Assembly (NCBI GenBank): GCA_021793645.1 | Contig: JAJYSJ010000007.1 | Coordinates: 62,001-126,000, forward strand | Direction: 5' to 3' | Length of the DNA: 64,000 nt | DNA from: Bacillota bacterium | Lineage (GTDB): Bacteria; Bacillota; Sulfobacillia; JAJZYS01; JAJYTV01 | Shown: piece after piece, positions 1-64,000 of the stretch | How positions within the stretch are numbered: position 1 is the stretch's first letter | How the letters are laid out: each line of letters begins with the position of its first letter | Program-made: the position numbers and the translations under genes | Notes under the pieces: generated by a model | What the model was told of the DNA's origin: nothing | The model's input: only the letters and a program-made list of their open reading frames with translations | The model's database searches: none

Positions 1-3000
1 GGGGCCGCGGCTGGAACGCCGCGGGCGGAAAACTTAGCGATACGATCTATTACTAAAACCCGTAAGGCTTCAATGGGGCCGCGGCTGGAACGCCGCGGGC
101 GGCGGGCCGCGTGCTCTCATGGGTCACGCGCGACGGGGGCAGCTTCAATGGGGCCGCAGGGTACGCAATGCTTCAATGGGGCCGCGGCTGGAACGCTGCG
201 GGCGGCTCCTACTTCAACCAGGACTCACTCGACATCACAGCGCTTCAATGGGGCCGCGGCTGGAACGCCGCGGGCGGTCGACGTAGAGGTTTCCGGCGGC
301 CGCGAACGGCCACGGGCTTCAATGGGGCCGCGGCTGGAACGCCGCGGGCGGTCCGGCAGATGAGAGGCCTCGAACGCCCAGAGCACCACGCTTCAATGGG
401 GCCGCGGCTGGAACGCCGCGGGCGGTTCGGGTAGCCGATGGCGTTCTTGATGTGGCCGCCAGCGCTTCAATGGGGCCGCGGCTGGAACGCCGCGGGCGGA
501 GCTGATCGCGACCTACGAGCGTCCGCAGGTTTCCTAGCTTCAATGGGGCCGCGGCTGGAACGCCGCGGGCGGCGCCGCGATCCGCGAGGGCATCCCGGCG
601 CAGGAACTCGCGCTTCAATGGGGCCGCGGCTGGAACGCCGCGGGCGGAAGGAGCGCATTCGCGAACTGATCGCGCGCAACACGGCTTCAATGGGGCCGCG
701 GCTGGAACGCCGCGGGCGGTGGCCCCTGCCGGCTAGATTAGCCCTGCCTGTTAGAGCTTCAATGGGGCCGCGGCTGGAACGCCGCGGGCGGCGACGTTGC
801 GAGGCCACAGCGGACTTCCATTTGTGGTGCTTCAATGGGGCCGCGGCTGGAACGCCGCGGGCGGGTCGCGGGTTCGGCCACGCGGTCGCAAGCGGCTTCC
901 TGCTTCAATGGGGCCGCGGCTGGAACGCCGCGGGCGGGAGAACGCCTCTGCGGGACCCGTCAGCCACGTCCAGCGCTTCAATGGGACCGCCCGCGGCTGG
1001 AACGCCGCGGGCGGTCCCAGACTAAGCACTGCGCCCTGCGAACCTAGAGGCTTCAATGGGGCCGCGGCTGGAACGCCGCGGGCGGCCACACGTTCCACCC
1101 GAACAGGTGAAACTCTCCTGCGCTTCAATGGGGCCGCGGCTGGAACGCCGCGGGCGGGCACACCCGGTGCAACCTTCCCACGAGGATTGGTCGCTTCAAT
1201 GGGGCCGCGGCTGGAACGCCGCGGGCGGTGGGCAGCGGCGGCCAAGCTGTCGGGGATCCGCGGATCGGCTACGCTTCAATGGGGCCGCGGCTGGAACGCC
1301 GCGGGCGGCACGAAGACCGAATGGGTGATCGAGGAGAACGAGAAGGGGCTTCAATGGGGCCGCGGCTGGAACGCCGCGGGCGGGGGCGCCTTGGCTAAAC
1401 GAGTGGCCCACGCGGGGAGTCGAGCTTCAATGGGGCCGCGGCTGGAACGCCGCGGGCGGGGTTCTCGGGGATGCGTTTGTTGGCCGCCCCGTCACCGCTT
1501 CAATGGGGCCGCGGCTGGAACGCCGCGGGCGGCTTCTCCCCGGCAAGGACAGCCTCCTATTCCAGATCAAGCTTCAATGGGGCCGCGGCTGGAACGCCGC
1601 GGGCGGTACCGGGATTGGCACAGTAGTCAGTTCTATTCTTGGGCTTCAATGGGGCCGCGGCTGGAACGCCGCGGGCGGTGCCGTCCTGGCGGGCGATGTG
1701 CCATTCGCGCACAGAGGGCTTCAATGGGGCCGCGGCTGGAACGCCGCGGGCGGCGGCTCAGACGGTCGGTATCGGCGGCGTCGACTCGGGGCTTCAATGG
1801 GGCCGCGGCTGGAACGCCGCGGGCGGCGGGCACGGTGCGCGTGCGAAGGGCCCTCGTGCCGGTGCTTCAATGGGGCCGCGGCTGGAACGCCGCGGGCGGC
1901 GGGCACGGTGCGCGTGCGAAGGGCCCTCGTGCCGGTGCTTCAATGGGGCCGCGGCTGGAACGCCGCGGGCGGGGCGAGTCCACGCGGAGATGCGATAGCG
2001 GAGCGCGTCCTGCTTCAATGGGGCCGCGGCTGGAACGCCGCGGGCGGCCCGTTACCGCGGTTACGTCGCCCCAGGTTGCGTAGGGCTTCAATGGGGCCGC
2101 GGCTGGAACGCCGCGGGCGGATGGTGTCCACGCTCTCGAACCCGGACGCGAACAAGCTTCAATGGGGCCGCGGCTGGAACGCCGCGGGCGGGACGGCGCC
2201 GGCGGATGACCAGATCGCGCAAGTCACCGCTTCAATGGGGCCGCGGCTGGAACGCCGCGGGCGGCCGCTCCCTGACTGACAACAGGAAAGCTGTAATAGG
2301 CTTCAATGGGGCCGCGGCTGGAACGCCGCGTGCGGGCCGCTCGCGCTCACGTCCCCCCTGCAGGCTCCCACGCTTCAATGGGGCCGCGGCTGGAACGCCG
2401 CGGGCGGTCATCACCAACGAGACGGCCTACCCCACGTTCATCGAGCTTCAATGGGGCCGCGGCTGGAACGCCGCGGGCGGGCAGCTGTGGCATGTCCACT
2501 GGCCCTCCATCGCACAGCTTCAATGGGGCCGCGGCTGGAACGCCGCGGGCGGCTGGCAGAACGGGTCGATCTCCACCTGCCAACGAACCTCGCTTCAATG
2601 GGGCCGCGGCTGGAACGCCGCGGGCGGATGGCATCCCGGGTTAGTACTGCGGCGCTGAAGTTGCTTCAATGGGGCCGCGGCTGGAACGCCGCGGGCGGCA
2701 GGACCGAAAAGACTGCTAGGAGGGTTCAGGGATGCTTCAATGGGGCCGCGGCTGGAACGCCGCGGGCGGGCAAAGCCGGGAGCCGGCAAGAGTGCCCTTG
2801 GAGCGGCTTCAATGGGGCCGCGGCTGGAACGCCGCGGGCGGCAGGTTACACGGCGGCACAGCTTCTCGACCCTCTGACGCTTCAATGGGGCCGCGGCTGG
2901 AACGCCGCGGGCGGGCTGTCGGCGACACGCAGGCGCAGCAGGATCTCTAGCTTCAATGGGGCCGCGGCTGGAACGCCGCGGGCGGTTCGGCGCGCAACGC

Positions 3001-4156
3001 GGTCCAATATTCCTAGAGGTGATGCTTCAATGGGGCCGCGGCTGGAACGCCGCGGGCGGAGGGACTTCCAGCGGGGGCGGCTACGGCAGCGGCTCAGCTT
3101 CAATGGGGCCGCGGCTGGAACGCCGCGGGCGGGCCGAAATCGAGTGGCGAAAGCGACAAGTCCGTGTCGAGCTTCAATGGGGCCGCGGCTGGAACGCCGC
3201 GGGCGGTTGGTACTTCCCGCGACGCGCCAGATTCGACCGCACGCTTCAATGGGGCCGCGGCTGGAACGCCGCGGGCGGACGATGGCCGAGTTCTTCGTAA
3301 GAGCAGTGATGATGGAGCTTCAATGGGGCCGCGGCTGGAACGCCGCGGGCGGGGTGTTGCGGGATGCGCTGGACCCCCTGCTCGCGGAGCTTCAATGGGG
3401 CCGCGGCTGGAACGCCGCGGGCGGTTGGCGAGGCGGCCACTCTGAAGGCTCGCGCGGATGGGCTTCAATGGGGCCGCGGCTGGAACGCCGCGGGCGGCCG
3501 CTCAGTGCGAGCGAGGCGGCGCTTCTTCACGCGCTTCAATGGGGCCGCGGCTGGAACGCCGCGGGCGGCGCGAAGCACAAGCAGAGATGCACGGAACCAT
3601 AGGTATGGCTTCAATGGGGCCGCGGCTGGAACGCCGCGGGCGGAACGACGACGAGCCGCAGGGCGACCCGAACCAGGACCCGCTTCAATGGGGCCGCGGC
3701 TGGAACGCCGCGGGCGGTGCGCATGAATGGATGAGCTGGACTGCCGGCACGCGCGCTTCAATGGGGCCGCGGCTGGAACGCCGCGGGCGGCGTCCAAGTT
3801 CCGCTAAATTCAGAATGCGTTGCTGTCGCTTCAATGGGGCCGCGGCTGGAACGCCGCGGGCGGAGGCGGCACCGCGGCTGAATCGCTTCCTGTGGTTCGT
3901 CGGGCTTCAATGGGGCCGCGGCTGGAACGCCGCGGGCGGCCATTGGATCATCGGGCGCATCATCGACGTGATCCCCGCTTCAATGGGGCCGCGGCTGGAA
4001 CGCCGCGGGCGGCGCCGTCGCGGGCATCATGGGCTACGCGATGGGCGCGCTTCAATGGGGCCGCGGCTGGAACGCCGCGGGCGGGTTCTCGACGTGGGTG
4101 CAGAAAGCGCATGAGTTCGGGCTTCAATGGGGCCGCGGCTGGAACGCCGCGGGCGG
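1..4156 (-). CRISPR. CRISPR array, about 58 repeat units (56 full-length, one truncated, one cut by the window edge); 36-bp repeat GCTTCAATGGGGCCGCGGCTGGAACGCCGCGGGCGG on +, spacers mostly 35-40 nt
   Basis: Near-perfect 36-bp repeat at about 73-bp periodicity from position 1 to 4156, with unique intervening sequences. On the minus strand the repeat reads CCGCCCGCGGCGTTCCAGCCGCGGCCCCATTGAAGC, which ends in ATTGAAGC and contains a 7-bp stem CCGCGGC/GCCGCGG with loop GTTCCA. This suggests transcription on the minus strand, away from the cas2-proximal end. The array continues off the left edge. Confidence 0.98.
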
Positions 4157-4331
4157 AGTCGGGCTGGAAACCCGCTCTGGGAGCCGGGTTCGACGCTGGA
4201 GTGCGAGCACCTGCTCGGGTCGGAGCCTTAGAGGGGGGTGGTGGCGGGTTAAGACAAGTAGGCCCGCTCGTGGAGCGGGCCTCGGAGTGCGAGCGAACCC
4301 CGGAGTGTGGGCGGCACGTCGACGCTCGCAG
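4157..4331 (-). promoter_or_regulatory. Putative CRISPR leader between cas2 stop and first repeat
   Basis: Non-coding interval between the cas2 stop and the leader-proximal repeat. Repeat polarity places the leader here. Contains a 10-bp perfect hairpin AGGCCCGCTC-GTG-GAGCGGGCCT (4260-4282). Confidence 0.7.
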
Positions 4332-4619
4332 TTAGATTACGATCACGCGCTTTCCGGCTTCCCAGCGGGCGAGGCCGAACGTTGTCAGGCGGGCCTTGCC
4401 CGTTTCGGCTGGACCCAGGTCGATGATCGCGAGCGCGTCTTCGCCGTGGTGCATGGCTTCGTGCAGTCGACCGAGAAGGACTTGGCGCTCCGTGGGGGAG
4501 AGGGCGCAGAGGAACACGGACAGTTGGACGGGATCGCCGTGACCAAGCATCATCTTGTGCACCTTGCGCCAGCGTTTGGGGTCTGCGATGTCATAGCACA
4601 CGAGGTAGGTGTTGCGCAT
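4332..4619 (-). CDS. cas2: CRISPR-associated endoribonuclease Cas2
   Basis: 95 aa MRNTYLVCYDIADPKRWRKVHKMMLGHGDPVQLSVFLCAL...; Cas2 N-terminal YLVCYDI(A/S)D motif; next to cas1 and the array. Confidence 0.93.
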   Translation of the reverse strand: MRNTYLVCYDIADPKRWRKVHKMMLGHGDPVQLSVFLCALSPTERQVLLGRLHEAMHHGEDALAIIDLGPAETGKARLTTFGLARWEAGKRVIVI

Positions 4620-4654
4620 GTCAGCGGGTGAGGTACGCGGGGTAGCGGGGTAGC

Positions 4655-6295
4655 TCAACCGGTCAAGACGCGGGCGAAGAGGCGTGCCTGGACTTCGAGG
4701 GTGCGCCGGTAGGCGATGCGGTAGCCGAAGAGGGGATGTTCGGCCTCGGAGTTCATGCGGGACTCGTAGGCTTGGATCGCGGTCTTCCTTCCGGATGGGG
4801 TGAGCGACACGGCGCCGGCGCGGGCGATGAAGTCGGATGGAGTGAGCATGTGACGGTTGAAGAGACCGATGGCGACCGAGTCGACGATCAAGGCGCGGAA
4901 CTCCTCCATGAGGTCGAGCGCGAGAGAAGGTCGGCCGTGGCCTGGATGGTGGTAGATGCCGACGTAGGGGTCGAGACCGACGGCGTGCAGCGTTACGGTC
5001 AGGTCGCGTGCCAGGAGGGCATAGCCGAGGGATAGTACTGCGTTGACTGGGTCTTTCGGAGGGCGGCGGTTGCGCTCGCGGAAGTCGAAGTCCGTTAGGG
5101 TGGTTTCCGTGAACATGTCGCGAAAGTGCGCGTAGTAGAGACCTGCCGCCGTTCCTTCGATGCCAAGAAGCTCGGAGGTGTTCTTCGCGGTGAGCGCGTG
5201 GTGGGCCAGGCCGCGGAGCTGGAGAACGACCCGTTCGGGAAGAGCGTCCGCGTTGCGACGCAGGAGGGTGCGCTGGTTGAGGATCTTTGCGCGCACGACC
5301 TCGCGGGCCAGGGGCAGCGAAGCCTGAGGGTCGGCGGCCGTCGCGAACTGGCGAATCCGCAGAGGCGCGGCTTTTCGCGGGAGTCCCTGGTAGGTGCCAT
5401 AGAAGTAGCCGCCGTGGGAAAGGAAGCAGACGGGGACGTCTCGGCTCGCGAGCTCTTGCAAGACGGCGGTCGAGACCTGCACCGCGCCGAAGACCGAGAG
5501 TTGGGAGATGTCGATGAGCTTCGCTTCGGCGAGGACCTGGCTGTCTTTGCGGACGACGAGCCGTTCGCCCGCCTTGCCGACCCAGGCTCCCTGCTCGCTG
5601 ACGTAGAGGGGGAGAGAGTCCGGGCGAGAGGGGTACAGGAGGCGCAGGCTGCGTCGCTGGATGCGAGGGCTCTCCGGGGTGCGGGAGAGAAGGTTGACCT
5701 CGTCCGGCAGGCAGATGCCAACGAGGGAACAGCGGGCGCACTTGGGGCTGTCCTGGAGCGCCGGCGGCGGCGCGGAGCCTTGGGCTGCTGCGCGCGCCTC
5801 GGCGAGAAGGGTCAGGGTGCGCTCTACGAGTGGGTCGTCGAAGGGCACCTCTACACGCTGGCGTGTGGCCGAAAAGTAGAGGATCCCCCGATCGCAGCGG
5901 TAACCGTGGCCGCGGAGGATGAGTCCCTGGACGCAGAGCTGCACGCGCTCGGGCTCCCAGGACCGCTCGCGGTTGTCCGGGGGTTGCCCGCGTTTGTAGT
6001 CCACCGGGATAACCGTTCCCTGGTCTCCTTCTACGAGATCCATCCTGGCGATCAGCCCGTGCTGTGGGTCGCTGAGTTCCACGGAGCGGGCGTGGATGGC
6101 GTCGGTATCCGAGCCGGGCGGCGGCATGGTGCCCCCTGCCTGATCGACGCGGCGGTGGACGAACCTGCCCTCCACGGTGTCCACGCTGTCGGCCCACTCC
6201 CCATCGACCCACTCGAGGTACATGAGCCGCGGGCAGTAGGCGAACTCATTGAGCATGCGGGCAGGGACGAGTGGTGAGGCGTCAAGCGGGAGCAT
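4655..6295 (-). CDS. cas4-cas1: Cas4-Cas1 fusion (adaptation protein)
   Basis: MLPLDASPLVPARMLNEFAYCPRLMYLEWV... with Cas4 Cys cluster (CPRLMYLEW; CARCSLVGIC) fused to Cas1 (VLSLGYALLARDLTVTLHAVGLDPYVGIYHHPGHGRPSLALDLMEEFRALIVD). Fusion typical of type I-U/I-G loci. Confidence 0.95.
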   Translation of the reverse strand: MLPLDASPLVPARMLNEFAYCPRLMYLEWVDGEWADSVDTVEGRFVHRRVDQAGGTMPPPGSDTDAIHARSVELSDPQHGLIARMDLVEGDQGTVIPVDYKRGQPPDNRERSWEPERVQLCVQGLILRGHGYRCDRGILYFSATRQRVEVPFDDPLVERTLTLLAEARAAAQGSAPPPALQDSPKCARCSLVGICLPDEVNLLSRTPESPRIQRRSLRLLYPSRPDSLPLYVSEQGAWVGKAGERLVVRKDSQVLAEAKLIDISQLSVFGAVQVSTAVLQELASRDVPVCFLSHGGYFYGTYQGLPRKAAPLRIRQFATAADPQASLPLAREVVRAKILNQRTLLRRNADALPERVVLQLRGLAHHALTAKNTSELLGIEGTAAGLYYAHFRDMFTETTLTDFDFRERNRRPPKDPVNAVLSLGYALLARDLTVTLHAVGLDPYVGIYHHPGHGRPSLALDLMEEFRALIVDSVAIGLFNRHMLTPSDFIARAGAVSLTPSGRKTAIQAYESRMNSEAEHPLFGYRIAYRRTLEVQARLFARVLTG

Positions 6296-7634
6296 TGCGT
6301 CCTCCTCTCGCGTGGTCCGACGGCAGGAAGAGGCCCATCCCGAAGTGGCAGGCTGCGCCGATCGCGATCGGGCCCGAGACGAGCTGCGGGAAGGCAATCT
6401 CCGCAAAGTGGCGGGGCCCAGGTGAAAGGTGGGCCCCGCTCACCTTGCGGAAGACTTCTGCGGCCGCGTCCACGCGCAGCAGCCGAACATCCTTCGGCGC
6501 CGGCAGGCCGCGCCGCGAGAGTTCCAGCAGGATCTGGTCGGTCGGGCTGTCCTGCTGGTGCCCCCGCACCGTCTTGGCATGGCGGATGGGAGCGAAGGGG
6601 AGGTGGCTGACCCAGTTCGCTGCGGGTCCCAGCAGCGCCGGGGGGGCCGCGTCGGACGCGCGCTTGAGACGGACGCGCGCACTGAGGCCAGGACCCGGGT
6701 AGATGACGCGGAGCTCCTCGAGCGCCGACACCTCCAATTTGCCCATGCCCGCAGCGGTGTAGACCGTAAGGTGGTCGATGAAACCATCACCATCCTCGTC
6801 CGTCGGGAGGAAGTGCGCGTGGCGGTGCTGCGGCGAAGGGGTTCCCGTCACCGGGTCCTTGCCGGAGAAGACGGCGGAGACCGCTCCGCCGTTTTGGCGT
6901 CCGTAGCGGGCCATTGAAGCGCGGCGTGCCTGTTCTGCGAAGGCGTAGCCTGCGTCAAGCGGGAGGCTCCCTGTGACGCGATAACGGAAGAGTTCCAAGA
7001 GGGGAGAACTGGGCAGATCGGAGGGCAGACGACCGCTGATCGCAGCCTTGGGACGGTAGTACCGCGCAAGGATCGCCGTATGGGGCAAGCCGTCCTCGGG
7101 GCGGCGGGCGTGCAGCGACGTTGGGTCCGCGTCGCTGCCGGCTGCCAGGAGAGAGACCTCGTCGCAGGGCAGGGGCCCTGGCGCGGTGCCGCAGGCGAGG
7201 AGGGACACGTCGGCCGGAGGACCCGGCGCGATGGACAAGGCGGTCCGCGTGTCGCTGCGCCCCAGGTACGTGACCCTGGAGAGCAGCGTCGCAAGGGCAC
7301 GCTCTTGCGTCTTCATAAGCGAAAGCGTGGGCCACGACGCGTAGATCGTCGCCTGGGTGGGATCCAGTGCGACGAAGCCTGCGTACTCCTGGGGCGATCT
7401 GGTCGGGACGTACCCGACCGACGCCTGCGGCAGGTGGTAGAGCGGCGCTTCGCGCAGGCGCTGCAGCCACGGCCAGACGTCATCCACGACTCCGGCCTGC
7501 TCGGCAGCGTGGACAAGTGCGCGCATTAGACGCCAGGGCGCGGGGGGCCACTCGAAGAGGGCGGCCTCCGCGCCGGAGGTCCAGGGGCTCGGGTGGTAGC
7601 GCCCGTCCGTAAATGCGATGGCCAAGGTCAGCAT
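6282..7634 (-). CDS. csb2: Csb2-like (GSU0054 family) Cas5/Cas6-type protein, copy B
   Basis: MLTLAIAFTDGRYHPSPW...ALFEWPPAPWRLMRALV; HRHAHFLPTDEDGDGFIDHLTVY motif; C-terminal Gly-rich GPIAIGAACHFGMGLF. Overlaps cas4-cas1 start. Confidence 0.8.
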   Translation of the reverse strand: MLTLAIAFTDGRYHPSPWTSGAEAALFEWPPAPWRLMRALVHAAEQAGVVDDVWPWLQRLREAPLYHLPQASVGYVPTRSPQEYAGFVALDPTQATIYASWPTLSLMKTQERALATLLSRVTYLGRSDTRTALSIAPGPPADVSLLACGTAPGPLPCDEVSLLAAGSDADPTSLHARRPEDGLPHTAILARYYRPKAAISGRLPSDLPSSPLLELFRYRVTGSLPLDAGYAFAEQARRASMARYGRQNGGAVSAVFSGKDPVTGTPSPQHRHAHFLPTDEDGDGFIDHLTVYTAAGMGKLEVSALEELRVIYPGPGLSARVRLKRASDAAPPALLGPAANWVSHLPFAPIRHAKTVRGHQQDSPTDQILLELSRRGLPAPKDVRLLRVDAAAEVFRKVSGAHLSPGPRHFAEIAFPQLVSGPIAIGAACHFGMGLFLPSDHARGGRNAPA

Positions 7635-7731
7635 GGCGGTCTTCCTTTCGGGAGGCAGCGGGCTTCGCGTCCGCGTCGAGTACTCTAGCCTCCGATCAAG
7701 CGGAGACAGCGCAGCACGGTCGGCGGTCGCC

Positions 7732-8736
7732 TTATGGTGCTGTGGCGGTGTTCTGCGATCCGCTCCGAACCTGCGCCTGCGCAAAGTTCATGAACTTGCC
7801 CACCGACATGCGTCTGGCGACCATGACATAGGCGACTCCTAGATGGCGAAGGCCGCTCTCTCGCAATTGCGGATGGCCGAGCAGGCTACGTATGGCCGCG
7901 AGCGACGCCGGTTCGCCCCATATGGGCCAAGCGAACGAGAACCCCGCGTGGCTTGACATGCCGCCAATCACCTGTGGTCGAACCCTTCCGGCGCGCGTTT
8001 GTGGGACGACGGTGAGCGCGGCAAGCCCGACCGCGGCGAGGCGGTTGGCTCCATGCTGGGTTCGCTCCTTGAAGGCCTGGTCGGTCGGGTCGCCGGCCAT
8101 GAGCGCGTACCGCACGTCCTCTTGGGGATCCCAGCGGAAGGAGAAGGTAGGATCTTGGCGCAGCCAGGGCTTGAACAATGCTTCTGAAATGCACTCCGCA
8201 GCGGAGATGGCGACGGCCACCTCACCGTTGCGGCGCGGCGGCGGCGCGGGCAAAGCCGGCACACTCGCCAACCGGTCGAGGAAGTGCTGGTGTCCTTGAC
8301 CGAACAGCAGACACAGCGGCGTGGGGTCGATCGTCTCTGTACTCTTCACCGCCGCGTCGGTCAGCAGAGATGCGAGGAGATCTACGCGGCCGCGTCTCGA
8401 CGCATCGGCGGACTCCGTAGCGGCCACCAGCAGTTCGCGGGCATCCGTTTGCGGGTGATTGAGGTCCGACCGGCCGCCGAAGTCATGGTCCTCGGCAAGG
8501 AGTGAGACTCCTTCCGCGATGAACTCGGCGACTTGGTCCCGCGTTGTCGTGCAGGCAAGGTGAAGCATCGGGCGGTGAGGTTGCTGCTGGAGATCCCACG
8601 ACGCGCGCGGACGGAGTCCCTTCTCCTCACGGCGGTCGACGGCGTTCAATGCCCGCAAAACGCCGAGCAGCGCCAGAAAAGCCAGCAGGTTGTCCGGCTC
8701 AAGCCCGTCGAGACGATGTGTTGCGTCGGCGCTCAT
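7732..8736 (-). CDS. Type I-G associated protein of uncertain role (334 aa; N-terminus LDGLEPDNLLAFLALLGVLRAL; candidate large-subunit-like or Cas3-accessory protein)
   Basis: Overlaps cas3 by an ATGA-type junction (8733-8736). N-terminal GLEPDNLLAFLALLGVLRAL resembles the N-termini of I-U/I-G accessory/large subunit proteins. No full-length Csx17/Cas8 elsewhere in the operon. Confidence 0.5.
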   Translation of the reverse strand: MSADATHRLDGLEPDNLLAFLALLGVLRALNAVDRREEKGLRPRASWDLQQQPHRPMLHLACTTTRDQVAEFIAEGVSLLAEDHDFGGRSDLNHPQTDARELLVAATESADASRRGRVDLLASLLTDAAVKSTETIDPTPLCLLFGQGHQHFLDRLASVPALPAPPPRRNGEVAVAISAAECISEALFKPWLRQDPTFSFRWDPQEDVRYALMAGDPTDQAFKERTQHGANRLAAVGLAALTVVPQTRAGRVRPQVIGGMSSHAGFSFAWPIWGEPASLAAIRSLLGHPQLRESGLRHLGVAYVMVARRMSVGKFMNFAQAQVRSGSQNTATAP

Positions 8737-11700
8737 GCCGTGCCTCCCTTGACTCCCTCTTGCTCCGCTTCAGAGACTCGATGGTCTGCGAGGCGCACGA
8801 TGGCTTCCAACCGGGCGAGTTCCCACATGCCATAGCGAGCCTTCAGGTGTTCGAAGAGGGACGGCCAATCGAACCCGTTCCAGCAATAGGCGAGCGACTC
8901 AGGGCCGGAGTCTTTCGTAAGCAGGATCCGACTGCCGAGGACCGGTGGCAGATCCTCACGCGCCTCGCCGTCGGTTGGATCGTTGTGGGGAAAGAAGGGC
9001 CTGCCCCACCCGTGATGGGCGCCGATCAGCCACAAGACGAGTCCAGCGTCGTCGGCCTCCCGAAAGCGCGGATGGAGCGGCGCAAGCCGCACGGAGAGCG
9101 CCTCGTGTCGCCAGTCCTTCGGCAGTCCCACGCGCCCTTTGGCGTTGCGGGGTGCGTAACGGGCGGACTTGGCCAGCACGTGAAGCGGATCAGGCCCAAG
9201 TGGATCGCTATACGCCAGTAGAGCCTGGAACCGCGGGTCGGCTTTGCCAGCATCGTGCAGGTATGCGGCGAGTCTGAGATCGCCGATCAGCGCTTCCGGT
9301 AGACCGATACGGCGAGCGCAGTCCTCGGCTACCGCCTCTACGCGGCTGCAATGCGCTTGGAGGGGCACGGCCACGCCTTGCATGGAGCCGGCAACGTCAT
9401 CTTCCGTTGCGCCACCCCGGCCATCCTCCGCCAGCTTGCCTCCCTCCACCCCAAACGGAGCGACGAAGACGACGCCGCGGGGGCGACCCTGCTCATCAGT
9501 GCCATACACATCGGTGTAGGCGACCACTCTTTCGTTGCGCCCCCTGACTTTGGCACCGTCGAGGGATGCAAGGTCCTCTTTTACCGACTGCGGCAGATCG
9601 AGCCGGCAAACGGCGTCCCGCAAGTCCCGCCAGTGATGCATCCCCTCGCTGGCAAGGACCTCCTGGAGGGGCTCTGATGCCGAAGGACCCAAGAGTTCTT
9701 CGGTGACCCGGACCGCAAAGCGGCGTCCTGAGAACGCCTTCGCGGCTGCAGCTGCAACGTCCGTAGCCAGGGAGCTGCTTTGCGGGTTCCAGCCGTACGC
9801 GTCGACCCCACCGTAGGCGGCGGGCACCACGACCGTGTCGCCCGGTCGTATTGCAGAGGGAGCAATCCAGTCCGAGCGGTCGACGTCGCCTGCCCAGCGG
9901 AAGACCAAGCGGCGAGTTCTCCGTGGCTGCAGCCGCGTGCCGTCCTCGTCGTCTGGGGGCGAAGTCGCGACGTCAGCCAACTGATCAAGACCCGCTTGGC
10001 CTGCTTCAAGCCAACGGCGTACGGCCCAGACCGGAAGCTCGATCGCTTCAGCAGAGCGCGGTGGGACGAGCAGCAGCAGGTTGCGCGCGTCGCGAGAGGG
10101 CTGGATGTCTGCCCGCCAAACTAGGGTGACTGATGTCGGCTGGCGGTTGGGGCCGTGCAGGAAGAGACCAACCTCGGGATCGGCAGACGGAATGGGAGAG
10201 GTCTGGCTCAGCAGGTCAAGATGTGCGGGCAGCAGGACAGGACCGCACGGTTTGGGCGACAATGCGTCCCCGGAGATTGGCCGCAGATCCGTCAACGCCT
10301 GGAACGCAGCAAGTCCAAAGTCGATGGTGCGAGTTGTCGCCTTCTTTATTGGAGGATCGGTGCTCTCGATCAGATAGCTCCAGCTGTTGCGGATGGCCTC
10401 ACCGTAGACTGGGTCCTCGGTACGAGACGACAGGTCCGACTTGGCCGCGATGATGGCAGCGTAGGGTGTAATGGCCCGGCCGGAGCGGTTGAGCCGCCCG
10501 AAGCGCTGACGAAGAGCATCCAGTGGCGCGGCCTCGGTGATGAGCCCGTCGAGATCGATGTCCACGCCCGCCTCGAGGCACTGCGTTGCGACCAACACCA
10601 TCGGCTTCCGCAGGTGGCGCACTTCGCCTGGACCCCAGGTTCGGGTGCGAATTGGATCGAGTTGCTCTGCGATCTCTGCGCGATCGATCGGGCGGGCAGG
10701 GCCAATCATCAGCAGCGGCTCTCCGATTTCAACCTGGGAGGCCTTCAGCGCTTCATAGACGTCCCGTGCCCGGCCAACGCGATTCACCACAACCCCGATA
10801 GCAGGATCGGGGATCCCGTCCTTCGCAAAGGTGTCAAGCCCGCGCAACACCTCGTTCACGATGGCGGCTACGCGCTGCTTGTGTTCGGCCTCGGCCGCTA
10901 TCTCCACGCGGTCGTCGGATTCGGTCGCTTCCATAGTGTTCTTCGCTTTGGACAACTCGACCAGCCGCGTTGGCTTAGAAGCAAGCCAGCGCGCCGACAG
11001 AACGGGGTGGGCGTAGTCTTCGGACTCGAGGACGAAGGGCTTCGCCGGCTCGTGCCCGGGCGTCGCAGTCAGCAGCGTTACGCCCCACGGGCCGGTCGCG
11101 CAATCATCAGCATGCCACTTCCTCCCGCGGTAGAGCTTGATCCAGCCAAGCGTCTGCCGGAACGGCTCGGCCAGGTGCGCCTCGTCGAGCATGATGCGGC
11201 AGTCGGATCCGAGCAGTCCGGCATGAATCGGCTTCGCTCGGTCGGACACCCCGTAACCGCGGAAGAGCAGCCGTGAGCCGATCTGATCGACCGTGGAACA
11301 CAGGATCGTCGGCTGCACCGGAGTACGGGCCCAGTCATCCTCACGCGGGATGCCTCCACGCAGGCGGCGGACGACGAGGGGATCATGCGTTCCCGCCAAG
11401 CGCCTGAGGCGTAGAGCAACAAGTTCTGTAACTCGACCTGGGGGAGCCAGGAGGGTCTTTGCGATTTTCCTCGCCCGCTCAAATGCATCATCTACCACGA
11501 GCCTGCGGTCTACTGCGAGAACAATGCGGACGGGGGCGCTGCGCTCGCTGCCGAGCTCCGCTTCGAGGGCAAGGTGAAAGACGGCGATGTCCAACACCGC
11601 GGTCTTGCCAGAACCGGTTGGCAGGTCGAGCACTTCCGGCCACTCACCCGTTTCAGCAACCGATGCCGCAAGGCGTCGCTGCCAAGGGAAGGGGTCGCAT

Positions 11701-11756
11701 CCGTGGACCTCTTCGAAGAACGTTGCGAAGTCTTTTGGCGAAAGATGGGCGCTCAT
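8733..11756 (-). CDS. cas3: CRISPR-associated helicase-nuclease Cas3, helicase followed by C-terminal HD domain
   Basis: PFPWQRRLA, DLPTGSGKTAVLDIAVF (Walker A), IMLDEAHL (DEAH), VLVATQCLEAGVDIDLD, then C-terminal HD (AAYLHDAGKADPRFQ; GAHHGWGRPF). The helicase-HD order is characteristic of I-U/I-G Cas3. Confidence 0.95.
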   Translation of the reverse strand: MSAHLSPKDFATFFEEVHGCDPFPWQRRLAASVAETGEWPEVLDLPTGSGKTAVLDIAVFHLALEAELGSERSAPVRIVLAVDRRLVVDDAFERARKIAKTLLAPPGRVTELVALRLRRLAGTHDPLVVRRLRGGIPREDDWARTPVQPTILCSTVDQIGSRLLFRGYGVSDRAKPIHAGLLGSDCRIMLDEAHLAEPFRQTLGWIKLYRGRKWHADDCATGPWGVTLLTATPGHEPAKPFVLESEDYAHPVLSARWLASKPTRLVELSKAKNTMEATESDDRVEIAAEAEHKQRVAAIVNEVLRGLDTFAKDGIPDPAIGVVVNRVGRARDVYEALKASQVEIGEPLLMIGPARPIDRAEIAEQLDPIRTRTWGPGEVRHLRKPMVLVATQCLEAGVDIDLDGLITEAAPLDALRQRFGRLNRSGRAITPYAAIIAAKSDLSSRTEDPVYGEAIRNSWSYLIESTDPPIKKATTRTIDFGLAAFQALTDLRPISGDALSPKPCGPVLLPAHLDLLSQTSPIPSADPEVGLFLHGPNRQPTSVTLVWRADIQPSRDARNLLLLVPPRSAEAIELPVWAVRRWLEAGQAGLDQLADVATSPPDDEDGTRLQPRRTRRLVFRWAGDVDRSDWIAPSAIRPGDTVVVPAAYGGVDAYGWNPQSSSLATDVAAAAAKAFSGRRFAVRVTEELLGPSASEPLQEVLASEGMHHWRDLRDAVCRLDLPQSVKEDLASLDGAKVRGRNERVVAYTDVYGTDEQGRPRGVVFVAPFGVEGGKLAEDGRGGATEDDVAGSMQGVAVPLQAHCSRVEAVAEDCARRIGLPEALIGDLRLAAYLHDAGKADPRFQALLAYSDPLGPDPLHVLAKSARYAPRNAKGRVGLPKDWRHEALSVRLAPLHPRFREADDAGLVLWLIGAHHGWGRPFFPHNDPTDGEAREDLPPVLGSRILLTKDSGPESLAYCWNGFDWPSLFEHLKARYGMWELARLEAIVRLADHRVSEAEQEGVKGGTA

Positions 11757-13264
11757 GCCACACCCTCCGGATCGCGGATCGGACGGCAAAGCCCGAGCCC
11801 GAGGTACCGGCCGGCACCAAGGATCACTGGTCCTTGGACCGGCTCGGCAAAGCGCACCACGGCATGTGTGAGCGCGCGGCCGGAGAGTGAGGGGGGCAGA
11901 CGCCAGCGCAACCATCTCGGCGACTTGCCGGAGGGTTCGGCCGGCGGGGCTCCCTCAATCGCGGAGTGCTTGTCCGGGAACGCGGCGAGACGGCCCCCCC
12001 CACTTATTTCAATGGTCTCTGGTTCGGGTAGGCCGATGTTTCGGCAGGCGTCGCCTATTTGCTTGGCGATCTCCGCTTCGCGCTCCGCACCATGTTCCTT
12101 CAGGTGTCGGTCGAGCACAATCGGAGTGACAGTGGCAAACGTGCGTGTGGGGTGGCCGTTGAGGGTGATATAGAGCGTGGGATTAAGCGAGCTGAGGCTG
12201 GGATCGCTCGTTGGCGCCAGACCAATGGTGAAGCCGGGACCGCCGCGTTCCGCGCCGTCGATGCGCAGTATCCGTCGCCCTACTTCGGAGTCCAGCGGTG
12301 CGAGATGCCTGAAGGCGCTCAGGAAGTTGGCGTCCTTGAGGATCCAGTTGCCTCTTGGGGGCACCAACCCAAAGCCAAGTACGCGGCCATCCGAATGGGG
12401 GAAGCCGGTGAATGAGAGCGGCACGATCGCTAGGTGCGGCGCGCGCAGGGGAGTGCCCTCCGACGTGAGGCCGCTGACTGTTTCCGGAACCTGGCCGCGG
12501 AGGCCGATCTCTTCGTAGGCTGAGACCAGTTTGTCTCGAATCGCCTTGGCTACCATTGCTGCTGCGCGGAGGTCTGGCATTTCGCCGTCCACATGTTCGA
12601 GCAGGAGCCAGTCGGTCGAGAAGATGGTTCCTGGGGCTTCGATCGGGGATCTGGGTACTGGCGCGATGACAGCGCCGGGGTTCGGCCGCCGCCCGGCTTT
12701 GAACGCGGCTTGAAGTTCGGCGAACCGCCCTGGATACACTGCGCGCACCGCATTCCGACATGCCTTAGGGGGTGTACACGCATCCGACCGGCGAAACTTG
12801 CAGCGCGTGAGACTGGCGGAATGGCCAACGTACGCAGTATCTACCGCCAGCGCATCAAGCGCGGAAAAGGTGGCGTCGTCGACATCCGTGTCAGGCCAGA
12901 ACAGGTGCACGACGGGATCCTCAGGACAAGCCGCAGGGAAGCTTCGCGGTTGACGCCGCCGCATTCCCGGAAACACCTCGGCCGCGTGCTTCCCTTTCGT
13001 GGATGAAGGATCGTTTGGCGGGACGAAGCTGACGTGCGACGTGCGGGGCGAAAAATCGGAAGCCAGCAGCAAGGGCGGAGGCAACCGCTCGAGCCATTCA
13101 AGGGCGCTCGCTTCGTTTTGAGACTGCCCACGTGCCGCCCAGGCGGCAACGAGAGCAGAGAAGATACGGTCGGGTTGTGGCGGCCAATCAGGAGCGTCAC
13201 TGCCGAGCCCTGCCGATGCGTAGGCGATTCCTGTGAGGTACTCCACCTCGAGGGCGAGCGTCAT
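11753..13264 (-). CDS. csb2: Csb2-like (GSU0054 family) Cas5/Cas6-type protein, copy A
   Basis: MTLALEVEYLTGIAYASAGLGSDAPDWPPQPDRIFSALVAAW; PHLAIVPLSFTGFPHSDGRVLGFGLVPPRG; TPIVLDRHLKE; C-terminal GPVILGAGRYLGLGLCRP. 4-bp overlap with cas3 start. Confidence 0.82.
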   Translation of the reverse strand: MTLALEVEYLTGIAYASAGLGSDAPDWPPQPDRIFSALVAAWAARGQSQNEASALEWLERLPPPLLLASDFSPRTSHVSFVPPNDPSSTKGKHAAEVFPGMRRRQPRSFPAACPEDPVVHLFWPDTDVDDATFSALDALAVDTAYVGHSASLTRCKFRRSDACTPPKACRNAVRAVYPGRFAELQAAFKAGRRPNPGAVIAPVPRSPIEAPGTIFSTDWLLLEHVDGEMPDLRAAAMVAKAIRDKLVSAYEEIGLRGQVPETVSGLTSEGTPLRAPHLAIVPLSFTGFPHSDGRVLGFGLVPPRGNWILKDANFLSAFRHLAPLDSEVGRRILRIDGAERGGPGFTIGLAPTSDPSLSSLNPTLYITLNGHPTRTFATVTPIVLDRHLKEHGAEREAEIAKQIGDACRNIGLPEPETIEISGGGRLAAFPDKHSAIEGAPPAEPSGKSPRWLRWRLPPSLSGRALTHAVVRFAEPVQGPVILGAGRYLGLGLCRPIRDPEGVA

Positions 13265-14457
13265 CTCTCTTCGTCCGCCTCGCCGCCTTCACCAGAAAGC
13301 GCAAGCCTCTGGCTCTGGCGGACAATTGATACGAGCTTCTCCTGGGGAGTCAGACGGATGGGTTCTGGGGGAAACACGAAGCCTGCCTGCACTGCGACTT
13401 TCAGGGCTTCCTTATAGATCGCACGCGCCCCTTCGCGATCGAGTGCCACTTCATTCACAGAGCCGTCGGGGTGTACGAGCTCCAATGGCGCCTGCTCTTC
13501 CGGGACGAGGTCGCAGCGTGACCGAAGGGCGTACCCTTGAACGTCCTGCTCAGCCATTGCAAGAAGACCGAGTGCGGCCAGAAGTGTCCTGCCCGCGGCA
13601 TTCCTCTCGTCAGAGCCGAACCTGAGGCGCCGAAGAGCAGCGAAACTCAGAACGAACATGTGCTCAAGGTAATCGCACGTAATGCCAAGCGATTGGATGG
13701 ATGGAGCGATATTGCCGTGGTTGATCTCTGACGGACGGACCTTCTTAGCGCCATCGACCCGCTCCGCAGAAGTGTCCCAATCGCTCGTTCCCTTGTAAAC
13801 TTCCACTTTGCGCAGAACGCCAAGGGGATCAATCCGGCTGCTTGTGCGCCGCCCCGCGTTGCGCGGCTCAACCTCGCCGGTTCTGGGATTGGCCCACTGG
13901 TCCACGGGTACGTTCACGGCGATGACTTCCGAAACGAGGCTTCGTGCAAACTTAGCGCCCAAACCGCCGCCGCCGCCGGTCGAGTGCCATGCCCCAAAGA
14001 TCAGAGCGGTTGGCGAAATCTCCAGCAAGGCCGAGGCGTCCTCGAACTTTGCCTGTGCTAGGCGCTGGCCGACGTCGCTTACCATGAAGGGCTTTCCGTC
14101 CAGCAGACTGTCCCGCAGGATCGCGTCGTACACGCGGTGTGGGGCATCCAATGAGGTGACCTCGGAAATGCCGGGAAGGTTGCTGCCCCTGAAGTCCACC
14201 GTTACATATGGGATGTTAACCGCGCCGGACCGGATCGCCGAAAGAAGGTTCTCCTCCAAGCGATTGGCTTGGGACTGAACACTGTCGACGAGAACGCACC
14301 AGACATCCTCGCCCTGTACCCGACGACGTTCGAACACATGACGCGGTTGGGCGTTCAGCCCCTCGCCGGGATAAGTGGGGGGAAACACCTTGTCCCCCTT
14401 GCCCCCAATCGGCTGGAGCCGTTGACGCCGGCGGAGCGCAGCATCGCCGGATACCAT
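13261..14457 (-). CDS. csb1: Csb1 (Cas7 family, type I-G backbone subunit; GSU0053-like)
   Basis: GDKVFPPTYPGEG...CVLVDSVQSQANRLEE...GAWHSTGGGGGLGAKFARSLVSEVIAVNV; first gene of the cas operon. Confidence 0.88.
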   Translation of the reverse strand: MVSGDAALRRRQRLQPIGGKGDKVFPPTYPGEGLNAQPRHVFERRRVQGEDVWCVLVDSVQSQANRLEENLLSAIRSGAVNIPYVTVDFRGSNLPGISEVTSLDAPHRVYDAILRDSLLDGKPFMVSDVGQRLAQAKFEDASALLEISPTALIFGAWHSTGGGGGLGAKFARSLVSEVIAVNVPVDQWANPRTGEVEPRNAGRRTSSRIDPLGVLRKVEVYKGTSDWDTSAERVDGAKKVRPSEINHGNIAPSIQSLGITCDYLEHMFVLSFAALRRLRFGSDERNAAGRTLLAALGLLAMAEQDVQGYALRSRCDLVPEEQAPLELVHPDGSVNEVALDREGARAIYKEALKVAVQAGFVFPPEPIRLTPQEKLVSIVRQSQRLALSGEGGEADEER

Positions 14458-14504
14458 TGTGGTGAGACTCTTCAGTTCGATGGAAACCGCCTCCGTTCGC
14501 TACC

Positions 14505-14533
14505 AAAGTATGGTAGAAGACAGGGAATGTCAA
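14505..14533 (-). promoter_or_regulatory. Candidate sigma-A promoter of the cas operon
   Basis: On minus strand TTGACA (14533-14528) - 17 nt - TACTTT (14510-14505), upstream of the csb1 ATG at 14457. Confidence 0.5.
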
Positions 14534-14575
14534 CGGAGGGTGAGCGGAGGATGTCGAACCTCTTCCGCCGACGAC

Positions 14576-14603
14576 TTGACGCGAAGCCCTGTTCGCCTGT
14601 AAT
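14576..14603 (+). promoter_or_regulatory. Candidate sigma-A promoter for ylxM-ffh
   Basis: TTGACG - 16 nt - TGTAAT upstream of ylxM; divergent from the cas promoter. Confidence 0.4.
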
Positions 14604-14632
14604 CTCTGTTAACGTCGAGTCTTAACACCGAG

Positions 14633-14977
14633 GTGCTGCCGTTGGACCCGCTGGCGCGGCGCGCGCTACTCTTCGACTTCTACGGCGCAGCGCTGCGCGA
14701 GCGCCAGCGCAAGGCGTTCGAACTGCACCACCTCGAGGACCTGTCGCTCGCCGAGTGCGCCGAGGAACTCGGCTGCAGCCGTCCTGCGGCGCTTCTCCTG
14801 GTACGTCGCGCGGAACGCGCGATGGAGGAGATGGATGCGGCAGTCGGTGCGATCGCGCAGCACGAAGCTGAAGTTTCGGCCTGGCAAGCGGTGCGCGACG
14901 CGCTGCGGCGAGGCGAGCTGCAGGCCGTCCAGGCGGCGGCCGATGCAAGGCTGAGGGAGCTGGAAGCGGATGTTTGA
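14633..14977 (+). CDS. ylxM: YlxM family (UPF0122) putative helix-turn-helix protein
   Basis: LDPLARRALLFDFYGAALRERQRKAFELHHLEDLSLAECAEELGCSRPAA; immediately upstream of ffh. Confidence 0.88.
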   Translation: MLPLDPLARRALLFDFYGAALRERQRKAFELHHLEDLSLAECAEELGCSRPAALLLVRRAERAMEEMDAAVGAIAQHEAEVSAWQAVRDALRRGELQAVQAAADARLRELEADV

Positions 14978-16295
14978 GCAGCTGCAGGAGCGCCTGCGGC
15001 AGACCTTCGACCGGCTGCGCGGACGCGGCAAGCTGACCCCTGACGACATCAAGAAGGCGCTGCGCGAAGTGCGCATCGCGCTCCTCGACGCGGACGTCCA
15101 CTTCTCGGTCGCACGCGACTTTGTCACGCAGCTTGAGCCGAAGCTGCTGGGCGAGGACGTGATGGCGAGCCTGACGCCCGGGCAGACCGTTGTGAAGCAC
15201 GTGCACGAGGCCCTGCGCGAACTGCTGGGCGAGGATGTTCATCCGCTGCGGCTGCGCGGCAAGGCGCCGCACGCGGTGCTGCTGCTGGGCCTGCAGGGCG
15301 CAGGCAAGACGACCTTCGCCGCGAAGCTCGCGCTGCGCCTGAAGCAGGAGCAGCGCTGGCCGCTCCTGGTCGCCTGCGACCTCAAGCGGCCGGCCGCCAT
15401 CGAGCAGCTCGCCGTGCTCGGCGAGCGCATCGGCGTGCCGGTGCAGCGCCCCGAGACGCAGGATCCCGTCGAGGCGGCTCGCGCCGGCCTCGCACGCGCG
15501 CGACGCGATGGCCAGGACGTCGTGCTGATCGACACCGCTGGCCGCCAGGAGGTCGATGCGGACCTCATGGCAGAGCTGCAGGCGATCCATCGCGCTGTAG
15601 ACCCCGCCGCGACGATCCTCGTGCTGGACGCGATGACGGGTCAGGCGGCGCTCGGCACGGCGGAGACCTTCGCGCGCGAGGTCGGGATCGACGGCGTGGT
15701 GCTCTCGAAGGTGGACGGCGATGCGCGCGGCGGCGCTGCCCTCTCGGTGCGCGCCGCGACCGGCAAGCCGATTCTCTTCGCCTCCACAGGCGAGCGTCCA
15801 GAGCAGCTCGAGGCATTCAGTCCTGACCGCATGGCGCAGCGCATCCTCGGCATGGGCGACGTGATGGGCCTCATCGAGCGCGCCCAGGCCCAGGCTGCCG
15901 AGGGCGACACCCAGGAGATGGAGAAGCGGCTGCGCAAAGGCCAGGTCACGCTCGACGACCTGATGGCGCAGCTGCAGACGATGCGCAAGATGGGTTCCGT
16001 GCGTGAGATTCTCGGCATGATCCCGGGGCTCGGACGCAAGGTCAAGGACCAGGACGTCGACGAGAAGCAGATCGGAAGAAGCCTCGCCATCTTGCAGTCG
16101 ATGACGCGCTTAGAGCGCCGAGACCCGCGTCTTCTCGACGCCAGCCGGCGCCGACGCATCGCCAAAGGCTCGGGAACGAGCGTCTCCGATGTGAACCGGA
16201 TGCTGCGCCAGTTCGAAGAGATGCGCCGAATGGCGAAAGCCATGCGAGGCATGCGCGGCAAAATGCCGCCGATGCCGCCCCTTGAGAGGAGGTGA
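14970..16295 (+). CDS. ffh: Signal recognition particle protein Ffh
   Basis: [35 protein letters not shown]...[18 protein letters not shown]-terminal Met-rich M domain. Confidence 0.98.
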
Positions 16296-16567
16296 GCGAA
16301 CTGGCCGTCAAGATCCGCCTGCGCCGCATGGGCGCGAAGAAGAACCCCTTCTACCGCATCGTAGTGGCCGAAAGCCGTGCCCCGCGCGACGGAGACTTCA
16401 TTGAGGAAATCGGTTACTACGACCCGAAGAAGCAGCCCGCCGTTGTCGAGGTCAAGGCCGAGCGCGCTAGCTACTGGCTGCGCAACGGAGCACAGCCCTC
16501 GCAGACTGTCCGTGACATCCTGCGCAAGGCAGGAGTGTCCGCGGGCAAAGAGGATGGAGCCGAGTGA
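16292..16567 (+). CDS. rpsP: 30S ribosomal protein S16
   Basis: [43 protein letters not shown] start overlapping ffh stop. Confidence 0.97.
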
Positions 16568-16794
16568 TGGATGAAGCACTGGTGGTACTCGTGCGTGCGC
16601 TGGTGAAGTCGCCGGAAGCCGTACGCATTGAGCGCCACGATGAGGGACGCCGTCTGCTGTTTGTCGTGTCGGTGGACCCAGACGACATCGGCCGGGTGGT
16701 TGGCCGTAGCGGCCGGATCGCCAAGTCGCTGCGCGCAGTGATGCGCGCGGTCGGCGAGAAGGAAGGCCGGCAGGTCGTCGTCGAGGTCAAGTGA
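16567..16794 (+). CDS. khpA: KH-domain RNA-binding protein (YlqC/KhpA)
   Basis: [27 protein letters not shown]...DDIGRVVGRSGRIAKSLRAVMRAV; between rpsP and rimM. Confidence 0.92.
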   Translation: MDEALVVLVRALVKSPEAVRIERHDEGRRLLFVVSVDPDDIGRVVGRSGRIAKSLRAVMRAVGEKEGRQVVVEVK

Positions 16795-17291
16795 GGCTGG
16801 AAGTCGGCCGCATCGCGGCGGCTCACGGCATTCACGGGGAACTGCGCGTCGAAGTGTGGGACCCCGAGATCCCGCTCAAGGGACGTGAACTCTACCTCGA
16901 AGGCGACGACGAGCCCAGACGCGTGCTGGGCGTGAAGAACTGGAAGGCTGGAGCGATCCTGGCGCTCGAGGGGATCGTGTCGCGCAACGAGGCCGAAGGG
17001 CTTGCGGGGCGACGGTTGTACGGCGAGGCATCCCAGGCGCCCAGCTTGGGAGCAGGACGCTTCTATGTGCACGAACTCGTCGGCTGCCTGGTCTACAATG
17101 AACAGGAAGAACTCCTAGGCACCTTGCAGGACGTTCAGGCTGGGCCGGCGCAGGATCTGTGGATTGCTGAGGGGCCCAGTGGGCGCTACCTCATCCCGGC
17201 GGTCCGCGCCACGGTGCTTGCGGTCGACCTGATCCAGCGCCGCATCACGGTGCGAGGGGGCGGGGTGCTTGGGCCGGACGCTGCTCGTTGA
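16791..17291 (+). CDS. rimM: Ribosome maturation factor RimM
   Basis: LEVGRIAAAHGIHGELRVEVWDPEIP...; position between khpA and trmD. Confidence 0.93.
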   Translation: MRLEVGRIAAAHGIHGELRVEVWDPEIPLKGRELYLEGDDEPRRVLGVKNWKAGAILALEGIVSRNEAEGLAGRRLYGEASQAPSLGAGRFYVHELVGCLVYNEQEELLGTLQDVQAGPAQDLWIAEGPSGRYLIPAVRATVLAVDLIQRRITVRGGGVLGPDAAR

Positions 17292-17946
17292 CCTCGTCGG
17301 GCTGTTCCCAGAAGCGGTCGCTGCGGCTCTGCGCGGGAGCGTCCTCGGACGCGCCCAGGAGCGCGGGCTCATTGCGGTGCGCGGCGTGCAGCTGCGCGAC
17401 TACGCTGTGGATCGGCACCAGACGCTGGACGACGAGCCGTACGGCGGCGGCGCTGGCATGCTGCTCAAGCCGGAGCCCGTCCTGCGGGCACTGCGCGAGT
17501 TGCGCCGCCCCGACACGAGAGTGATCCTGCTTTCCGCGGATGGGGCAAGATTCCATCAGGGAATCGCGCGAGAACTCGCGGCAGAGCGCCACCTCGTTCT
17601 TCTATGCGGTCACTACGAGGGCTTCGACGCCCGCATTCGCCACTTCGTCGACTGCACTCTGTCGCTTGGCGACTTCGTGCTCACCGGAGGAGAACCCGCG
17701 GCTTGGGCGATCGTGGACGCAGTATCGCGTCTCGTGCCCGGGGTACTCAAGGATGCCTCGCTCAGCGAGGAGTCGTTTGACGGGGATCTCCTGGAGGCTC
17801 CGCAATACACGAGGCCCCCTGTCTTCCAAGGCATTGCTGTTCCCGAGATTCTGCGCTCCGGCGACCACGGCGCCATCGCTCGACACCGTAAGCGAACGTC
17901 CGAGGAACGCACGCGCAGGCTGCGCGGGGCCGGCTTGCGAGAGTAA
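17269..17946 (+). CDS. trmD: tRNA (guanine-N1)-methyltransferase TrmD
   Basis: LVDLVGLFPEAV...DDEPYGGGAGMLLKPEP...LCGHYEGFDARI...GDFVLTGGEPAAW. Confidence 0.97.
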   Translation: MGRTLLVDLVGLFPEAVAAALRGSVLGRAQERGLIAVRGVQLRDYAVDRHQTLDDEPYGGGAGMLLKPEPVLRALRELRRPDTRVILLSADGARFHQGIARELAAERHLVLLCGHYEGFDARIRHFVDCTLSLGDFVLTGGEPAAWAIVDAVSRLVPGVLKDASLSEESFDGDLLEAPQYTRPPVFQGIAVPEILRSGDHGAIARHRKRTSEERTRRLRGAGLRE

Positions 17947-17976
17947 TTCGAATTCCCTGCAGGGGAGGTGCTACCG

Positions 17977-18318
17977 ATGGATGAGTTGAAGATGATCGAA
18001 GACGCCCAGTTGCGCTCGGACATCCCGGAGTTTCGACCGGGAGACACGGTTCGCGTGCACGTGAAGGTCGTCGAAGGCACACGCGAGCGCATCCAGGCCT
18101 ACGAAGGCGTGGTCATCGCGCGCAAGCATGGCGGCCTGCGCGAAACCTTCACCGTTCGCCGTGTCACCTACGGTGTCGGCGTCGAGCGTACGTTCCTCCT
18201 GCACTCACCGCGCATCGACCGCATCGAGGTCATGCGGCACGGCGTCGTGCGGCGCGCGAAGCTCTACTATCTGCGCGGACTGTCCGGCAAGGCGGCCCGT
18301 ATCCGCGAGCGTCGCTAG
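17977..18318 (+). CDS. rplS: 50S ribosomal protein L19
   Basis: [60 protein letters not shown] Shine-Dalgarno upstream of ATG 17977. Confidence 0.97.
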
Positions 18319-18324
18319 CGGTGT

Positions 18325-18353
18325 AGACGAGGGCGGCATAGCCGCCCTCGTCT
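18325..18353 (+). terminator. Hairpin after rplS
   Basis: AGACGAGGGCGGC-ATA-GCCGCCCTCGTCT, 13-bp perfect stem; weak U tract. Confidence 0.6.
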
Positions 18354-18387
18354 GCTTCCGGCGCACTGCGAAGCGGGAGGTGGACGT

Positions 18388-18930
18388 TTGTTAGGGCGAC
18401 AGCGCCGCAAGGCGCTGCGAGATGCGGCGCAGACGATCGTCGTCGCCGTCGTGCTGGCGCTTGTGATTCGCACGTTCCTCGTCGAGCCATTCGTCGTGGA
18501 CGGCGTCTCGATGGAGAACACCCTGCAAAACAACGAGCGTCTGCTTGTCAATAAACTGTGGTTTCATTTCAGCCCCTTGCACTATGGCGAGATCGTGATC
18601 TTCCAGCCCCCGATCCCCGGACAGCCGCTCTATGTCAAGCGGGTGATCGCGACCTCCGGGCAGACGATATCGATGGTCAACGGGAAAGTCTTCGTAAACG
18701 GTAGGGCGATGCCTCAACCATTCCTGGTACATCACGGCGTGAGTACCCAGGACCATTGGAACATGCCGCCGTTCAAGGTGCCCAAGGGCGACATCTTCGT
18801 CCTTGGAGACCATCGTGCAGAGAGCCGCGACAGCCGGTACTTCGGTCCGGTCAGTGTAAACGCCGTGCAGGGAGTCGCGTTCTGGGTGATCTGGCCCATA
18901 CAGCAGTTCGGGCCGGTGCCTTCGCCATGA
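18388..18930 (+). CDS. lepB: Signal peptidase I (first of tandem pair)
   Basis: VIRTFLVEPFVVDGVSMENTLQNNERLLVNKL...GDIFVLGDHRAESRDSRYFGPV; Ser/Lys catalytic boxes. Confidence 0.94.
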   Translation: MLGRQRRKALRDAAQTIVVAVVLALVIRTFLVEPFVVDGVSMENTLQNNERLLVNKLWFHFSPLHYGEIVIFQPPIPGQPLYVKRVIATSGQTISMVNGKVFVNGRAMPQPFLVHHGVSTQDHWNMPPFKVPKGDIFVLGDHRAESRDSRYFGPVSVNAVQGVAFWVIWPIQQFGPVPSP

Positions 18931-18965
18931 GGGGAAGCACTGCGCGCGAAGCGGGAGGTGGACGT

Positions 18966-19502
18966 TTGTTTGGGGGACAGCCCCGCAAGGCGCTGCGCGA
19001 CACGCTGCAAACGGTGATCGTGGCCGTCGTCCTGGCACTTGTGATCAGGACATTCGTCGTCGAGCCGTACATCGTGGACGGGTATTCGATGCAGAACACC
19101 TTGCAGAACCACGAGCGTCTGCTCGTCAATAAGCTGTTGTTTCATTTCAGTTCGTTGCACTACGGCGAGATCGTGGTCTTCCAGCCCCCAATCCCGGGCC
19201 AGCCGCCGTACGTCAAGCGCGTGATCGCGACAGGCGGACAGACCGTATCGATGGTCAACGGACAGGTCTTCGTGAACGGCAAGGCGATGCCCCAGCCGTA
19301 CCTCTTGTACCATGGCGTGAGCACAGAGGATCACTGGAACATGGCGCCCCTCAAGGTGCCCAAGGGCGATATCTTCGTCCTAGGCGACCATCGTGCGGCC
19401 AGCGAGGACAGTCGGTTCTTCGGTCCGGTGAGCGTCAGTGCAGTGCAGGGCGTCGCGTTCTGGGTGATCTGGCCGCTCAATCAATTCGGGCCGATCCCAT
19501 GA
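18966..19502 (+). CDS. lepB: Signal peptidase I (second of tandem pair)
   Basis: LFGGQPRKALRDTLQTVIVAVVLALVIRTFVVEPYIVDGYSMQNTLQNHERLLVNKL...GDIFVLGDHRAASEDSRFFGPV; TTG start aligned to that of the upstream copy. Confidence 0.93.
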   Translation: MFGGQPRKALRDTLQTVIVAVVLALVIRTFVVEPYIVDGYSMQNTLQNHERLLVNKLLFHFSSLHYGEIVVFQPPIPGQPPYVKRVIATGGQTVSMVNGQVFVNGKAMPQPYLLYHGVSTEDHWNMAPLKVPKGDIFVLGDHRAASEDSRFFGPVSVSAVQGVAFWVIWPLNQFGPIP

Positions 19503-20260
19503 CCGGCATACCGGTGCACATGCAGCGCGCGGAAAGCGTGCTGCGCGAGGCAAGACACCACCTCGACGCCTGGATCGAGGTGGCTGATGCGCGTGCACCG
19601 GTTTCCTCGCGCCTTCCACGTCTGCGCCACCTACTCGATCACGTACAGGGCGCGCTTGTCCTAACCCATGCTGATCTCGCGGATCGCTCTGCAGTGGCTG
19701 CCTGGTGCCGTGCTCTCGAGCAGCCTTGCTTTGCACTCAATGCACGGATCGCGCCTCCGGCTGCGCTCACCCGCTGGCTGGAGGCGCAGACCGGGCGCCC
19801 GCCCTTGCGCCTGTTCATCGCAGGCATGCCGAACGTTGGCAAGTCGACCCTTGTGAACCGCCTGATCGGCTCGCGGTCCGCAGCGGTCGGTGCGAAGCCA
19901 GGCGTGACCCGGGCCGAGCAGTGGATCCGCCGCGGCGATCTCGCGCTGCTCGACCTGCCGGGCATCCTCCCACGCAAGCCCACCCTCCTGGCGGCGGCCA
20001 TCGGCCTGGTGCCGGAGGGGGAGTATGACTCGGATGAGGCGGCGCGGACCGTACTCGAGGCTCTCCCCGGGCCAGCGGCACAGCGCTATGACGTCGTGGT
20101 TGGCGGAAGGGACGCTCTCGAGGCGGTGGCGGAGCACCAGCACCTTCTGAGCCGCGGCGGGTCCCTAGACCTTCAGCGTGCCGCGCAAACCGTGCTGCAG
20201 GATCTCAGACAGGGTCGCCTGCGCCCTGCGCAGCTGGAGTGGCCGAGCGATGGCGTGTGA
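19499..20260 (+). CDS. rbgA: Ribosome biogenesis GTPase YlqF/RbgA (circularly permuted GTPase)
   Basis: GIPVHMQRAESVLREARHHLDAWIEVADARAPVSS...GMPNVGKSTLVNRL...KPGVTRAEQW...LLDLPGIL. Confidence 0.92.
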   Translation: MTGIPVHMQRAESVLREARHHLDAWIEVADARAPVSSRLPRLRHLLDHVQGALVLTHADLADRSAVAAWCRALEQPCFALNARIAPPAALTRWLEAQTGRPPLRLFIAGMPNVGKSTLVNRLIGSRSAAVGAKPGVTRAEQWIRRGDLALLDLPGILPRKPTLLAAAIGLVPEGEYDSDEAARTVLEALPGPAAQRYDVVVGGRDALEAVAEHQHLLSRGGSLDLQRAAQTVLQDLRQGRLRPAQLEWPSDGV

Positions 20261-20885
20261 GGATCTGCCTGCGCAGCATGCGGTGCGAAGTGCCGAGATC
20301 CGTGAGTGGGGCTATCGGCTGCTATGCGGTATCGACGAGGTCGGGCGGGGTGCACTTGCCGGACCGGTGGCGGCGGGCGCTGTAGTGCTCGACCAAGACC
20401 TCGGCATCGCGGGAGTGGACGACTCCAAGCGGCTTTCACCCCTTCAGCGCAGGCGCCTGGCGCCGCGCATCCGTTCGAGGGCAGTCGCCGCGGCTGTAGG
20501 CTACGCCGCACCGCGCGAGATCGATCGCATCGGCATCGTCCGGGCCACCCAGCTTGCAATGCACCGGGCGCTTGCCCGCCTCGGAGTGCAGCCGGACCAC
20601 CTCCTGCTCGACGCATTCCTGCTGCCTGGCACCGACTTGCCGCAGATCGCGCGTGCGAAGGGGGATCAGCTCTACGCCGAGATTGCGGCGGCATCCATTC
20701 TGGCGAAGGTGGAGCGGGACGCGCTGATGCAGCGCATCGCCCAGGAGTTCCCGGCATATGGGTGGCAGCAGAACAAGGGCTACGGAGCGCCGGAGCATCT
20801 CGCGGCAATCGCTGAACACGGCTTGACGCCGTGGCACCGGCAAACCTTCTGTCAAAATTGCAGACCGACTGCGGCGGGAGAATAG
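20250..20885 (+). CDS. rnhB: Ribonuclease HII
   Basis: GIDEVGRGALAGPVAAGAVVL...DDSKRLSPLQR...AEIAAASILAKVERD. Confidence 0.96.
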   Translation: MACEDLPAQHAVRSAEIREWGYRLLCGIDEVGRGALAGPVAAGAVVLDQDLGIAGVDDSKRLSPLQRRRLAPRIRSRAVAAAVGYAAPREIDRIGIVRATQLAMHRALARLGVQPDHLLLDAFLLPGTDLPQIARAKGDQLYAEIAAASILAKVERDALMQRIAQEFPAYGWQQNKGYGAPEHLAAIAEHGLTPWHRQTFCQNCRPTAAGE

Positions 20886-20910
20886 CTCCCGGCTGAAGGG
20901 CAAAATGAAA

Positions 20911-20932
20911 CCGGCCGCCCTAGGGCGGCCGG
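20911..20932. terminator. Perfect 22-bp palindrome, candidate bidirectional terminator
   Basis: CCGGCCGCCCTAGGGCGGCCGG lies between convergent rnhB (+) and the NlpC/P60 gene (-). Confidence 0.65.
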
Positions 20933-20943
20933 TGCGATCGCGG

Positions 20944-21831
20944 CTAGTTATAGATGCGGCGTGCCCCGATGTAGCTATTTGCCCAGTAGGGCTCGGAGAG
21001 AGTCGTGAGATGCACTACGGTGCCGGTGGTCTCCGCCTGAACGAACTGCCCGTTGCCGATGTAGATTCCGACGTGGCTCGCGTAGCCGTCGGTGTTGAAG
21101 AACACGAGGTCGCCCGGCTGGAGGTCGCCGGCTGGCACGGGCACGCCCACCCCGTACTGTTCACTGGCCGTGCGCGGGAGGTTGACTCCCAGCACGTGCG
21201 CCGCGTAGTAGACAAGCCCGGAACAGTCGAACCCGACCGCAGGATTCGCACCGCCGTAAAGATAGCGCACGCCGCCGTAGTTCATCACGAGCGCGGCGAG
21301 TTTTGCACCGAAACTAGAAGGCGGCGGCAGTTGGGAAACTGCGCTGGCGGAGGGGATCACAATAGTCTGACCTGCTTGCAGCGACGTCGCGCTGACGGAA
21401 GGGTTGGCCTCCTGCAAAGCAGACAGCGTGACCCCTTCCTTGGCAGCGATGCTCTCGAGCGTATCGCCGCTCTGCACCGTGTACGCGCTGCCGCGAGGGT
21501 CGTTGCCGCGGCTGGACGTCCTGGAGGCCTGCGCCAGAGCGATGAACGTTTGGTTGCCGACCACGCCGTCCGCGCTGAGACGGTGGGCACGCTGAAACGA
21601 CTCCACAGCGTAGAGCGTTCCAGGACCGAACACGCCGTCGACCGTTACGCCGTACCCGAGACGCTGGAGTTCGAGCTGCAACACCTTGACATCTACGTGA
21701 TCAGCGGTACCGTAGCGGAGAACCTGTTGACCAAAGGCTGCTTGGGAGATTCCGGGTGGAAGCAGCACGGCGAGCATCACACCGCCGATGGCAAGTTGTC
21801 TCAGGCGGTGAGTGCCCTTCGGAACCCGCAA
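20944..21831 (-). CDS. Secreted cell wall hydrolase: peptidoglycan-binding domain + LysM + NlpC/P60
   Basis: Signal peptide; VKVLQLELQRLGYGVTVDGVFGPGTLYAVESFQ (PG_binding); YTVQSGDTLESIAAKEGVTLSALQEANP (LysM); VGFDCSGLVYY...GDLVFFNTDGYASHVGIYIGNG (NlpC/P60). Confidence 0.95.
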   Translation of the reverse strand: MRVPKGTHRLRQLAIGGVMLAVLLPPGISQAAFGQQVLRYGTADHVDVKVLQLELQRLGYGVTVDGVFGPGTLYAVESFQRAHRLSADGVVGNQTFIALAQASRTSSRGNDPRGSAYTVQSGDTLESIAAKEGVTLSALQEANPSVSATSLQAGQTIVIPSASAVSQLPPPSSFGAKLAALVMNYGGVRYLYGGANPAVGFDCSGLVYYAAHVLGVNLPRTASEQYGVGVPVPAGDLQPGDLVFFNTDGYASHVGIYIGNGQFVQAETTGTVVHLTTLSEPYWANSYIGARRIYN

Positions 21832-21844
21832 GCGATAAACCCCC

Positions 21845-21995
21845 CTTGACTCGCTTCCGGGGTTAGCTCTGGGTTCGGACCTAGGGAGAAGGCCCGTCGC
21901 TTGCGCGATTCACCCGGCGGCCATGGCGCATTGCGGCATGGCGCAATTGGTTCCCCCGTACGCCGCTCACGCGGCGATTCAGCATGGGTTCATTC
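21845..21995 (-). ncRNA. ydaO/yuaA-type c-di-AMP riboswitch (candidate)
   Basis: Minus strand reads CTGAATCGCC...TACGGGGGAACCAATT...GCCGGGTGAATCGCGC...GGGCCTTCTCCCTAGGTCCGAACCCAGAGCTAACCCCGGAAGCG. This matches the conserved ydaO motif blocks (GAAUC, GGGGGAACC, GGGUGAAUC, CGAACCC..AGCUAACC). Sits directly upstream of a LysM/NlpC gene, a typical regulon member. Confidence 0.85.
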
Positions 21996-22159
21996 TACAC
22001 TGTTGCCGAATTGCTGTCGACGCGGTAAACCCTGGCTGAAGTCTATCCCAGGAGGAAATAGTTTAACCGCGCGCGAATTGCGCCCCGCAAGCCGAGAGCC
22101 GTATCCTACGGCAAGCGGCCTAGCGTTTGGCCGCATGCCGTATACTGGGAGGCCAAGCT

Positions 22160-24244
22160 TTGCGACCGTTGATCATCGTGGAGAGTCCCGCCAAGGCGAA
22201 GACGATTGAAAAGTTCCTTGGGCGCACTTACACCGTGCGCGCTTCGAAGGGGCACGTGCGCGACTTGCCCAAAAGCCAGCTCGGAGTGTCGGTTGAGAAC
22301 GACTTTGAGCCGCGCTACATCACGATCCGAGGCAAGGGAGACATCGTCAAGGAACTGCGTGATGCGGCCAAGAAAACCGACCGCGTCTACCTCGCCACCG
22401 ACCCCGACCGCGAGGGCGAGGCAATTTCCTGGCACCTAGCCGAAGCGCTTGGCCTGGACGAGAGCGCGCCCGTGCGCATCGTGTTTCACGAGATCACAAA
22501 GGACGCCGTGAAGAGCGCCCTGCGGCATGCTCGCAAGATCGATCGGGATCTCGTCGACGCGCAGCAGGCGCGGCGGATCCTCGACCGGCTGGTCGGCTAT
22601 CAGCTTTCGCCGCTGCTCTGGCGCAAGGTGCGTCCAGGCCTCTCGGCGGGGCGCGTGCAGTCCGCCGCGGTGCACATGATCGTCGAGCGCGAGGAGGAGA
22701 TCAGGGCCTTCGTACCGGTTCAGTACTGGACCACAAGCGTGGTGCTGCGCTCGCAGGGAGGGGCATCCTTCAACGCCAGGTACCAGCAGGACGGCGAGAA
22801 CGGAGAGCGCATCCTCGATGGCGATTTCGCAGCACGCTTGCCGCAGGAGGTGCAGGGGAAGGAGTTCCTCGTCGAGGACGTCGATCGGCGCCGGCGCCGA
22901 CGCAACTCTCCGCCGCCCTTCACCACCTCGACCCTGCAGCAGGAGGCCTCGCGCCGGCTTGGCTTCACCGTCCGACGCACGATGGCCGTCGCCCAGGCGC
23001 TCTACGAAGGGCTGGAACTGGCTGGAGAGGGGCAAGTAGGTCTCGTCACCTACATCCGTACCGACTCCACTCGCGTCTCGGACGAGGCGCAAGCCGCCGC
23101 TGCCGACTACATTCGCACGATGTATGGCGATCAGTTCGCCCAACCGGCAGAACGCAAGGAACGGCGCCGCGCTGGTGTGCAGGACGCCCACGAAGCGATC
23201 CGTCCCACGTCGGTGCTTCGCCGTCCGGAGGATGTGGCCCAGTCGCTGACGCGTGAGCAGCTGCAACTCTACCGCCTGATCTGGCAGCGCTTTGTCGGCA
23301 GCGCGATGAGCCCTGCGGAGTACGACCTGACCACGGTGCGCCTGCGGGCTGGCGAACACCCCTTCCGCGCCTCGGGCAGCGTGCTCATCTTCAAGGGCTT
23401 TTTGGCCCTGCAGGGGACGACGGACGACGAGGCCGGCGAGGGGGGCGGCGAGTTGCCGTCGGTCGCGCAGGGGGAACGCTGCGCGTGTCTTGAGGCATCC
23501 AGCGAGGAACACGCCACCGAGCCGCCGCCGCGCTATACCGAAGCGTCGCTTGTCAAGGCGCTTGAGGAGCGGGGAATCGGGCGGCCGAGCACCTACGCCC
23601 CGACCATCCAGACGATCCAGGACCGCAGCTATGTCGAGCGGCGCGAGCGCCGGCTGCACCCGACGGAACTCGGAGAACTTGTGGACCAGATGTTGCGCGA
23701 GCACTTCCCTGAGGTGGTGGACCCTGAGTTCACGGCGGAGCTCGAGTCCCGACTGGACCGGATCGAGGAGGGCAAGGCGCCCTGGAACCTCGTGCTGCGA
23801 GAGTTCTACGAACCGTTCTCCAAGGATCTGCAGAAGGCCGAGGCAGCGATCGCCAAGGTTGAGCAGCCGGAGGAAGTCTCGGACGTCCAGTGCGAGCAGT
23901 GCGGCAGGATGATGGTCATCAAGCATGGCCGCTACGGTCGGTTCCTCGCCTGTCCCGGCTACCCGGAGTGCAAGAACACCAAGCCCCTGCGCGAACCCAC
24001 AGGCGTGAACTGCCCCGAATGCGGCGGCGAGATCGTCGCCAGGCGCTCGCGTCGCGGCCGGATGTTCTATGGTTGCGCGAACTACCCGAACTGTCACTTC
24101 ACCACCTGGAAGAAGCCCGTCAAAGAGAACTGCCCGACCTGCGGGGCGTTCCTCGTGGAGCACCCGCGCCGGGGCGGCAAGGGCGAGCTCGTCTGCGTCA
24201 AAGAATGCGGCTACCGCCGCCCGATGGCTGCAGAGGCCGAATAG
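22160..24244 (+). CDS. topA: DNA topoisomerase I
   Basis: LRPLIIVESPAKAKTIEKFLGRTYTVRASKGHVRDLP...; C-terminal Cys4 zinc fingers (CEQCGRMMVIKHGRYGRFLACPGYPEC). Confidence 0.98.
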   Translation: MRPLIIVESPAKAKTIEKFLGRTYTVRASKGHVRDLPKSQLGVSVENDFEPRYITIRGKGDIVKELRDAAKKTDRVYLATDPDREGEAISWHLAEALGLDESAPVRIVFHEITKDAVKSALRHARKIDRDLVDAQQARRILDRLVGYQLSPLLWRKVRPGLSAGRVQSAAVHMIVEREEEIRAFVPVQYWTTSVVLRSQGGASFNARYQQDGENGERILDGDFAARLPQEVQGKEFLVEDVDRRRRRRNSPPPFTTSTLQQEASRRLGFTVRRTMAVAQALYEGLELAGEGQVGLVTYIRTDSTRVSDEAQAAAADYIRTMYGDQFAQPAERKERRRAGVQDAHEAIRPTSVLRRPEDVAQSLTREQLQLYRLIWQRFVGSAMSPAEYDLTTVRLRAGEHPFRASGSVLIFKGFLALQGTTDDEAGEGGGELPSVAQGERCACLEASSEEHATEPPPRYTEASLVKALEERGIGRPSTYAPTIQTIQDRSYVERRERRLHPTELGELVDQMLREHFPEVVDPEFTAELESRLDRIEEGKAPWNLVLREFYEPFSKDLQKAEAAIAKVEQPEEVSDVQCEQCGRMMVIKHGRYGRFLACPGYPECKNTKPLREPTGVNCPECGGEIVARRSRRGRMFYGCANYPNCHFTTWKKPVKENCPTCGAFLVEHPRRGGKGELVCVKECGYRRPMAAEAE

Positions 24245-24261
24245 GCAAGGGGGGTGGCCGA

Positions 24262-25128
24262 TTGCGGGTCGACAACGAGGCGCTCGCACGGCTGGAACGC
24301 GAACTGCGCCTGCGCGGAGCATCGCCCCACACAATGCGCGCCTACCGTCAGGATCTGCAGCAGGTTAGGGACTTCCTGCGCGGTGAGGAACTCACTCCTT
24401 TGCGCCTTCGCGCGTACCTCGCCAAGCTGCAGCAGGAAGGGCGCGCGCGGCGCACGATCGCGCGTGCCCTCTCTGCGCTGAAGGCGCTGGCGCGCATGCA
24501 CCGCCGCGCGCAGGAGGCGGCGCCCGAGTGGCTGTTCACCATGCGCGGACCTCGTCTGGAAAGGCGCCTTCCGCAGTTTTTCAGCGTGGAGGAGACGACA
24601 CGCCTGCTGGCGCGGCCCGACGACCGCACACCGCTCGGCATGCGGGACCGCGCGCTGCTAGAACTCCTCTACGCAAGCGGGCTGCGCGTCTCGGAGGCCT
24701 GTGGGCTCGACGTTTCGGACCTCAGCCTGCGGGGGGGCGAAGTGCGCGTGATGGGCAAGGGCGGCAGGGAGCGCATCGTTCCCTTCGGTCGGGCGGCGGA
24801 GCGTGCTCTCTTCGCGTATCTTGAGCGTGGGCGCCCCCGCATTGCGCGCTCCGTTCAGGCGCTCTTCCTCAACAGCAGGGGCGGACGCCTCACAACCCGC
24901 AGCGTCCGGCGCATCCTCGCAGTGTACGAACTGCAAGCCGGACTGCCGCAGCGCAGTCCGCACAGCCTGCGTCACACGTTCGCGACGCACCTTTTGGAGG
25001 GAGGAGCGGACCTTCGCTCCGTGCAGGAGCTACTGGGACACCGCAGCCTCTCCTCGACGCAGATCTACACGCACGTCCAGGCTGGCCGCATGCGCGTGGT
25101 CTATCGCAAGGCGCATCCCCGGGCTTAG
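24262..25128 (+). CDS. xerC: Tyrosine recombinase XerC/CodV-type
   Basis: [19 protein letters not shown]...[18 protein letters not shown]...[39 protein letters not shown]. Located between topA and hslV as in Bacillus. Confidence 0.92.
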
Positions 25129-25142
25129 AAAGGAAGGATCGC

Positions 25143-25703
25143 ATGGAAGCGCCGCAGTTCCGCTCCACGACAGTGATCGCCGTCGTCCGTGACGGGATGG
25201 CCGCGATGGCAGGCGACGGACAGGTCACGATGGGCGACGCGACGATCGTGAAGCATGGTGCGCGCAAGCTGCGCCGACTCCACGACGGACAGGTCCTCGG
25301 CGGATTCGCCGGTTCGGTGGCAGACGCGCTCCTGCTCTTCGATGCCTTCGAGCGCCAACTCTCGGAGCAGCACGGACAGCTCCGCCAGGCAGCTGCATCG
25401 CTCGTGCGCGCCTGGCGGCAGGATCGCATGCTGCGGCGCCTGGAGGCGCTTCTGCTCGTCTGCGACCGCCAGGACGTCCTGCTGCTGGCCGGGTCCGGCG
25501 AGGTGATCGAACCAGATGACGGGATTGCCGCCATCGGCTCGGGCGGCAACTACGCCCTCTCGGCTGCGCGAGCCCTCGTGCGGGAGACGAAGCTGCCTCC
25601 GGGCGAGATCGCGCGGCGCAGCCTGCAGATCGCAAGTGAGATCTGCGTATACACGAACGATCACATCACCGTCGAGGAACTTGGGGGAGGCGATCGCGGA
25701 TGA
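25143..25703 (+). CDS. hslV: ATP-dependent protease subunit HslV (ClpQ)
   Basis: [58 protein letters not shown]. Confidence 0.96.
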
Positions 25704-27055
25704 CGGCAGCGGAGATCGTCCTGGAACTGAACCGCTTCGTGATCGGGCAGGAGGAAGCCAAACGCAAGGTTGCGATCGCGCTGCGCAACCGAGAGCGCCG
25801 CGAGCGGCTGCAGCCAGGACTGCGGGAAGAGGTCACGCCGAAGAATATCCTGATGATCGGCCCAACCGGCGTGGGCAAGACGGAGATCGCCCGCAGGCTG
25901 GCTCGCCTCGTTGGAGCACCCTTCACGAAAGTGGAAGTCACGCGCTTTACGGAAGTCGGCTACGTCGGGCGAGACGTCGAGTCGATCATCCGGGACTTGG
26001 CGGAGGTGGCGGTGCGCCTCGTGCGTGAGGAGATGCGGCGCCAGATCGAGCCCGACGCGAACGTGCAGGCCGAGGACCGGTTGGTCGAACTGATGCTGGG
26101 GGAGACTCAAGAGCCTTCCAACCCCTTTGCGTCAATCTTCGGCTTTGGCCAAAACCAGCAGCCGAAGGCAGAGCGCATGTCCGAGAGCGAACGCCAGGAC
26201 AAGCGGCGCGACCTGCGCGACCGCTTGCGCCGCGGCGAACTCGAGGACGAGATCATCGAGGTCGAGGTGGAGGAGCAGGGGAGCTCGGGCATGCCGTTTC
26301 TCGGCGACGGCCAGAATCAGATGCAGGAGATGCTGCAGCAGATGATGCCGAAGCGCACGCGCCGGCGGCGTCTGACGGTCCGCGAGGCACGGCCGATCGT
26401 CCGCCTGCAGGAGGCGGACCGCCTGATCGACCAGGACAAGGTCGCACAGGAGGCGGTGCGGCGGACCGAGCAGTCGGGCATCGTTTTCCTCGATGAGATC
26501 GACAAGGTGGCGGCGCACGGCGCCCAGGGCCCGGACGTCTCGCGCGAGGGCGTGCAGCGCGACCTCCTGCCGATCGTCGAGGGCACGACGGTCTCAACGA
26601 AGTACGGCCCCGTGCGCACGGAGCACATCCTCTTCATCGCTGCCGGTGCCTTTCATATCGCGAGTCCGCAGGACCTCATCCCCGAACTTCAGGGACGCTT
26701 CCCCATCCGCGTGGAACTGCGCTCGCTGGGTGTCGAGGACCTGCGGCGCATTCTCGTCGAGCCGGAGCACGCGCTCGTGCGCCAGTACGAGGCGCTGCTC
26801 GAGACCGACGGCGTTGCGCTCGAGGTCTCGGATGATGCCGTGCTGGCGATCGCGGAGTTCGCGCATCGGCTCAACGAGGAGACGGAGGACATCGGTGCAC
26901 GGCGCCTGCACACTCTCCTCGAGCGCTGCCTCGAGGACGCGCTCTACAGGGCACCGGATCCTGCCTTCAGCGCGCTCAAGGTGGATCGCGCCTATGTGGA
27001 GCGACAACTCGGAGAAGTCGCCGCGAACCCCGAACTCTCGCGCTATATCCTGTAG
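25700..27055 (+). CDS. hslU: ATP-dependent protease ATPase subunit HslU (ClpY)
   Basis: [25 protein letters not shown]...[52 protein letters not shown]. Confidence 0.97.
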
Positions 27056-27279
27056 GACGCGCACTGGCGCGAACTGATCGACGGGGCCGCAGCCCTTGCG
27101 GCAGCGGCTCTCTGGCTTTTTGCGCCGTTCGGCGCGGGCCCCTCGCGGCGCGAAGCGCGACGGTCGAGGGCGTCTGCATGACGACCGGTCGCACAGCGGT
27201 GTTCGGCGTGGACATGCGGGGGATGCGCCCCCTGGCCTCAAGTTAGGCTGGGGCGTTGAGCGGCCGAAACCGTGTCCGA

Positions 27280-27308
27280 TTGAGACCTCTATTGCCTCGT
27301 GGTATACT
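27280..27308 (+). promoter_or_regulatory. Candidate sigma-A promoter for rpsB-tsf
   Basis: TTGAGA (27280-27285) - 17 nt - TATACT (27303-27308) about 110 nt upstream of the rpsB start. Confidence 0.65.
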
Positions 27309-27418
27309 GCTGGAGGCAATTTCGCACGCATGGGGATGCGTTGGGCGGTGGCCCGGCAAGTCCGGGTTTCCCGGCGTAGAGGAGCTATGCGGCGGCAAAA
27401 CCGATGAGGAGGAATCCC

Positions 27419-28117
27419 GTGTCGTACATTTCGATGAAGCAGCTCCTGGAGGCTGGCGTCCACTTCGGACACCAGACGCGGCGTTGGAACCCGAAGATGC
27501 GACCCTACATCTTCACCGAGCGCAATGGCATCTATATCATCGACCTGCAGAAGACGGTCAAGAAGGTCGATGAGGCCTACCAGTTCATCCGTCAGGTGGC
27601 GGGCGACAACGGGCGGATCCTGTTTGTCGGCACGAAGAAGCAGGCCCAGGAGTCGGTTGCAGAAGAAGCGCTGCGATGCGGCGAATTCTTCGTCAACCAG
27701 CGCTGGCTCGGCGGCACCATGACCAACTTCGGCACAATTCGCAAGCGTCTGCAGCGCCTCTCAGAACTCGAGGAAATGGAGACCGACGGGCGCTTCCAGG
27801 AGCTCACGAAGAAGGAAGTCAGCGGGCTCTTGCACGAGAAGGAGAAGCTTGAAAAGTTCCTTGGCGGGATCAAGGGCATGAAGAATCTGCCGGCGGCCCT
27901 CTTTGTGATCGATCCGCGCAAGGAGCGGATTGCCGTCACCGAGGCGAACGCCTTGGGCATCCCGGTCGTCGCGATCGTGGATACGAACTGTGATCCTGAC
28001 GAGATCAACTATGTCATCCCCGGCAACGACGACGCGATCCGCGCCGTCAAGCTGCTCACAGCGCGCATGGCCGATGCGGTGCTCGAGGGCAAGCAGGGCG
28101 TGCAGCTCGCAGAGTAG
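27419..28117 (+). CDS. rpsB: 30S ribosomal protein S2
   Basis: (GTG) [45 protein letters not shown]. Confidence 0.98.
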
Positions 28118-28128
28118 ACGCATCGTTC

Positions 28129-28156
28129 GCGCCCCCGGTGTCTAAGCCGGGGGCGC
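28129..28156 (+). terminator. Hairpin between rpsB and tsf
   Basis: GCGCCCCCGG-TGTCTAAG-CCGGGGGCGC; 10-bp perfect stem. Confidence 0.6.
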
Positions 28157-28184
28157 CTTCGCACGAATACGGGAGGGAAGCGGT

Positions 28185-29532
<1,348 letters not shown>

Positions 29533-29533
29533 G

Positions 29534-30088
29534 ATGCACGACCTGCTAAGTCAAGCGCAGGACAAGATGCAGAAGTCGGTTGCGGTGCTGCACGAAGAGC
29601 TGCAGACCTTGCGAGCCGGCCGCGCCACGCCGGCGCTCGTCGAGAAGCTGCCGGTGGAGTACTATGGCACCCCGACGCCCCTGCAACAGGTCGCGCAGAT
29701 CTCGGCTCCCGAGCCGCGCCTGCTGGTGATCCAGCCATGGGACAAGCAGCTGCTGCCGCTGATCGAGAAGGCGATCCTGAAGAGTGAACTCGGGCTCTCT
29801 CCCGCATCCGACGGGAACCTCATCCGCCTGCAGATTCCGCAGCTGACGGAGGAGCGCCGCAAGGAACTGGTGCGCGTTCTGCACAAGAAGGCGGAGGACG
29901 AGAAGGTCGCGGTGCGCAACGTCCGCCGCGACGCGCTGGAGCACCTCAAGGCGGAGCAGAAGCAGGCAAAGATTTCGGAAGACGAGCTGCGGCGGCTGCA
30001 GGATGAACTGCAGAAGCTCACAGACCACGCGATTGGCGAGATCGAGCAGGCGACGGCGGCCAAGGAGAAGGAGATCCTTTCAGTTTGA
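29534..30088 (+). CDS. frr: Ribosome recycling factor
   Basis: AQDKMQKSVAVLHEELQTLRAGRATPALVEKLPVEYYGTPTPLQQVAQISAPEPRLLVIQPWD. Confidence 0.97.
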   Translation: MHDLLSQAQDKMQKSVAVLHEELQTLRAGRATPALVEKLPVEYYGTPTPLQQVAQISAPEPRLLVIQPWDKQLLPLIEKAILKSELGLSPASDGNLIRLQIPQLTEERRKELVRVLHKKAEDEKVAVRNVRRDALEHLKAEQKQAKISEDELRRLQDELQKLTDHAIGEIEQATAAKEKEILSV

Positions 30089-30288
30089 GGTCTCCGCTGG
30101 TCGGCTGTACTCTGGAGGAGGCGGAGGCGGTCTGCCGCAGGGATGGCTTCACGCTTTTGATAACGACGACGAGACCGCCGCGGGCCTTCGCCGGAGATGA
30201 ACTGCGCGTCGTCCGCGTGCGGCAGAAGGAGAAGGTGATGGAGGTCCTGGTGGCATCTTTTCAGGCTGCGCAGGATCCCCAGCCATGA
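30085..30288 (+). CDS. Small conserved-position hypothetical protein (67 aa)
   Basis: Translationally coupled overlaps at both ends (4 bp with frr stop and 4 bp with uppS start). MRSPLVGCTLEEAEAVCRRDGFTLLITTTRPPRAFAGDELRVVRVRQKEKVMEVLVASF. Confidence 0.65.
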   Translation: MRSPLVGCTLEEAEAVCRRDGFTLLITTTRPPRAFAGDELRVVRVRQKEKVMEVLVASFQAAQDPQP

Positions 30289-30977
30289 CGTACGGCGCGC
30301 GCCATGTGGCGATCATCATGGATGGCAACGGCCGCTGGGCGGCTTCCCGCGGGCAACCTCGCCCGTACGGACACCGTGCCGGCGTCGAGGCATTGCGCCG
30401 CATCGTTCGGGCTGCGCCGGGTCTCGGCATCGAGTACCTTTCCGTCTACGCCTTCTCAACAGAAAACTGGAAGCGCCCGCCGGAAGAGGTCGAGGTGCTG
30501 ATGGATCTTTTGGTCGAGTATCTGCGCGGCGAGGTCGATGAACTCGACCGCGAGCAGGTGAAGATCGTCTTTTTGGGCGACGACCGCGCCATGCCCGCGC
30601 GCTGCCGACGGGAGATGGTGAAGGCGAAGGAGCGCACGGCGCGCAACCCCGGCCTTGTTCTTGCGATCGCGGTGAACTACGGGGGGCGCGACGAGATTGT
30701 GCGGGCCGTGCGCAGGGCCATGGAAGACCCGAAGAAGGCCGCAGAACTAGACGAGGAGACGTTCGGAGACCTTCTGGACACGGCCGGTATGCCGGACCCG
30801 GACCTGGTCATTCGCCCGAGCGGCGAACTGCGGCTTTCGAACTTCCTCCTTTGGCAGAGCGCGTACGCGGAGATCTACGCTACGCCGGTCTACTGGCCGG
30901 ACTTCGACGAAGCGGAGCTGCGCCGGGCGCTCGAGCACTTCGGTCAGCGCGACCGCCGCTATGGTGGGCACGCATGA
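30285..30977 (+). CDS. uppS: Undecaprenyl diphosphate synthase
   Basis: HVAIIMDGNGRWAASRGQPRPYGHRAGVEALRRIV...YAFSTENWKRP. Confidence 0.97.
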   Translation: MTYGARHVAIIMDGNGRWAASRGQPRPYGHRAGVEALRRIVRAAPGLGIEYLSVYAFSTENWKRPPEEVEVLMDLLVEYLRGEVDELDREQVKIVFLGDDRAMPARCRREMVKAKERTARNPGLVLAIAVNYGGRDEIVRAVRRAMEDPKKAAELDEETFGDLLDTAGMPDPDLVIRPSGELRLSNFLLWQSAYAEIYATPVYWPDFDEAELRRALEHFGQRDRRYGGHA

Positions 30978-31750
30978 AACGCAGTGTGCTGCTCATGCGC
31001 ACGGCGAGTATGGTCATCGCCATGCCGCTTGTGCTGGCGCTCGTCTACCTGGGCGGGTACTACCTGCTTGTGGGACTGGTCGGATTCTATCTGCTCGGAG
31101 CGCACGAATGGAGCCGCATGTGCGCGGAAGGCGGCTCCATTCCGGTCAGTTGGCTGAACTTTTTCGGAGGCCTGCCGATCCTCTGGGTGGCGTTCACCGG
31201 GCACATGTGGCTGATGTGGCCTGCGATGGCGCTGCTCTTGGCGGTGAACCTCATCGTTCCCCCGCTGATCGGTCTCTCTGGCGGCACAGTGGGGATGGAC
31301 CTCTTTGGGCAGGTCTACATCGCGCTGCCGCTTGCGTACCTCTTCCTTTTACGCGCGCATGGCTTCGTACCGACGGCCGCAGCGCTCATCCTTGTGTGGG
31401 CGACCGACATCGGAGCATACCTCGTCGGCTCGCAGTTCGGGCGCCACAAGCTGTCGCCGCGGCTCTCGCCAGGGAAGTCCTGGGAGGGGACCGGAGGCGG
31501 GATCCTGCTCGCCATCATCGCCGGGGCAACGCTATTGCCCAGCCTGCTGGGCCGAAGCGTCGGCTTCGGCATCCTGGTGGGCCTCGTGACGGGCCTGCTG
31601 GCGGTGCTCGGGGACCTAGGTGAGTCAGCGATCAAACGCTGGGCCAACACGAAGGACTCGGGGAATTTCATGCCTGGGCACGGAGGCCTTTTGGACCGCA
31701 TCGATTCCCTTCTTTTCGCGCTGCCGCTTCTATACTATCTCCTGAGATAG
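30974..31750 (+). CDS. cdsA: Phosphatidate cytidylyltransferase
   Basis: Polytopic; C-terminal LGDLGESAIKRWANTKDSGNFMPGHGGLLDRIDSLLFALPLLY (CdsA signature). Confidence 0.95.
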   Translation: MKRSVLLMRTASMVIAMPLVLALVYLGGYYLLVGLVGFYLLGAHEWSRMCAEGGSIPVSWLNFFGGLPILWVAFTGHMWLMWPAMALLLAVNLIVPPLIGLSGGTVGMDLFGQVYIALPLAYLFLLRAHGFVPTAAALILVWATDIGAYLVGSQFGRHKLSPRLSPGKSWEGTGGGILLAIIAGATLLPSLLGRSVGFGILVGLVTGLLAVLGDLGESAIKRWANTKDSGNFMPGHGGLLDRIDSLLFALPLLYYLLR

Positions 31751-31764
31751 CCTGGAAGCGGGGG

Positions 31765-32736
31765 GTGCCTGTGCCGCAGGCGCGGGGTCTCCTCGTCCTG
31801 GTGGTTGGATATCTCGCGGCGCGCTTCATCCTGCCGAATCTCTACCCCGTTGTGCTGGCGCTGGCGCTGGCGCTCTCTGTCGAGCCGATCGTCGCCCGCC
31901 TTAACCTTCGCGGGATACCCAGACCAGTTGCAGCTGTCCTGGCGCTTGGCGGTTTGGGCACGGCCCTCTTCATTGCGCTGGGACTTGTCGTGCGCGCGGC
32001 GCTTCAGGAAGCGGTGCGCATGGCAATTGTCCTTCCGGCTGCAGCTCGCCTGATCTCGCAGCGGCTGAAGGAAATCTGGCCAGAGCACCTCTTGGGTCCG
32101 GCGCCGTCGATGCCGGTCCACCTTTTCAGCCAACTCACGACAGGGGCGGGCCGCATGGCCCTGCAACTGCCTGATACCGCCCTCGCAACCGTCGTGGCGG
32201 CGGTTGGCGCCTACCTCATCGCGCGCGAACTGCCCACTCTGCGCCGTCGCCTGCGGGGGGAACTGCCGGCGCTGCTGCCGCAAGGGTCCCTGCGGATCGG
32301 CCGCGTTGCCTTCTTTGCCACAGTGCGCTACCTCAAGGCGCAGATCCTGCTGGCCTCGGTCACGACCCTCGTGACCGGCATCGGCCTTCTCCTGGTCGGC
32401 GCACCGTACGCCCTTCTCGCCGCGGTGGCTGTGGGGGTGCTCGACATCGCGCCGGCGCTCGGCCCCACGACAGTTCTGGGTCCGTGGGCGGCGGGCGCAG
32501 CGCTGCTCGGCCAATACGGACTCGCGCTGCGTCTTACCTTGGTGCTCATGGTCGCCGCCACCGTGCGCCCAACACTCGAACCGCGGCTTGTTGGAGGACA
32601 GATGGGCTTGCACCCGCTCGCCGCGCTTGTCACCATGTACCTTGGAGTGCATCTCTTTGGCGCCGTCGGCTTGGCCGTCGGTCCCGTACTCGCCGCCACG
32701 GCATGGGCGGCCTATCTTGGGGAGGCCCAGCCATGA
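31765..32736 (+). CDS. AI-2E family (PerM/YtvI-like) membrane transporter
   Basis: About 8 hydrophobic segments; VVLALALALSVEPIVARLNLRGIPRPVAAVLAL; LEPRLVGGQMGLHPLAALVTMYLGVHLFGAVGLAVGPVL. Confidence 0.75.
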   Translation: MPVPQARGLLVLVVGYLAARFILPNLYPVVLALALALSVEPIVARLNLRGIPRPVAAVLALGGLGTALFIALGLVVRAALQEAVRMAIVLPAAARLISQRLKEIWPEHLLGPAPSMPVHLFSQLTTGAGRMALQLPDTALATVVAAVGAYLIARELPTLRRRLRGELPALLPQGSLRIGRVAFFATVRYLKAQILLASVTTLVTGIGLLLVGAPYALLAAVAVGVLDIAPALGPTTVLGPWAAGAALLGQYGLALRLTLVLMVAATVRPTLEPRLVGGQMGLHPLAALVTMYLGVHLFGAVGLAVGPVLAATAWAAYLGEAQP

Positions 32737-33857
32737 ACCTCGCAGTGCTTGGAGCAACCGGATCGGTCGGCAGCCAGACGCTCTCCGTGGCTCGCAGGCG
32801 CGGCCATCGCGTCGTGGCGCTCGCGGCCCGCCGCGCGAGCCCGGAATTCTGGCGGCTCGTGGAGGAGTTCCGCCCGGAGGCGTATACCTTCGACGAGGGG
32901 AGCGGCGAAGCAGCCTTCGGGCGCCGCATCGCAGGGCCGAACGCGCTGACGGAGCTAGCGCTCTGGCCAGCCGTCGACACGGTGGTGCTGGCAGTCACCG
33001 GCTTCGCCGGCCTGGCGCCGATGCTTGCGGCTGTGCAGGCTGGGCGGCGCGTCGCGGCTGCGACGAAGGAAGCGATCATCGCCGGTGGCGATCTTCTGCG
33101 AGGCGCGGTAGCGGACGGCCTCTTGCTGCCGGTCGACTCGGAGCATGCAGCAGCCTACCAGCTCCTGCGGGGCCGCCCGCCGGAGACCGTCCGCCGCCTG
33201 ATCATCACGACGTCGGGCGGCGCTCTGCGCGATTGGCCGATCGAGCGGCTTGCCGAAGCTGCACCGGAGGACGCTCTGCGCCATCCGAACTGGAACATGG
33301 GCAACCTGATCACGATCGACTCCGCCACCTTGATCAACAAGGGGATCGAACTGATCGAGGCTCACGTCCTCTTCGGACTCCCGTTCGCGCAGCTCGATGT
33401 CTGGATCCACCCGACCCAGATCGTCCACGCACTCTGTGAGACGGTTGACGGCGCGCTCTACGCATCGCTCGCGCGCCCTGACATGCAGCTTCCGATCGAG
33501 CAGGCCCTCGCGCACCCCAATGTCCCGGAGGGCGCCTTGCGGCCCTTGGAACCGGAGGACATGGCCGAATTGCGCTTTGCGCGGCCTGATCCACGCCGCT
33601 ATCCTTCCTTGCGGCTGTGCCGAGACGCGGGTACAATAGGCGGCACGATGCCGGCGGTGCTCACGGCAGCGGATCAGGTGGCCGTTCGGGCATTTCTCGC
33701 CGGTGAGATTGGCTTTGCGTCCATTGTGCCGTTGGTCGCATCGGTCTTAGAGAGGCACGAGGTGGTAGAGTCGCCAGACCTTGAGGCGCTGACTGCAGCC
33801 GATCGGTGGGCTCGGCAGACGGCGGAGGGCCTCCTGCGGAGGAGTGAGGTACGGTGA
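32733..33857 (+). CDS. dxr: 1-deoxy-D-xylulose 5-phosphate reductoisomerase
   Basis: MNLAVLGATGSVGSQTLSV...ATKEAIIAGGDLL...LPVDSEHAA...NWNMGNLITIDSATLINKGIELIEAHVLF. Confidence 0.96.
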   Translation: MNLAVLGATGSVGSQTLSVARRRGHRVVALAARRASPEFWRLVEEFRPEAYTFDEGSGEAAFGRRIAGPNALTELALWPAVDTVVLAVTGFAGLAPMLAAVQAGRRVAAATKEAIIAGGDLLRGAVADGLLLPVDSEHAAAYQLLRGRPPETVRRLIITTSGGALRDWPIERLAEAAPEDALRHPNWNMGNLITIDSATLINKGIELIEAHVLFGLPFAQLDVWIHPTQIVHALCETVDGALYASLARPDMQLPIEQALAHPNVPEGALRPLEPEDMAELRFARPDPRRYPSLRLCRDAGTIGGTMPAVLTAADQVAVRAFLAGEIGFASIVPLVASVLERHEVVESPDLEALTAADRWARQTAEGLLRRSEVR

Positions 33858-34888
33858 CGGCGCTCCTCTTTGTCCTGTTGCTGGTCGTGCTGGTTGTCAT
33901 CCACGAGTTCGGCCACTTCATTGTTGCGAAGTGGTGGGGTGTTCGGGTCGACGAGTTCTCAGTCGGGTTCGGCCCGCGCCTGTTTGGCTGGAAGCGCCGC
34001 GGAACGGAATATTCCTTCCGCCTGTTGCTGCTGGGAGGCTACGTGCGCCTCTATGGCATGGAGCCCGGCCAGGAGGAGACCCCGGACAGTTTCAACAGTC
34101 GACCGATGATCGGGCGCGTATTGACGATTGCGGCTGGGCCCGTGATGAATTTTCTGCTGGCCATCGCGCTGTTCTGGGTGCTCTTCAGCGCGATCGGGGT
34201 TCCGCAGTACGTGCCAGGACCACCCGGCATCGGCGGACTGGAGCAGGGCATGCCGGCCCAGCGCGCCGGTTTGAGGACAGGGGACAGGCTGATCGCAGCG
34301 AACGGCCATGCACTCAGGTCGTGGAACGGCCTCCTGCACGTTGTTTCCTCCGCAGACGGTCACCCGATCCTCTTCACTGTGCAAAGGGGCAGCAGGCGCT
34401 TTGACGTCAGCCTCACGCCGAAGCCGGACCCGCTAACGCATAACGTGCGTCACATCGGCGTTCTGCCGCTTGTCCAGAACGTGCAAGCCCCCCTCCTCAC
34501 CGGGTTTGTCAAGGGCGTGCAGCAGACATGGAATGGTGCCGGGATGCTCATCTCGGTCATCGCCGGCTCGCTCGCCCATGGCAAGGCACCGCCTGTATCC
34601 GGCATCGTCGGCATTTACGGTGCGGTGCAGCAGGCCGAGTCGGCCGGCATCGCGCAGGTACTCACACTTGCTGCGGTGCTGTCCGTAAACCTGGGTCTGA
34701 TCAACCTCGTGCCGTTCCCGCCGCTCGACGGCGAGCGCCTCGTGATGCTGGCGATCGAATGGATCCGCGGTCGGCGGCTTGACCCGCAGCGCGAAGCCAT
34801 GGTCAACTCGATCGGGCTAATGATCCTACTTGGGCTGGCCGTCGTTTTGGCGTACCATGATATCGTGCGTATGCACGGCACCTTGTAA
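33854..34888 (+). CDS. rseP: RIP metalloprotease RseP/RasP (site-2 protease) with PDZ domain
   Basis: VVIHEFGHFIVAKWWGVRVDEFSVGFGPRLFGWKRRGTEYSFRLLLLGGYVRLYGME (HExxH); NLVPFPPLDGERL (LDG motif). Confidence 0.96.
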   Translation: MTALLFVLLLVVLVVIHEFGHFIVAKWWGVRVDEFSVGFGPRLFGWKRRGTEYSFRLLLLGGYVRLYGMEPGQEETPDSFNSRPMIGRVLTIAAGPVMNFLLAIALFWVLFSAIGVPQYVPGPPGIGGLEQGMPAQRAGLRTGDRLIAANGHALRSWNGLLHVVSSADGHPILFTVQRGSRRFDVSLTPKPDPLTHNVRHIGVLPLVQNVQAPLLTGFVKGVQQTWNGAGMLISVIAGSLAHGKAPPVSGIVGIYGAVQQAESAGIAQVLTLAAVLSVNLGLINLVPFPPLDGERLVMLAIEWIRGRRLDPQREAMVNSIGLMILLGLAVVLAYHDIVRMHGTL

Positions 34889-34945
34889 GGGCGCCGCAGA
34901 GGAAGGGAGGCTGAGCCCCGCCGTATCGCGGCGGGTGCACAACCA

Positions 34946-36034
34946 ATGCCGACAAGGCGGGTAACACGAGAGGTTCACGTCGGCGACAAGCTGACGATTG
35001 GCGGGGATCATCCCATCGTCGTACAGACGATGACGAAGACCGACACGCGTGATGTGCCGGCGACACTCGACGAAATTTTCCGACTCGTCCAGGCCGGATG
35101 CGAAATGGTGCGGCTGGCAGTGCTCGACCGACAGGCGGCCGAAGCGCTTGCGGAGATCAAGAAGGCCAGTCCCATCCCCATTGTCGCGGACATCCACTTT
35201 GACTACAGACTTGCGCTGATCGCTCTCAAGTCCGGCGTCGACAAACTGCGCCTGAACCCCGGCAACATCGGAGCGCCCGAGCGGGTGCGTGCGGTGGTGA
35301 CGGAGGCAAAGGGCCGCGGTGTACCGATCCGCATCGGTGTGAACGCGGGTTCTCTGGAAAAGGACCTGATCGAGAAGTACGGTCATCCGACGCCTGAGGC
35401 GATGGTCGAAAGCGGCATGCGCCACCTCGCGATCCTGGACGACCTCAATTTCGACCAAGTCATTGTGTCGCTGAAGGCGCCGGAAGTCGCGTTGACGGTC
35501 GATGCCTACCGCCTCTTTGCCGAGCAGACCGACGTCCCGCTCCACCTCGGTGTGACGGAGTCCGGCACCGTATGGTCCGGTTCGATCCGTTCTTCCGTCG
35601 GTCTCGGCATTCTCCTCAGCGAGGGAATCGGCGACACGATCCGCGTCTCGCTCTCGGGGCCTGCGGAAGAGGAAGTCAAGGTGGCGCGAGAGATTCTGCG
35701 CGCAAGCGACCGGCGCGTCTTCGGCCCCACCGTGTACGCCTGCCCCACCTGTGGGCGCTGCGAGATCGACCTGCAGAAGGTCGCCCTCGAGGTCGAGGAA
35801 CGCGTTTCCGGCTTCACCGTCCCGCTGCGCATCTCGGTGATGGGTTGTGTTGTGAATGGTCCGGGCGAGGCGCGCGAGTCGGATGTGGGGTTGGCCGGCG
35901 GGCGCGGCTTCGGCTTCCTCTACAAGGATGGCAAGATCGCCGGCAAAGTGAGCCAGGAAGAGATGGTCGACCGCCTCGTGGACGAGGTTCGCCGACTGGA
36001 CGAGGAGGCCAAGGCGAGTGCCGAAAGCCGGTAA
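34946..36034 (+). CDS. ispG: 4-hydroxy-3-methylbut-2-en-1-yl diphosphate synthase
   Basis: VHVGDKLTIGGDHPIVVQTMTKTDTRDV...ISVMGCVVNGPGEARESDVGLAGG. Confidence 0.97.
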   Translation: MPTRRVTREVHVGDKLTIGGDHPIVVQTMTKTDTRDVPATLDEIFRLVQAGCEMVRLAVLDRQAAEALAEIKKASPIPIVADIHFDYRLALIALKSGVDKLRLNPGNIGAPERVRAVVTEAKGRGVPIRIGVNAGSLEKDLIEKYGHPTPEAMVESGMRHLAILDDLNFDQVIVSLKAPEVALTVDAYRLFAEQTDVPLHLGVTESGTVWSGSIRSSVGLGILLSEGIGDTIRVSLSGPAEEEVKVAREILRASDRRVFGPTVYACPTCGRCEIDLQKVALEVEERVSGFTVPLRISVMGCVVNGPGEARESDVGLAGGRGFGFLYKDGKIAGKVSQEEMVDRLVDEVRRLDEEAKASAESR

Positions 36035-37472
36035 GGAGAAGGGCGCGTTCGTACAAGAGATCGCCGATCCGAACGTCGACTTCGCCCAATGGTACGTAGA
36101 CGTGGTGACGAAGGCCGACCTGATCGACTACGCCCCAGTACGAGGCTGCGTCGTCTTCAAGCCATACGGCTACAACCTCTGGGAGCGGACGCAGGCAGCG
36201 CTGGACCAGCGCTTCAAGGCGACCGGTCACCAGAACGCGTATTTCCCGCTTCTCATTCCGGAAAGCTTTCTGCTGCGCGAGGCGCAGCATGTGGAAGGGT
36301 TTACGCCGGAGGTTCTCTGGGTGACGACGGGTGGGGACGAGATCTTGCAGGAGCGCCTTGCCATCCGTCCCACGTCCGAGGCGATCATCGGGCCGATGTA
36401 CAGCCGTTGGGTGCAGTCCTACCGCGACCTGCCGATCCTGATCAACCAGTGGTGCAGCGTCGTGCGCTGGGAGAAGGCCACGCGCCCGTTCTTGCGTACG
36501 ACAGAGTTCCTCTGGCAGGAAGGCCACACCGCCCATGCGACTCCGGAGGAGGCGCAGCAGGAGACGCTGCGCATGCTCGAGGTCTACCGTGACTTCTACG
36601 AGAACGAGATGGCCATCTGGGTCGTTCCTGGCCAGAAGACGGAGGGCGAGAAGTTTCCGGGCGCCTTGAAGACGTACTCCGTGGAAGCGTTGATGGGAGA
36701 CGGGCGCGCTCTGCAGGCAGCGACATCGCACAACCTCGGACAGAATTTCGCCGAGGCATACGAGATCCGCTACCTGGATCGCGAGGGCCAGTTGCAATAC
36801 GCCCACACGACTTCCTGGGGACTCTCGTGGCGGGCGATCGGTGCCCTCATCATGGTGCATGGCGACGCTCGGGGCCTTGTCCTGCCGCCGAAGATGGCGC
36901 CTATCCAGGTTGTCATCGTGCCGATCGGAACCGGCGCCGAGGGAGAGGCTGTGCGCACCCGTGCGCGCCAGATCAAGGAACAGCTCGGCGAGGTGGCGCG
37001 GGTGCATCTTGACGACCGCGACGAGTTCACGCCGGGCTACAAGTTCAATCACTGGGAGCTGCGTGGAGTGCCGTTGCGCCTTGAACTTGGGCCGCGCGAC
37101 CTGCGTGAGCAGCAGTGCGTTCTCGTCCGGCGCGACACTGGCGAGAAGGCCGTTGTGCCGCAGGACGGGCTCGAGGGCACAGTGCGAGCACTGCTTGGCG
37201 AAGTGCAGGACAACCTGCTGAGCCGTTCACGCCAACGGGTGCAGGACAACACCACCGACGTTGCAAGCGTCGCCGAGATCGGCGAGTTGGTCTCGGCCCG
37301 GCGCGGGTTCGCCGCTGGCGGGTTCTGCGGCGACGCGGCGTGCGAGCAGAAGGTGCGCGACGAGACGGGGGCGACGATTCGCAACGTTCCCTTCGCAGAG
37401 CGCCCCGTGGAGGCGTGCGCGGTATGCGGGAAGCCGGCCAAACACTCGGTGCTCTGGGCGAGATCCTACTGA
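36018..37472 (+). CDS. proS: Prolyl-tRNA synthetase (archaeal/eukaryal-type ProS, no INS domain evident)
   Basis: DFAQWYVDVVTKADLIDYAPVRGCVVFKPYGYNLWERTQAALDQRFKATGHQNAYFPLLIPESFL...; the 484-aa length and DF..WY.dvv..A.l.dy.pVrGc motif match the ProS-3 class. Confidence 0.93.
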   Translation: MPKAGKEKGAFVQEIADPNVDFAQWYVDVVTKADLIDYAPVRGCVVFKPYGYNLWERTQAALDQRFKATGHQNAYFPLLIPESFLLREAQHVEGFTPEVLWVTTGGDEILQERLAIRPTSEAIIGPMYSRWVQSYRDLPILINQWCSVVRWEKATRPFLRTTEFLWQEGHTAHATPEEAQQETLRMLEVYRDFYENEMAIWVVPGQKTEGEKFPGALKTYSVEALMGDGRALQAATSHNLGQNFAEAYEIRYLDREGQLQYAHTTSWGLSWRAIGALIMVHGDARGLVLPPKMAPIQVVIVPIGTGAEGEAVRTRARQIKEQLGEVARVHLDDRDEFTPGYKFNHWELRGVPLRLELGPRDLREQQCVLVRRDTGEKAVVPQDGLEGTVRALLGEVQDNLLSRSRQRVQDNTTDVASVAEIGELVSARRGFAAGGFCGDAACEQKVRDETGATIRNVPFAERPVEACAVCGKPAKHSVLWARSY

Positions 37473-37483
37473 TCCCGGGGCGG

Positions 37484-38149
37484 ATGGAGCGCGTGGACGT
37501 GGAAAAGCCGAATGTGGTGGTAATCGTTCCGGCCTACAACGAGGAAGAGACGATCGGCGCCGTTTGCGCGGTGCTGGTCGGCCATCCGCTGGTCGACGAG
37601 GTGATCGTCGTCTCTGACGGGTCGAGCGACCGCACGGCGGAAGTCGCCCGTACGACCGGAGCCCGCGTTCTGGAACTGCCGGAAAACGCCGGCAAGGGCG
37701 CCGCCATGCAGGCAGGCATCAGCTCGACGGCAGCGGAGGTCGTGTTGTTCCTCGACGCCGACCTGATCGGCCTTCGGCCGGAGCACGTCGACCGCATGCT
37801 CGCACCGGTGCTCCAGGGCGAGTCGCAGATGTCGGTGGGCGTCTTCGAGGGCGGCCGCACCTCCACGGACCTGGCGCAGGCGATCGCACCGTTCCTTTCC
37901 GGGCAGCGTGCCGTCCACCGCAGCGTGCTGCGGGACCTCGACGACATCACAGAATCTGGATACGGCGTCGAGGTGGCGCTGACGAAGTACATGCGGCGCA
38001 ACCATGGCAATGTCTGCGAAGTCGTCCTAGCTGACCTGACGCATCGCATGAAGGAAGAGAAGCGCGGTCTGATCAAGGGGTTCGCCGCGCGGATGAAGAT
38101 GTATTGGGAGATCGTCAAGTACCTGCCGAAGGACAAGGTGCGCGACTGA
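37484..38149 (+). CDS. Glycosyltransferase family 2
   Basis: VVVIVPAYNEEETIGAVCAVLVGHPLVDEVIVVSDGSSDRTAEVARTTGARVLELPENAGKGAAMQAGI...VVLFLDADLIG. Confidence 0.9.
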   Translation: MERVDVEKPNVVVIVPAYNEEETIGAVCAVLVGHPLVDEVIVVSDGSSDRTAEVARTTGARVLELPENAGKGAAMQAGISSTAAEVVLFLDADLIGLRPEHVDRMLAPVLQGESQMSVGVFEGGRTSTDLAQAIAPFLSGQRAVHRSVLRDLDDITESGYGVEVALTKYMRRNHGNVCEVVLADLTHRMKEEKRGLIKGFAARMKMYWEIVKYLPKDKVRD

Positions 38150-38179
38150 AGCGGAGGGCTGAGTACGGATAGAGACGAC

Positions 38180-41100
38180 GTGCCGCAGGCGGACTTCGCC
38201 GCGGTCTGGCGCAGTGCGGTCGCGGCGGCCGCACCTGTTACACTGCGCGGCTGGTTGCTGGGTGCCGAGGTGCAGCTCGTGGGCGAGACCGTCGCAGTGG
38301 CGGTGCCGACGACCGGAGAAGCGCTAGGCATCTCGCGCTTGCAGGATCCCGCTGTGCGCGAGCGCCTGGAAGAGGAACTTGCGCGGCAGTGGGGATCCCC
38401 ACTGCAGATCGAGGCGAGCGCAGGCGCAGCGGCGAAGCTCCAGGCCCCACCGCCGTCGAAGGCGGCGCCCGGCCGGGCGCCGGTCCCGGAGCGTCTGATC
38501 TTCGGCAAGTCGTTCAGTGGAGCGGTCACGCCGCTGCGCGAGGTATCGCTCGATCTCAGCCGCGTGGTCGTCGAGGCCGAGATCGTCTCCGTCGACGTAC
38601 GCGCGCGGCGCGGCGGCGGACAGATCCTGACGCTGGCCCTTTCCGACCACGACGACGGACTCGTGGCGAAACTGCTGCTGGATCCCGAAGCGAAGCTGGG
38701 GACGGAACTGAGGCCGGGCATGTGGATTCGCCTGCGCGGCAACGTAGGCAGCGATGAGCGTACGGGCGAGCCGCTCCTCTGGGCACGTGATCTGATGCAG
38801 CTCATGCGCTCGCAGCAGCGCAGCGAGGAGGCGTCGCGCGGACGGGTCGAACTGCACCTGCATACGCGCATGTCGCAGATGGACGGATTGCTGGATCTCC
38901 CCCGCGTCGTCGATGCGGCCGAGCGCTTTTCCATGCCGGCCATCGCCGTCACAGACCACGGTGTGCTGCAGGCCTACCCGGAGGCGCAGGACCTTGCGCG
39001 CAAATCGAAGGTGCGCCTCCTGTACGGCCTCGAGGCCTATGTCGTGCCGGATTCTCCGCGCATCGTCATCCGGCCGGTACCGGCTGGACTGCCGCAAAGC
39101 TTTGTCGCACTCGATGTCGAGACGACATCCCTCTCGCCGCAAAGCGGCGAGATTATCGAGATCGCGCTCGTGCGGTTCGTAGACGGCCAGGCGCAGGAGG
39201 AGTTCGTCACCCTGGTGCGGCCCAAGGGGAAGGTTTCACAGAAAACGGTGGACCTCACCGGCATCAGCCCGCAGGACCTGGAGGGCGCGCCCTCATTCGC
39301 CGATGTCCTGCCGCGCGTTCTCGAGTTCCTCGGCGACCTGCCGGTCGTCGCGCATAACGCCGGCTTCGATGAAGGCTACCTGCGCACCTCGCTTGTGCAC
39401 CAAGACATCGACTGGCGCGCTTGCGTAATCGACACTCTGGAGCTCGGCCGTGCGCTGGTGCCGCACCTGAGGAGCCACCGCCTGCAAGACCTCGCCCAGC
39501 ATTTTGAACTAGGCGACTTCGCGCATCACCGCGCCGGCGCGGACGCGGAGATCGCGGGACGCATCGCACTGCGTCTGTTCGACGCAGCGAAATTGCTCGG
39601 CGTGGAGGATCTTGCCGGGCTGAACGGTCTTGGCGAGAAGGTGCCGCTGCACTTGCGCCGGCCCTACCACGCCATGCTACTGGTGCGCACCCAGGAGGGT
39701 CTCAGGGAACTGTATCGCGCAGTGACGGAGGCGCATCTGCGCCAGTTTCACCGCGTTCCGCGCCTCGTGGAGAGCCAGGTGCAGGCCCTGCGACAAGGCG
39801 CCATGCTCGGGGCTGCAGGCTGCCTGCAGGGCGAACTCTGGCGGGCATTCCTGCGCGGCGCATCGCCTGCCGAGCTGCGGGAGATCGCGCGGCGCTACGA
39901 CTATATCGAACTGCAGCCCCCCGGGCTCACGTTCCCCGTGGCCAGTGCGGAGGGCTATCTGTTCGCCGAGGACGAGGTGCGGCGTTATGCAGAACAGGTG
40001 ATCGAGATTGCGGACGAGCTCTCGCTGCCGGTTGTAGCGACGGGCGACGCCCACTATCTCGAGCCCGAGGAGCAGGAACTGCGCCGCATCGTGCTGCGAG
40101 GGGCCGGGCGCGAGGCGCCAGGTGAAGCAGAGCGACCTTTGCACCTGCGCACCGCGTCGGAGATGCTGCGCGACTTCGCCTGGCTCGGCGCGGAGCGCGC
40201 GGAGCATATCGTCTTCGATGCGCCGGATGCGGTTGCACAGGAGCTCGGAGATCTCCAGCCGGTGCCTGACGAGCTCTCGGCACCGGAACTCCCGGAAGCG
40301 GCGGAGGAAGTGGAAAAGGGTTCACGCCGCCGCGCGGCGGAGCTATATGGCGACCCTCTGCCGGAAGTGGTCTCGGCGCGGCTCGAACGCGAACTCAAGG
40401 CCGTGATCGGCAACGGCTTCGCGAGCATCTACCGCATCGCGCAGCTCTTGACGCGGCGATCCCTGGAGGACGGCTACCTAGTCGGCTCGCGCGGGTCTGT
40501 CGGCTCCTCCTTCGTCGCGTACCTGATCGGCATCACCGAGGTGAACCCTCTAGCGCCCCACTGGCGCTGCCCCGGGTGCCAGCGAACGGATTTCAGCGGA
40601 GAAGCTGGGTCGGGATTCGACCTGCCGCAGCGCGCTTGCCCGGATTGCGGTGCCAGCATGGCACGCGACGGCCAGGATATCCCGTTTGAGACCTTTATGG
40701 GCTTTGACGGCGACAAAGTGCCCGACATCGACCTTAACTTTTCCGGCGATTACCAGCCTCAGATCCACCGCTACACGGAGGAACTGCTTGGCGGACAGGT
40801 GTACCGCGCAGGAACGATCGCAACTGTCGCGGAACGCACGGCGTTCGGGCTTGCCAAAGGCTACCTGGAAGAGCGTGGGCGCACCGTCCGCGCTCCGGAG
40901 ATCGAACGGCTCGCGCGGGGCGTTACGGGAGTCAAGCGCACCACAGGACAGCACCCGGGCGGGGTGATGGTGGTTCCGGTGCACGACGACGTGCACCGCT
41001 TTACGCCTCTGCAGCATCCCGCCGACGACACAGACTCCAACATCATCACCACGCATTTCGACTACCACGCGATCTCCTCTCGCCTGCTGAAGCTTGACCT

Positions 41101-42139
41101 CTTGGGGCACGACGACCCGACCGTCCTGCGGCTGCTCGAGCAGTTCACGGGGATCCCCGCGCTGTCTGTGCCCTGCGACGATGCGCAGGCCATCTCGCTC
41201 TTCTCCAGCTGCGAGGCGCTCGGCCTCACGCAGCAGCAGCTCGGAACCTCGGTGGGGTCCTTCGGCTTGCCGGAGTTCGGCACGCGCTTTGTGCGCCAGA
41301 TGCTGGAGGCTACGCGGCCGTCGAGTTTCGCCGACCTCGTGCGCATCTCCGGGCTCTCGCACGGAACCGACGTCTGGACGCGCAACGCGGACGAACTGAT
41401 CCGCGCGGGCACGGCGACGCTGCGTCAGGTGATCGCGACCCGCGAGGACATCCTCCTGAACCTGATCGGATACGGCCTCTCGCCGAGCCGTGCGTTCCAG
41501 ATCACGGAGCGCGTGCGCAAGGGCAGAGGACTTCTCCCGGAGCAGGAGTCGGAAATGCGTCTCAGCGGCGTGCCGGACTGGTACGTCGCATCGTGCCAAA
41601 AGATCGGCTACATGTTCCCGAAGGCGCACGCCGCCGCCTACGTGATGATGGCCGTGCGCATTGCCTACTTCAAAGTGCACCACCCCGCGGCCTTCTACGC
41701 CACCTATCTAAGCGTGCGCGCGAGCGAGTTCGACGTATCGCTGACACTGCTCGATGTCCAAGAGATGGAGCGGCGCATCCGCGCTGCGGATCAGGATCGT
41801 GGCGCTTCCCCTCGCGATAAGAGCATCGCGACCATCCTCGAGGTTGTGCGCGAGATGATCTTGCGAGGCCTCCGCTTCGCACCGTTCAGTCTGGCGACGG
41901 CCGACGAGCGCCTCTTCAAGGTGACGCAAGACGGCCAAATCGCGCCGCCGATCGCAGCGATCTCCGGGCTGGGGCCGAACGGTGCGCGTCAAATTGCAGC
42001 GGCGCGCGACCAGCGTCCCTTCAGCTCCATCGCGGACCTGCGCGGCCGCGGGCACGCGCCCAGGCCGGTGATCGAGGCGCTGAGGGAGATCGGAGCGCTC
42101 GCAGGACTTCCTGAGACCGACCAGATGACACTCTTCTGA
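38180..42139 (+). CDS. polC: DNA polymerase III alpha subunit, PolC type
   Basis: 1319 aa; PHP (VELHLHTRMSQMDGL), DEDDh exonuclease (FVALDVETTSLSP) inserted in PHP, Zn finger (CPGCQRTDF...CPDCGAS), PDIDLNFSGDYQ catalytic motif. Confidence 0.98.
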   Translation: MPQADFAAVWRSAVAAAAPVTLRGWLLGAEVQLVGETVAVAVPTTGEALGISRLQDPAVRERLEEELARQWGSPLQIEASAGAAAKLQAPPPSKAAPGRAPVPERLIFGKSFSGAVTPLREVSLDLSRVVVEAEIVSVDVRARRGGGQILTLALSDHDDGLVAKLLLDPEAKLGTELRPGMWIRLRGNVGSDERTGEPLLWARDLMQLMRSQQRSEEASRGRVELHLHTRMSQMDGLLDLPRVVDAAERFSMPAIAVTDHGVLQAYPEAQDLARKSKVRLLYGLEAYVVPDSPRIVIRPVPAGLPQSFVALDVETTSLSPQSGEIIEIALVRFVDGQAQEEFVTLVRPKGKVSQKTVDLTGISPQDLEGAPSFADVLPRVLEFLGDLPVVAHNAGFDEGYLRTSLVHQDIDWRACVIDTLELGRALVPHLRSHRLQDLAQHFELGDFAHHRAGADAEIAGRIALRLFDAAKLLGVEDLAGLNGLGEKVPLHLRRPYHAMLLVRTQEGLRELYRAVTEAHLRQFHRVPRLVESQVQALRQGAMLGAAGCLQGELWRAFLRGASPAELREIARRYDYIELQPPGLTFPVASAEGYLFAEDEVRRYAEQVIEIADELSLPVVATGDAHYLEPEEQELRRIVLRGAGREAPGEAERPLHLRTASEMLRDFAWLGAERAEHIVFDAPDAVAQELGDLQPVPDELSAPELPEAAEEVEKGSRRRAAELYGDPLPEVVSARLERELKAVIGNGFASIYRIAQLLTRRSLEDGYLVGSRGSVGSSFVAYLIGITEVNPLAPHWRCPGCQRTDFSGEAGSGFDLPQRACPDCGASMARDGQDIPFETFMGFDGDKVPDIDLNFSGDYQPQIHRYTEELLGGQVYRAGTIATVAERTAFGLAKGYLEERGRTVRAPEIERLARGVTGVKRTTGQHPGGVMVVPVHDDVHRFTPLQHPADDTDSNIITTHFDYHAISSRLLKLDLLGHDDPTVLRLLEQFTGIPALSVPCDDAQAISLFSSCEALGLTQQQLGTSVGSFGLPEFGTRFVRQMLEATRPSSFADLVRISGLSHGTDVWTRNADELIRAGTATLRQVIATREDILLNLIGYGLSPSRAFQITERVRKGRGLLPEQESEMRLSGVPDWYVASCQKIGYMFPKAHAAAYVMMAVRIAYFKVHHPAAFYATYLSVRASEFDVSLTLLDVQEMERRIRAADQDRGASPRDKSIATILEVVREMILRGLRFAPFSLATADERLFKVTQDGQIAPPIAAISGLGPNGARQIAAARDQRPFSSIADLRGRGHAPRPVIEALREIGALAGLPETDQMTLF

Positions 42140-42302
42140 GCGATGTGCAGACGACCGCCCACGGGACATCCGGCGGGTGCGGCTGAAGACAGACCAGCGC
42201 CTCGCCTCCTGGCATGGGCGGGGAAACCGTGCTATAGTGAGAACGCTGATCGTGGATCGTGTGCATGGAGTGGGGCCACCCACTCCTTTGGCCGTGTCAG
42301 GC

Positions 42303-42797
42303 ATGGCCAAGGATTTGGTAGGGGGTCGCTGGTTGGGCGAGTCGGTAAAGGCCGTGCTGCAGGAGCTTGCCGCCGAGGCGTGTCGCCTGGAGGGAGCAGA
42401 GCTCTGGGATCTGCGGCTGGACGGCGGACGGGGTCGCAGCATCATACGGGTGACGGTGGAACATCCGGAGGGCGTCACGTTCGATCTGTTGGAACGTGTC
42501 TCGCGCCGATTCTCGCAGACGCTCGATGAACGAGATCCGATCGATGGCTCGTACACGCTGGAGTGCGAATCGCCCGGTCTAGACCGGGTGCTGCGCAGCC
42601 TCGACGACTGTCGGCGCTTCCTTGGTTCCAATGTGCGCCTGCGCTTGCGTCCAGAGGTCGAAGGGCAGCGAAACTTTCGCGGTGAACTCGCGAGCGTCTC
42701 CGCGGACGCCATGCTGTTGCGGCCGCAGGACGGCGAAGACCGCTGGATCCCGTGGGCGGACGTCCTCGACCTGCATCTTGACCCGAAGCTGAGTTAG
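42303..42797 (+). CDS. rimP: Ribosome maturation factor RimP
   Basis: VKAVLQELAAEACRLEGAELWDLRLDGGRGRSIIRVTVEHPEGVTFDLLERVSRRFSQTLDERDPIDGSYTLECESPGLDR. Confidence 0.95.
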   Translation: MAKDLVGGRWLGESVKAVLQELAAEACRLEGAELWDLRLDGGRGRSIIRVTVEHPEGVTFDLLERVSRRFSQTLDERDPIDGSYTLECESPGLDRVLRSLDDCRRFLGSNVRLRLRPEVEGQRNFRGELASVSADAMLLRPQDGEDRWIPWADVLDLHLDPKLS

Positions 42798-42807
42798 GGA
42801 GCGTGCG

Positions 42808-43836
42808 ATGACGAGCGAATTCATCCGGGCGATCGAGGATGTGGCCCGGGAAAAAGGCATTGAGCGCAATGTGCTCTTCGAGGCGATCGAAGCGGCGCTC
42901 ATCTCTGCGTACCGACGCAATTTCGGTTCTGCGCAGAACGTGCGAGTCGAGGTCGACCGCCAGACCGGCGAGTTCCGCGTCTTCGCACTGCTGACAGTGG
43001 TCGATGAGGTGACAGACCCCCGCGCCCAGGTTTCCCTCGCGGACGCGAGGATCGAAGATCCACGCGCACAGCTCGGCGATGCGCGGGAGCGGGAGGTCAC
43101 TCCTAGCGACTTCGGCCGGATCGCCGCCCAAACGGCGAAGCAGGTCGTGATGCAGCGGATCCGCGAAGCCGAGCGCGGCATCATCTATGAAGAGTTTCAG
43201 AGCCGCGAGGGCGATGTTGTCTCTGCGGTGGTCAGTCGGCTCGAGCCGCGCTTCGCGGTCTGCGATCTCGGCCGGGCGGAGGCGATCCTGCCGCTCTCCG
43301 AGCAGATTCCTGGAGAGAGCTACGTCCCCGGCCAGCGCATGCGCTGCTACGTGCTCGAGGTAAAGCGGAGTCCCAAGGGACCGCAGGTCATGCTCTCGCG
43401 CACCCACCCGGCGCTTCTGAAGCGCCTGTTCGAGCTGGAAGTGCCGGAACTGCACGACGGGTCCGTGGAACTCAAGGCGATCGCCAGGGAGCCCGGCTCG
43501 CGTTCCAAGGTCGCGGTCTGGGCACGGGTCGACGGAGTCGACCCACAGGGGGCCTGCATCGGTCCGAAGGGCGCCCGAGTGCACGCCATCGGCAACGAGT
43601 TGCGGGGTGAAAAGGTGGACATCATCCGCTACTCCCAGGATCCCGAGGAGTTCGTCGCCAACTCGCTCGCACCCGCCAAGGTGACGCGCGTTGCGATCGA
43701 AGAGGAGACCCGCACAGCCCGCGTCATCGTTCCCGAATACCAGTTGTCGCTCGCCATCGGCAAGGAAGGGCAGAATGCCCGGCTCGCTGCGCGCCTTACG
43801 GGATACAAGATCGACATCAAGGCGGAGGGGGCCTGA
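42808..43836 (+). CDS. nusA: Transcription termination/antitermination factor NusA
   Basis: [40 protein letters not shown]...[29 protein letters not shown]. Confidence 0.97.
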
Positions 43837-43841
43837 CGGGC

Positions 43842-44111
43842 ATGCAGCGCCGCAAGCAGCCGATGCGCCTGTGCCTAGGGTGCGGACAACAGCGCCCGAA
43901 GCGTGAACTGGTGCGCGTCGTGCGCAGCCCGGAGGGAGAGGTTCATCTCGACCCTACTGGCAAAGCGAACGGCCGTGGCGCCTACATCTGCCCAGATCCG
44001 TCCTGCCTCGAGAAGGCACTGCGCAACCAACGCCTCGGCCATGCGCTCGAAGCGGCGCTGCCACCCGAGACCGTCGCTGCGCTGAGCGCCCGACTGGCGG
44101 CGCCACAGTGA
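43842..44111 (+). CDS. ylxR: YlxR (DUF448) family protein
   Basis: [56 protein letters not shown]. Confidence 0.95.
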
Positions 44112-45529
44112 GGCGGTTCTACGACCTGATTGGTCTCGCGCGACGGGCTCAGGTGCTCGTCTTCGGCCTCGACGCCGTCCGCGTAGAGGCGCGCAGAAGC
44201 CAGATGCCGTTGATCCTCGTCGCACTAGACGCTGCGCCGCGCGCGCTGCGGGCTGCGCAGGCACTGCCAGGCGCGGTGTACCGCGCAGGCACGATGGACG
44301 CGCTTGGCGACGCGATTGGACGCGGGCCGACGGGTGTTGTCGGCATACGCGACCCGGGCCTCGCCCGCAAGCTGCGGGAGGCCATCGAAGAGATTGAGAG
44401 TCTTACCGGGGGTGATCGTACTGACCGAATCCAACGCGAATCGCCTGCGAGTGTACGAACTCGCAAAGCAGCTCGACCTGGACAGCAAGCGGCTCATCGA
44501 CCTCTTGCGCCGACTGGGGATCGAGGTGCGAAATCACATGTCAACGCTGGAACCCGAGACCGTGGAGAAGGTTACGGAGATCGTCAAGGCGCCGTCCAAG
44601 GTGCCCGAGCCTCCGACCGACCCGCTGCGGGCCTCCGGCGGAAGCCCGAGCGGCGGCACAGCGCCGATGCCGCGCAAGCGAACAGAGCTCCAGCCGCAGG
44701 AGCGGGCGACAGACGGCGTAGCCAGCCAGCACCAGGAAGGAGCGGTGCCGGCTCCTCGCCCGCGGCTCGAGGGACCCAGACCCGCGTCTGGCGGCCCGTC
44801 GAGTCCACCGGGCCCGTTGCCGGCGAGAGAGAGCGCAACCCAAGGCATCGGCTCCCTGCCCCGACCGGCAGGAGCACCGCGCCCGGCGTTCGAACCGCGT
44901 CCGGCGCTCGAACCGCGCCCAGGCATCGGGACGCTGCCACAGAAGCGCCAGCCCGGCGCACCGCGCCCGTCAGCAGGCGGAGTGGGCTCCCTTCCCGGCC
45001 GGCCGAGTCCGAGCCGCAGCGCGGGCGCAGCGGGAACGCGCGTTCAGCCGCCGGCTCCCGCCACCAGCCGTCCAACGGCCCCGGGCTCCCGACCCCCGCA
45101 GAAAAGACGCGGCCCAGGGGACCGGCGCCGCGGCGAGGAGGAGCACCGCTTCGAGCGCCGCGTCCATCAGCGGCATCGCCAGCAGAGCGCAATCCGAACC
45201 GACCGGCCCGTAACCCTGGAGACCGCCCTTACCGTGCAGGAGCTCGGACAGAAGCTGGGCGTGTCGGCGGGCGACCTAATCCGACGCCTCATGGGGCTCG
45301 GCGTGATGGCGACCTTGAACCACGAACTGGACGTCGAGACGGCGGCACTCGTCGCAACGGAGATCGGGTTCCAGCAAATCGAAATCAAGCCGCCCGGCCC
45401 GACGCTCGAGGAGGAGATCGAGGCCGCGCAGGTGGACCCACCCGAGAAGCTGCGCCTGCGCGCCCCGACCGTCGTGGTCATGGGCCACGTCGACCACGGC
45501 AAGACAAGCCTGCTCGACGCGATCCGTGA
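44108..45529 (+). CDS. ylxQ: YlxQ (L7Ae/L30e-like) with anomalously extended reading frame (473 aa); only about 100 N-terminal codons look like YlxQ
   Basis: [51 protein letters not shown]... is YlxQ-like. The open frame continues without a stop into the infB linker in another frame. Confidence 0.6.
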
Positions 45530-46958
45530 CACGAGCGTCACGACGCACGAGGCTGGCGGGATCACCCAGCACATTGGTGCCTCGGTCATCCACCACAAGG
45601 GCAAGCGCGTCGTCTTCCTTGACACGCCTGGGCACGAGGCCTTCACCTCGATGCGCGCCCGCGGCGCGTCCATCACCGACATCGCGGTGCTGGTGGTGGC
45701 GGCGGACGATGGCGTCATGCCGCAGACGATCGAGGCTCTGAACCACGCCCGTGCGGCCAGCGTGCCCGTGGTCGTGGCGATCAACAAGATCGACAAGCCG
45801 GGGGCCAACCCGGATCGGGTGAAGCAGCAGCTCACCGAACACGGGCTCCTGCCGGAGGAGTGGGGCGGCGACACGATCATGGTCGGCGTTTCCGCGAAGA
45901 CCCACGACGGGATCGACCAGCTGCTGGAGATGCTGCTTCTGGTCGCGGAGCTGCGCGAACTGAAGGCGAACCCCGACAAGCTGGCACGCGGCACCGTGCT
46001 CGAGGCGCGCCTGGACCGCGGCCGCGGTCCGGTAGCGACGGTCCTGGTGCAGGACGGCACGCTCGAGGCGGGGGACGCATTCGTAGTGGGCAAGGCCTAC
46101 GGGCGCGTGCGGGCGCTCTACGACGACCGCGCGAAGCTGATCCGCAAGGCAGGGCCGGCGACGCCGGTGGAGGTGCTGGGCCTCAGTGAGGTGCCAGATG
46201 CCGGAGACCACTTCATCGCCGTCGACGACGAGCGCAAGGCGCGTGCAGTCGCGGAGGCGCGGCGCCAGCGCAGCCGCGTAGAGGACCTTCGTCCCGAGTC
46301 GCGCACGAGCCTGGAAGCGCTGTACCAGAGCATCCAGGACGGCGAGTCGCAGGACCTCAACATCATCATCAAGGGCGACGTCCATGGTTCGGTTGAGGCG
46401 CTAAGCGCTTCGCTGGAACGCCTCACGACGCCGGAGGTGCGTGTGCACGTCCTCCATGAGGCGGTCGGAGCGATCAACGAGTCCGACGTCATGCTGGCGC
46501 AGACATCGAAGGCGATCATCATCGGATTCAACGTGCGACCGGATGTCGCAGCCCGGCGCGCCGCAGAGCGCGAAGAGGTCGACATCCGCACCTACCGCGT
46601 GATCTACGAGGCGATCGACGAAATCGAGGCGGCCATCCACGGCATGCAGCGCCCGGAGATCCGGGAGAAGGTGCTGGGCCACGCCGAAGTGCGCGAGGTG
46701 TTCAAGGTTCCGAAGATCGGCACCATCGGCGGCCTCTACGTTACTGAGGGCAAGGTGACTCGCCAGTCGCAGGTACGCGTTGTGCGCGACGGCGTCGTGC
46801 TGCATGAGGGCCAGATCTCCTCGCTGCGTCGCTTCAAGGACGACGCGCGCGAAGTGGAGCAGGGCTACGAGTGCGGTGTCGGCATCGAGAAGTTCCAAGA
46901 CCTGCGGGAAGGCGACAAGCTCGAATTCTTCGTGGTCGAGGAAGTGCCGGTCAGCTGA
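44412..46958 (+). CDS. infB: Translation initiation factor IF-2
   Basis: GTG start: [43 protein letters not shown]; Pro/Ala/Arg-rich linker; [38 protein letters not shown]. Confidence 0.97.
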
Positions 46959-47239
46959 GCTTCGTCCTCTATGCCGCCCAGGTGGTTGTGCGCATCCCCT
47001 GGGCGCGCTCATTGAAGGACAAGCGGCAGGTGGCGCAGAGCCTTATCGCCAAGATCGGCCGTCAGCTGCCGATCGCGATCGCTGAGGTCGACCACCTGGA
47101 TGATCCGCAGCTGCTGGGATTGGGCATCTGCGCCGTCGCGAACTCGCGGATGCACGCGGAGCGGATGGTGCAGGAAGCGCTCGCGGAGATCGGGCGTGCG
47201 GGTCTGGATGCGCGCGCGGTCGAAATCGGCGAACGCTAG
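46955..47239 (+). CDS. ylxP: YlxP (DUF503) family protein; probable CTG start
   Basis: [63 protein letters not shown]; sits between infB and rbfA. No ATG/GTG/TTG near the expected N-terminus; CTG overlaps the infB TGA (CTGA). Confidence 0.85.
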   Translation: MSFVLYAAQVVVRIPWARSLKDKRQVAQSLIAKIGRQLPIAIAEVDHLDDPQLLGLGICAVANSRMHAERMVQEALAEIGRAGLDARAVEIGER

Positions 47240-47257
47240 GCCGGAGGGGGAGAACAA

Positions 47258-47608
47258 ATGGCGAACACGCGTCAACTGCGCCTGCAGGAGCGGATCATGC
47301 AAGAGACCGCACTGATCTTGCGGGGGCTCAAGGATCCGCGCATCGGCATGGTCAGCGTTGTACGCGCGCAGGTGTCGCCGGACGGCGAGTTTGCGCGCAT
47401 CTACGTATCGACGTTGGGCGAGGGCAAAGAGGCCGCGGAAACGCTGAAGGCGCTCAGGCACGCCGTTGGCTTTGTGCGCACGCGGCTTGGCGAAGCGCTC
47501 GGCGTGCGCAAGGTGCCTGAACTCCGCTTTCAGCTGGACGAGTCCATGGCGGCCGGCCAGCGCATCGACGAGATCCTGCGCGACCTCGGACCGGAGTCCA
47601 GAACGTGA
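47258..47608 (+). CDS. rbfA: Ribosome-binding factor A
   Basis: RQLRLQERIMQETALILRGLKDPRIGMVSVVRAQVSPDGEFARIYVSTLG. Confidence 0.95.
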   Translation: MANTRQLRLQERIMQETALILRGLKDPRIGMVSVVRAQVSPDGEFARIYVSTLGEGKEAAETLKALRHAVGFVRTRLGEALGVRKVPELRFQLDESMAAGQRIDEILRDLGPESRT

Positions 47609-48558
47609 GGGAAGTGATCGCCGCCCTGCGTGCGGCCAAGACCGTCGTCATGTCGCTCCACCGCCAGCCCGACGGCGACTCGATCGGCAGTACCGCTGCG
47701 ATTGCGTTGGCGCTGCGCCGTCTCGGCAAAGATGTGACGCTGGTGACGCCGGATCCCGTGCCGAAGGTCTACGATCTCGTGCCCACATACCAGGAGTTCG
47801 TGCCGTGGGAGTCCGTAGCGGAGCGCAGATTCGACCTCGTCGCTATGTTCGACTGCGCGGACGAGCGCCGCACCGGTGCCCCTAGTGATCTCACCAGCTA
47901 CGGGGCGCGGGTCCTGAACGTCGATCACCATGCGACCAACACATGCTTTGGCGACGTCGTCTTCATCGATCCCCAGGCGGCTGCTTCGGCCGAAATTGCG
48001 GCCCGGGTCATCGACCAGCTCGGCGTCACGATCGACAGGGAGATTGCGCTCGCGCTCTACGTCGGACTTGAGACGGATACGGGCGGCTTCCGCTACGCAG
48101 CGACGACCCCGGACAGTCATCGACTAGCGGCGCGCCTCTTGGACGCAGGTCTGGAGCCGGGCGAGATCTCGCAGGCGCTCTACGAGAGGCAGGCTGTCTC
48201 CGGCCTGCGCCTCTTGGGCGCGGCCCTGCAGTCGCTGCAGGTGCGCGAGGATCTCTCGCTCGCCTATGTCGTGTTGAGCGCAGCGGACTTCGCGCGCTCC
48301 GGTGCGGCAGCAGCCGATGTGGAAACGCTGGGCGTCGTTGACTACGCGCGGCGCGTCGACGGCATCGAGGTAGGCGCTCTGCTGCGCGAAGAGGGCCCTG
48401 GACAGGTGAAACTCAGCCTGCGCTCCAAAGGGCTTGTCGATGTTGCACGCCTAGCTGCCAGCCTCGGGGGTGGCGGGCACGAGCGTGCCGCAGGGGCGAC
48501 GCTCGCCATGAGCCTTCAGGAGGCCGAGGCGACGCTGCTTTCCCTGCTCAGGCCGTGA
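47605..48558 (+). CDS. nrnA: DHH/DHHA1 phosphoesterase (NrnA, oligoribonuclease/pAp phosphatase)
   Basis: VMSLHRQPDGDSIGSTAAIALAL...VLNVDHHATNTCFGDVVFIDPQAAASAEI...GGGGHERAAGATL. Confidence 0.94.
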   Translation: MREVIAALRAAKTVVMSLHRQPDGDSIGSTAAIALALRRLGKDVTLVTPDPVPKVYDLVPTYQEFVPWESVAERRFDLVAMFDCADERRTGAPSDLTSYGARVLNVDHHATNTCFGDVVFIDPQAAASAEIAARVIDQLGVTIDREIALALYVGLETDTGGFRYAATTPDSHRLAARLLDAGLEPGEISQALYERQAVSGLRLLGAALQSLQVREDLSLAYVVLSAADFARSGAAAADVETLGVVDYARRVDGIEVGALLREEGPGQVKLSLRSKGLVDVARLAASLGGGGHERAAGATLAMSLQEAEATLLSLLRP

Positions 48559-49412
48559 ATCCGGACGGCGTGCTGGGCCTCGTGAAGCCACCGGGCTGCT
48601 CATCTCACGATGCCGTCGCACTTGTGCGCAAGCAGACGGGACGATCTGCCGGCCACCTCGGCACTCTGGACCCCCTTGCGGCCGGCGTGCTTGTCGTCGC
48701 GTACGGTCGCGCAACGCGACTGATTCGCTACGCGGAGGGCATGGACAAGGAGTACAACGCCGAGGTCTGGCTGGGGCGCAGGAGCCCGAGCGAAGACTTC
48801 GGGTCGCCCCTGGAGCATGGCGCCGATGCGTCTTGGGTCACGCGTGAGGATGTGGAGCGGGTGCTCTCCAAGCACCTTGGAACGAGGCCGCAACGGCCGC
48901 CAGCCTACTCCGCGCGCCAGGTCGGGGGGCAGCGGGCCTACCGCGCGGCGCGCGCTGGAGAGCCGATCGACCTCCCAGCGCGGCCAGCGACCCTCTACGC
49001 CTGGAGCGTCGACGCATTTGCGGCTGGAAAGCTCGCGAAGCTGCGCCTCTCCCTGCACGTTGGTGCAGGGTTTTATGTGCGCAGCCTCGCACGGGACCTC
49101 GGAGACGAGATGGGTACGGGCGGTGTGCTCGCGGCACTCGTGCGGACGCGTAGCGGCTTTTTGCGTTTGGACGACTGCCAGGCATTCGAGGAGCCTTGGC
49201 AACCCCAGCCGCCCGGCATACTGCTCAGCCATCTGCCTGTCGTGGCACTGTCGGACGCTGAGGCCCGGCGCATCGTCCAAGGACAGCGCTTGCCCGGCGC
49301 GGGCGCTCTGGGACCGCACCGCGCCGAGTGCAGGGGCCGGCTAATCGGAGTGGTCGTTGGGGACGAGGCGGGTGTCTGGCACCCCCAGACCGTTCTTGGC
49401 ATGGAGGACTGA
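48555..49412 (+). CDS. truB: tRNA pseudouridine(55) synthase TruB
   Basis: GVLGLVKPPGCSSHDAVALVRKQTGRSAGHLGTLDPLAAGVLVVAYGRATRLIRY. Confidence 0.95.
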   Translation: MNPDGVLGLVKPPGCSSHDAVALVRKQTGRSAGHLGTLDPLAAGVLVVAYGRATRLIRYAEGMDKEYNAEVWLGRRSPSEDFGSPLEHGADASWVTREDVERVLSKHLGTRPQRPPAYSARQVGGQRAYRAARAGEPIDLPARPATLYAWSVDAFAAGKLAKLRLSLHVGAGFYVRSLARDLGDEMGTGGVLAALVRTRSGFLRLDDCQAFEEPWQPQPPGILLSHLPVVALSDAEARRIVQGQRLPGAGALGPHRAECRGRLIGVVVGDEAGVWHPQTVLGMED

Positions 49413-49415
49413 TCA

Positions 49416-50357
49416 GTGTTCTGGCAGGACGTGTTCGCGCAGGCGCCGCTACCCGGAGGGGCGCTTGCGATCGGAAACTTCGACGGCGTGCATCTTGGGC
49501 ACCAGGAAGTGCTGCGCGTATTGGCTCAAGCGGCCGATGCGACGGGCGCGCCGCCTGCGGTCCTGGTGCCGGACCCGCACCCGATGGCGGTGATCGGCAA
49601 GTCGCCGCAACTCCTGACGCCGCTTCCCGAACGGGGGAGACTGCTTGCACGCTTCGGCGCAGGCACGCTGCTGCGCCTGCCGTTCGACGCAGCGCTGGCG
49701 GCGATGGAGCCGGAGGAGTTCGTGGCAAGGATTCTGCTCGGCGTGATTCGCCCCGCACACGTCGTCGTCGGGTTTAACTTCACCTACGGCAGGGCGGCGC
49801 GCGGCGATGCAAACACGCTGCGGGCGCAGCTGGCTGCAAGCGATGTGCGGCTGGACATCGTCCCACCGACGCAGTTGGCTGGCGACACGGTTTCCTCAAG
49901 CCGGGTTCGCGCAGCCCTTGCGCAGGGCGACCTACCGCTCGTTCGCGCCATGTTGGGACGTGACTTCGCACTGCGGGGCGAGGTGCGGGAAGGCGCTCGA
50001 CGCGGGCGCACCATGGGTTTCCCAACGGCGAACGTGCACTGTCCCGCGGAGCAGGCGATGCCAGGGCCCGGCGTGTACGCGGTGCGCAGCCTGGTCAACG
50101 GCAGGGTCGTCGCAGGCGCGGCCAGCCTTGGTCCGCGACCAACCTTCGACGAGGAGGCTCCACTGCTGGAGGTGCACCTGCTCGATTTCTCGGGCGACCT
50201 CTACGGACAGGAGCTCGCCGTTTCCTTCGCAGCGCGCTTGCGCGACATCGAACGCTTCGATTCGGTTGAAGCGCTGCGCATTACGATCGAAAAGGATTGC
50301 CAAGACGCGCGCAAGGTGCTTGGCGTTGCGGCTGACTTCGGCGATATGCTAGGATAA
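49416..50357 (+). CDS. ribF: Bifunctional riboflavin kinase/FAD synthetase RibF
   Basis: LAIGNFDGVHLGHQEVL...VVGFNFTYGRAARGD...SSSRVRAALAQGDL...RTMGFPTANVH. Confidence 0.95.
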   Translation: MFWQDVFAQAPLPGGALAIGNFDGVHLGHQEVLRVLAQAADATGAPPAVLVPDPHPMAVIGKSPQLLTPLPERGRLLARFGAGTLLRLPFDAALAAMEPEEFVARILLGVIRPAHVVVGFNFTYGRAARGDANTLRAQLAASDVRLDIVPPTQLAGDTVSSSRVRAALAQGDLPLVRAMLGRDFALRGEVREGARRGRTMGFPTANVHCPAEQAMPGPGVYAVRSLVNGRVVAGAASLGPRPTFDEEAPLLEVHLLDFSGDLYGQELAVSFAARLRDIERFDSVEALRITIEKDCQDARKVLGVAADFGDMLG

Positions 50358-50383
50358 CCAGGATAACAGGAGGTGGCTCGGCG

Positions 50384-50578
50384 CTGGACGAGTACGGGCC
50401 AGAGGAACTGTTGCAGCGCTTTACGTCGATCGTGCTGAGCCGCGAATTCCGCCAGCTTCGCCGGCGTCTCGAACTCTTCTACCGCGAGACCGGTGTGGAG
50501 GATCCGCGTGAGCAGGCCTTCGTCGAGGCGTTGTATGCCATCTGGGAGCCGGACCGGCCGCGGGCGGAGCTCCACTAG
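50384..50578 (+). CDS. Small hypothetical protein (about 64 aa), not in supplied ORF track; probable CTG start
   Basis: Open frame DEYGPEELLQRFTSIVLSREFRQLRRRLELFYRETGVEDPREQAFVEALYAIWEPDRPRAELH*. Strong SD AGGAGGTG 8 nt upstream of CTG 50384; amphipathic, protein-like composition. Confidence 0.55.
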   Translation: MDEYGPEELLQRFTSIVLSREFRQLRRRLELFYRETGVEDPREQAFVEALYAIWEPDRPRAELH

Positions 50579-50644
50579 GATCGATTCACCCGCAGCGCGG
50601 CAGCAAAAGGCTGCTGCATGCAGGGCAAGTATGGGAGGAGCCAA

Positions 50645-50914
50645 ATGGCGCTCGATCAGGATCAGAAGCAGGGTATCATGCAGAAGTACGGACGGCACGA
50701 GGGCGACACGGGGTCGCCGGAGGTGCAGATCGCTCTCCTGACGGAGCGCATCACCTACCTCACCGAACACCTGAAGGTACATAAGAAGGACTTCCACTCG
50801 CGCCGCGGACTGCTCACGATGGTAGGTCGGCGGCGGGGGCTGCTGAACTATCTGCGTTCGATCGACCCGGCACGCTATCGGGCGATCGCCGAGCAACTCG
50901 GCCTACGGCACTAA
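50645..50914 (+). CDS. rpsO: 30S ribosomal protein S15
   Basis: [70 protein letters not shown]. Confidence 0.98.
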
Positions 50915-50918
50915 GAGA

Positions 50919-50940
50919 GGGAGCGGGGAGACCCGCTCCC
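50919..50940 (+). terminator. Hairpin between rpsO and pnp
   Basis: GGGAGCGGG-GAGA-CCCGCTCCC followed by TCCTT. Confidence 0.6.
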
Positions 50941-50985
50941 TCCTTGCCTGCTCGCGGCCTTCGACGAATGAAGGGAGGCGCTGCC

Positions 50986-53082
50986 TTGGAGGTAGTGCGT
51001 GTTGAGAGCGAATGGGGCGGCCGCAAGCTGACCCTGGAGACGGGACGGTTGGCGAAGCAGTCGAACGGTGCTGTGCTCGTGACCTACGGCGAAACAATCG
51101 TGCTGGTGACTGCGGTTGCGTCACGCGAACCGCGCGCAGGTATCGACTTTTTTCCGCTGACGGTGGACTACGAAGAGCGCCTCTACGCTGTCGGTCGGAT
51201 TCCAGGCGGGTTCATCAAGCGCGAGGGACGCGCGAGCGAGAAGGGAGTCCTGGCTTCGCGCCTGACGGACCGCCCGATCCGCCCGCTCTTCCCCAAGGGC
51301 TTCCACAACGATGTGCAGATCGTCTGCACTGTCCTCTCCGTCGACCACGACTGCCCGATCGAGGTGGCAGGAATGATCGGCGCCTCCGCCGCGCTGCACA
51401 TTTCCGACATTCCCTTCGACGGTCCGATCGGCGGAGCCGTCGTCGGCATCTGCGACGGCAAGTACGTGCTCAATCCGACGCAGGAGCAGCAGGACACTGC
51501 GAAGCTGCAGCTCACGGTTGCCTGCAAGCGCGACGCCGTGATCATGATCGAGGCGGGCGCTGAGCGCGTCACCGAGGCCCAGGTGCTCGAGTCGATCCGG
51601 TTTGGCTACCAGCAGATCCAGCAGGTCCTCGACATGCAGGAGGAACTGCGGCGCCGGGCGGGACGCGAGAAGGGCGAGTACCCGATCACGAAGTCCGCGC
51701 CGGAGATTGGCGCCGCGGTGCAAGAGGTGCTGGCCGGCCGGCTCGAGGCGGCAATGCGCAACAGCGACAAGCTGCAGCGGGAAGCGGACACCCAGGCACT
51801 CGAGCAGGAAGTCACGGCAGCACTCTCAGAGCGCTTCCCGGATCGCAATCAGGAAGTGCAGGACGCGATCAAGGCTGCCCGCAAGGCGGTTATGCGGCGC
51901 CTCATCCTGGACGAGGGCATCCGCGCGGACGGTCGCCGCACCGATGAAATCCGGCCGATCAGCTGCGATACGGGCATCCTGCCGCGCACGCACGGGACGG
52001 GCCTGTTTACACGCGGCCAGACGCAGGTGCTGACGATCTGCACCTTAGGCGCCGTTTCCGATAAGCAGATCCTAGATGACATCGGCGTCAACGACAGCAA
52101 GCGCTATATCCACCACTACAACTTCCCGCCGTTCTCTACGGGCGAGGCGCGGCCGCTACGTGCGCCAAGCCGCCGATCGATCGGCCACGGCGCGCTCGCG
52201 GAGCGGGCGCTCCTGCCGATGATACCCCCGGAGGAGAAGTTCCCCTACACTATCCGCCTGGTGTCCGAGGTGCTGGAGTCGAACGGCTCGACCTCGATGG
52301 CGTCCGTCTGCGGTTCGACGCTCTCGCTGATGGATGCGGGCGTGCCGATTGTCGCGCCGGTTGCCGGCGTCGCCATGGGCCTCGTCAAGGAGGGCGACCG
52401 GGTCGCGGTCCTCACCGACATCCAGGGCCTCGAGGACGAACTGGGCGACATGGATTTCAAGGTCGCAGGCACTGCGGACGGCATCACGGCGATCCAGATG
52501 GACATCAAGATCGCTGGCCTCGACTGGGTGATTCTCGAGAGGGCGCTCGAGCAGGCACGCGTGGGGCGTCTATTCATCCTCGGCAAGATGCTCGCGGCGC
52601 TGCCTGAGCCCCGCAAGGAGCTCTCCGCGTACGCGCCGCGCGTCACGGTGATCCACATCAACCCGGACAAGATCCGCGAAGTGATCGGACCAGGCGGCAA
52701 GGTGATCAACAAGATCATCGAGGAAACGAGGATCGGCACCCAGAAGGTCGACATCGACATTCAGGAGGATGGTACGATCTACGTCGGGGCCATTAGCCTG
52801 GAAGCGGCGGAGCGGGCCATCGCCCGGATCAATGCGATCGTCAAGGAGCCGGAGCCCGGCGAAGTCTATCATGGTCGCGTGACGCGTCTGATGAACTTCG
52901 GCGCGTTCGTCGAGATCCTGCCAGGCAAGGAAGGGCTCGTCCACATTTCACAACTCGCACTCGAGCGGGTCGAGAAGGTGGAGGACGTCGTCAAGGTGGG
53001 CGACGAGGTGGACGTGAAGGTCGTGGAGATTGACGAGAAGGGGCGGGTCAATCTCTCGCGCAAGGCGCTGCTCACCCGCTGA
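50986..53082 (+). CDS. pnp: Polyribonucleotide nucleotidyltransferase
   Basis: [44 protein letters not shown]...; KH ([15 protein letters not shown]) and S1 domains. TTG start 50986 preceded by GGGAGG; alternative ATG at 50968. Confidence 0.97.
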
Positions 53083-53111
53083 GCACCTCCCTAAGGAAAG
53101 GGGGAGATCAT

Positions 53112-53792
53112 ATGGGACTTCTTTGGATCGCTGCTCTGGCAACGGTCGTGATCGGCGGTGTGCTCGCATGGCAGCTCGGGAAGAAGTACGCGCAGAAGCA
53201 TCGCCCCTATGCCCTGTGGTGGACTGTATCCTTCGGACTTGCCACGCTCGCCGCCCTGACGCAGCTGCTCGCCTTCGCACAAGGCGGCTTCGCCGGCTTG
53301 GACTATCGGGCGTATCTCCTGTTTTCGGCCGCCGTGCCGGGATTCATGGGCGCTGGCACCGTGTACCTGATCTGGCGCCGCTTCGGCAGCTGGTTCCTTG
53401 GAGCCATCTGGGTGTTCACTGCGGTCGCTCTGGTCGGCGCCGCCACCACGGCACTTCAACCGAACCTGCTGAAAGACGTGCTTGCCGCCTCCGCGACCGT
53501 CGCGAAGGCCGCACCGGGAGTGCTCGTAACGATCGGATACGCTCTCTTGGGCGCATTCGGCGGACTTGCGCTAATCCTCGGAGCGCTCTACTCGTACATC
53601 AGATCCCGCCAGGCCTATAACCTGTTGATCGCGCTCGGAGGCATCGTCTTCTCGATCGCGGACACCGTAGGCCAGTTCGGCCACGGCGTTCTCTTCTTCC
53701 CGGCACAGATCCTCGGCATGCTGCTTCTCTACTTCGGCGTCGCCGGCAGCAATGAGGTTGCCGCGCGGCAGCGGTTGACGAAGAGCGCCTGA
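53112..53792 (+). CDS. Hypothetical integral membrane protein (about 7 TM)
   Basis: MGLLWIAALATVVIGGVLAWQLGKKYAQKHRPYALWWTVSFGLATLAALTQLLAFAQGG...; multiple hydrophobic segments, RBS upstream. Confidence 0.75.
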   Translation: MGLLWIAALATVVIGGVLAWQLGKKYAQKHRPYALWWTVSFGLATLAALTQLLAFAQGGFAGLDYRAYLLFSAAVPGFMGAGTVYLIWRRFGSWFLGAIWVFTAVALVGAATTALQPNLLKDVLAASATVAKAAPGVLVTIGYALLGAFGGLALILGALYSYIRSRQAYNLLIALGGIVFSIADTVGQFGHGVLFFPAQILGMLLLYFGVAGSNEVAARQRLTKSA

Positions 53793-53810
53793 GACCACGA
53801 ATGCTTCGCG

Positions 53811-53845
53811 CGGCTCCTCACCCTGCCGGGTGGGGAGCCGTTTTT
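53811..53845 (+). terminator. Rho-independent terminator
   Basis: CGGCTCCTCACCC-TGCC-GGGTGGGGAGCCG-TTTTT; 13-bp stem with one G.U. Confidence 0.9.
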
Positions 53846-53871
53846 GCGGATCGAAGGGGCGGTGTTCATCG

Positions 53872-54558
53872 TTGCGCTATCGTGGCGTCCTCTTCGACCT
53901 CTACGGCACGCTGGTACCACCCTTCCGCAAGCAGGAGCACATCGAGGCGATCGCCGAATGCGCCCGTCTGCTCCACGTCTCGCGGCAGGACCTCCAAGGC
54001 CTGTTCAACGCCGATTACCTGCGGCGCATCCGCGGGGAGGTCCGGTCCGCATCCGAGAACTTCGCAGCGATTGCGCGCTCGCTCGGCGCGGATCCTTCGC
54101 TGCCGCAGCTGGAGAAGGCCAAGGAGGTTTTCCTGCGTTTCGTCGCAGAGGGCCTTGAGCCGGTGCCGCAGGCGCTCCCGCTGCTTGGGGCGCTGCGAGA
54201 TCGCGGACTTCGCCTCGGGCTTTGCAGCAACTGTGCAGGAGAGGTTCCGCGCCTTGTTGCGCGCTCCGAACTCGCTCCCTTCTTCCAGGGCACGGCATTC
54301 AGCAGCGAACTGGGCATGGTGAAGCCGGAGCCCGGCATCTACGAAGCCGCCCTCGCCGCGATGGGCTGCACTGCGAAGGACGTGCTCTACGTCGGCGACG
54401 GAAGTGACGGCGAGCTCACGGGAGCGGCCGCTTGCGGCATGCACCCTGTGCTCGTTGAGGTGGACCTTTCGAACACCTACGATGCTGAGCGCGATGACGT
54501 CAGGGCGTGGCAGGGGGACCGCGTCGCGCAGCTCGCAGAGATCACGCGGTTCCTGTAG
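53872..54558 (+). CDS. HAD-superfamily hydrolase
   Basis: YRGVLFDLYGTLVPP (DxxGT), GLCSNCAGEV, LGMVKPEPGIYEAAL, VLYVGDGSDGELTGAAACG. Confidence 0.9.
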   Translation: MRYRGVLFDLYGTLVPPFRKQEHIEAIAECARLLHVSRQDLQGLFNADYLRRIRGEVRSASENFAAIARSLGADPSLPQLEKAKEVFLRFVAEGLEPVPQALPLLGALRDRGLRLGLCSNCAGEVPRLVARSELAPFFQGTAFSSELGMVKPEPGIYEAALAAMGCTAKDVLYVGDGSDGELTGAAACGMHPVLVEVDLSNTYDAERDDVRAWQGDRVAQLAEITRFL

Positions 54559-54602
54559 AGCGCGGCCTCCTCGCACGGCAGATCGGCAGCGCGCTGCGCC
54601 GC

Positions 54603-55328
54603 ATGGGCACCCTACCGGTCGGGAGGGATCTCATGCTGGCATTGCTGTTGCACCTATTGACCGCACCGGCGGGCTATCCGCCGGAGCTGCGGTCCGTCCC
54701 GACGACGAAACAGGTCGTGTCAATCGGTGTCAACGTCGTCTGGGGCACCGAGTACGTCCCGCCGATCGTGCAGGCGCTGAAGTCGCAGGGGGACAAGGCC
54801 ACCTTCTTCCTCGGCGGCACGTGGGCGGAAAACCACCCGGACGTCGCCCGTCAGATCCGCGATGCAGGGATGGAGATCGGCAGCCATGGAGACCGCCACC
54901 GGCACGTCGGCTCGCTAGGAATCACCGAGAACGAGCAGGAGATCACGCGCGCCGCGGAGCGGATCAAAGCGGCCACCGGCGTCACGCCGACGCTCTACGG
55001 GCCTGCCTACGGCGAACTGAGTCCCGCCGTGCACCAAGCGGCGCAGCGCCAGGGCGTGCGGGTCGTCATGTGGTCGATCGACACGATCGACTGGCGCAAG
55101 AGCCACACGCCGGAAATCATCCGAAGCCGGGTACTGACCCGCTTGCAGCCCGGAGCCATCATCCTGATGCACCCGACCGATCGCACGGCAGCGGCGCTCC
55201 CAGGACTCTTGCAGGAACTCCATCGCCGCGGTTACCGAGTCGTCGGGGTGCACAAGCTCTTGCAACTGGCAGGACGCGCGGCGGCAACCAACGAAAAGAG
55301 AGGCATGCAGGAACAACGCGTTGGTTGA
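54603..55328 (+). CDS. ylxY: YlxY-like polysaccharide deacetylase-fold protein
   Basis: VVSIGVNVVWGTEYVPPIVQALKSQGDKATFFLGGTWAENHPDVARQIRDAGMEIGSHGDRHRHVGSL. NVxWGxEY replaces the catalytic TFDDG motif, as in the Bacillus YlxY family downstream of pnp. Confidence 0.85.
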   Translation: MGTLPVGRDLMLALLLHLLTAPAGYPPELRSVPTTKQVVSIGVNVVWGTEYVPPIVQALKSQGDKATFFLGGTWAENHPDVARQIRDAGMEIGSHGDRHRHVGSLGITENEQEITRAAERIKAATGVTPTLYGPAYGELSPAVHQAAQRQGVRVVMWSIDTIDWRKSHTPEIIRSRVLTRLQPGAIILMHPTDRTAAALPGLLQELHRRGYRVVGVHKLLQLAGRAAATNEKRGMQEQRVG

Positions 55329-56589
55329 AGAGATCAAGCTTCCGAACGGCATGACGTTGGTCGCCGAGCAGACGCCCTGGCAGCAGGGCGTCTCGCTCGG
55401 CCTCTTCGTGCGCGGTGCAGTCGTCGATGAGCCGGCAGGTCAAGAGGGCATCGCACACCTTTTGGAGCACCTCGTTTTCCGCGGCACCGAGCATTACCCA
55501 AGCGCCGCCCTCTCCGCCGCCATCGAGGAGGGCGGCGGGGAACTGAACGCCTATACGACGAAGGAGTACACGTGCCTTTGGGGCCGCACGCTCCCCGAGG
55601 GCTTCGCGCGCTACATGGAGATCCTCGCGGAGCTCTTCGCGCGTCCCCTTCTTCGCGCGCGAGATCTTGCGCGCGAAGTGCAGGTGATCGAGGAAGAGCA
55701 TGCGCTTTGGCTCGACAATCCCGAGGAGTTTACCTGCGACCTGCTCGAGGAGGAGATCTTCGCGCACAGCCCCCTGGGTCGTCGAGTGCTCGGCGAACCC
55801 GCTGCGCTGCGGGACTTGCGCGCTAGCGACGTTCGTGCCTTTCATGCCGCCGCTTGGCGACTGGATCGCACCGTGCTCGCGGTTGCCGGCCCGATCTCGC
55901 TGCAGGAGGTTGCGCAGCTTGCGTCCGGTGCCTTCACTGCGCCCGGTGCGGTGCGCAAGGCGCGCAGCGTGCACGCCGCGCGTACCGAAGAGCCGCTGCA
56001 GCCGCCCCAGATTTCTCAGGTTCACCTGGCGGTCGGAGGTCCTGGCCTGCCCTTCGGCGATCCTGGCCTCGCGGCACAGGAGCTCCTGATCCAGGAGTTC
56101 GGCGGCGGACCGAACTCACGGCTGTTCCAGCGCCTGCGCGAGGAAGAAGCCCTTTCATACGCCGTCTACAGCTACGAGACGGCGTATGCGGGCGCAGGCA
56201 TGTGGGGCGCCTATGCGGACCTGCCGCCAGATGGACTAAACGCGGGCCTCCAGGCCATCGTCGAGGAGGCCCGCGCACTGCGCGCAGCGCGCCTTTCAGA
56301 GCGGCACGTCTCAGCGATGCGGCGAGCAGCACGCGGAGCGCTGCTGCTCGCCCTCGACAGTCCCTTCGCCCGCGTCGAGCGCTACGCCCTGCAGATCCTC
56401 CTGAGCGGGCAGGCGGAGGGAGTCGAGTCAGAACTTGAGCGCTTGGCTGCGGTCGACGCGAAGGCGGTGCGGAGCCAAGCGCAGCGTGTGCTTGATACGC
56501 AAACCTGGCGCGCGGTGGCCCTGCTGCCGGACGGTAGGGTGCTTCGGGGCAGCATCGATGAACTTTCGCTTGCGGAGGTGGGCGCGTGA
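55321..56589 (+). CDS. M16 family zinc peptidase (MlpA/YmxG-like)
   Basis: LPNGMTLVAEQTPWQQGVSLGLFVRGAVVDEPAGQEGIAHLLEHLVFRGTEHY (HxxEH). Confidence 0.92.
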   Translation: MVEEIKLPNGMTLVAEQTPWQQGVSLGLFVRGAVVDEPAGQEGIAHLLEHLVFRGTEHYPSAALSAAIEEGGGELNAYTTKEYTCLWGRTLPEGFARYMEILAELFARPLLRARDLAREVQVIEEEHALWLDNPEEFTCDLLEEEIFAHSPLGRRVLGEPAALRDLRASDVRAFHAAAWRLDRTVLAVAGPISLQEVAQLASGAFTAPGAVRKARSVHAARTEEPLQPPQISQVHLAVGGPGLPFGDPGLAAQELLIQEFGGGPNSRLFQRLREEEALSYAVYSYETAYAGAGMWGAYADLPPDGLNAGLQAIVEEARALRAARLSERHVSAMRRAARGALLLALDSPFARVERYALQILLSGQAEGVESELERLAAVDAKAVRSQAQRVLDTQTWRAVALLPDGRVLRGSIDELSLAEVGA

Positions 56590-57011
56590 CAGTGGAGGTG
56601 CGGGTACGGCGGCTGCAGGAGAGCGCGCAATTGCCTGTGCGGCAGTCCGAGGGGGCCGCGGGCTACGACATCTACGCGGTGGAGGATGTGCTCGTGCCGG
56701 CGCAAGGCCGCGCACTTGTACACAGCGGCATTGCTCTGGCGATACCGCACGGGTATGAGGGTCAGGTGCGTCCGCGCTCGGGCCTCGCGCTGCGATACGG
56801 GGTACGGGCCCACCTGGGTACGATCGACAGCGACTACCGCGGTGAACTGCAGGTACTGCTGCACAACGATGCAGCGGAGGACTACAAGGTGCAGGCAGGC
56901 GACCGGGTGGCGCAGCTGGTCATCGCACCGGTCGTAGCGGCGGACTTCGTCGAAGCTGACCTCGACGAGACGCGACGAGGAGAAGGCGGTTTCGGCCACA
57001 CGGGAAGCTGA
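56586..57011 (+). CDS. dut: dUTP diphosphatase
   Basis: SEGAAGYDIYAVEDVLVPAQGRALVHSGIALAIPHGYEGQVRPRSGLALRYGVRAHLGTIDSDYRGELQVLLHN...RGEGGFGHTGS. Confidence 0.96.
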   Translation: MTVEVRVRRLQESAQLPVRQSEGAAGYDIYAVEDVLVPAQGRALVHSGIALAIPHGYEGQVRPRSGLALRYGVRAHLGTIDSDYRGELQVLLHNDAAEDYKVQAGDRVAQLVIAPVVAADFVEADLDETRRGEGGFGHTGS

Positions 57012-57063
57012 CTGCCGCATTCAAGCGGGGATCGGCGCATAGGCTTGTCACGGAGGGGACGAT

Positions 57064-57309
57064 ATGCGCCTTTCAGAACTGCACAGCCGTGAGATCATCA
57101 ATCTGTACGACGGGGCACGCGTCGGTATCATCGGAGAGACAGAGATCCTGTTCGACCCCGAGACGGGGGAGATTCAAGAGCTTCTTCTGCCGGCGCGCGG
57201 TGGCATTTGGCAGCGGCGCCGCTCGCTGGCGATTCCCTGGGAATCCGTCCGCCGCATCGGCCCTGAAGTGATGATCGTCGAGGTGCAGCCGCGCGAGGGC
57301 CGGGGTTAG
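57064..57309 (+). CDS. YlmC/YmxH family PRC-barrel sporulation-associated protein
   Basis: MRLSELHSREIINLYDGARVGIIGETEILFDPETGEIQELLLP. Confidence 0.88.
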   Translation: MRLSELHSREIINLYDGARVGIIGETEILFDPETGEIQELLLPARGGIWQRRRSLAIPWESVRRIGPEVMIVEVQPREGRG

Positions 57310-57354
57310 GCGATTTTCCGCCCGGGAATGCTACTTTCCGGGGGTGGTCGCTAG

Positions 57355-57822
57355 ATGGCTCACACAGTGGTGGCAGCATTTCAGGACGTTGAACGCGCCA
57401 AAGAGGCCGTTCGTCAACTGGAGGCCAAGGGGTTCAACGACCGGGAAGTGTCGCTGATTGGTCCGGACGACAAGCGGGGCGGCGGCGGGATGCACCAGGA
57501 TTCGGCCACGGACGGCGCGGCCTGGGGTGCGGGGATCGGTGGAGCGGCCGGGCTGCTCGCGGCCGTCGGCGCGGTCGCGATTCCCGGCATCGGCCCCCTG
57601 ATTGCGGCGGGTCCGCTGGCCGCCGCCCTGACTGGCGCGACGGCCGGAGGCCTGACAGGTGCCTTTCTCGATCTGGGAATCCCGGCAGCCAGCAGCAGGC
57701 GCTATGAGGACGAATTGAAGAAGGGCCACGCAGTTGTGGCCATCCAATCTGACTCCGAGCGGTTGCAGTCTGCACGCAATGTACTGCAGGCACAGGGTGC
57801 GCACGATATCGAAGTCGACTGA
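57355..57822 (+). CDS. General stress protein 17M/YflT-like protein with Gly-zipper segment
   Basis: MAHTVVAAFQDVERAKEAVRQLEAKGFNDREVSLIGPDDK...WGAGIGGAAGLLAAVGAVAIPGIGPLIAAGPLAAALTGATAGGLTGAFLDLGIP. Confidence 0.7.
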   Translation: MAHTVVAAFQDVERAKEAVRQLEAKGFNDREVSLIGPDDKRGGGGMHQDSATDGAAWGAGIGGAAGLLAAVGAVAIPGIGPLIAAGPLAAALTGATAGGLTGAFLDLGIPAASSRRYEDELKKGHAVVAIQSDSERLQSARNVLQAQGAHDIEVD

Positions 57823-57835
57823 CCGACACACCGGA

Positions 57836-57863
57836 GGGCGGGCCGTGAACGGCCCGCCCTTTT
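57836..57863 (+). terminator. Rho-independent terminator
   Basis: GGGCGGGCCG-TGAA-CGGCCCGCCC-TTTT. Confidence 0.9.
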
Positions 57864-58122
57864 CGCGGTACGCCCAGCTCGGGCGTCGAATTGGCGATGA
57901 ATCGACGATTTGGCTTCATCCTCATCGCGAGCCAGATCGGGGCCGGGTGTGCGGGCAAGGGTGGCGCAAGGGCCACGCGCCGGTTTAGGCGGCCCGCAGC
58001 ACAGGCCCTGCCGCGACCTTGTGCCAGATCGCTGCGTGGCGACGCAAGGTTTAGCCGGCTTCTTCCCCCGTTCGATTCGCGCCGCCTACCCGACCCGCAT
58101 AGCATAACGTCGGAGCGGGGAG

Positions 58123-59013
58123 GTGGAGCGGGTGGCATCCGACCTCACAGGGCTCAAGGCGGGAATCATCGGCGGAGACCGTCGCGAACTTGAGGTGGCG
58201 TCTGTCTTCCACGGCCTCGGTGCGGAGGTGCGGGCAGTCTGCCTGCCATGGCCGGACGACGTGGGGTTCGTGTCGAACGGGCTTGAGGACGTACTTGCGT
58301 GGGCCGATCTGCTCTTGGCGCCCGTCGGAGGTGTCGATAAGTTCGGACAGGTTTCCTACACGATCGTCGAGGGGCAGGAGCCGCCGCGTCTGACCGCTGA
58401 GACGCTTCGGCACGTGCCGCAGGGAACGCCGCTCTTCATCGGACAGGCGACGCCTGGTTTGCGGGAAGCGTGCAAAGAGCAGGGGGTACGCCTCGTCGAG
58501 TTTCGCGAGACGGACGAATTCGCTTGGCGCAATGCCGTCCCGACTGCCGAGGGCGCGCTCGAGATGGCGCTGCGCCTGACCGATCACACCTTGCACGGAT
58601 CGCGTTGCCTCGTTCTAGGGTTTGGCCGCAGCGGATCGGTGCTGGCACGAACGCTGCACGGACTCGGAGCGCGGGTCGCGGTACTGGCGCGAGATGGGGT
58701 CGACCTGGCGCGGTCGTATGCGCTCGACATTCCAGCGCAGCCTCTTTCCGAACTGCGCAACGCAGCGTCGGACGCAGACGTGGTGTTCAACACGATCCCC
58801 GCGGTAGTGCTGCGTGAGGACGTGCTGCAGCGGATGCACAGGGGCGCAGTCGTGGTCGACATCGCAAGCGCTCCGGGCGGAACCGACTTTGCGGCCGCGC
58901 GAAGGCTGGGCATCAGCGCCCACCTCGCCCCTGGCCTCCCAGGCATCACCGCGCCGCGAACAGCAGGGCGCATCGTTGCGGATACGGTGCTCAGCCTATG
59001 GCGTGACCTCTGA
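58123..59013 (+). CDS. dpaA: Dipicolinate synthase subunit A
   Basis: LKAGIIGGDRRELEVASVFHGLGAEVRAVCLPWPD...ADLLLAPVGGVDKFGQV...VLGFGRSGSVLARTLHGLGARVAVLAR; downstream of ymxH-like gene as in Bacillus. Confidence 0.92.
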   Translation: MERVASDLTGLKAGIIGGDRRELEVASVFHGLGAEVRAVCLPWPDDVGFVSNGLEDVLAWADLLLAPVGGVDKFGQVSYTIVEGQEPPRLTAETLRHVPQGTPLFIGQATPGLREACKEQGVRLVEFRETDEFAWRNAVPTAEGALEMALRLTDHTLHGSRCLVLGFGRSGSVLARTLHGLGARVAVLARDGVDLARSYALDIPAQPLSELRNAASDADVVFNTIPAVVLREDVLQRMHRGAVVVDIASAPGGTDFAAARRLGISAHLAPGLPGITAPRTAGRIVADTVLSLWRDL

Positions 59014-59060
59014 GAGAGGCTGTTGGCATTGACAGGCGGCGCACTCCGGCATAGACTCTC

Positions 59061-59146
59061 CTTGCCTAGGGGAGCAAACAGCTGAGAGTGCGCCGCAGGG
59101 CGCAGACCCTACCAACCTGAACTGGGTAATGCCAGCGTAGGGAAGG
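59061..59146 (+). ncRNA. TPP riboswitch (THI element)
   Basis: CTTGCCTAGGGGAGC...CAGCTGAGAGTG...AGACCCTACCAACCTGAACTGGGTAATGCCAGCGTAGGGAA matches the THI box (CUGAGA; ACCUGA.CUGG.UAAUGCCAGCG.AGGGAA). Confidence 0.96.
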
Positions 59147-59179
59147 CGCAGCGGAACGATGGTTGACGCATGCAACCTC

Positions 59180-59210
59180 GCGTCCGACTCCTAGGAGTCG
59201 GGCGCCTTTG
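59180..59210 (+). terminator. Attenuator hairpin downstream of TPP riboswitch
   Basis: GCGTCCGACTCC-TA-GGAGTCGGGCGC-CTTTGTG; stem with one G.U; between the aptamer and the first ECF gene. Confidence 0.8.
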
Positions 59211-59263
59211 TGTTGCTATCGCCCCTGCCGCCCTTGGCAATCATGCTGATGGGAGGATTCAGG

Positions 59264-59833
59264 ATGCAGTGGAAGCTTCGGGATATCGTGGTTGCTGCCG
59301 TGCTCGCGGTCGTGTCGGGCGCCGTGTACCTCGGCTGGGACATCGCCTTCAAGTTCGTGCCCTCATCGGTCAATCCGGTCGTTCTGGCCCTATTTAACGG
59401 GCTGTGGTGGATCGCCGCGGGCATTGTCCCGTACATCGTACGCCGGCCCGGCGCCGCGCTTCTTGCGGAGTCGGTCGGTGGTCTCGTCGAGTTCCTCCTG
59501 GGCAGCCCCTACGGCATTCAGGCGTTCACGATCGGGATCGCCCAGGGACTCGGCGTGGAGGTCGGCTTCGCCCTAGGCGGGTGGAAGCGGTACGGCTGGG
59601 GGTTCATGCTCTTCGCGACCGCCCTCGGCGGGATTGGCAATTACATCTACTCGTACTACTACTACGGCGTAAACGACTACTCCGCGGCACTGCAGGCGGG
59701 CTACCTGATCGCTTCGATGGTGTCGGGCGCCATCCTTTCCGGCCTGCTCTCGAAGCTCATCGGCAACGCGCTGCGCCGCACGGGCGTGCTGCGCAACTTC
59801 GCCATTGCGCAAGGAAACAGCCACGCCTCCTGA
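59264..59833 (+). CDS. ykoE: Thiamine/HMP ECF transporter substrate-binding component (YkoE-like)
   Basis: MQWKLRDIVVAAVLAVVSGAVYLGWDIAFKFV...FNGLWWIAAGIVPYIVRRPGAALLAESVGGLVEFLLGSPYG; TPP riboswitch upstream. Confidence 0.9.
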   Translation: MQWKLRDIVVAAVLAVVSGAVYLGWDIAFKFVPSSVNPVVLALFNGLWWIAAGIVPYIVRRPGAALLAESVGGLVEFLLGSPYGIQAFTIGIAQGLGVEVGFALGGWKRYGWGFMLFATALGGIGNYIYSYYYYGVNDYSAALQAGYLIASMVSGAILSGLLSKLIGNALRRTGVLRNFAIAQGNSHAS

Positions 59834-62180
59834 GCCGCAGGCGGGGGAGCTTCTCCTGCACATCACAGACGCCACCGTCGCATACACGGAAGGCCCCGCG
59901 GTGCTCTTCGGCGCTTCACTCGAAGTGCGCCGCGGCGACGCCGTGCTGCTGATCGGTCCGAGCGGCTGCGGCAAGTCAACGCTGGCGATGCTGGCTGCGG
60001 GACTCATTCCTGGAACCGTGGAGGCGTCGGTGCAGGGCGAGGTGTGGCGTGCGCCCTCCCTTGAGCGTTCGGGCGGCGTCGGCTACGTCTTCCAGGATCC
60101 CGAGGCACAACTTTGCCAGTTGACCGTCGGGCGGGAGATCGCGTTCGGCCTTGAAAACATGGGCATCCCGCCTGCGGAGATGCCGCTTCGCATTGGGACG
60201 GCGCTGCACGACGCCGGACTCGGAGTCGACCCCGAGGAATTCGACACCGTGCTCTCGGGCGGCATGAAGCAGAAGCTCGCGATCGCCTCCGCCATCGCCC
60301 TTCGCCCTGATCTTCTGGTGCTGGACGAACCAACCGCGAACCTCGATCCACGGGCGACGGCGGCAGTCTTCGCCCAGATCGCGCGCCTGCGCGCACAAGG
60401 GCAGACGCTGCTGGTGATCGAGCACAAGTTCTCCGGGCTCCTGCAGGCGCTGGACCGCGTCGTTGCGCTTGGACCGGGCGGGAGAGAGGCCTTCTCCGGC
60501 CCCCTTCCCGCAACGGTCTTGGAGCGGTGGGAGGAGATGCAGGAACTCGGTGTCGTCCCCCCCTGGGAGCACTCCCCCTCGCGCGAGGGCATCCGGTATG
60601 CGATGCGGGCCCCCATCAAAGCAGATGCATCAGACGCTTTCCGCGCGGAGGGCCTCGGCTACACCTACGCCGGCTTTGCCCTGCGCCGGCGACTGCGTCG
60701 CCGGGGCGAGCAACCGCGCTATGCCTTTCGAGGTCTCCACTTCGCGATTCCGCGCGGTGGCCTAACGGCAATCGTCGGAGAGAACGGCTCGGGCAAGTCG
60801 ACGCTCCTTCGGGTGCTGGCCGGCTTCGACCCGCCGAGCGAAGGAAGCATTGCGCGTCCGGCCGCGAAGGGTGCGATCGCCTTCGCCTTTCAGAACCCCG
60901 AACACCAATTCGTCTACGAGACGGTGGCAGAGGACCTGCTCAGCCGCTACCTTGGAGACGGCCCGGTCCCGGAAGACGTTCTCGCGCTACTGGCCGAGTT
61001 CGGACTGGAGGGACACGAGCGGCAGAGTCCCTTCGCGCTCAGTCAGGGGCAGAAGCGTCGGCTTTCGGTGGCGGCGATGCTGTTGCAGGATCATGAGGCA
61101 TACCTGCTCGACGAACCGACCTTCGGTCAGGATGCGCGTACGCAGGAGACGATCATGCAGCGCCTTCTTGCACTGCAGGAGACAGGGCGCACCGTTGTGG
61201 TGACAACCCACGACATGGACCTAGTGCAGCGCTACGCCACCCAAGTGCTCGTGCTGTCGGAAGGGAACCTGCTCTTCGCTGGATCGCCGGCGGACCTGTT
61301 CTCGCGGCAGGATGTCCTGTCCGCGGCGCACCTCACCGCAGAGGCGCCGTGGGGGCGGGCCGATGCCGCAGAGCGGGGCGCGGGGAATGACGGCGCCGCA
61401 GCGCGGTTTGTGCGCCTTGCACCAGAACAGGTGCTCTCACCGATCGGACGGCTGCATCCGGCCATGAAGCTCATCGCGACGTTTCTGGCGATGTTCGTGC
61501 TCGTCTTTACGGTGAACGTGCGTCAGGGGGTGTACCTGACGCTCCTGCCGCTCGCGCTGCTGCTCTTCGGTGCGCGCCTCACCCTGCGTCAGACGGCGGT
61601 GCGGCTCTTGCCCTTCGTCGCCTTCTTCGCGCTCTACACCTGGACGCTAACTGCCTACGCCCAGGTACCGCCGGGCACGCCCTACATCCGCTTCCTCTTC
61701 TTTCGCCTGAGTCTCTTCGGGCTTCAGGCCGGGCTTTCACTTGGCTTCCGCATGCTTGCCACGGTGGTGTTTGCCGTTCTCTTCGTCTCTACGACCGATC
61801 TCACGGATCTGCTTTCGAGTCTTTCGCAGAACTTCAAGGTGCGTCCGAAGTTCGCGTACGGTACACTCGCCGGGCTGCGATTCTTTCCGCTCTTCGAGGA
61901 GGAGTGGGCGAAGCTGCGGCGCGCGCGGGCGCTGCGGCAGCGCGATGGCCGCTCGCAACTGGCGCGCGTCGTCACCTACGCGCTGCCGCTGCTGAGCCAG
62001 GCGATTCGCCTTGGCGAGCGCGTCGCCATCGCCATGGAAGCCAGGGGCTTTCGCGGCGCGGCCGCGGAACGTGCGCAAGCGCGCAGCTACTACCGCACGC
62101 TGCGGGTAGGAGCCCGGGATGTCCTCTATGTCATTGCCTTAACGGGCGCAAGTGTGCTGCTGCTCCTCTTGGGCCGCTAG
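59805..62180 (+). CDS. ECF transporter EcfA-EcfA-EcfT fusion (two ATPase domains plus transmembrane T component in one chain, YkoD-YkoC-like)
   Basis: Walker A LIGPSGCGKSTLAML and VGENGSGKSTLLRVL, LSGGMKQK and LSQGQKRRLS signatures, then C-terminal polytopic domain with LFEEEWAKLRRARALRQRD and AMEARGFR (EcfT). Confidence 0.92.
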   Translation: MRKETATPPEPQAGELLLHITDATVAYTEGPAVLFGASLEVRRGDAVLLIGPSGCGKSTLAMLAAGLIPGTVEASVQGEVWRAPSLERSGGVGYVFQDPEAQLCQLTVGREIAFGLENMGIPPAEMPLRIGTALHDAGLGVDPEEFDTVLSGGMKQKLAIASAIALRPDLLVLDEPTANLDPRATAAVFAQIARLRAQGQTLLVIEHKFSGLLQALDRVVALGPGGREAFSGPLPATVLERWEEMQELGVVPPWEHSPSREGIRYAMRAPIKADASDAFRAEGLGYTYAGFALRRRLRRRGEQPRYAFRGLHFAIPRGGLTAIVGENGSGKSTLLRVLAGFDPPSEGSIARPAAKGAIAFAFQNPEHQFVYETVAEDLLSRYLGDGPVPEDVLALLAEFGLEGHERQSPFALSQGQKRRLSVAAMLLQDHEAYLLDEPTFGQDARTQETIMQRLLALQETGRTVVVTTHDMDLVQRYATQVLVLSEGNLLFAGSPADLFSRQDVLSAAHLTAEAPWGRADAAERGAGNDGAAARFVRLAPEQVLSPIGRLHPAMKLIATFLAMFVLVFTVNVRQGVYLTLLPLALLLFGARLTLRQTAVRLLPFVAFFALYTWTLTAYAQVPPGTPYIRFLFFRLSLFGLQAGLSLGFRMLATVVFAVLFVSTTDLTDLLSSLSQNFKVRPKFAYGTLAGLRFFPLFEEEWAKLRRARALRQRDGRSQLARVVTYALPLLSQAIRLGERVAIAMEARGFRGAAAERAQARSYYRTLRVGARDVLYVIALTGASVLLLLLGR

Positions 62181-63445
62181 GTTGCGAAGTGGGCGGCGTC
62201 CTGCGGCGGCGGCAGGATCTGCCGCCGTACGGGCGCCGCAAGAAGGAAGGGGATCGCTGCGAACAGGAAGGCGCTCGCGAGCAGGAGCGAGCCCCTGACG
62301 CCGAAGCTGCCCGCGATCGCGGCCGCAAGCCCGGCGCCGATGGCTCCCACGAGATTCCCGAAGAAGCGGACGGCTCCCGTGACGCGGCCCAGCCAGGCGC
62401 TGGGCGTCGAAGACTGGCGCAGCACCGCCTCGCCGAAGCCAAAGAGAGTGCTGCTTGCGTCGCCGAAGAACTGTGCTGCGAAGAGGAACAAGAACGCGAC
62501 GATTGTGGTGGACGGCGCGAATGGGACGAGCAGCGTCAGAGCGGCGTAGAATACCGCTCCTGCGATGAGGGCGGGGCCGCTGCCCAGACGGCGTGAGATC
62601 CTGGGCGCAAGCGCCGCGCCGAGAAGTGCCCCGACGCCCCCAGCCGCAATCAGGGCTCCGATCGCGAGCGGTGACAGGTGCAGGTCCTTTAGGGCGTAGA
62701 ACTCATAGAGCGCGTCGAAGAAGCCGCCGCCAAGGCTCTGCATGGCGATCGCCAGGGCAAGCGGCCGCAGCAGCGGGTGGCCGAGCACCGCACGCGCACC
62801 CTGGAGCGCCTCGTGCAGCGTGCTTCCCGCGTCGGGCCGGACGGTCGGCAGGGGTTCCTTGCGGCGGATCATGCCGAGCGACACCGCAGATGCGATATAG
62901 CTTAGTGCGTCGACGCCGATGGCGAGGGGCCCACCGAGCGCTTGGACGAGCGTTCCCATCAGGGCCGGACCGCCTGTCTCCCCGATGGCGGACGCGGCGT
63001 TCAGCGCTGCGTTGGCCGGCTCAAGGCGTCCCCGGCCGACGAAGTCCGGCAAGAACGCTTGATCTGCGACGTCGAAGAGCACCGAGACGCCAGTGACGAG
63101 TCCGAACACGGCAAACATCTGCCAGAAGGCGAGATGACCGCTGAGTGCGGCCAGAGTGATCGTGAGAAGCAGCGCGGCGCGCACGAGGTCTGCCGCGATC
63201 AGCAACGGGCGCCGCCGCCTGCGGTCGGCGAGGACGCCGGCCAGTGGCGCCATGACAAGCGCGGCGACATAGGCCATCGCCGCCATGTAGCCGAGATCCT
63301 GGGCTGTGGCGCCTGCCGCGATGACGGCCACGAGGGGAAGCCCTTCGCGCGTGATGCGCGAGCCGAGCTCTGTTACGGTGCGGCCGGCAAGGTAGATGCG
63401 AACGTCGCGCTCTTTGAGGAGCGGCGTGGTTGCGTGCTGGGACAT
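62177..63445 (-). CDS. MFS transporter
   Basis: 422 aa, about 12 TM; MAPLAGVLADRRRRRPLLIAADLVRAALL. Confidence 0.9.
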   Translation of the reverse strand: MSQHATTPLLKERDVRIYLAGRTVTELGSRITREGLPLVAVIAAGATAQDLGYMAAMAYVAALVMAPLAGVLADRRRRRPLLIAADLVRAALLLTITLAALSGHLAFWQMFAVFGLVTGVSVLFDVADQAFLPDFVGRGRLEPANAALNAASAIGETGGPALMGTLVQALGGPLAIGVDALSYIASAVSLGMIRRKEPLPTVRPDAGSTLHEALQGARAVLGHPLLRPLALAIAMQSLGGGFFDALYEFYALKDLHLSPLAIGALIAAGGVGALLGAALAPRISRRLGSGPALIAGAVFYAALTLLVPFAPSTTIVAFLFLFAAQFFGDASSTLFGFGEAVLRQSSTPSAWLGRVTGAVRFFGNLVGAIGAGLAAAIAGSFGVRGSLLLASAFLFAAIPFLLAAPVRRQILPPPQDAAHFAT

Positions 63446-63590
63446 AGCGGTTAGACTTTAGCATAGCGGGGACGCAGACATGCGGAAAAGCGGATTCCTC
63501 GCGCATTTCTAAGAAAGTTCCGCTAAGATTGAACGCAGCCGGGGGACAGGCAGTGCGCCGACGCACCCAGGCGACGAAGGAGCTGAGAGG

Positions 63591-64000
63591 TTGAAGCGTT
63601 CCGCAGTGTTGGCCCTGGTGGGCACTGGTGTTCTCGTTCTGACCGCCGGATGCGGCTCGACGACGAGCGCTGCAGAAACCACTTGGGCGACTGTGAATGG
63701 ACACACGATTACCCAACAAGACGTGCAGACGCGCGTGAACCTGATCAAGGTCCTGAGCCCGCAGTCCACGTCGCAGCTGAAGCAGCGGACGACGTGGGTG
63801 AATGAGACGCAGGAACTGGTGAGCGAGTACATCGTACAGCAGGAAGCGGCGAAGGCGAAATTCACGCTTACCGCCACGCAGCAGTCGACGGCGAAGTCTC
63901 AGCTGATGTCGTACCTTACGTCGACCTACGGCAGCAAGACGGCGCTTAACGCGGCGATCAAGAAGGACAAGACGAGTACAGCCGCGCTCGACTCCTTTGC
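63591..64000 (+). CDS. Lipoprotein, SurA/PrsA-like N-terminal domain (truncated by window end)
   Basis: TTG start: MKRSAVLALVGTGVLVLTAGCGSTTSAAETTWATVNGHTITQQDVQTRVNLIKVL...; lipobox LTAGC; VNGxxIT..DV motif of SurA_N; no stop in window. Confidence 0.75.
   Translation, partial: MKRSAVLALVGTGVLVLTAGCGSTTSAAETTWATVNGHTITQQDVQTRVNLIKVLSPQSTSQLKQRTTWVNETQELVSEYIVQQEAAKAKFTLTATQQSTAKSQLMSYLTSTYGSKTALNAAIKKDKTSTAALDSF

What the first reader, a model, noticed from the sequence alone, without database searches (positions are those of the whole stretch)
4332..14457. Type I-G CRISPR-Cas operon with two divergent csb2-like genes and no recognisable full-size Cas8/Csx17
Gene order is csb1 - csb2(A) - cas3 - 334-aa protein - csb2(B) - cas4/1 - cas2. 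Known I-U/I-G effectors use Csb1 (Cas7), Csb2 (Cas5-Cas6 fusion) and a Cas8-like or Csx17 subunit. Here two proteins share the Csb2 architecture (WPP.P.R...ALV near the N-terminus, Gly-rich C-terminus). Only copy B has the HRHAHFLPTDEDGDGFIDHL block. Only copy A has the PHLAIVPLSF.G..HSDGRVLGFGLVPP block. This suggests division of labour, for example one Cas5-like and one Cas6-like crRNA nuclease, or crRNA cap versus processing.
Basis: partly seen in the sequence, partly recalled or inferred. Interest (0 to 1): 0.75.

Follow-up and report, generated by a model that had tools for sequence, protein, structure and literature searches.

The report
CRISPR chimera with split crRNA processing
A bacterial CRISPR immune operon has been stitched together from two sub-lineages of the same subtype, so it carries two versions of a normally single two-part protein, and each version appears to be decaying in the half that the other still supplies, which would split one fused job (building the complex and cutting its guide RNA) between two genes.

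Summary
The operon is real: csb1–csb2A–cas3–334 aa–csb2B–cas4/1–cas2 plus a 56-repeat array. Two corrections. The 334-aa protein is the known short type I-G large subunit (NF049934; PADLOC Cas8g). The two 'diagnostic' blocks are homologous lineage signatures sharing one invariant His. Two csb2 genes are not standard: 52 relatives of the short-Cas8 operon, from several phyla, show no B-type csb2 in the stretch recovered. B belongs to Csx17-type I-G loci. The window is a chimera: a short-Cas8 effector module (GC3 0.68–0.74, 4-nt overlaps) joined across a 97-nt gap to csb2B–cas4/1–cas2–array (GC3 0.78–0.82; Cas4/1 groups with Csx17-type loci). The same A plus orphan-B pairing, without csx17, arose independently in Alicyclobacillus, in another genus of the window's class, and in G131, where B is only the Cas6 half. 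Orphan B proteins lose Cas5-half conserved residues (14–22 of 39, or the whole half) but keep the Cas6 His residues. A proteins in five of six paired genomes lost a His that single A proteins keep. A Cas5/Cas6 division of labour is well supported as an evolutionary pattern. It is untested biochemically, and the catalytic residue of A is inferred.

The parts
13261..14457 (-). csb1 (Cas7g), 398 aa; first gene of the effector module
   Evidence: TIGR02570 76 bits, Pfam PF09617 170 bits; GC3 0.677
11753..13264 (-). csb2A, 503 aa; Cas5-Cas6-type Csb2 of the short-Cas8 lineage; SGH His replaced by Leu266
   Evidence: TIGR02165 292 bits, full length; tree within Proteobacterial short-Cas8 clade; H266L; model pLDDT 87
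8733..11756 (-). cas3g, 1007 aa
   Evidence: TIGR02621 812 bits
7732..8736 (-). short large subunit (Cas8g / NF049934 'Cas3-extension'), 334 aa
   Evidence: NF049934 156 bits, PDLC01514 267 bits
7635..7731 (.). 97-nt gap: junction between the two modules
   Evidence: Genes before it overlap by 4 nt; GC3 rises from 0.74 to 0.82 across it
6282..7634 (-). csb2B, 450 aa; Csb2 of the Csx17-type lineage, Cas5-like half eroded, Cas6-half His H272 and H430 kept
   Evidence: TIGR02165 110 bits, PDLC01778 245 bits; 14 of 39 N-half and 5 of 31 C-half conserved residues lost; tree
4655..6295 (-). cas4/cas1 fusion, 546 aa
   Evidence: NF049935 737 bits; groups with Csx17-type and hybrid loci
4332..4619 (-). 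cas2, 95 aa
   Evidence: TIGR01573 37 bits, PADLOC Cas2g 86 bits
4156..4331 (-). leader region between cas2 and the first repeat
1..4155 (-). CRISPR array, 36-nt repeat with 7-bp stem, CCCC linker and ATTGAAGC handle; 56 handle matches, continues past the left window edge

Best explanation
This is a chimeric type I-G locus. A horizontally acquired short-Cas8 effector module (csb1-csb2A-cas3-short cas8) replaced the effector genes of a resident Csx17-type I-G locus, but the resident csb2B-cas4/1-cas2-array stayed. Csb2B, whose Cas6 half kept its conserved His residues, most likely cleaves the pre-crRNA of this array at the CCCC/ATTGAAGC junction, and so works as a Cas6. Csb2A, matched to its own Cas7, Cas8 and Cas3, most likely supplies the Cas5-like part needed for complex assembly and may still cap the hairpin without cutting. 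Shown by sequence: mixed ancestry, independent recurrence of the pairing, unequal decay of the halves. Inferred: the direction of the replacement, which protein cuts, which His is catalytic in A, and where each sits in the complex.
For: Chimera: no B-type csb2 seen in 52 short-Cas8 loci; B is the Csb2 of cas3-csx17-csb1-csb2-cas4/1-cas2 operons in the window's class; window Cas4/1 groups with those (98 support) while csb2A groups with Proteobacterial short-Cas8 systems; GC3 0.68-0.74 versus 0.78-0.82 with a 97-nt gap at the change. Recurrence: orphan B (no csx17) with a short-Cas8 operon in the window, G098/G100, Alicyclobacillus mali and fructus, and G131; one origin of these B rejected, AU p 5.6e-48, and of the H266-lacking A, p 1.7e-5. 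Decay: full-length orphan B lost 14-22 of 39 N-half conserved residues against 0-4 in Csx17-linked B with one exception; G131 B is the Cas6 half alone; H430 kept in 28/28 and H272 in 30/30 B. Alicyclobacillus B: N-half dN/dS 0.36, C-half 0.08. A lacks the SGH His in 5 of 7 genomes with orphan or half B and in 1 of 46 others. Published: the Csb2 C-terminal domain cuts and binds alone, but no complex assembles without the N-terminal domain (PMC9638904).
Against: Window A is otherwise intact in its Cas6 half (2 of 46 lost). G131 A keeps the SGH His, so loss is not universal. The H266 association rests on about three independent lineages; the paired sign test cannot reach significance. G098/G100 B halves show no dN/dS contrast. 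That H266 is catalytic in A, and that B H430 equals Tsu H503, are inferences from position. Window ORFs with GC3 at or below 0.74 are not rare (9 of 30).
Confidence: 0.62

Rival explanations
1. Both Csb2 proteins are complete, redundant Cas5-Cas6 subunits; the second is a leftover of module exchange with no special role.
For: Both match TIGR02165 over its full length; window A has lost only 2 of 46 C-half conserved residues; G098/G100 B halves evolve at similar rates.
Against: A useless leftover should decay evenly, but orphan B keep both His in every case and lose mainly the N-half; G131 keeps only the Cas6 half in the operon; Alicyclobacillus C-half dN/dS is 0.08.
Confidence: 0.18
2. Repeat specificity rather than subunit splitting: B processes this array because A cannot read its repeat, and A still works as a full Cas5-Cas6 on other RNA.
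For: Hybrid arrays lack the CCTC linker found in 23 of 25 readable single-A arrays of the main clade, with 0 of 4 hybrid arrays, Fisher p 6e-4.
Against: Csx17-type arrays use several linkers including CCTC; the window genome has only one array of this repeat form for A to act on; loss of the SGH His is unexplained.
Confidence: 0.15
3. Csb2B serves mainly another function or system, for example as a general Cas6 shared with a different CRISPR type.
For: The Cas6 half of B-type Csb2 also occurs beside a type III-B operon in G445 (L198), so the domain can be shared across systems.
Against: The window genome has no csx17 and one array of this repeat form; csb2B is co-directional with cas4/1-cas2 and overlaps cas4/1 by 14 nt.
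Confidence: 0.05

Closest known systems
Type I-G (formerly I-U) CRISPR-Cas with Csx17/Cas8g1, Thioalkalivibrio sulfidiphilus (Shangguan et al. 2022, PMC9638904)
   Same: Csb1/Cas7, Csb2, Cas3g, Cas4/1, Cas2; repeat with a 7-bp stem, 4-nt linker and 8-nt handle; csb2B is of the Csb2 kind found in Csx17-type operons.
   Different: That system has one Csb2 doing both jobs and a large Csx17 subunit; here there are two Csb2 lineages and a 334-aa large subunit.
Short-Cas8 type I-G operons (NCBIfam NF049934; PADLOC PDLC01514), e.g. Chelatococcus composti (L006)
   Same: csb1-csb2A-cas3-short cas8 in the same order with the same A-type Csb2.
   Different: Those have no B-type csb2 in the recovered stretch, mostly a CCTC repeat linker, and Cas4/1 of another clade.
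Cas6 shared between co-resident CRISPR systems (e.g. I-A Cas6 feeding III-B and I-G in Pyrococcus furiosus, reviewed in PMC11127173)
   Same: One processing nuclease would feed an effector that it did not evolve with.
   Different: Here the donor is a fused Cas5-Cas6 protein in the same operon, losing its Cas5 half while the effector's own fused protein loses a Cas6-half His.

Membership tests
Type I-G CRISPR-Cas | Csb1/Cas7g, Csb2, Cas3g, Cas4g-Cas1g present | tested here: met
   All over their NCBIfam cut-offs
Type I-G CRISPR-Cas | Cas8g-type large subunit | tested here: met
   Short variant: NF049934 156 bits, PDLC01514 267 bits; not a full Csx17, 14.9 bits against a cut-off of 150
Type I-G CRISPR-Cas | A single csb2 gene | tested here: not met
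   Two divergent csb2 genes; usual but not formally required for the subtype
Csx17-type I-G locus | csx17 present | tested here: not met
   No TIGR04113 match in the window's genome; assembly 96% complete
Cas6 crRNA endonuclease (role of Csb2B) | Conserved candidate active-site His in the Cas6-like half | tested here: met
   H430 in 28/28 readable B, H272 in 30/30; equivalence of H430 to Tsu H503 inferred from spacing
Cas6 crRNA endonuclease (role of Csb2B) | Cleavage of the cognate repeat | not testable with these tools
   Needs biochemistry
Cas5-like subunit (role of Csb2A) | Intact Cas5-like N-terminal half | tested here: met
   1 of 50 N-half conserved residues lost; model pLDDT 87 with RAMP-fold matches including a type I-A Cascade chain
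Cas5-like subunit (role of Csb2A) | Loss of RNA cleavage by its Cas6-like half | tested here: inconclusive
   H266 replaced by Leu, but whether this residue is catalytic is not known and the rest of the half is conserved

The most novel reading that the evidence does not exclude
Type I-G repeatedly un-fuses its fused Cas5-Cas6 subunit by complementary decay of two divergent Csb2 proteins, giving a Cascade with separate Cas5-like and Cas6 subunits, and the Cas6 half of Csb2 acts as a mobile processing module that is also adopted by a type III-B locus.
Probability: 0.45. Interest if true: 0.7.

Novelty: new variant of a known kind. Interest (0 to 1): 0.58.

Why it matters
Csb2 is the signature fused subunit of the least understood type I subtype, and it is not settled what its Cas5-like half does. 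These natural hybrids appear to split the two halves between proteins, in one case (G131) down to a Cas6-only protein. That makes the separate roles of the halves, and the matching of repeat, nuclease and effector, directly testable by single-gene deletion.

Tried and rejected
Standard I-G pair: rejected, as no B-type csb2 was seen in 52 short-Cas8 loci. Csb2A as purely Cas5 and Csb2B as purely Cas6 by family: rejected, as both match TIGR02165 end to end. One ancient duplication of the pair: rejected by topology and AU tests. Repeat linker as a clean marker of Csb2 type: rejected, as Csx17-type arrays use several linkers including CCTC. The Cas6-half proteins of G178, G177-C1 and G139 were not counted as hybrids of this kind: G139 and G177 hold csx17, and the half genes of G178 and G177-C1 stand by arrays with other repeats. 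Structure of Csb2B alone: pLDDT 35, unusable. Viral-contig searches gave no answer from the server. PDB sequence searches found no Csb2 relative. Foldseek gave RAMP-fold matches but no residue alignment, so distances in the active site of A could not be measured. The 2025 classification paper PMC12669027 does not name I-G in its held main text. In the script, eight loci that are pieces of the window itself (L189-L196) were labelled single-A; they are excluded from the counts given here, and one unparsed CCTC repeat (L041) is included by eye.

Full report
What is there. Seven cas genes on the minus strand, 14457 to 4332, are followed by a leader and a CRISPR array that runs to the left edge of the window. 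HMM identities are secure for all seven. The repeat, read on the minus strand, folds into a 7-bp stem followed by CCCC and ATTGAAGC. This has the form of the published I-G cleavage site, 4 nt past a 7-bp stem with an 8-nt handle (PMC9638904).

The two Csb2 proteins. A and B both match TIGR02165 over its full length. Their 'diagnostic' blocks fall in the same alignment columns and share the invariant His (A H277, B H272). They differ at two sites. In B a His in the C-terminal Gly-rich loop (H430) is present in all 28 readable B proteins, while A proteins mostly have Phe or Tyr there. In A an SGH His (position 266) is the rule. In Thioalkalivibrio Csb2 the catalytic His is H503, 243 residues after the linker point R260.

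Two lineages joined. A relative search with the 334-aa protein returned 52 loci from Pseudomonadota, Bacillota, Cyanobacteriota, Acidobacteriota, Spirochaetota and Planctomycetota. Those with enough flank carry csb1-csb2A-cas3-short cas8, and none shows a B-type csb2 in the recovered stretch. B-type Csb2 is instead the Csb2 of cas3-csx17-csb1-csb2-cas4/1-cas2 operons in the window's own class (27 of 154 genomes match the B-type profile, some of them only through A-type proteins). The window's Cas4/1 groups with that lineage, while its csb2A groups with Proteobacterial short-Cas8 systems. Composition and gene spacing change at the same point: GC3 0.68, 0.69, 0.72, 0.74 for csb1 to cas8, then 0.82, 0.82, 0.78 for csb2B to cas2, with 4-nt overlaps before the junction and a 97-nt gap at it. 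The GC3 contrast is modest on its own, since 9 of 30 ORFs picked mechanically elsewhere in the window fall as low. The simplest reading is that an incoming effector module replaced a resident Csx17-type effector, and csb2B, cas4/1, cas2 and the array stayed.

Recurrence. Genomes holding short-Cas8 operons were searched for B-type csb2 and for csx17. Where csx17 is also present (G186, G182, G177), B belongs to a separate complete system. B without csx17 alongside a short-Cas8 operon occurs in the window, in two species of one genus (G098, G100; in G100 csb2B-cas4/1-cas2-array stands next to the A operon), in Alicyclobacillus mali and A. fructus (stand-alone csb2B some kilobases from cas4/1-cas2), and in G131, where a 256-aa protein holding only the Cas6 half follows cas8 in the position that csb2B has in the window. 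B of G131 is sister to a B-type Csb2 of G120, B of G098/G100 is sister to the Csx17-linked B of G011, and window B lies elsewhere. A single origin is rejected (AU p 5.6e-48). The A proteins that lost H266 are likewise not one clade (p 1.7e-5). Both groups were named after the trees had been seen, so these p values are not to be taken at face value, and winB is a long branch.

Unequal decay. Using columns conserved in the non-hybrid members, full-length orphan B have lost 14 (window), 22 and 20 (Alicyclobacillus), 15 and 16 (G100, G098) of 39 N-half residues. Csx17-linked B lose 0-4, with one exception (L109, 20, near a contig end). Four further B-type proteins lack the N-half altogether (G131, G177-C1, G178, G139-C226). 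C-half losses in orphan B are 2-7 of 31, and never the two His. Because the conserved columns were defined without the hybrids, some excess loss in them is expected; the contrast between the halves is the informative part. Between the two Alicyclobacillus species the B halves evolve very differently (N: 50% identity, dN/dS 0.36; C: 85%, 0.08); the G098/G100 pair shows no such contrast (0.16 and 0.17). On the other side, A in the window, G100 and G098 has Leu, and A in both Alicyclobacillus has Arg, at H266. Of 46 A proteins not paired with an orphan B only one lacks this His (Cys in L160, in a genome with a second A-type csb2). G131 and G178 keep it. Fisher p is 4e-5, but only about three independent lineages underlie it and the paired sign test cannot reach significance, so this is suggestive rather than proven.

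Mechanism. In the one studied I-G system the Csb2 C-terminal domain cuts and holds the hairpin by itself, but the effector does not assemble without the N-terminal domain (PMC9638904). Put together with the decay pattern, B most likely acts as the Cas6 of this locus and A supplies the assembly half. That the hybrid arrays lack the CCTC linker seen in 23 of 25 readable single-A arrays fits an array processed by a nuclease other than A, although Csx17-type arrays vary. A is otherwise intact in its Cas6 half, so it may still bind the hairpin. H266 lies in the loop after the first helix of the C-terminal half in a confident model; whether it is the catalytic residue of A is not shown.

Comparison. 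I found no description of two-Csb2 I-G loci in the open-access papers held here, but most subscription papers are missing and supplementary files were not searchable; of the papers found, only PMC9638904 was read in depth. Cas6 sharing between systems is known (PMC11127173). The new elements are the recurrent pairing of two Csb2 lineages and the complementary loss of parts of their halves. I class it as a new variant of a known kind.

Noticed in passing
L198 (G445:C184), 1520-11495: A type III-B operon (Cmr1, Cas10, Cmr3, Cmr6, a TIGR02221 protein) is followed by a 266-aa protein that is the Cas6 half of a B-type Csb2; its array repeat is GTCGCACCCCATGCGGGTGCGTGGATTGAAAC.
   Followed up: partly
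L111, L112, L162: A third Csb2 lineage of about 750-840 aa in operons with a ~320-440 aa protein between cas3 and csb1 or near them.
   Followed up: no
L160 (G157), 5123-9407: A second A-type operon in Nitrosovibrio sp. Nv17 whose Csb2A has Cys at the H266 site and lacks the H277 equivalent; upstream lies a decayed fragment resembling the Cas5-like half of B.
   Followed up: partly
window 1831-1862 and 1904-1935: One spacer is duplicated in adjacent units of the array, and a few repeat units are degenerate or missed.
   Followed up: no
window 18368-18667 and 18946-19245: Two tandem copies of a signal-peptidase-like gene, 83% identical over 300 nt; identity of the gene judged by eye only.
   Followed up: no
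window 21836-21994 (-) and 59058-59160 (+): A c-di-AMP riboswitch and a TPP riboswitch, both over the Rfam gathering score.
   Followed up: no
L152 and L153 (Alicyclobacillus): The cas4/cas1 fusion is split into two overlapping frames in both species.
   Followed up: no
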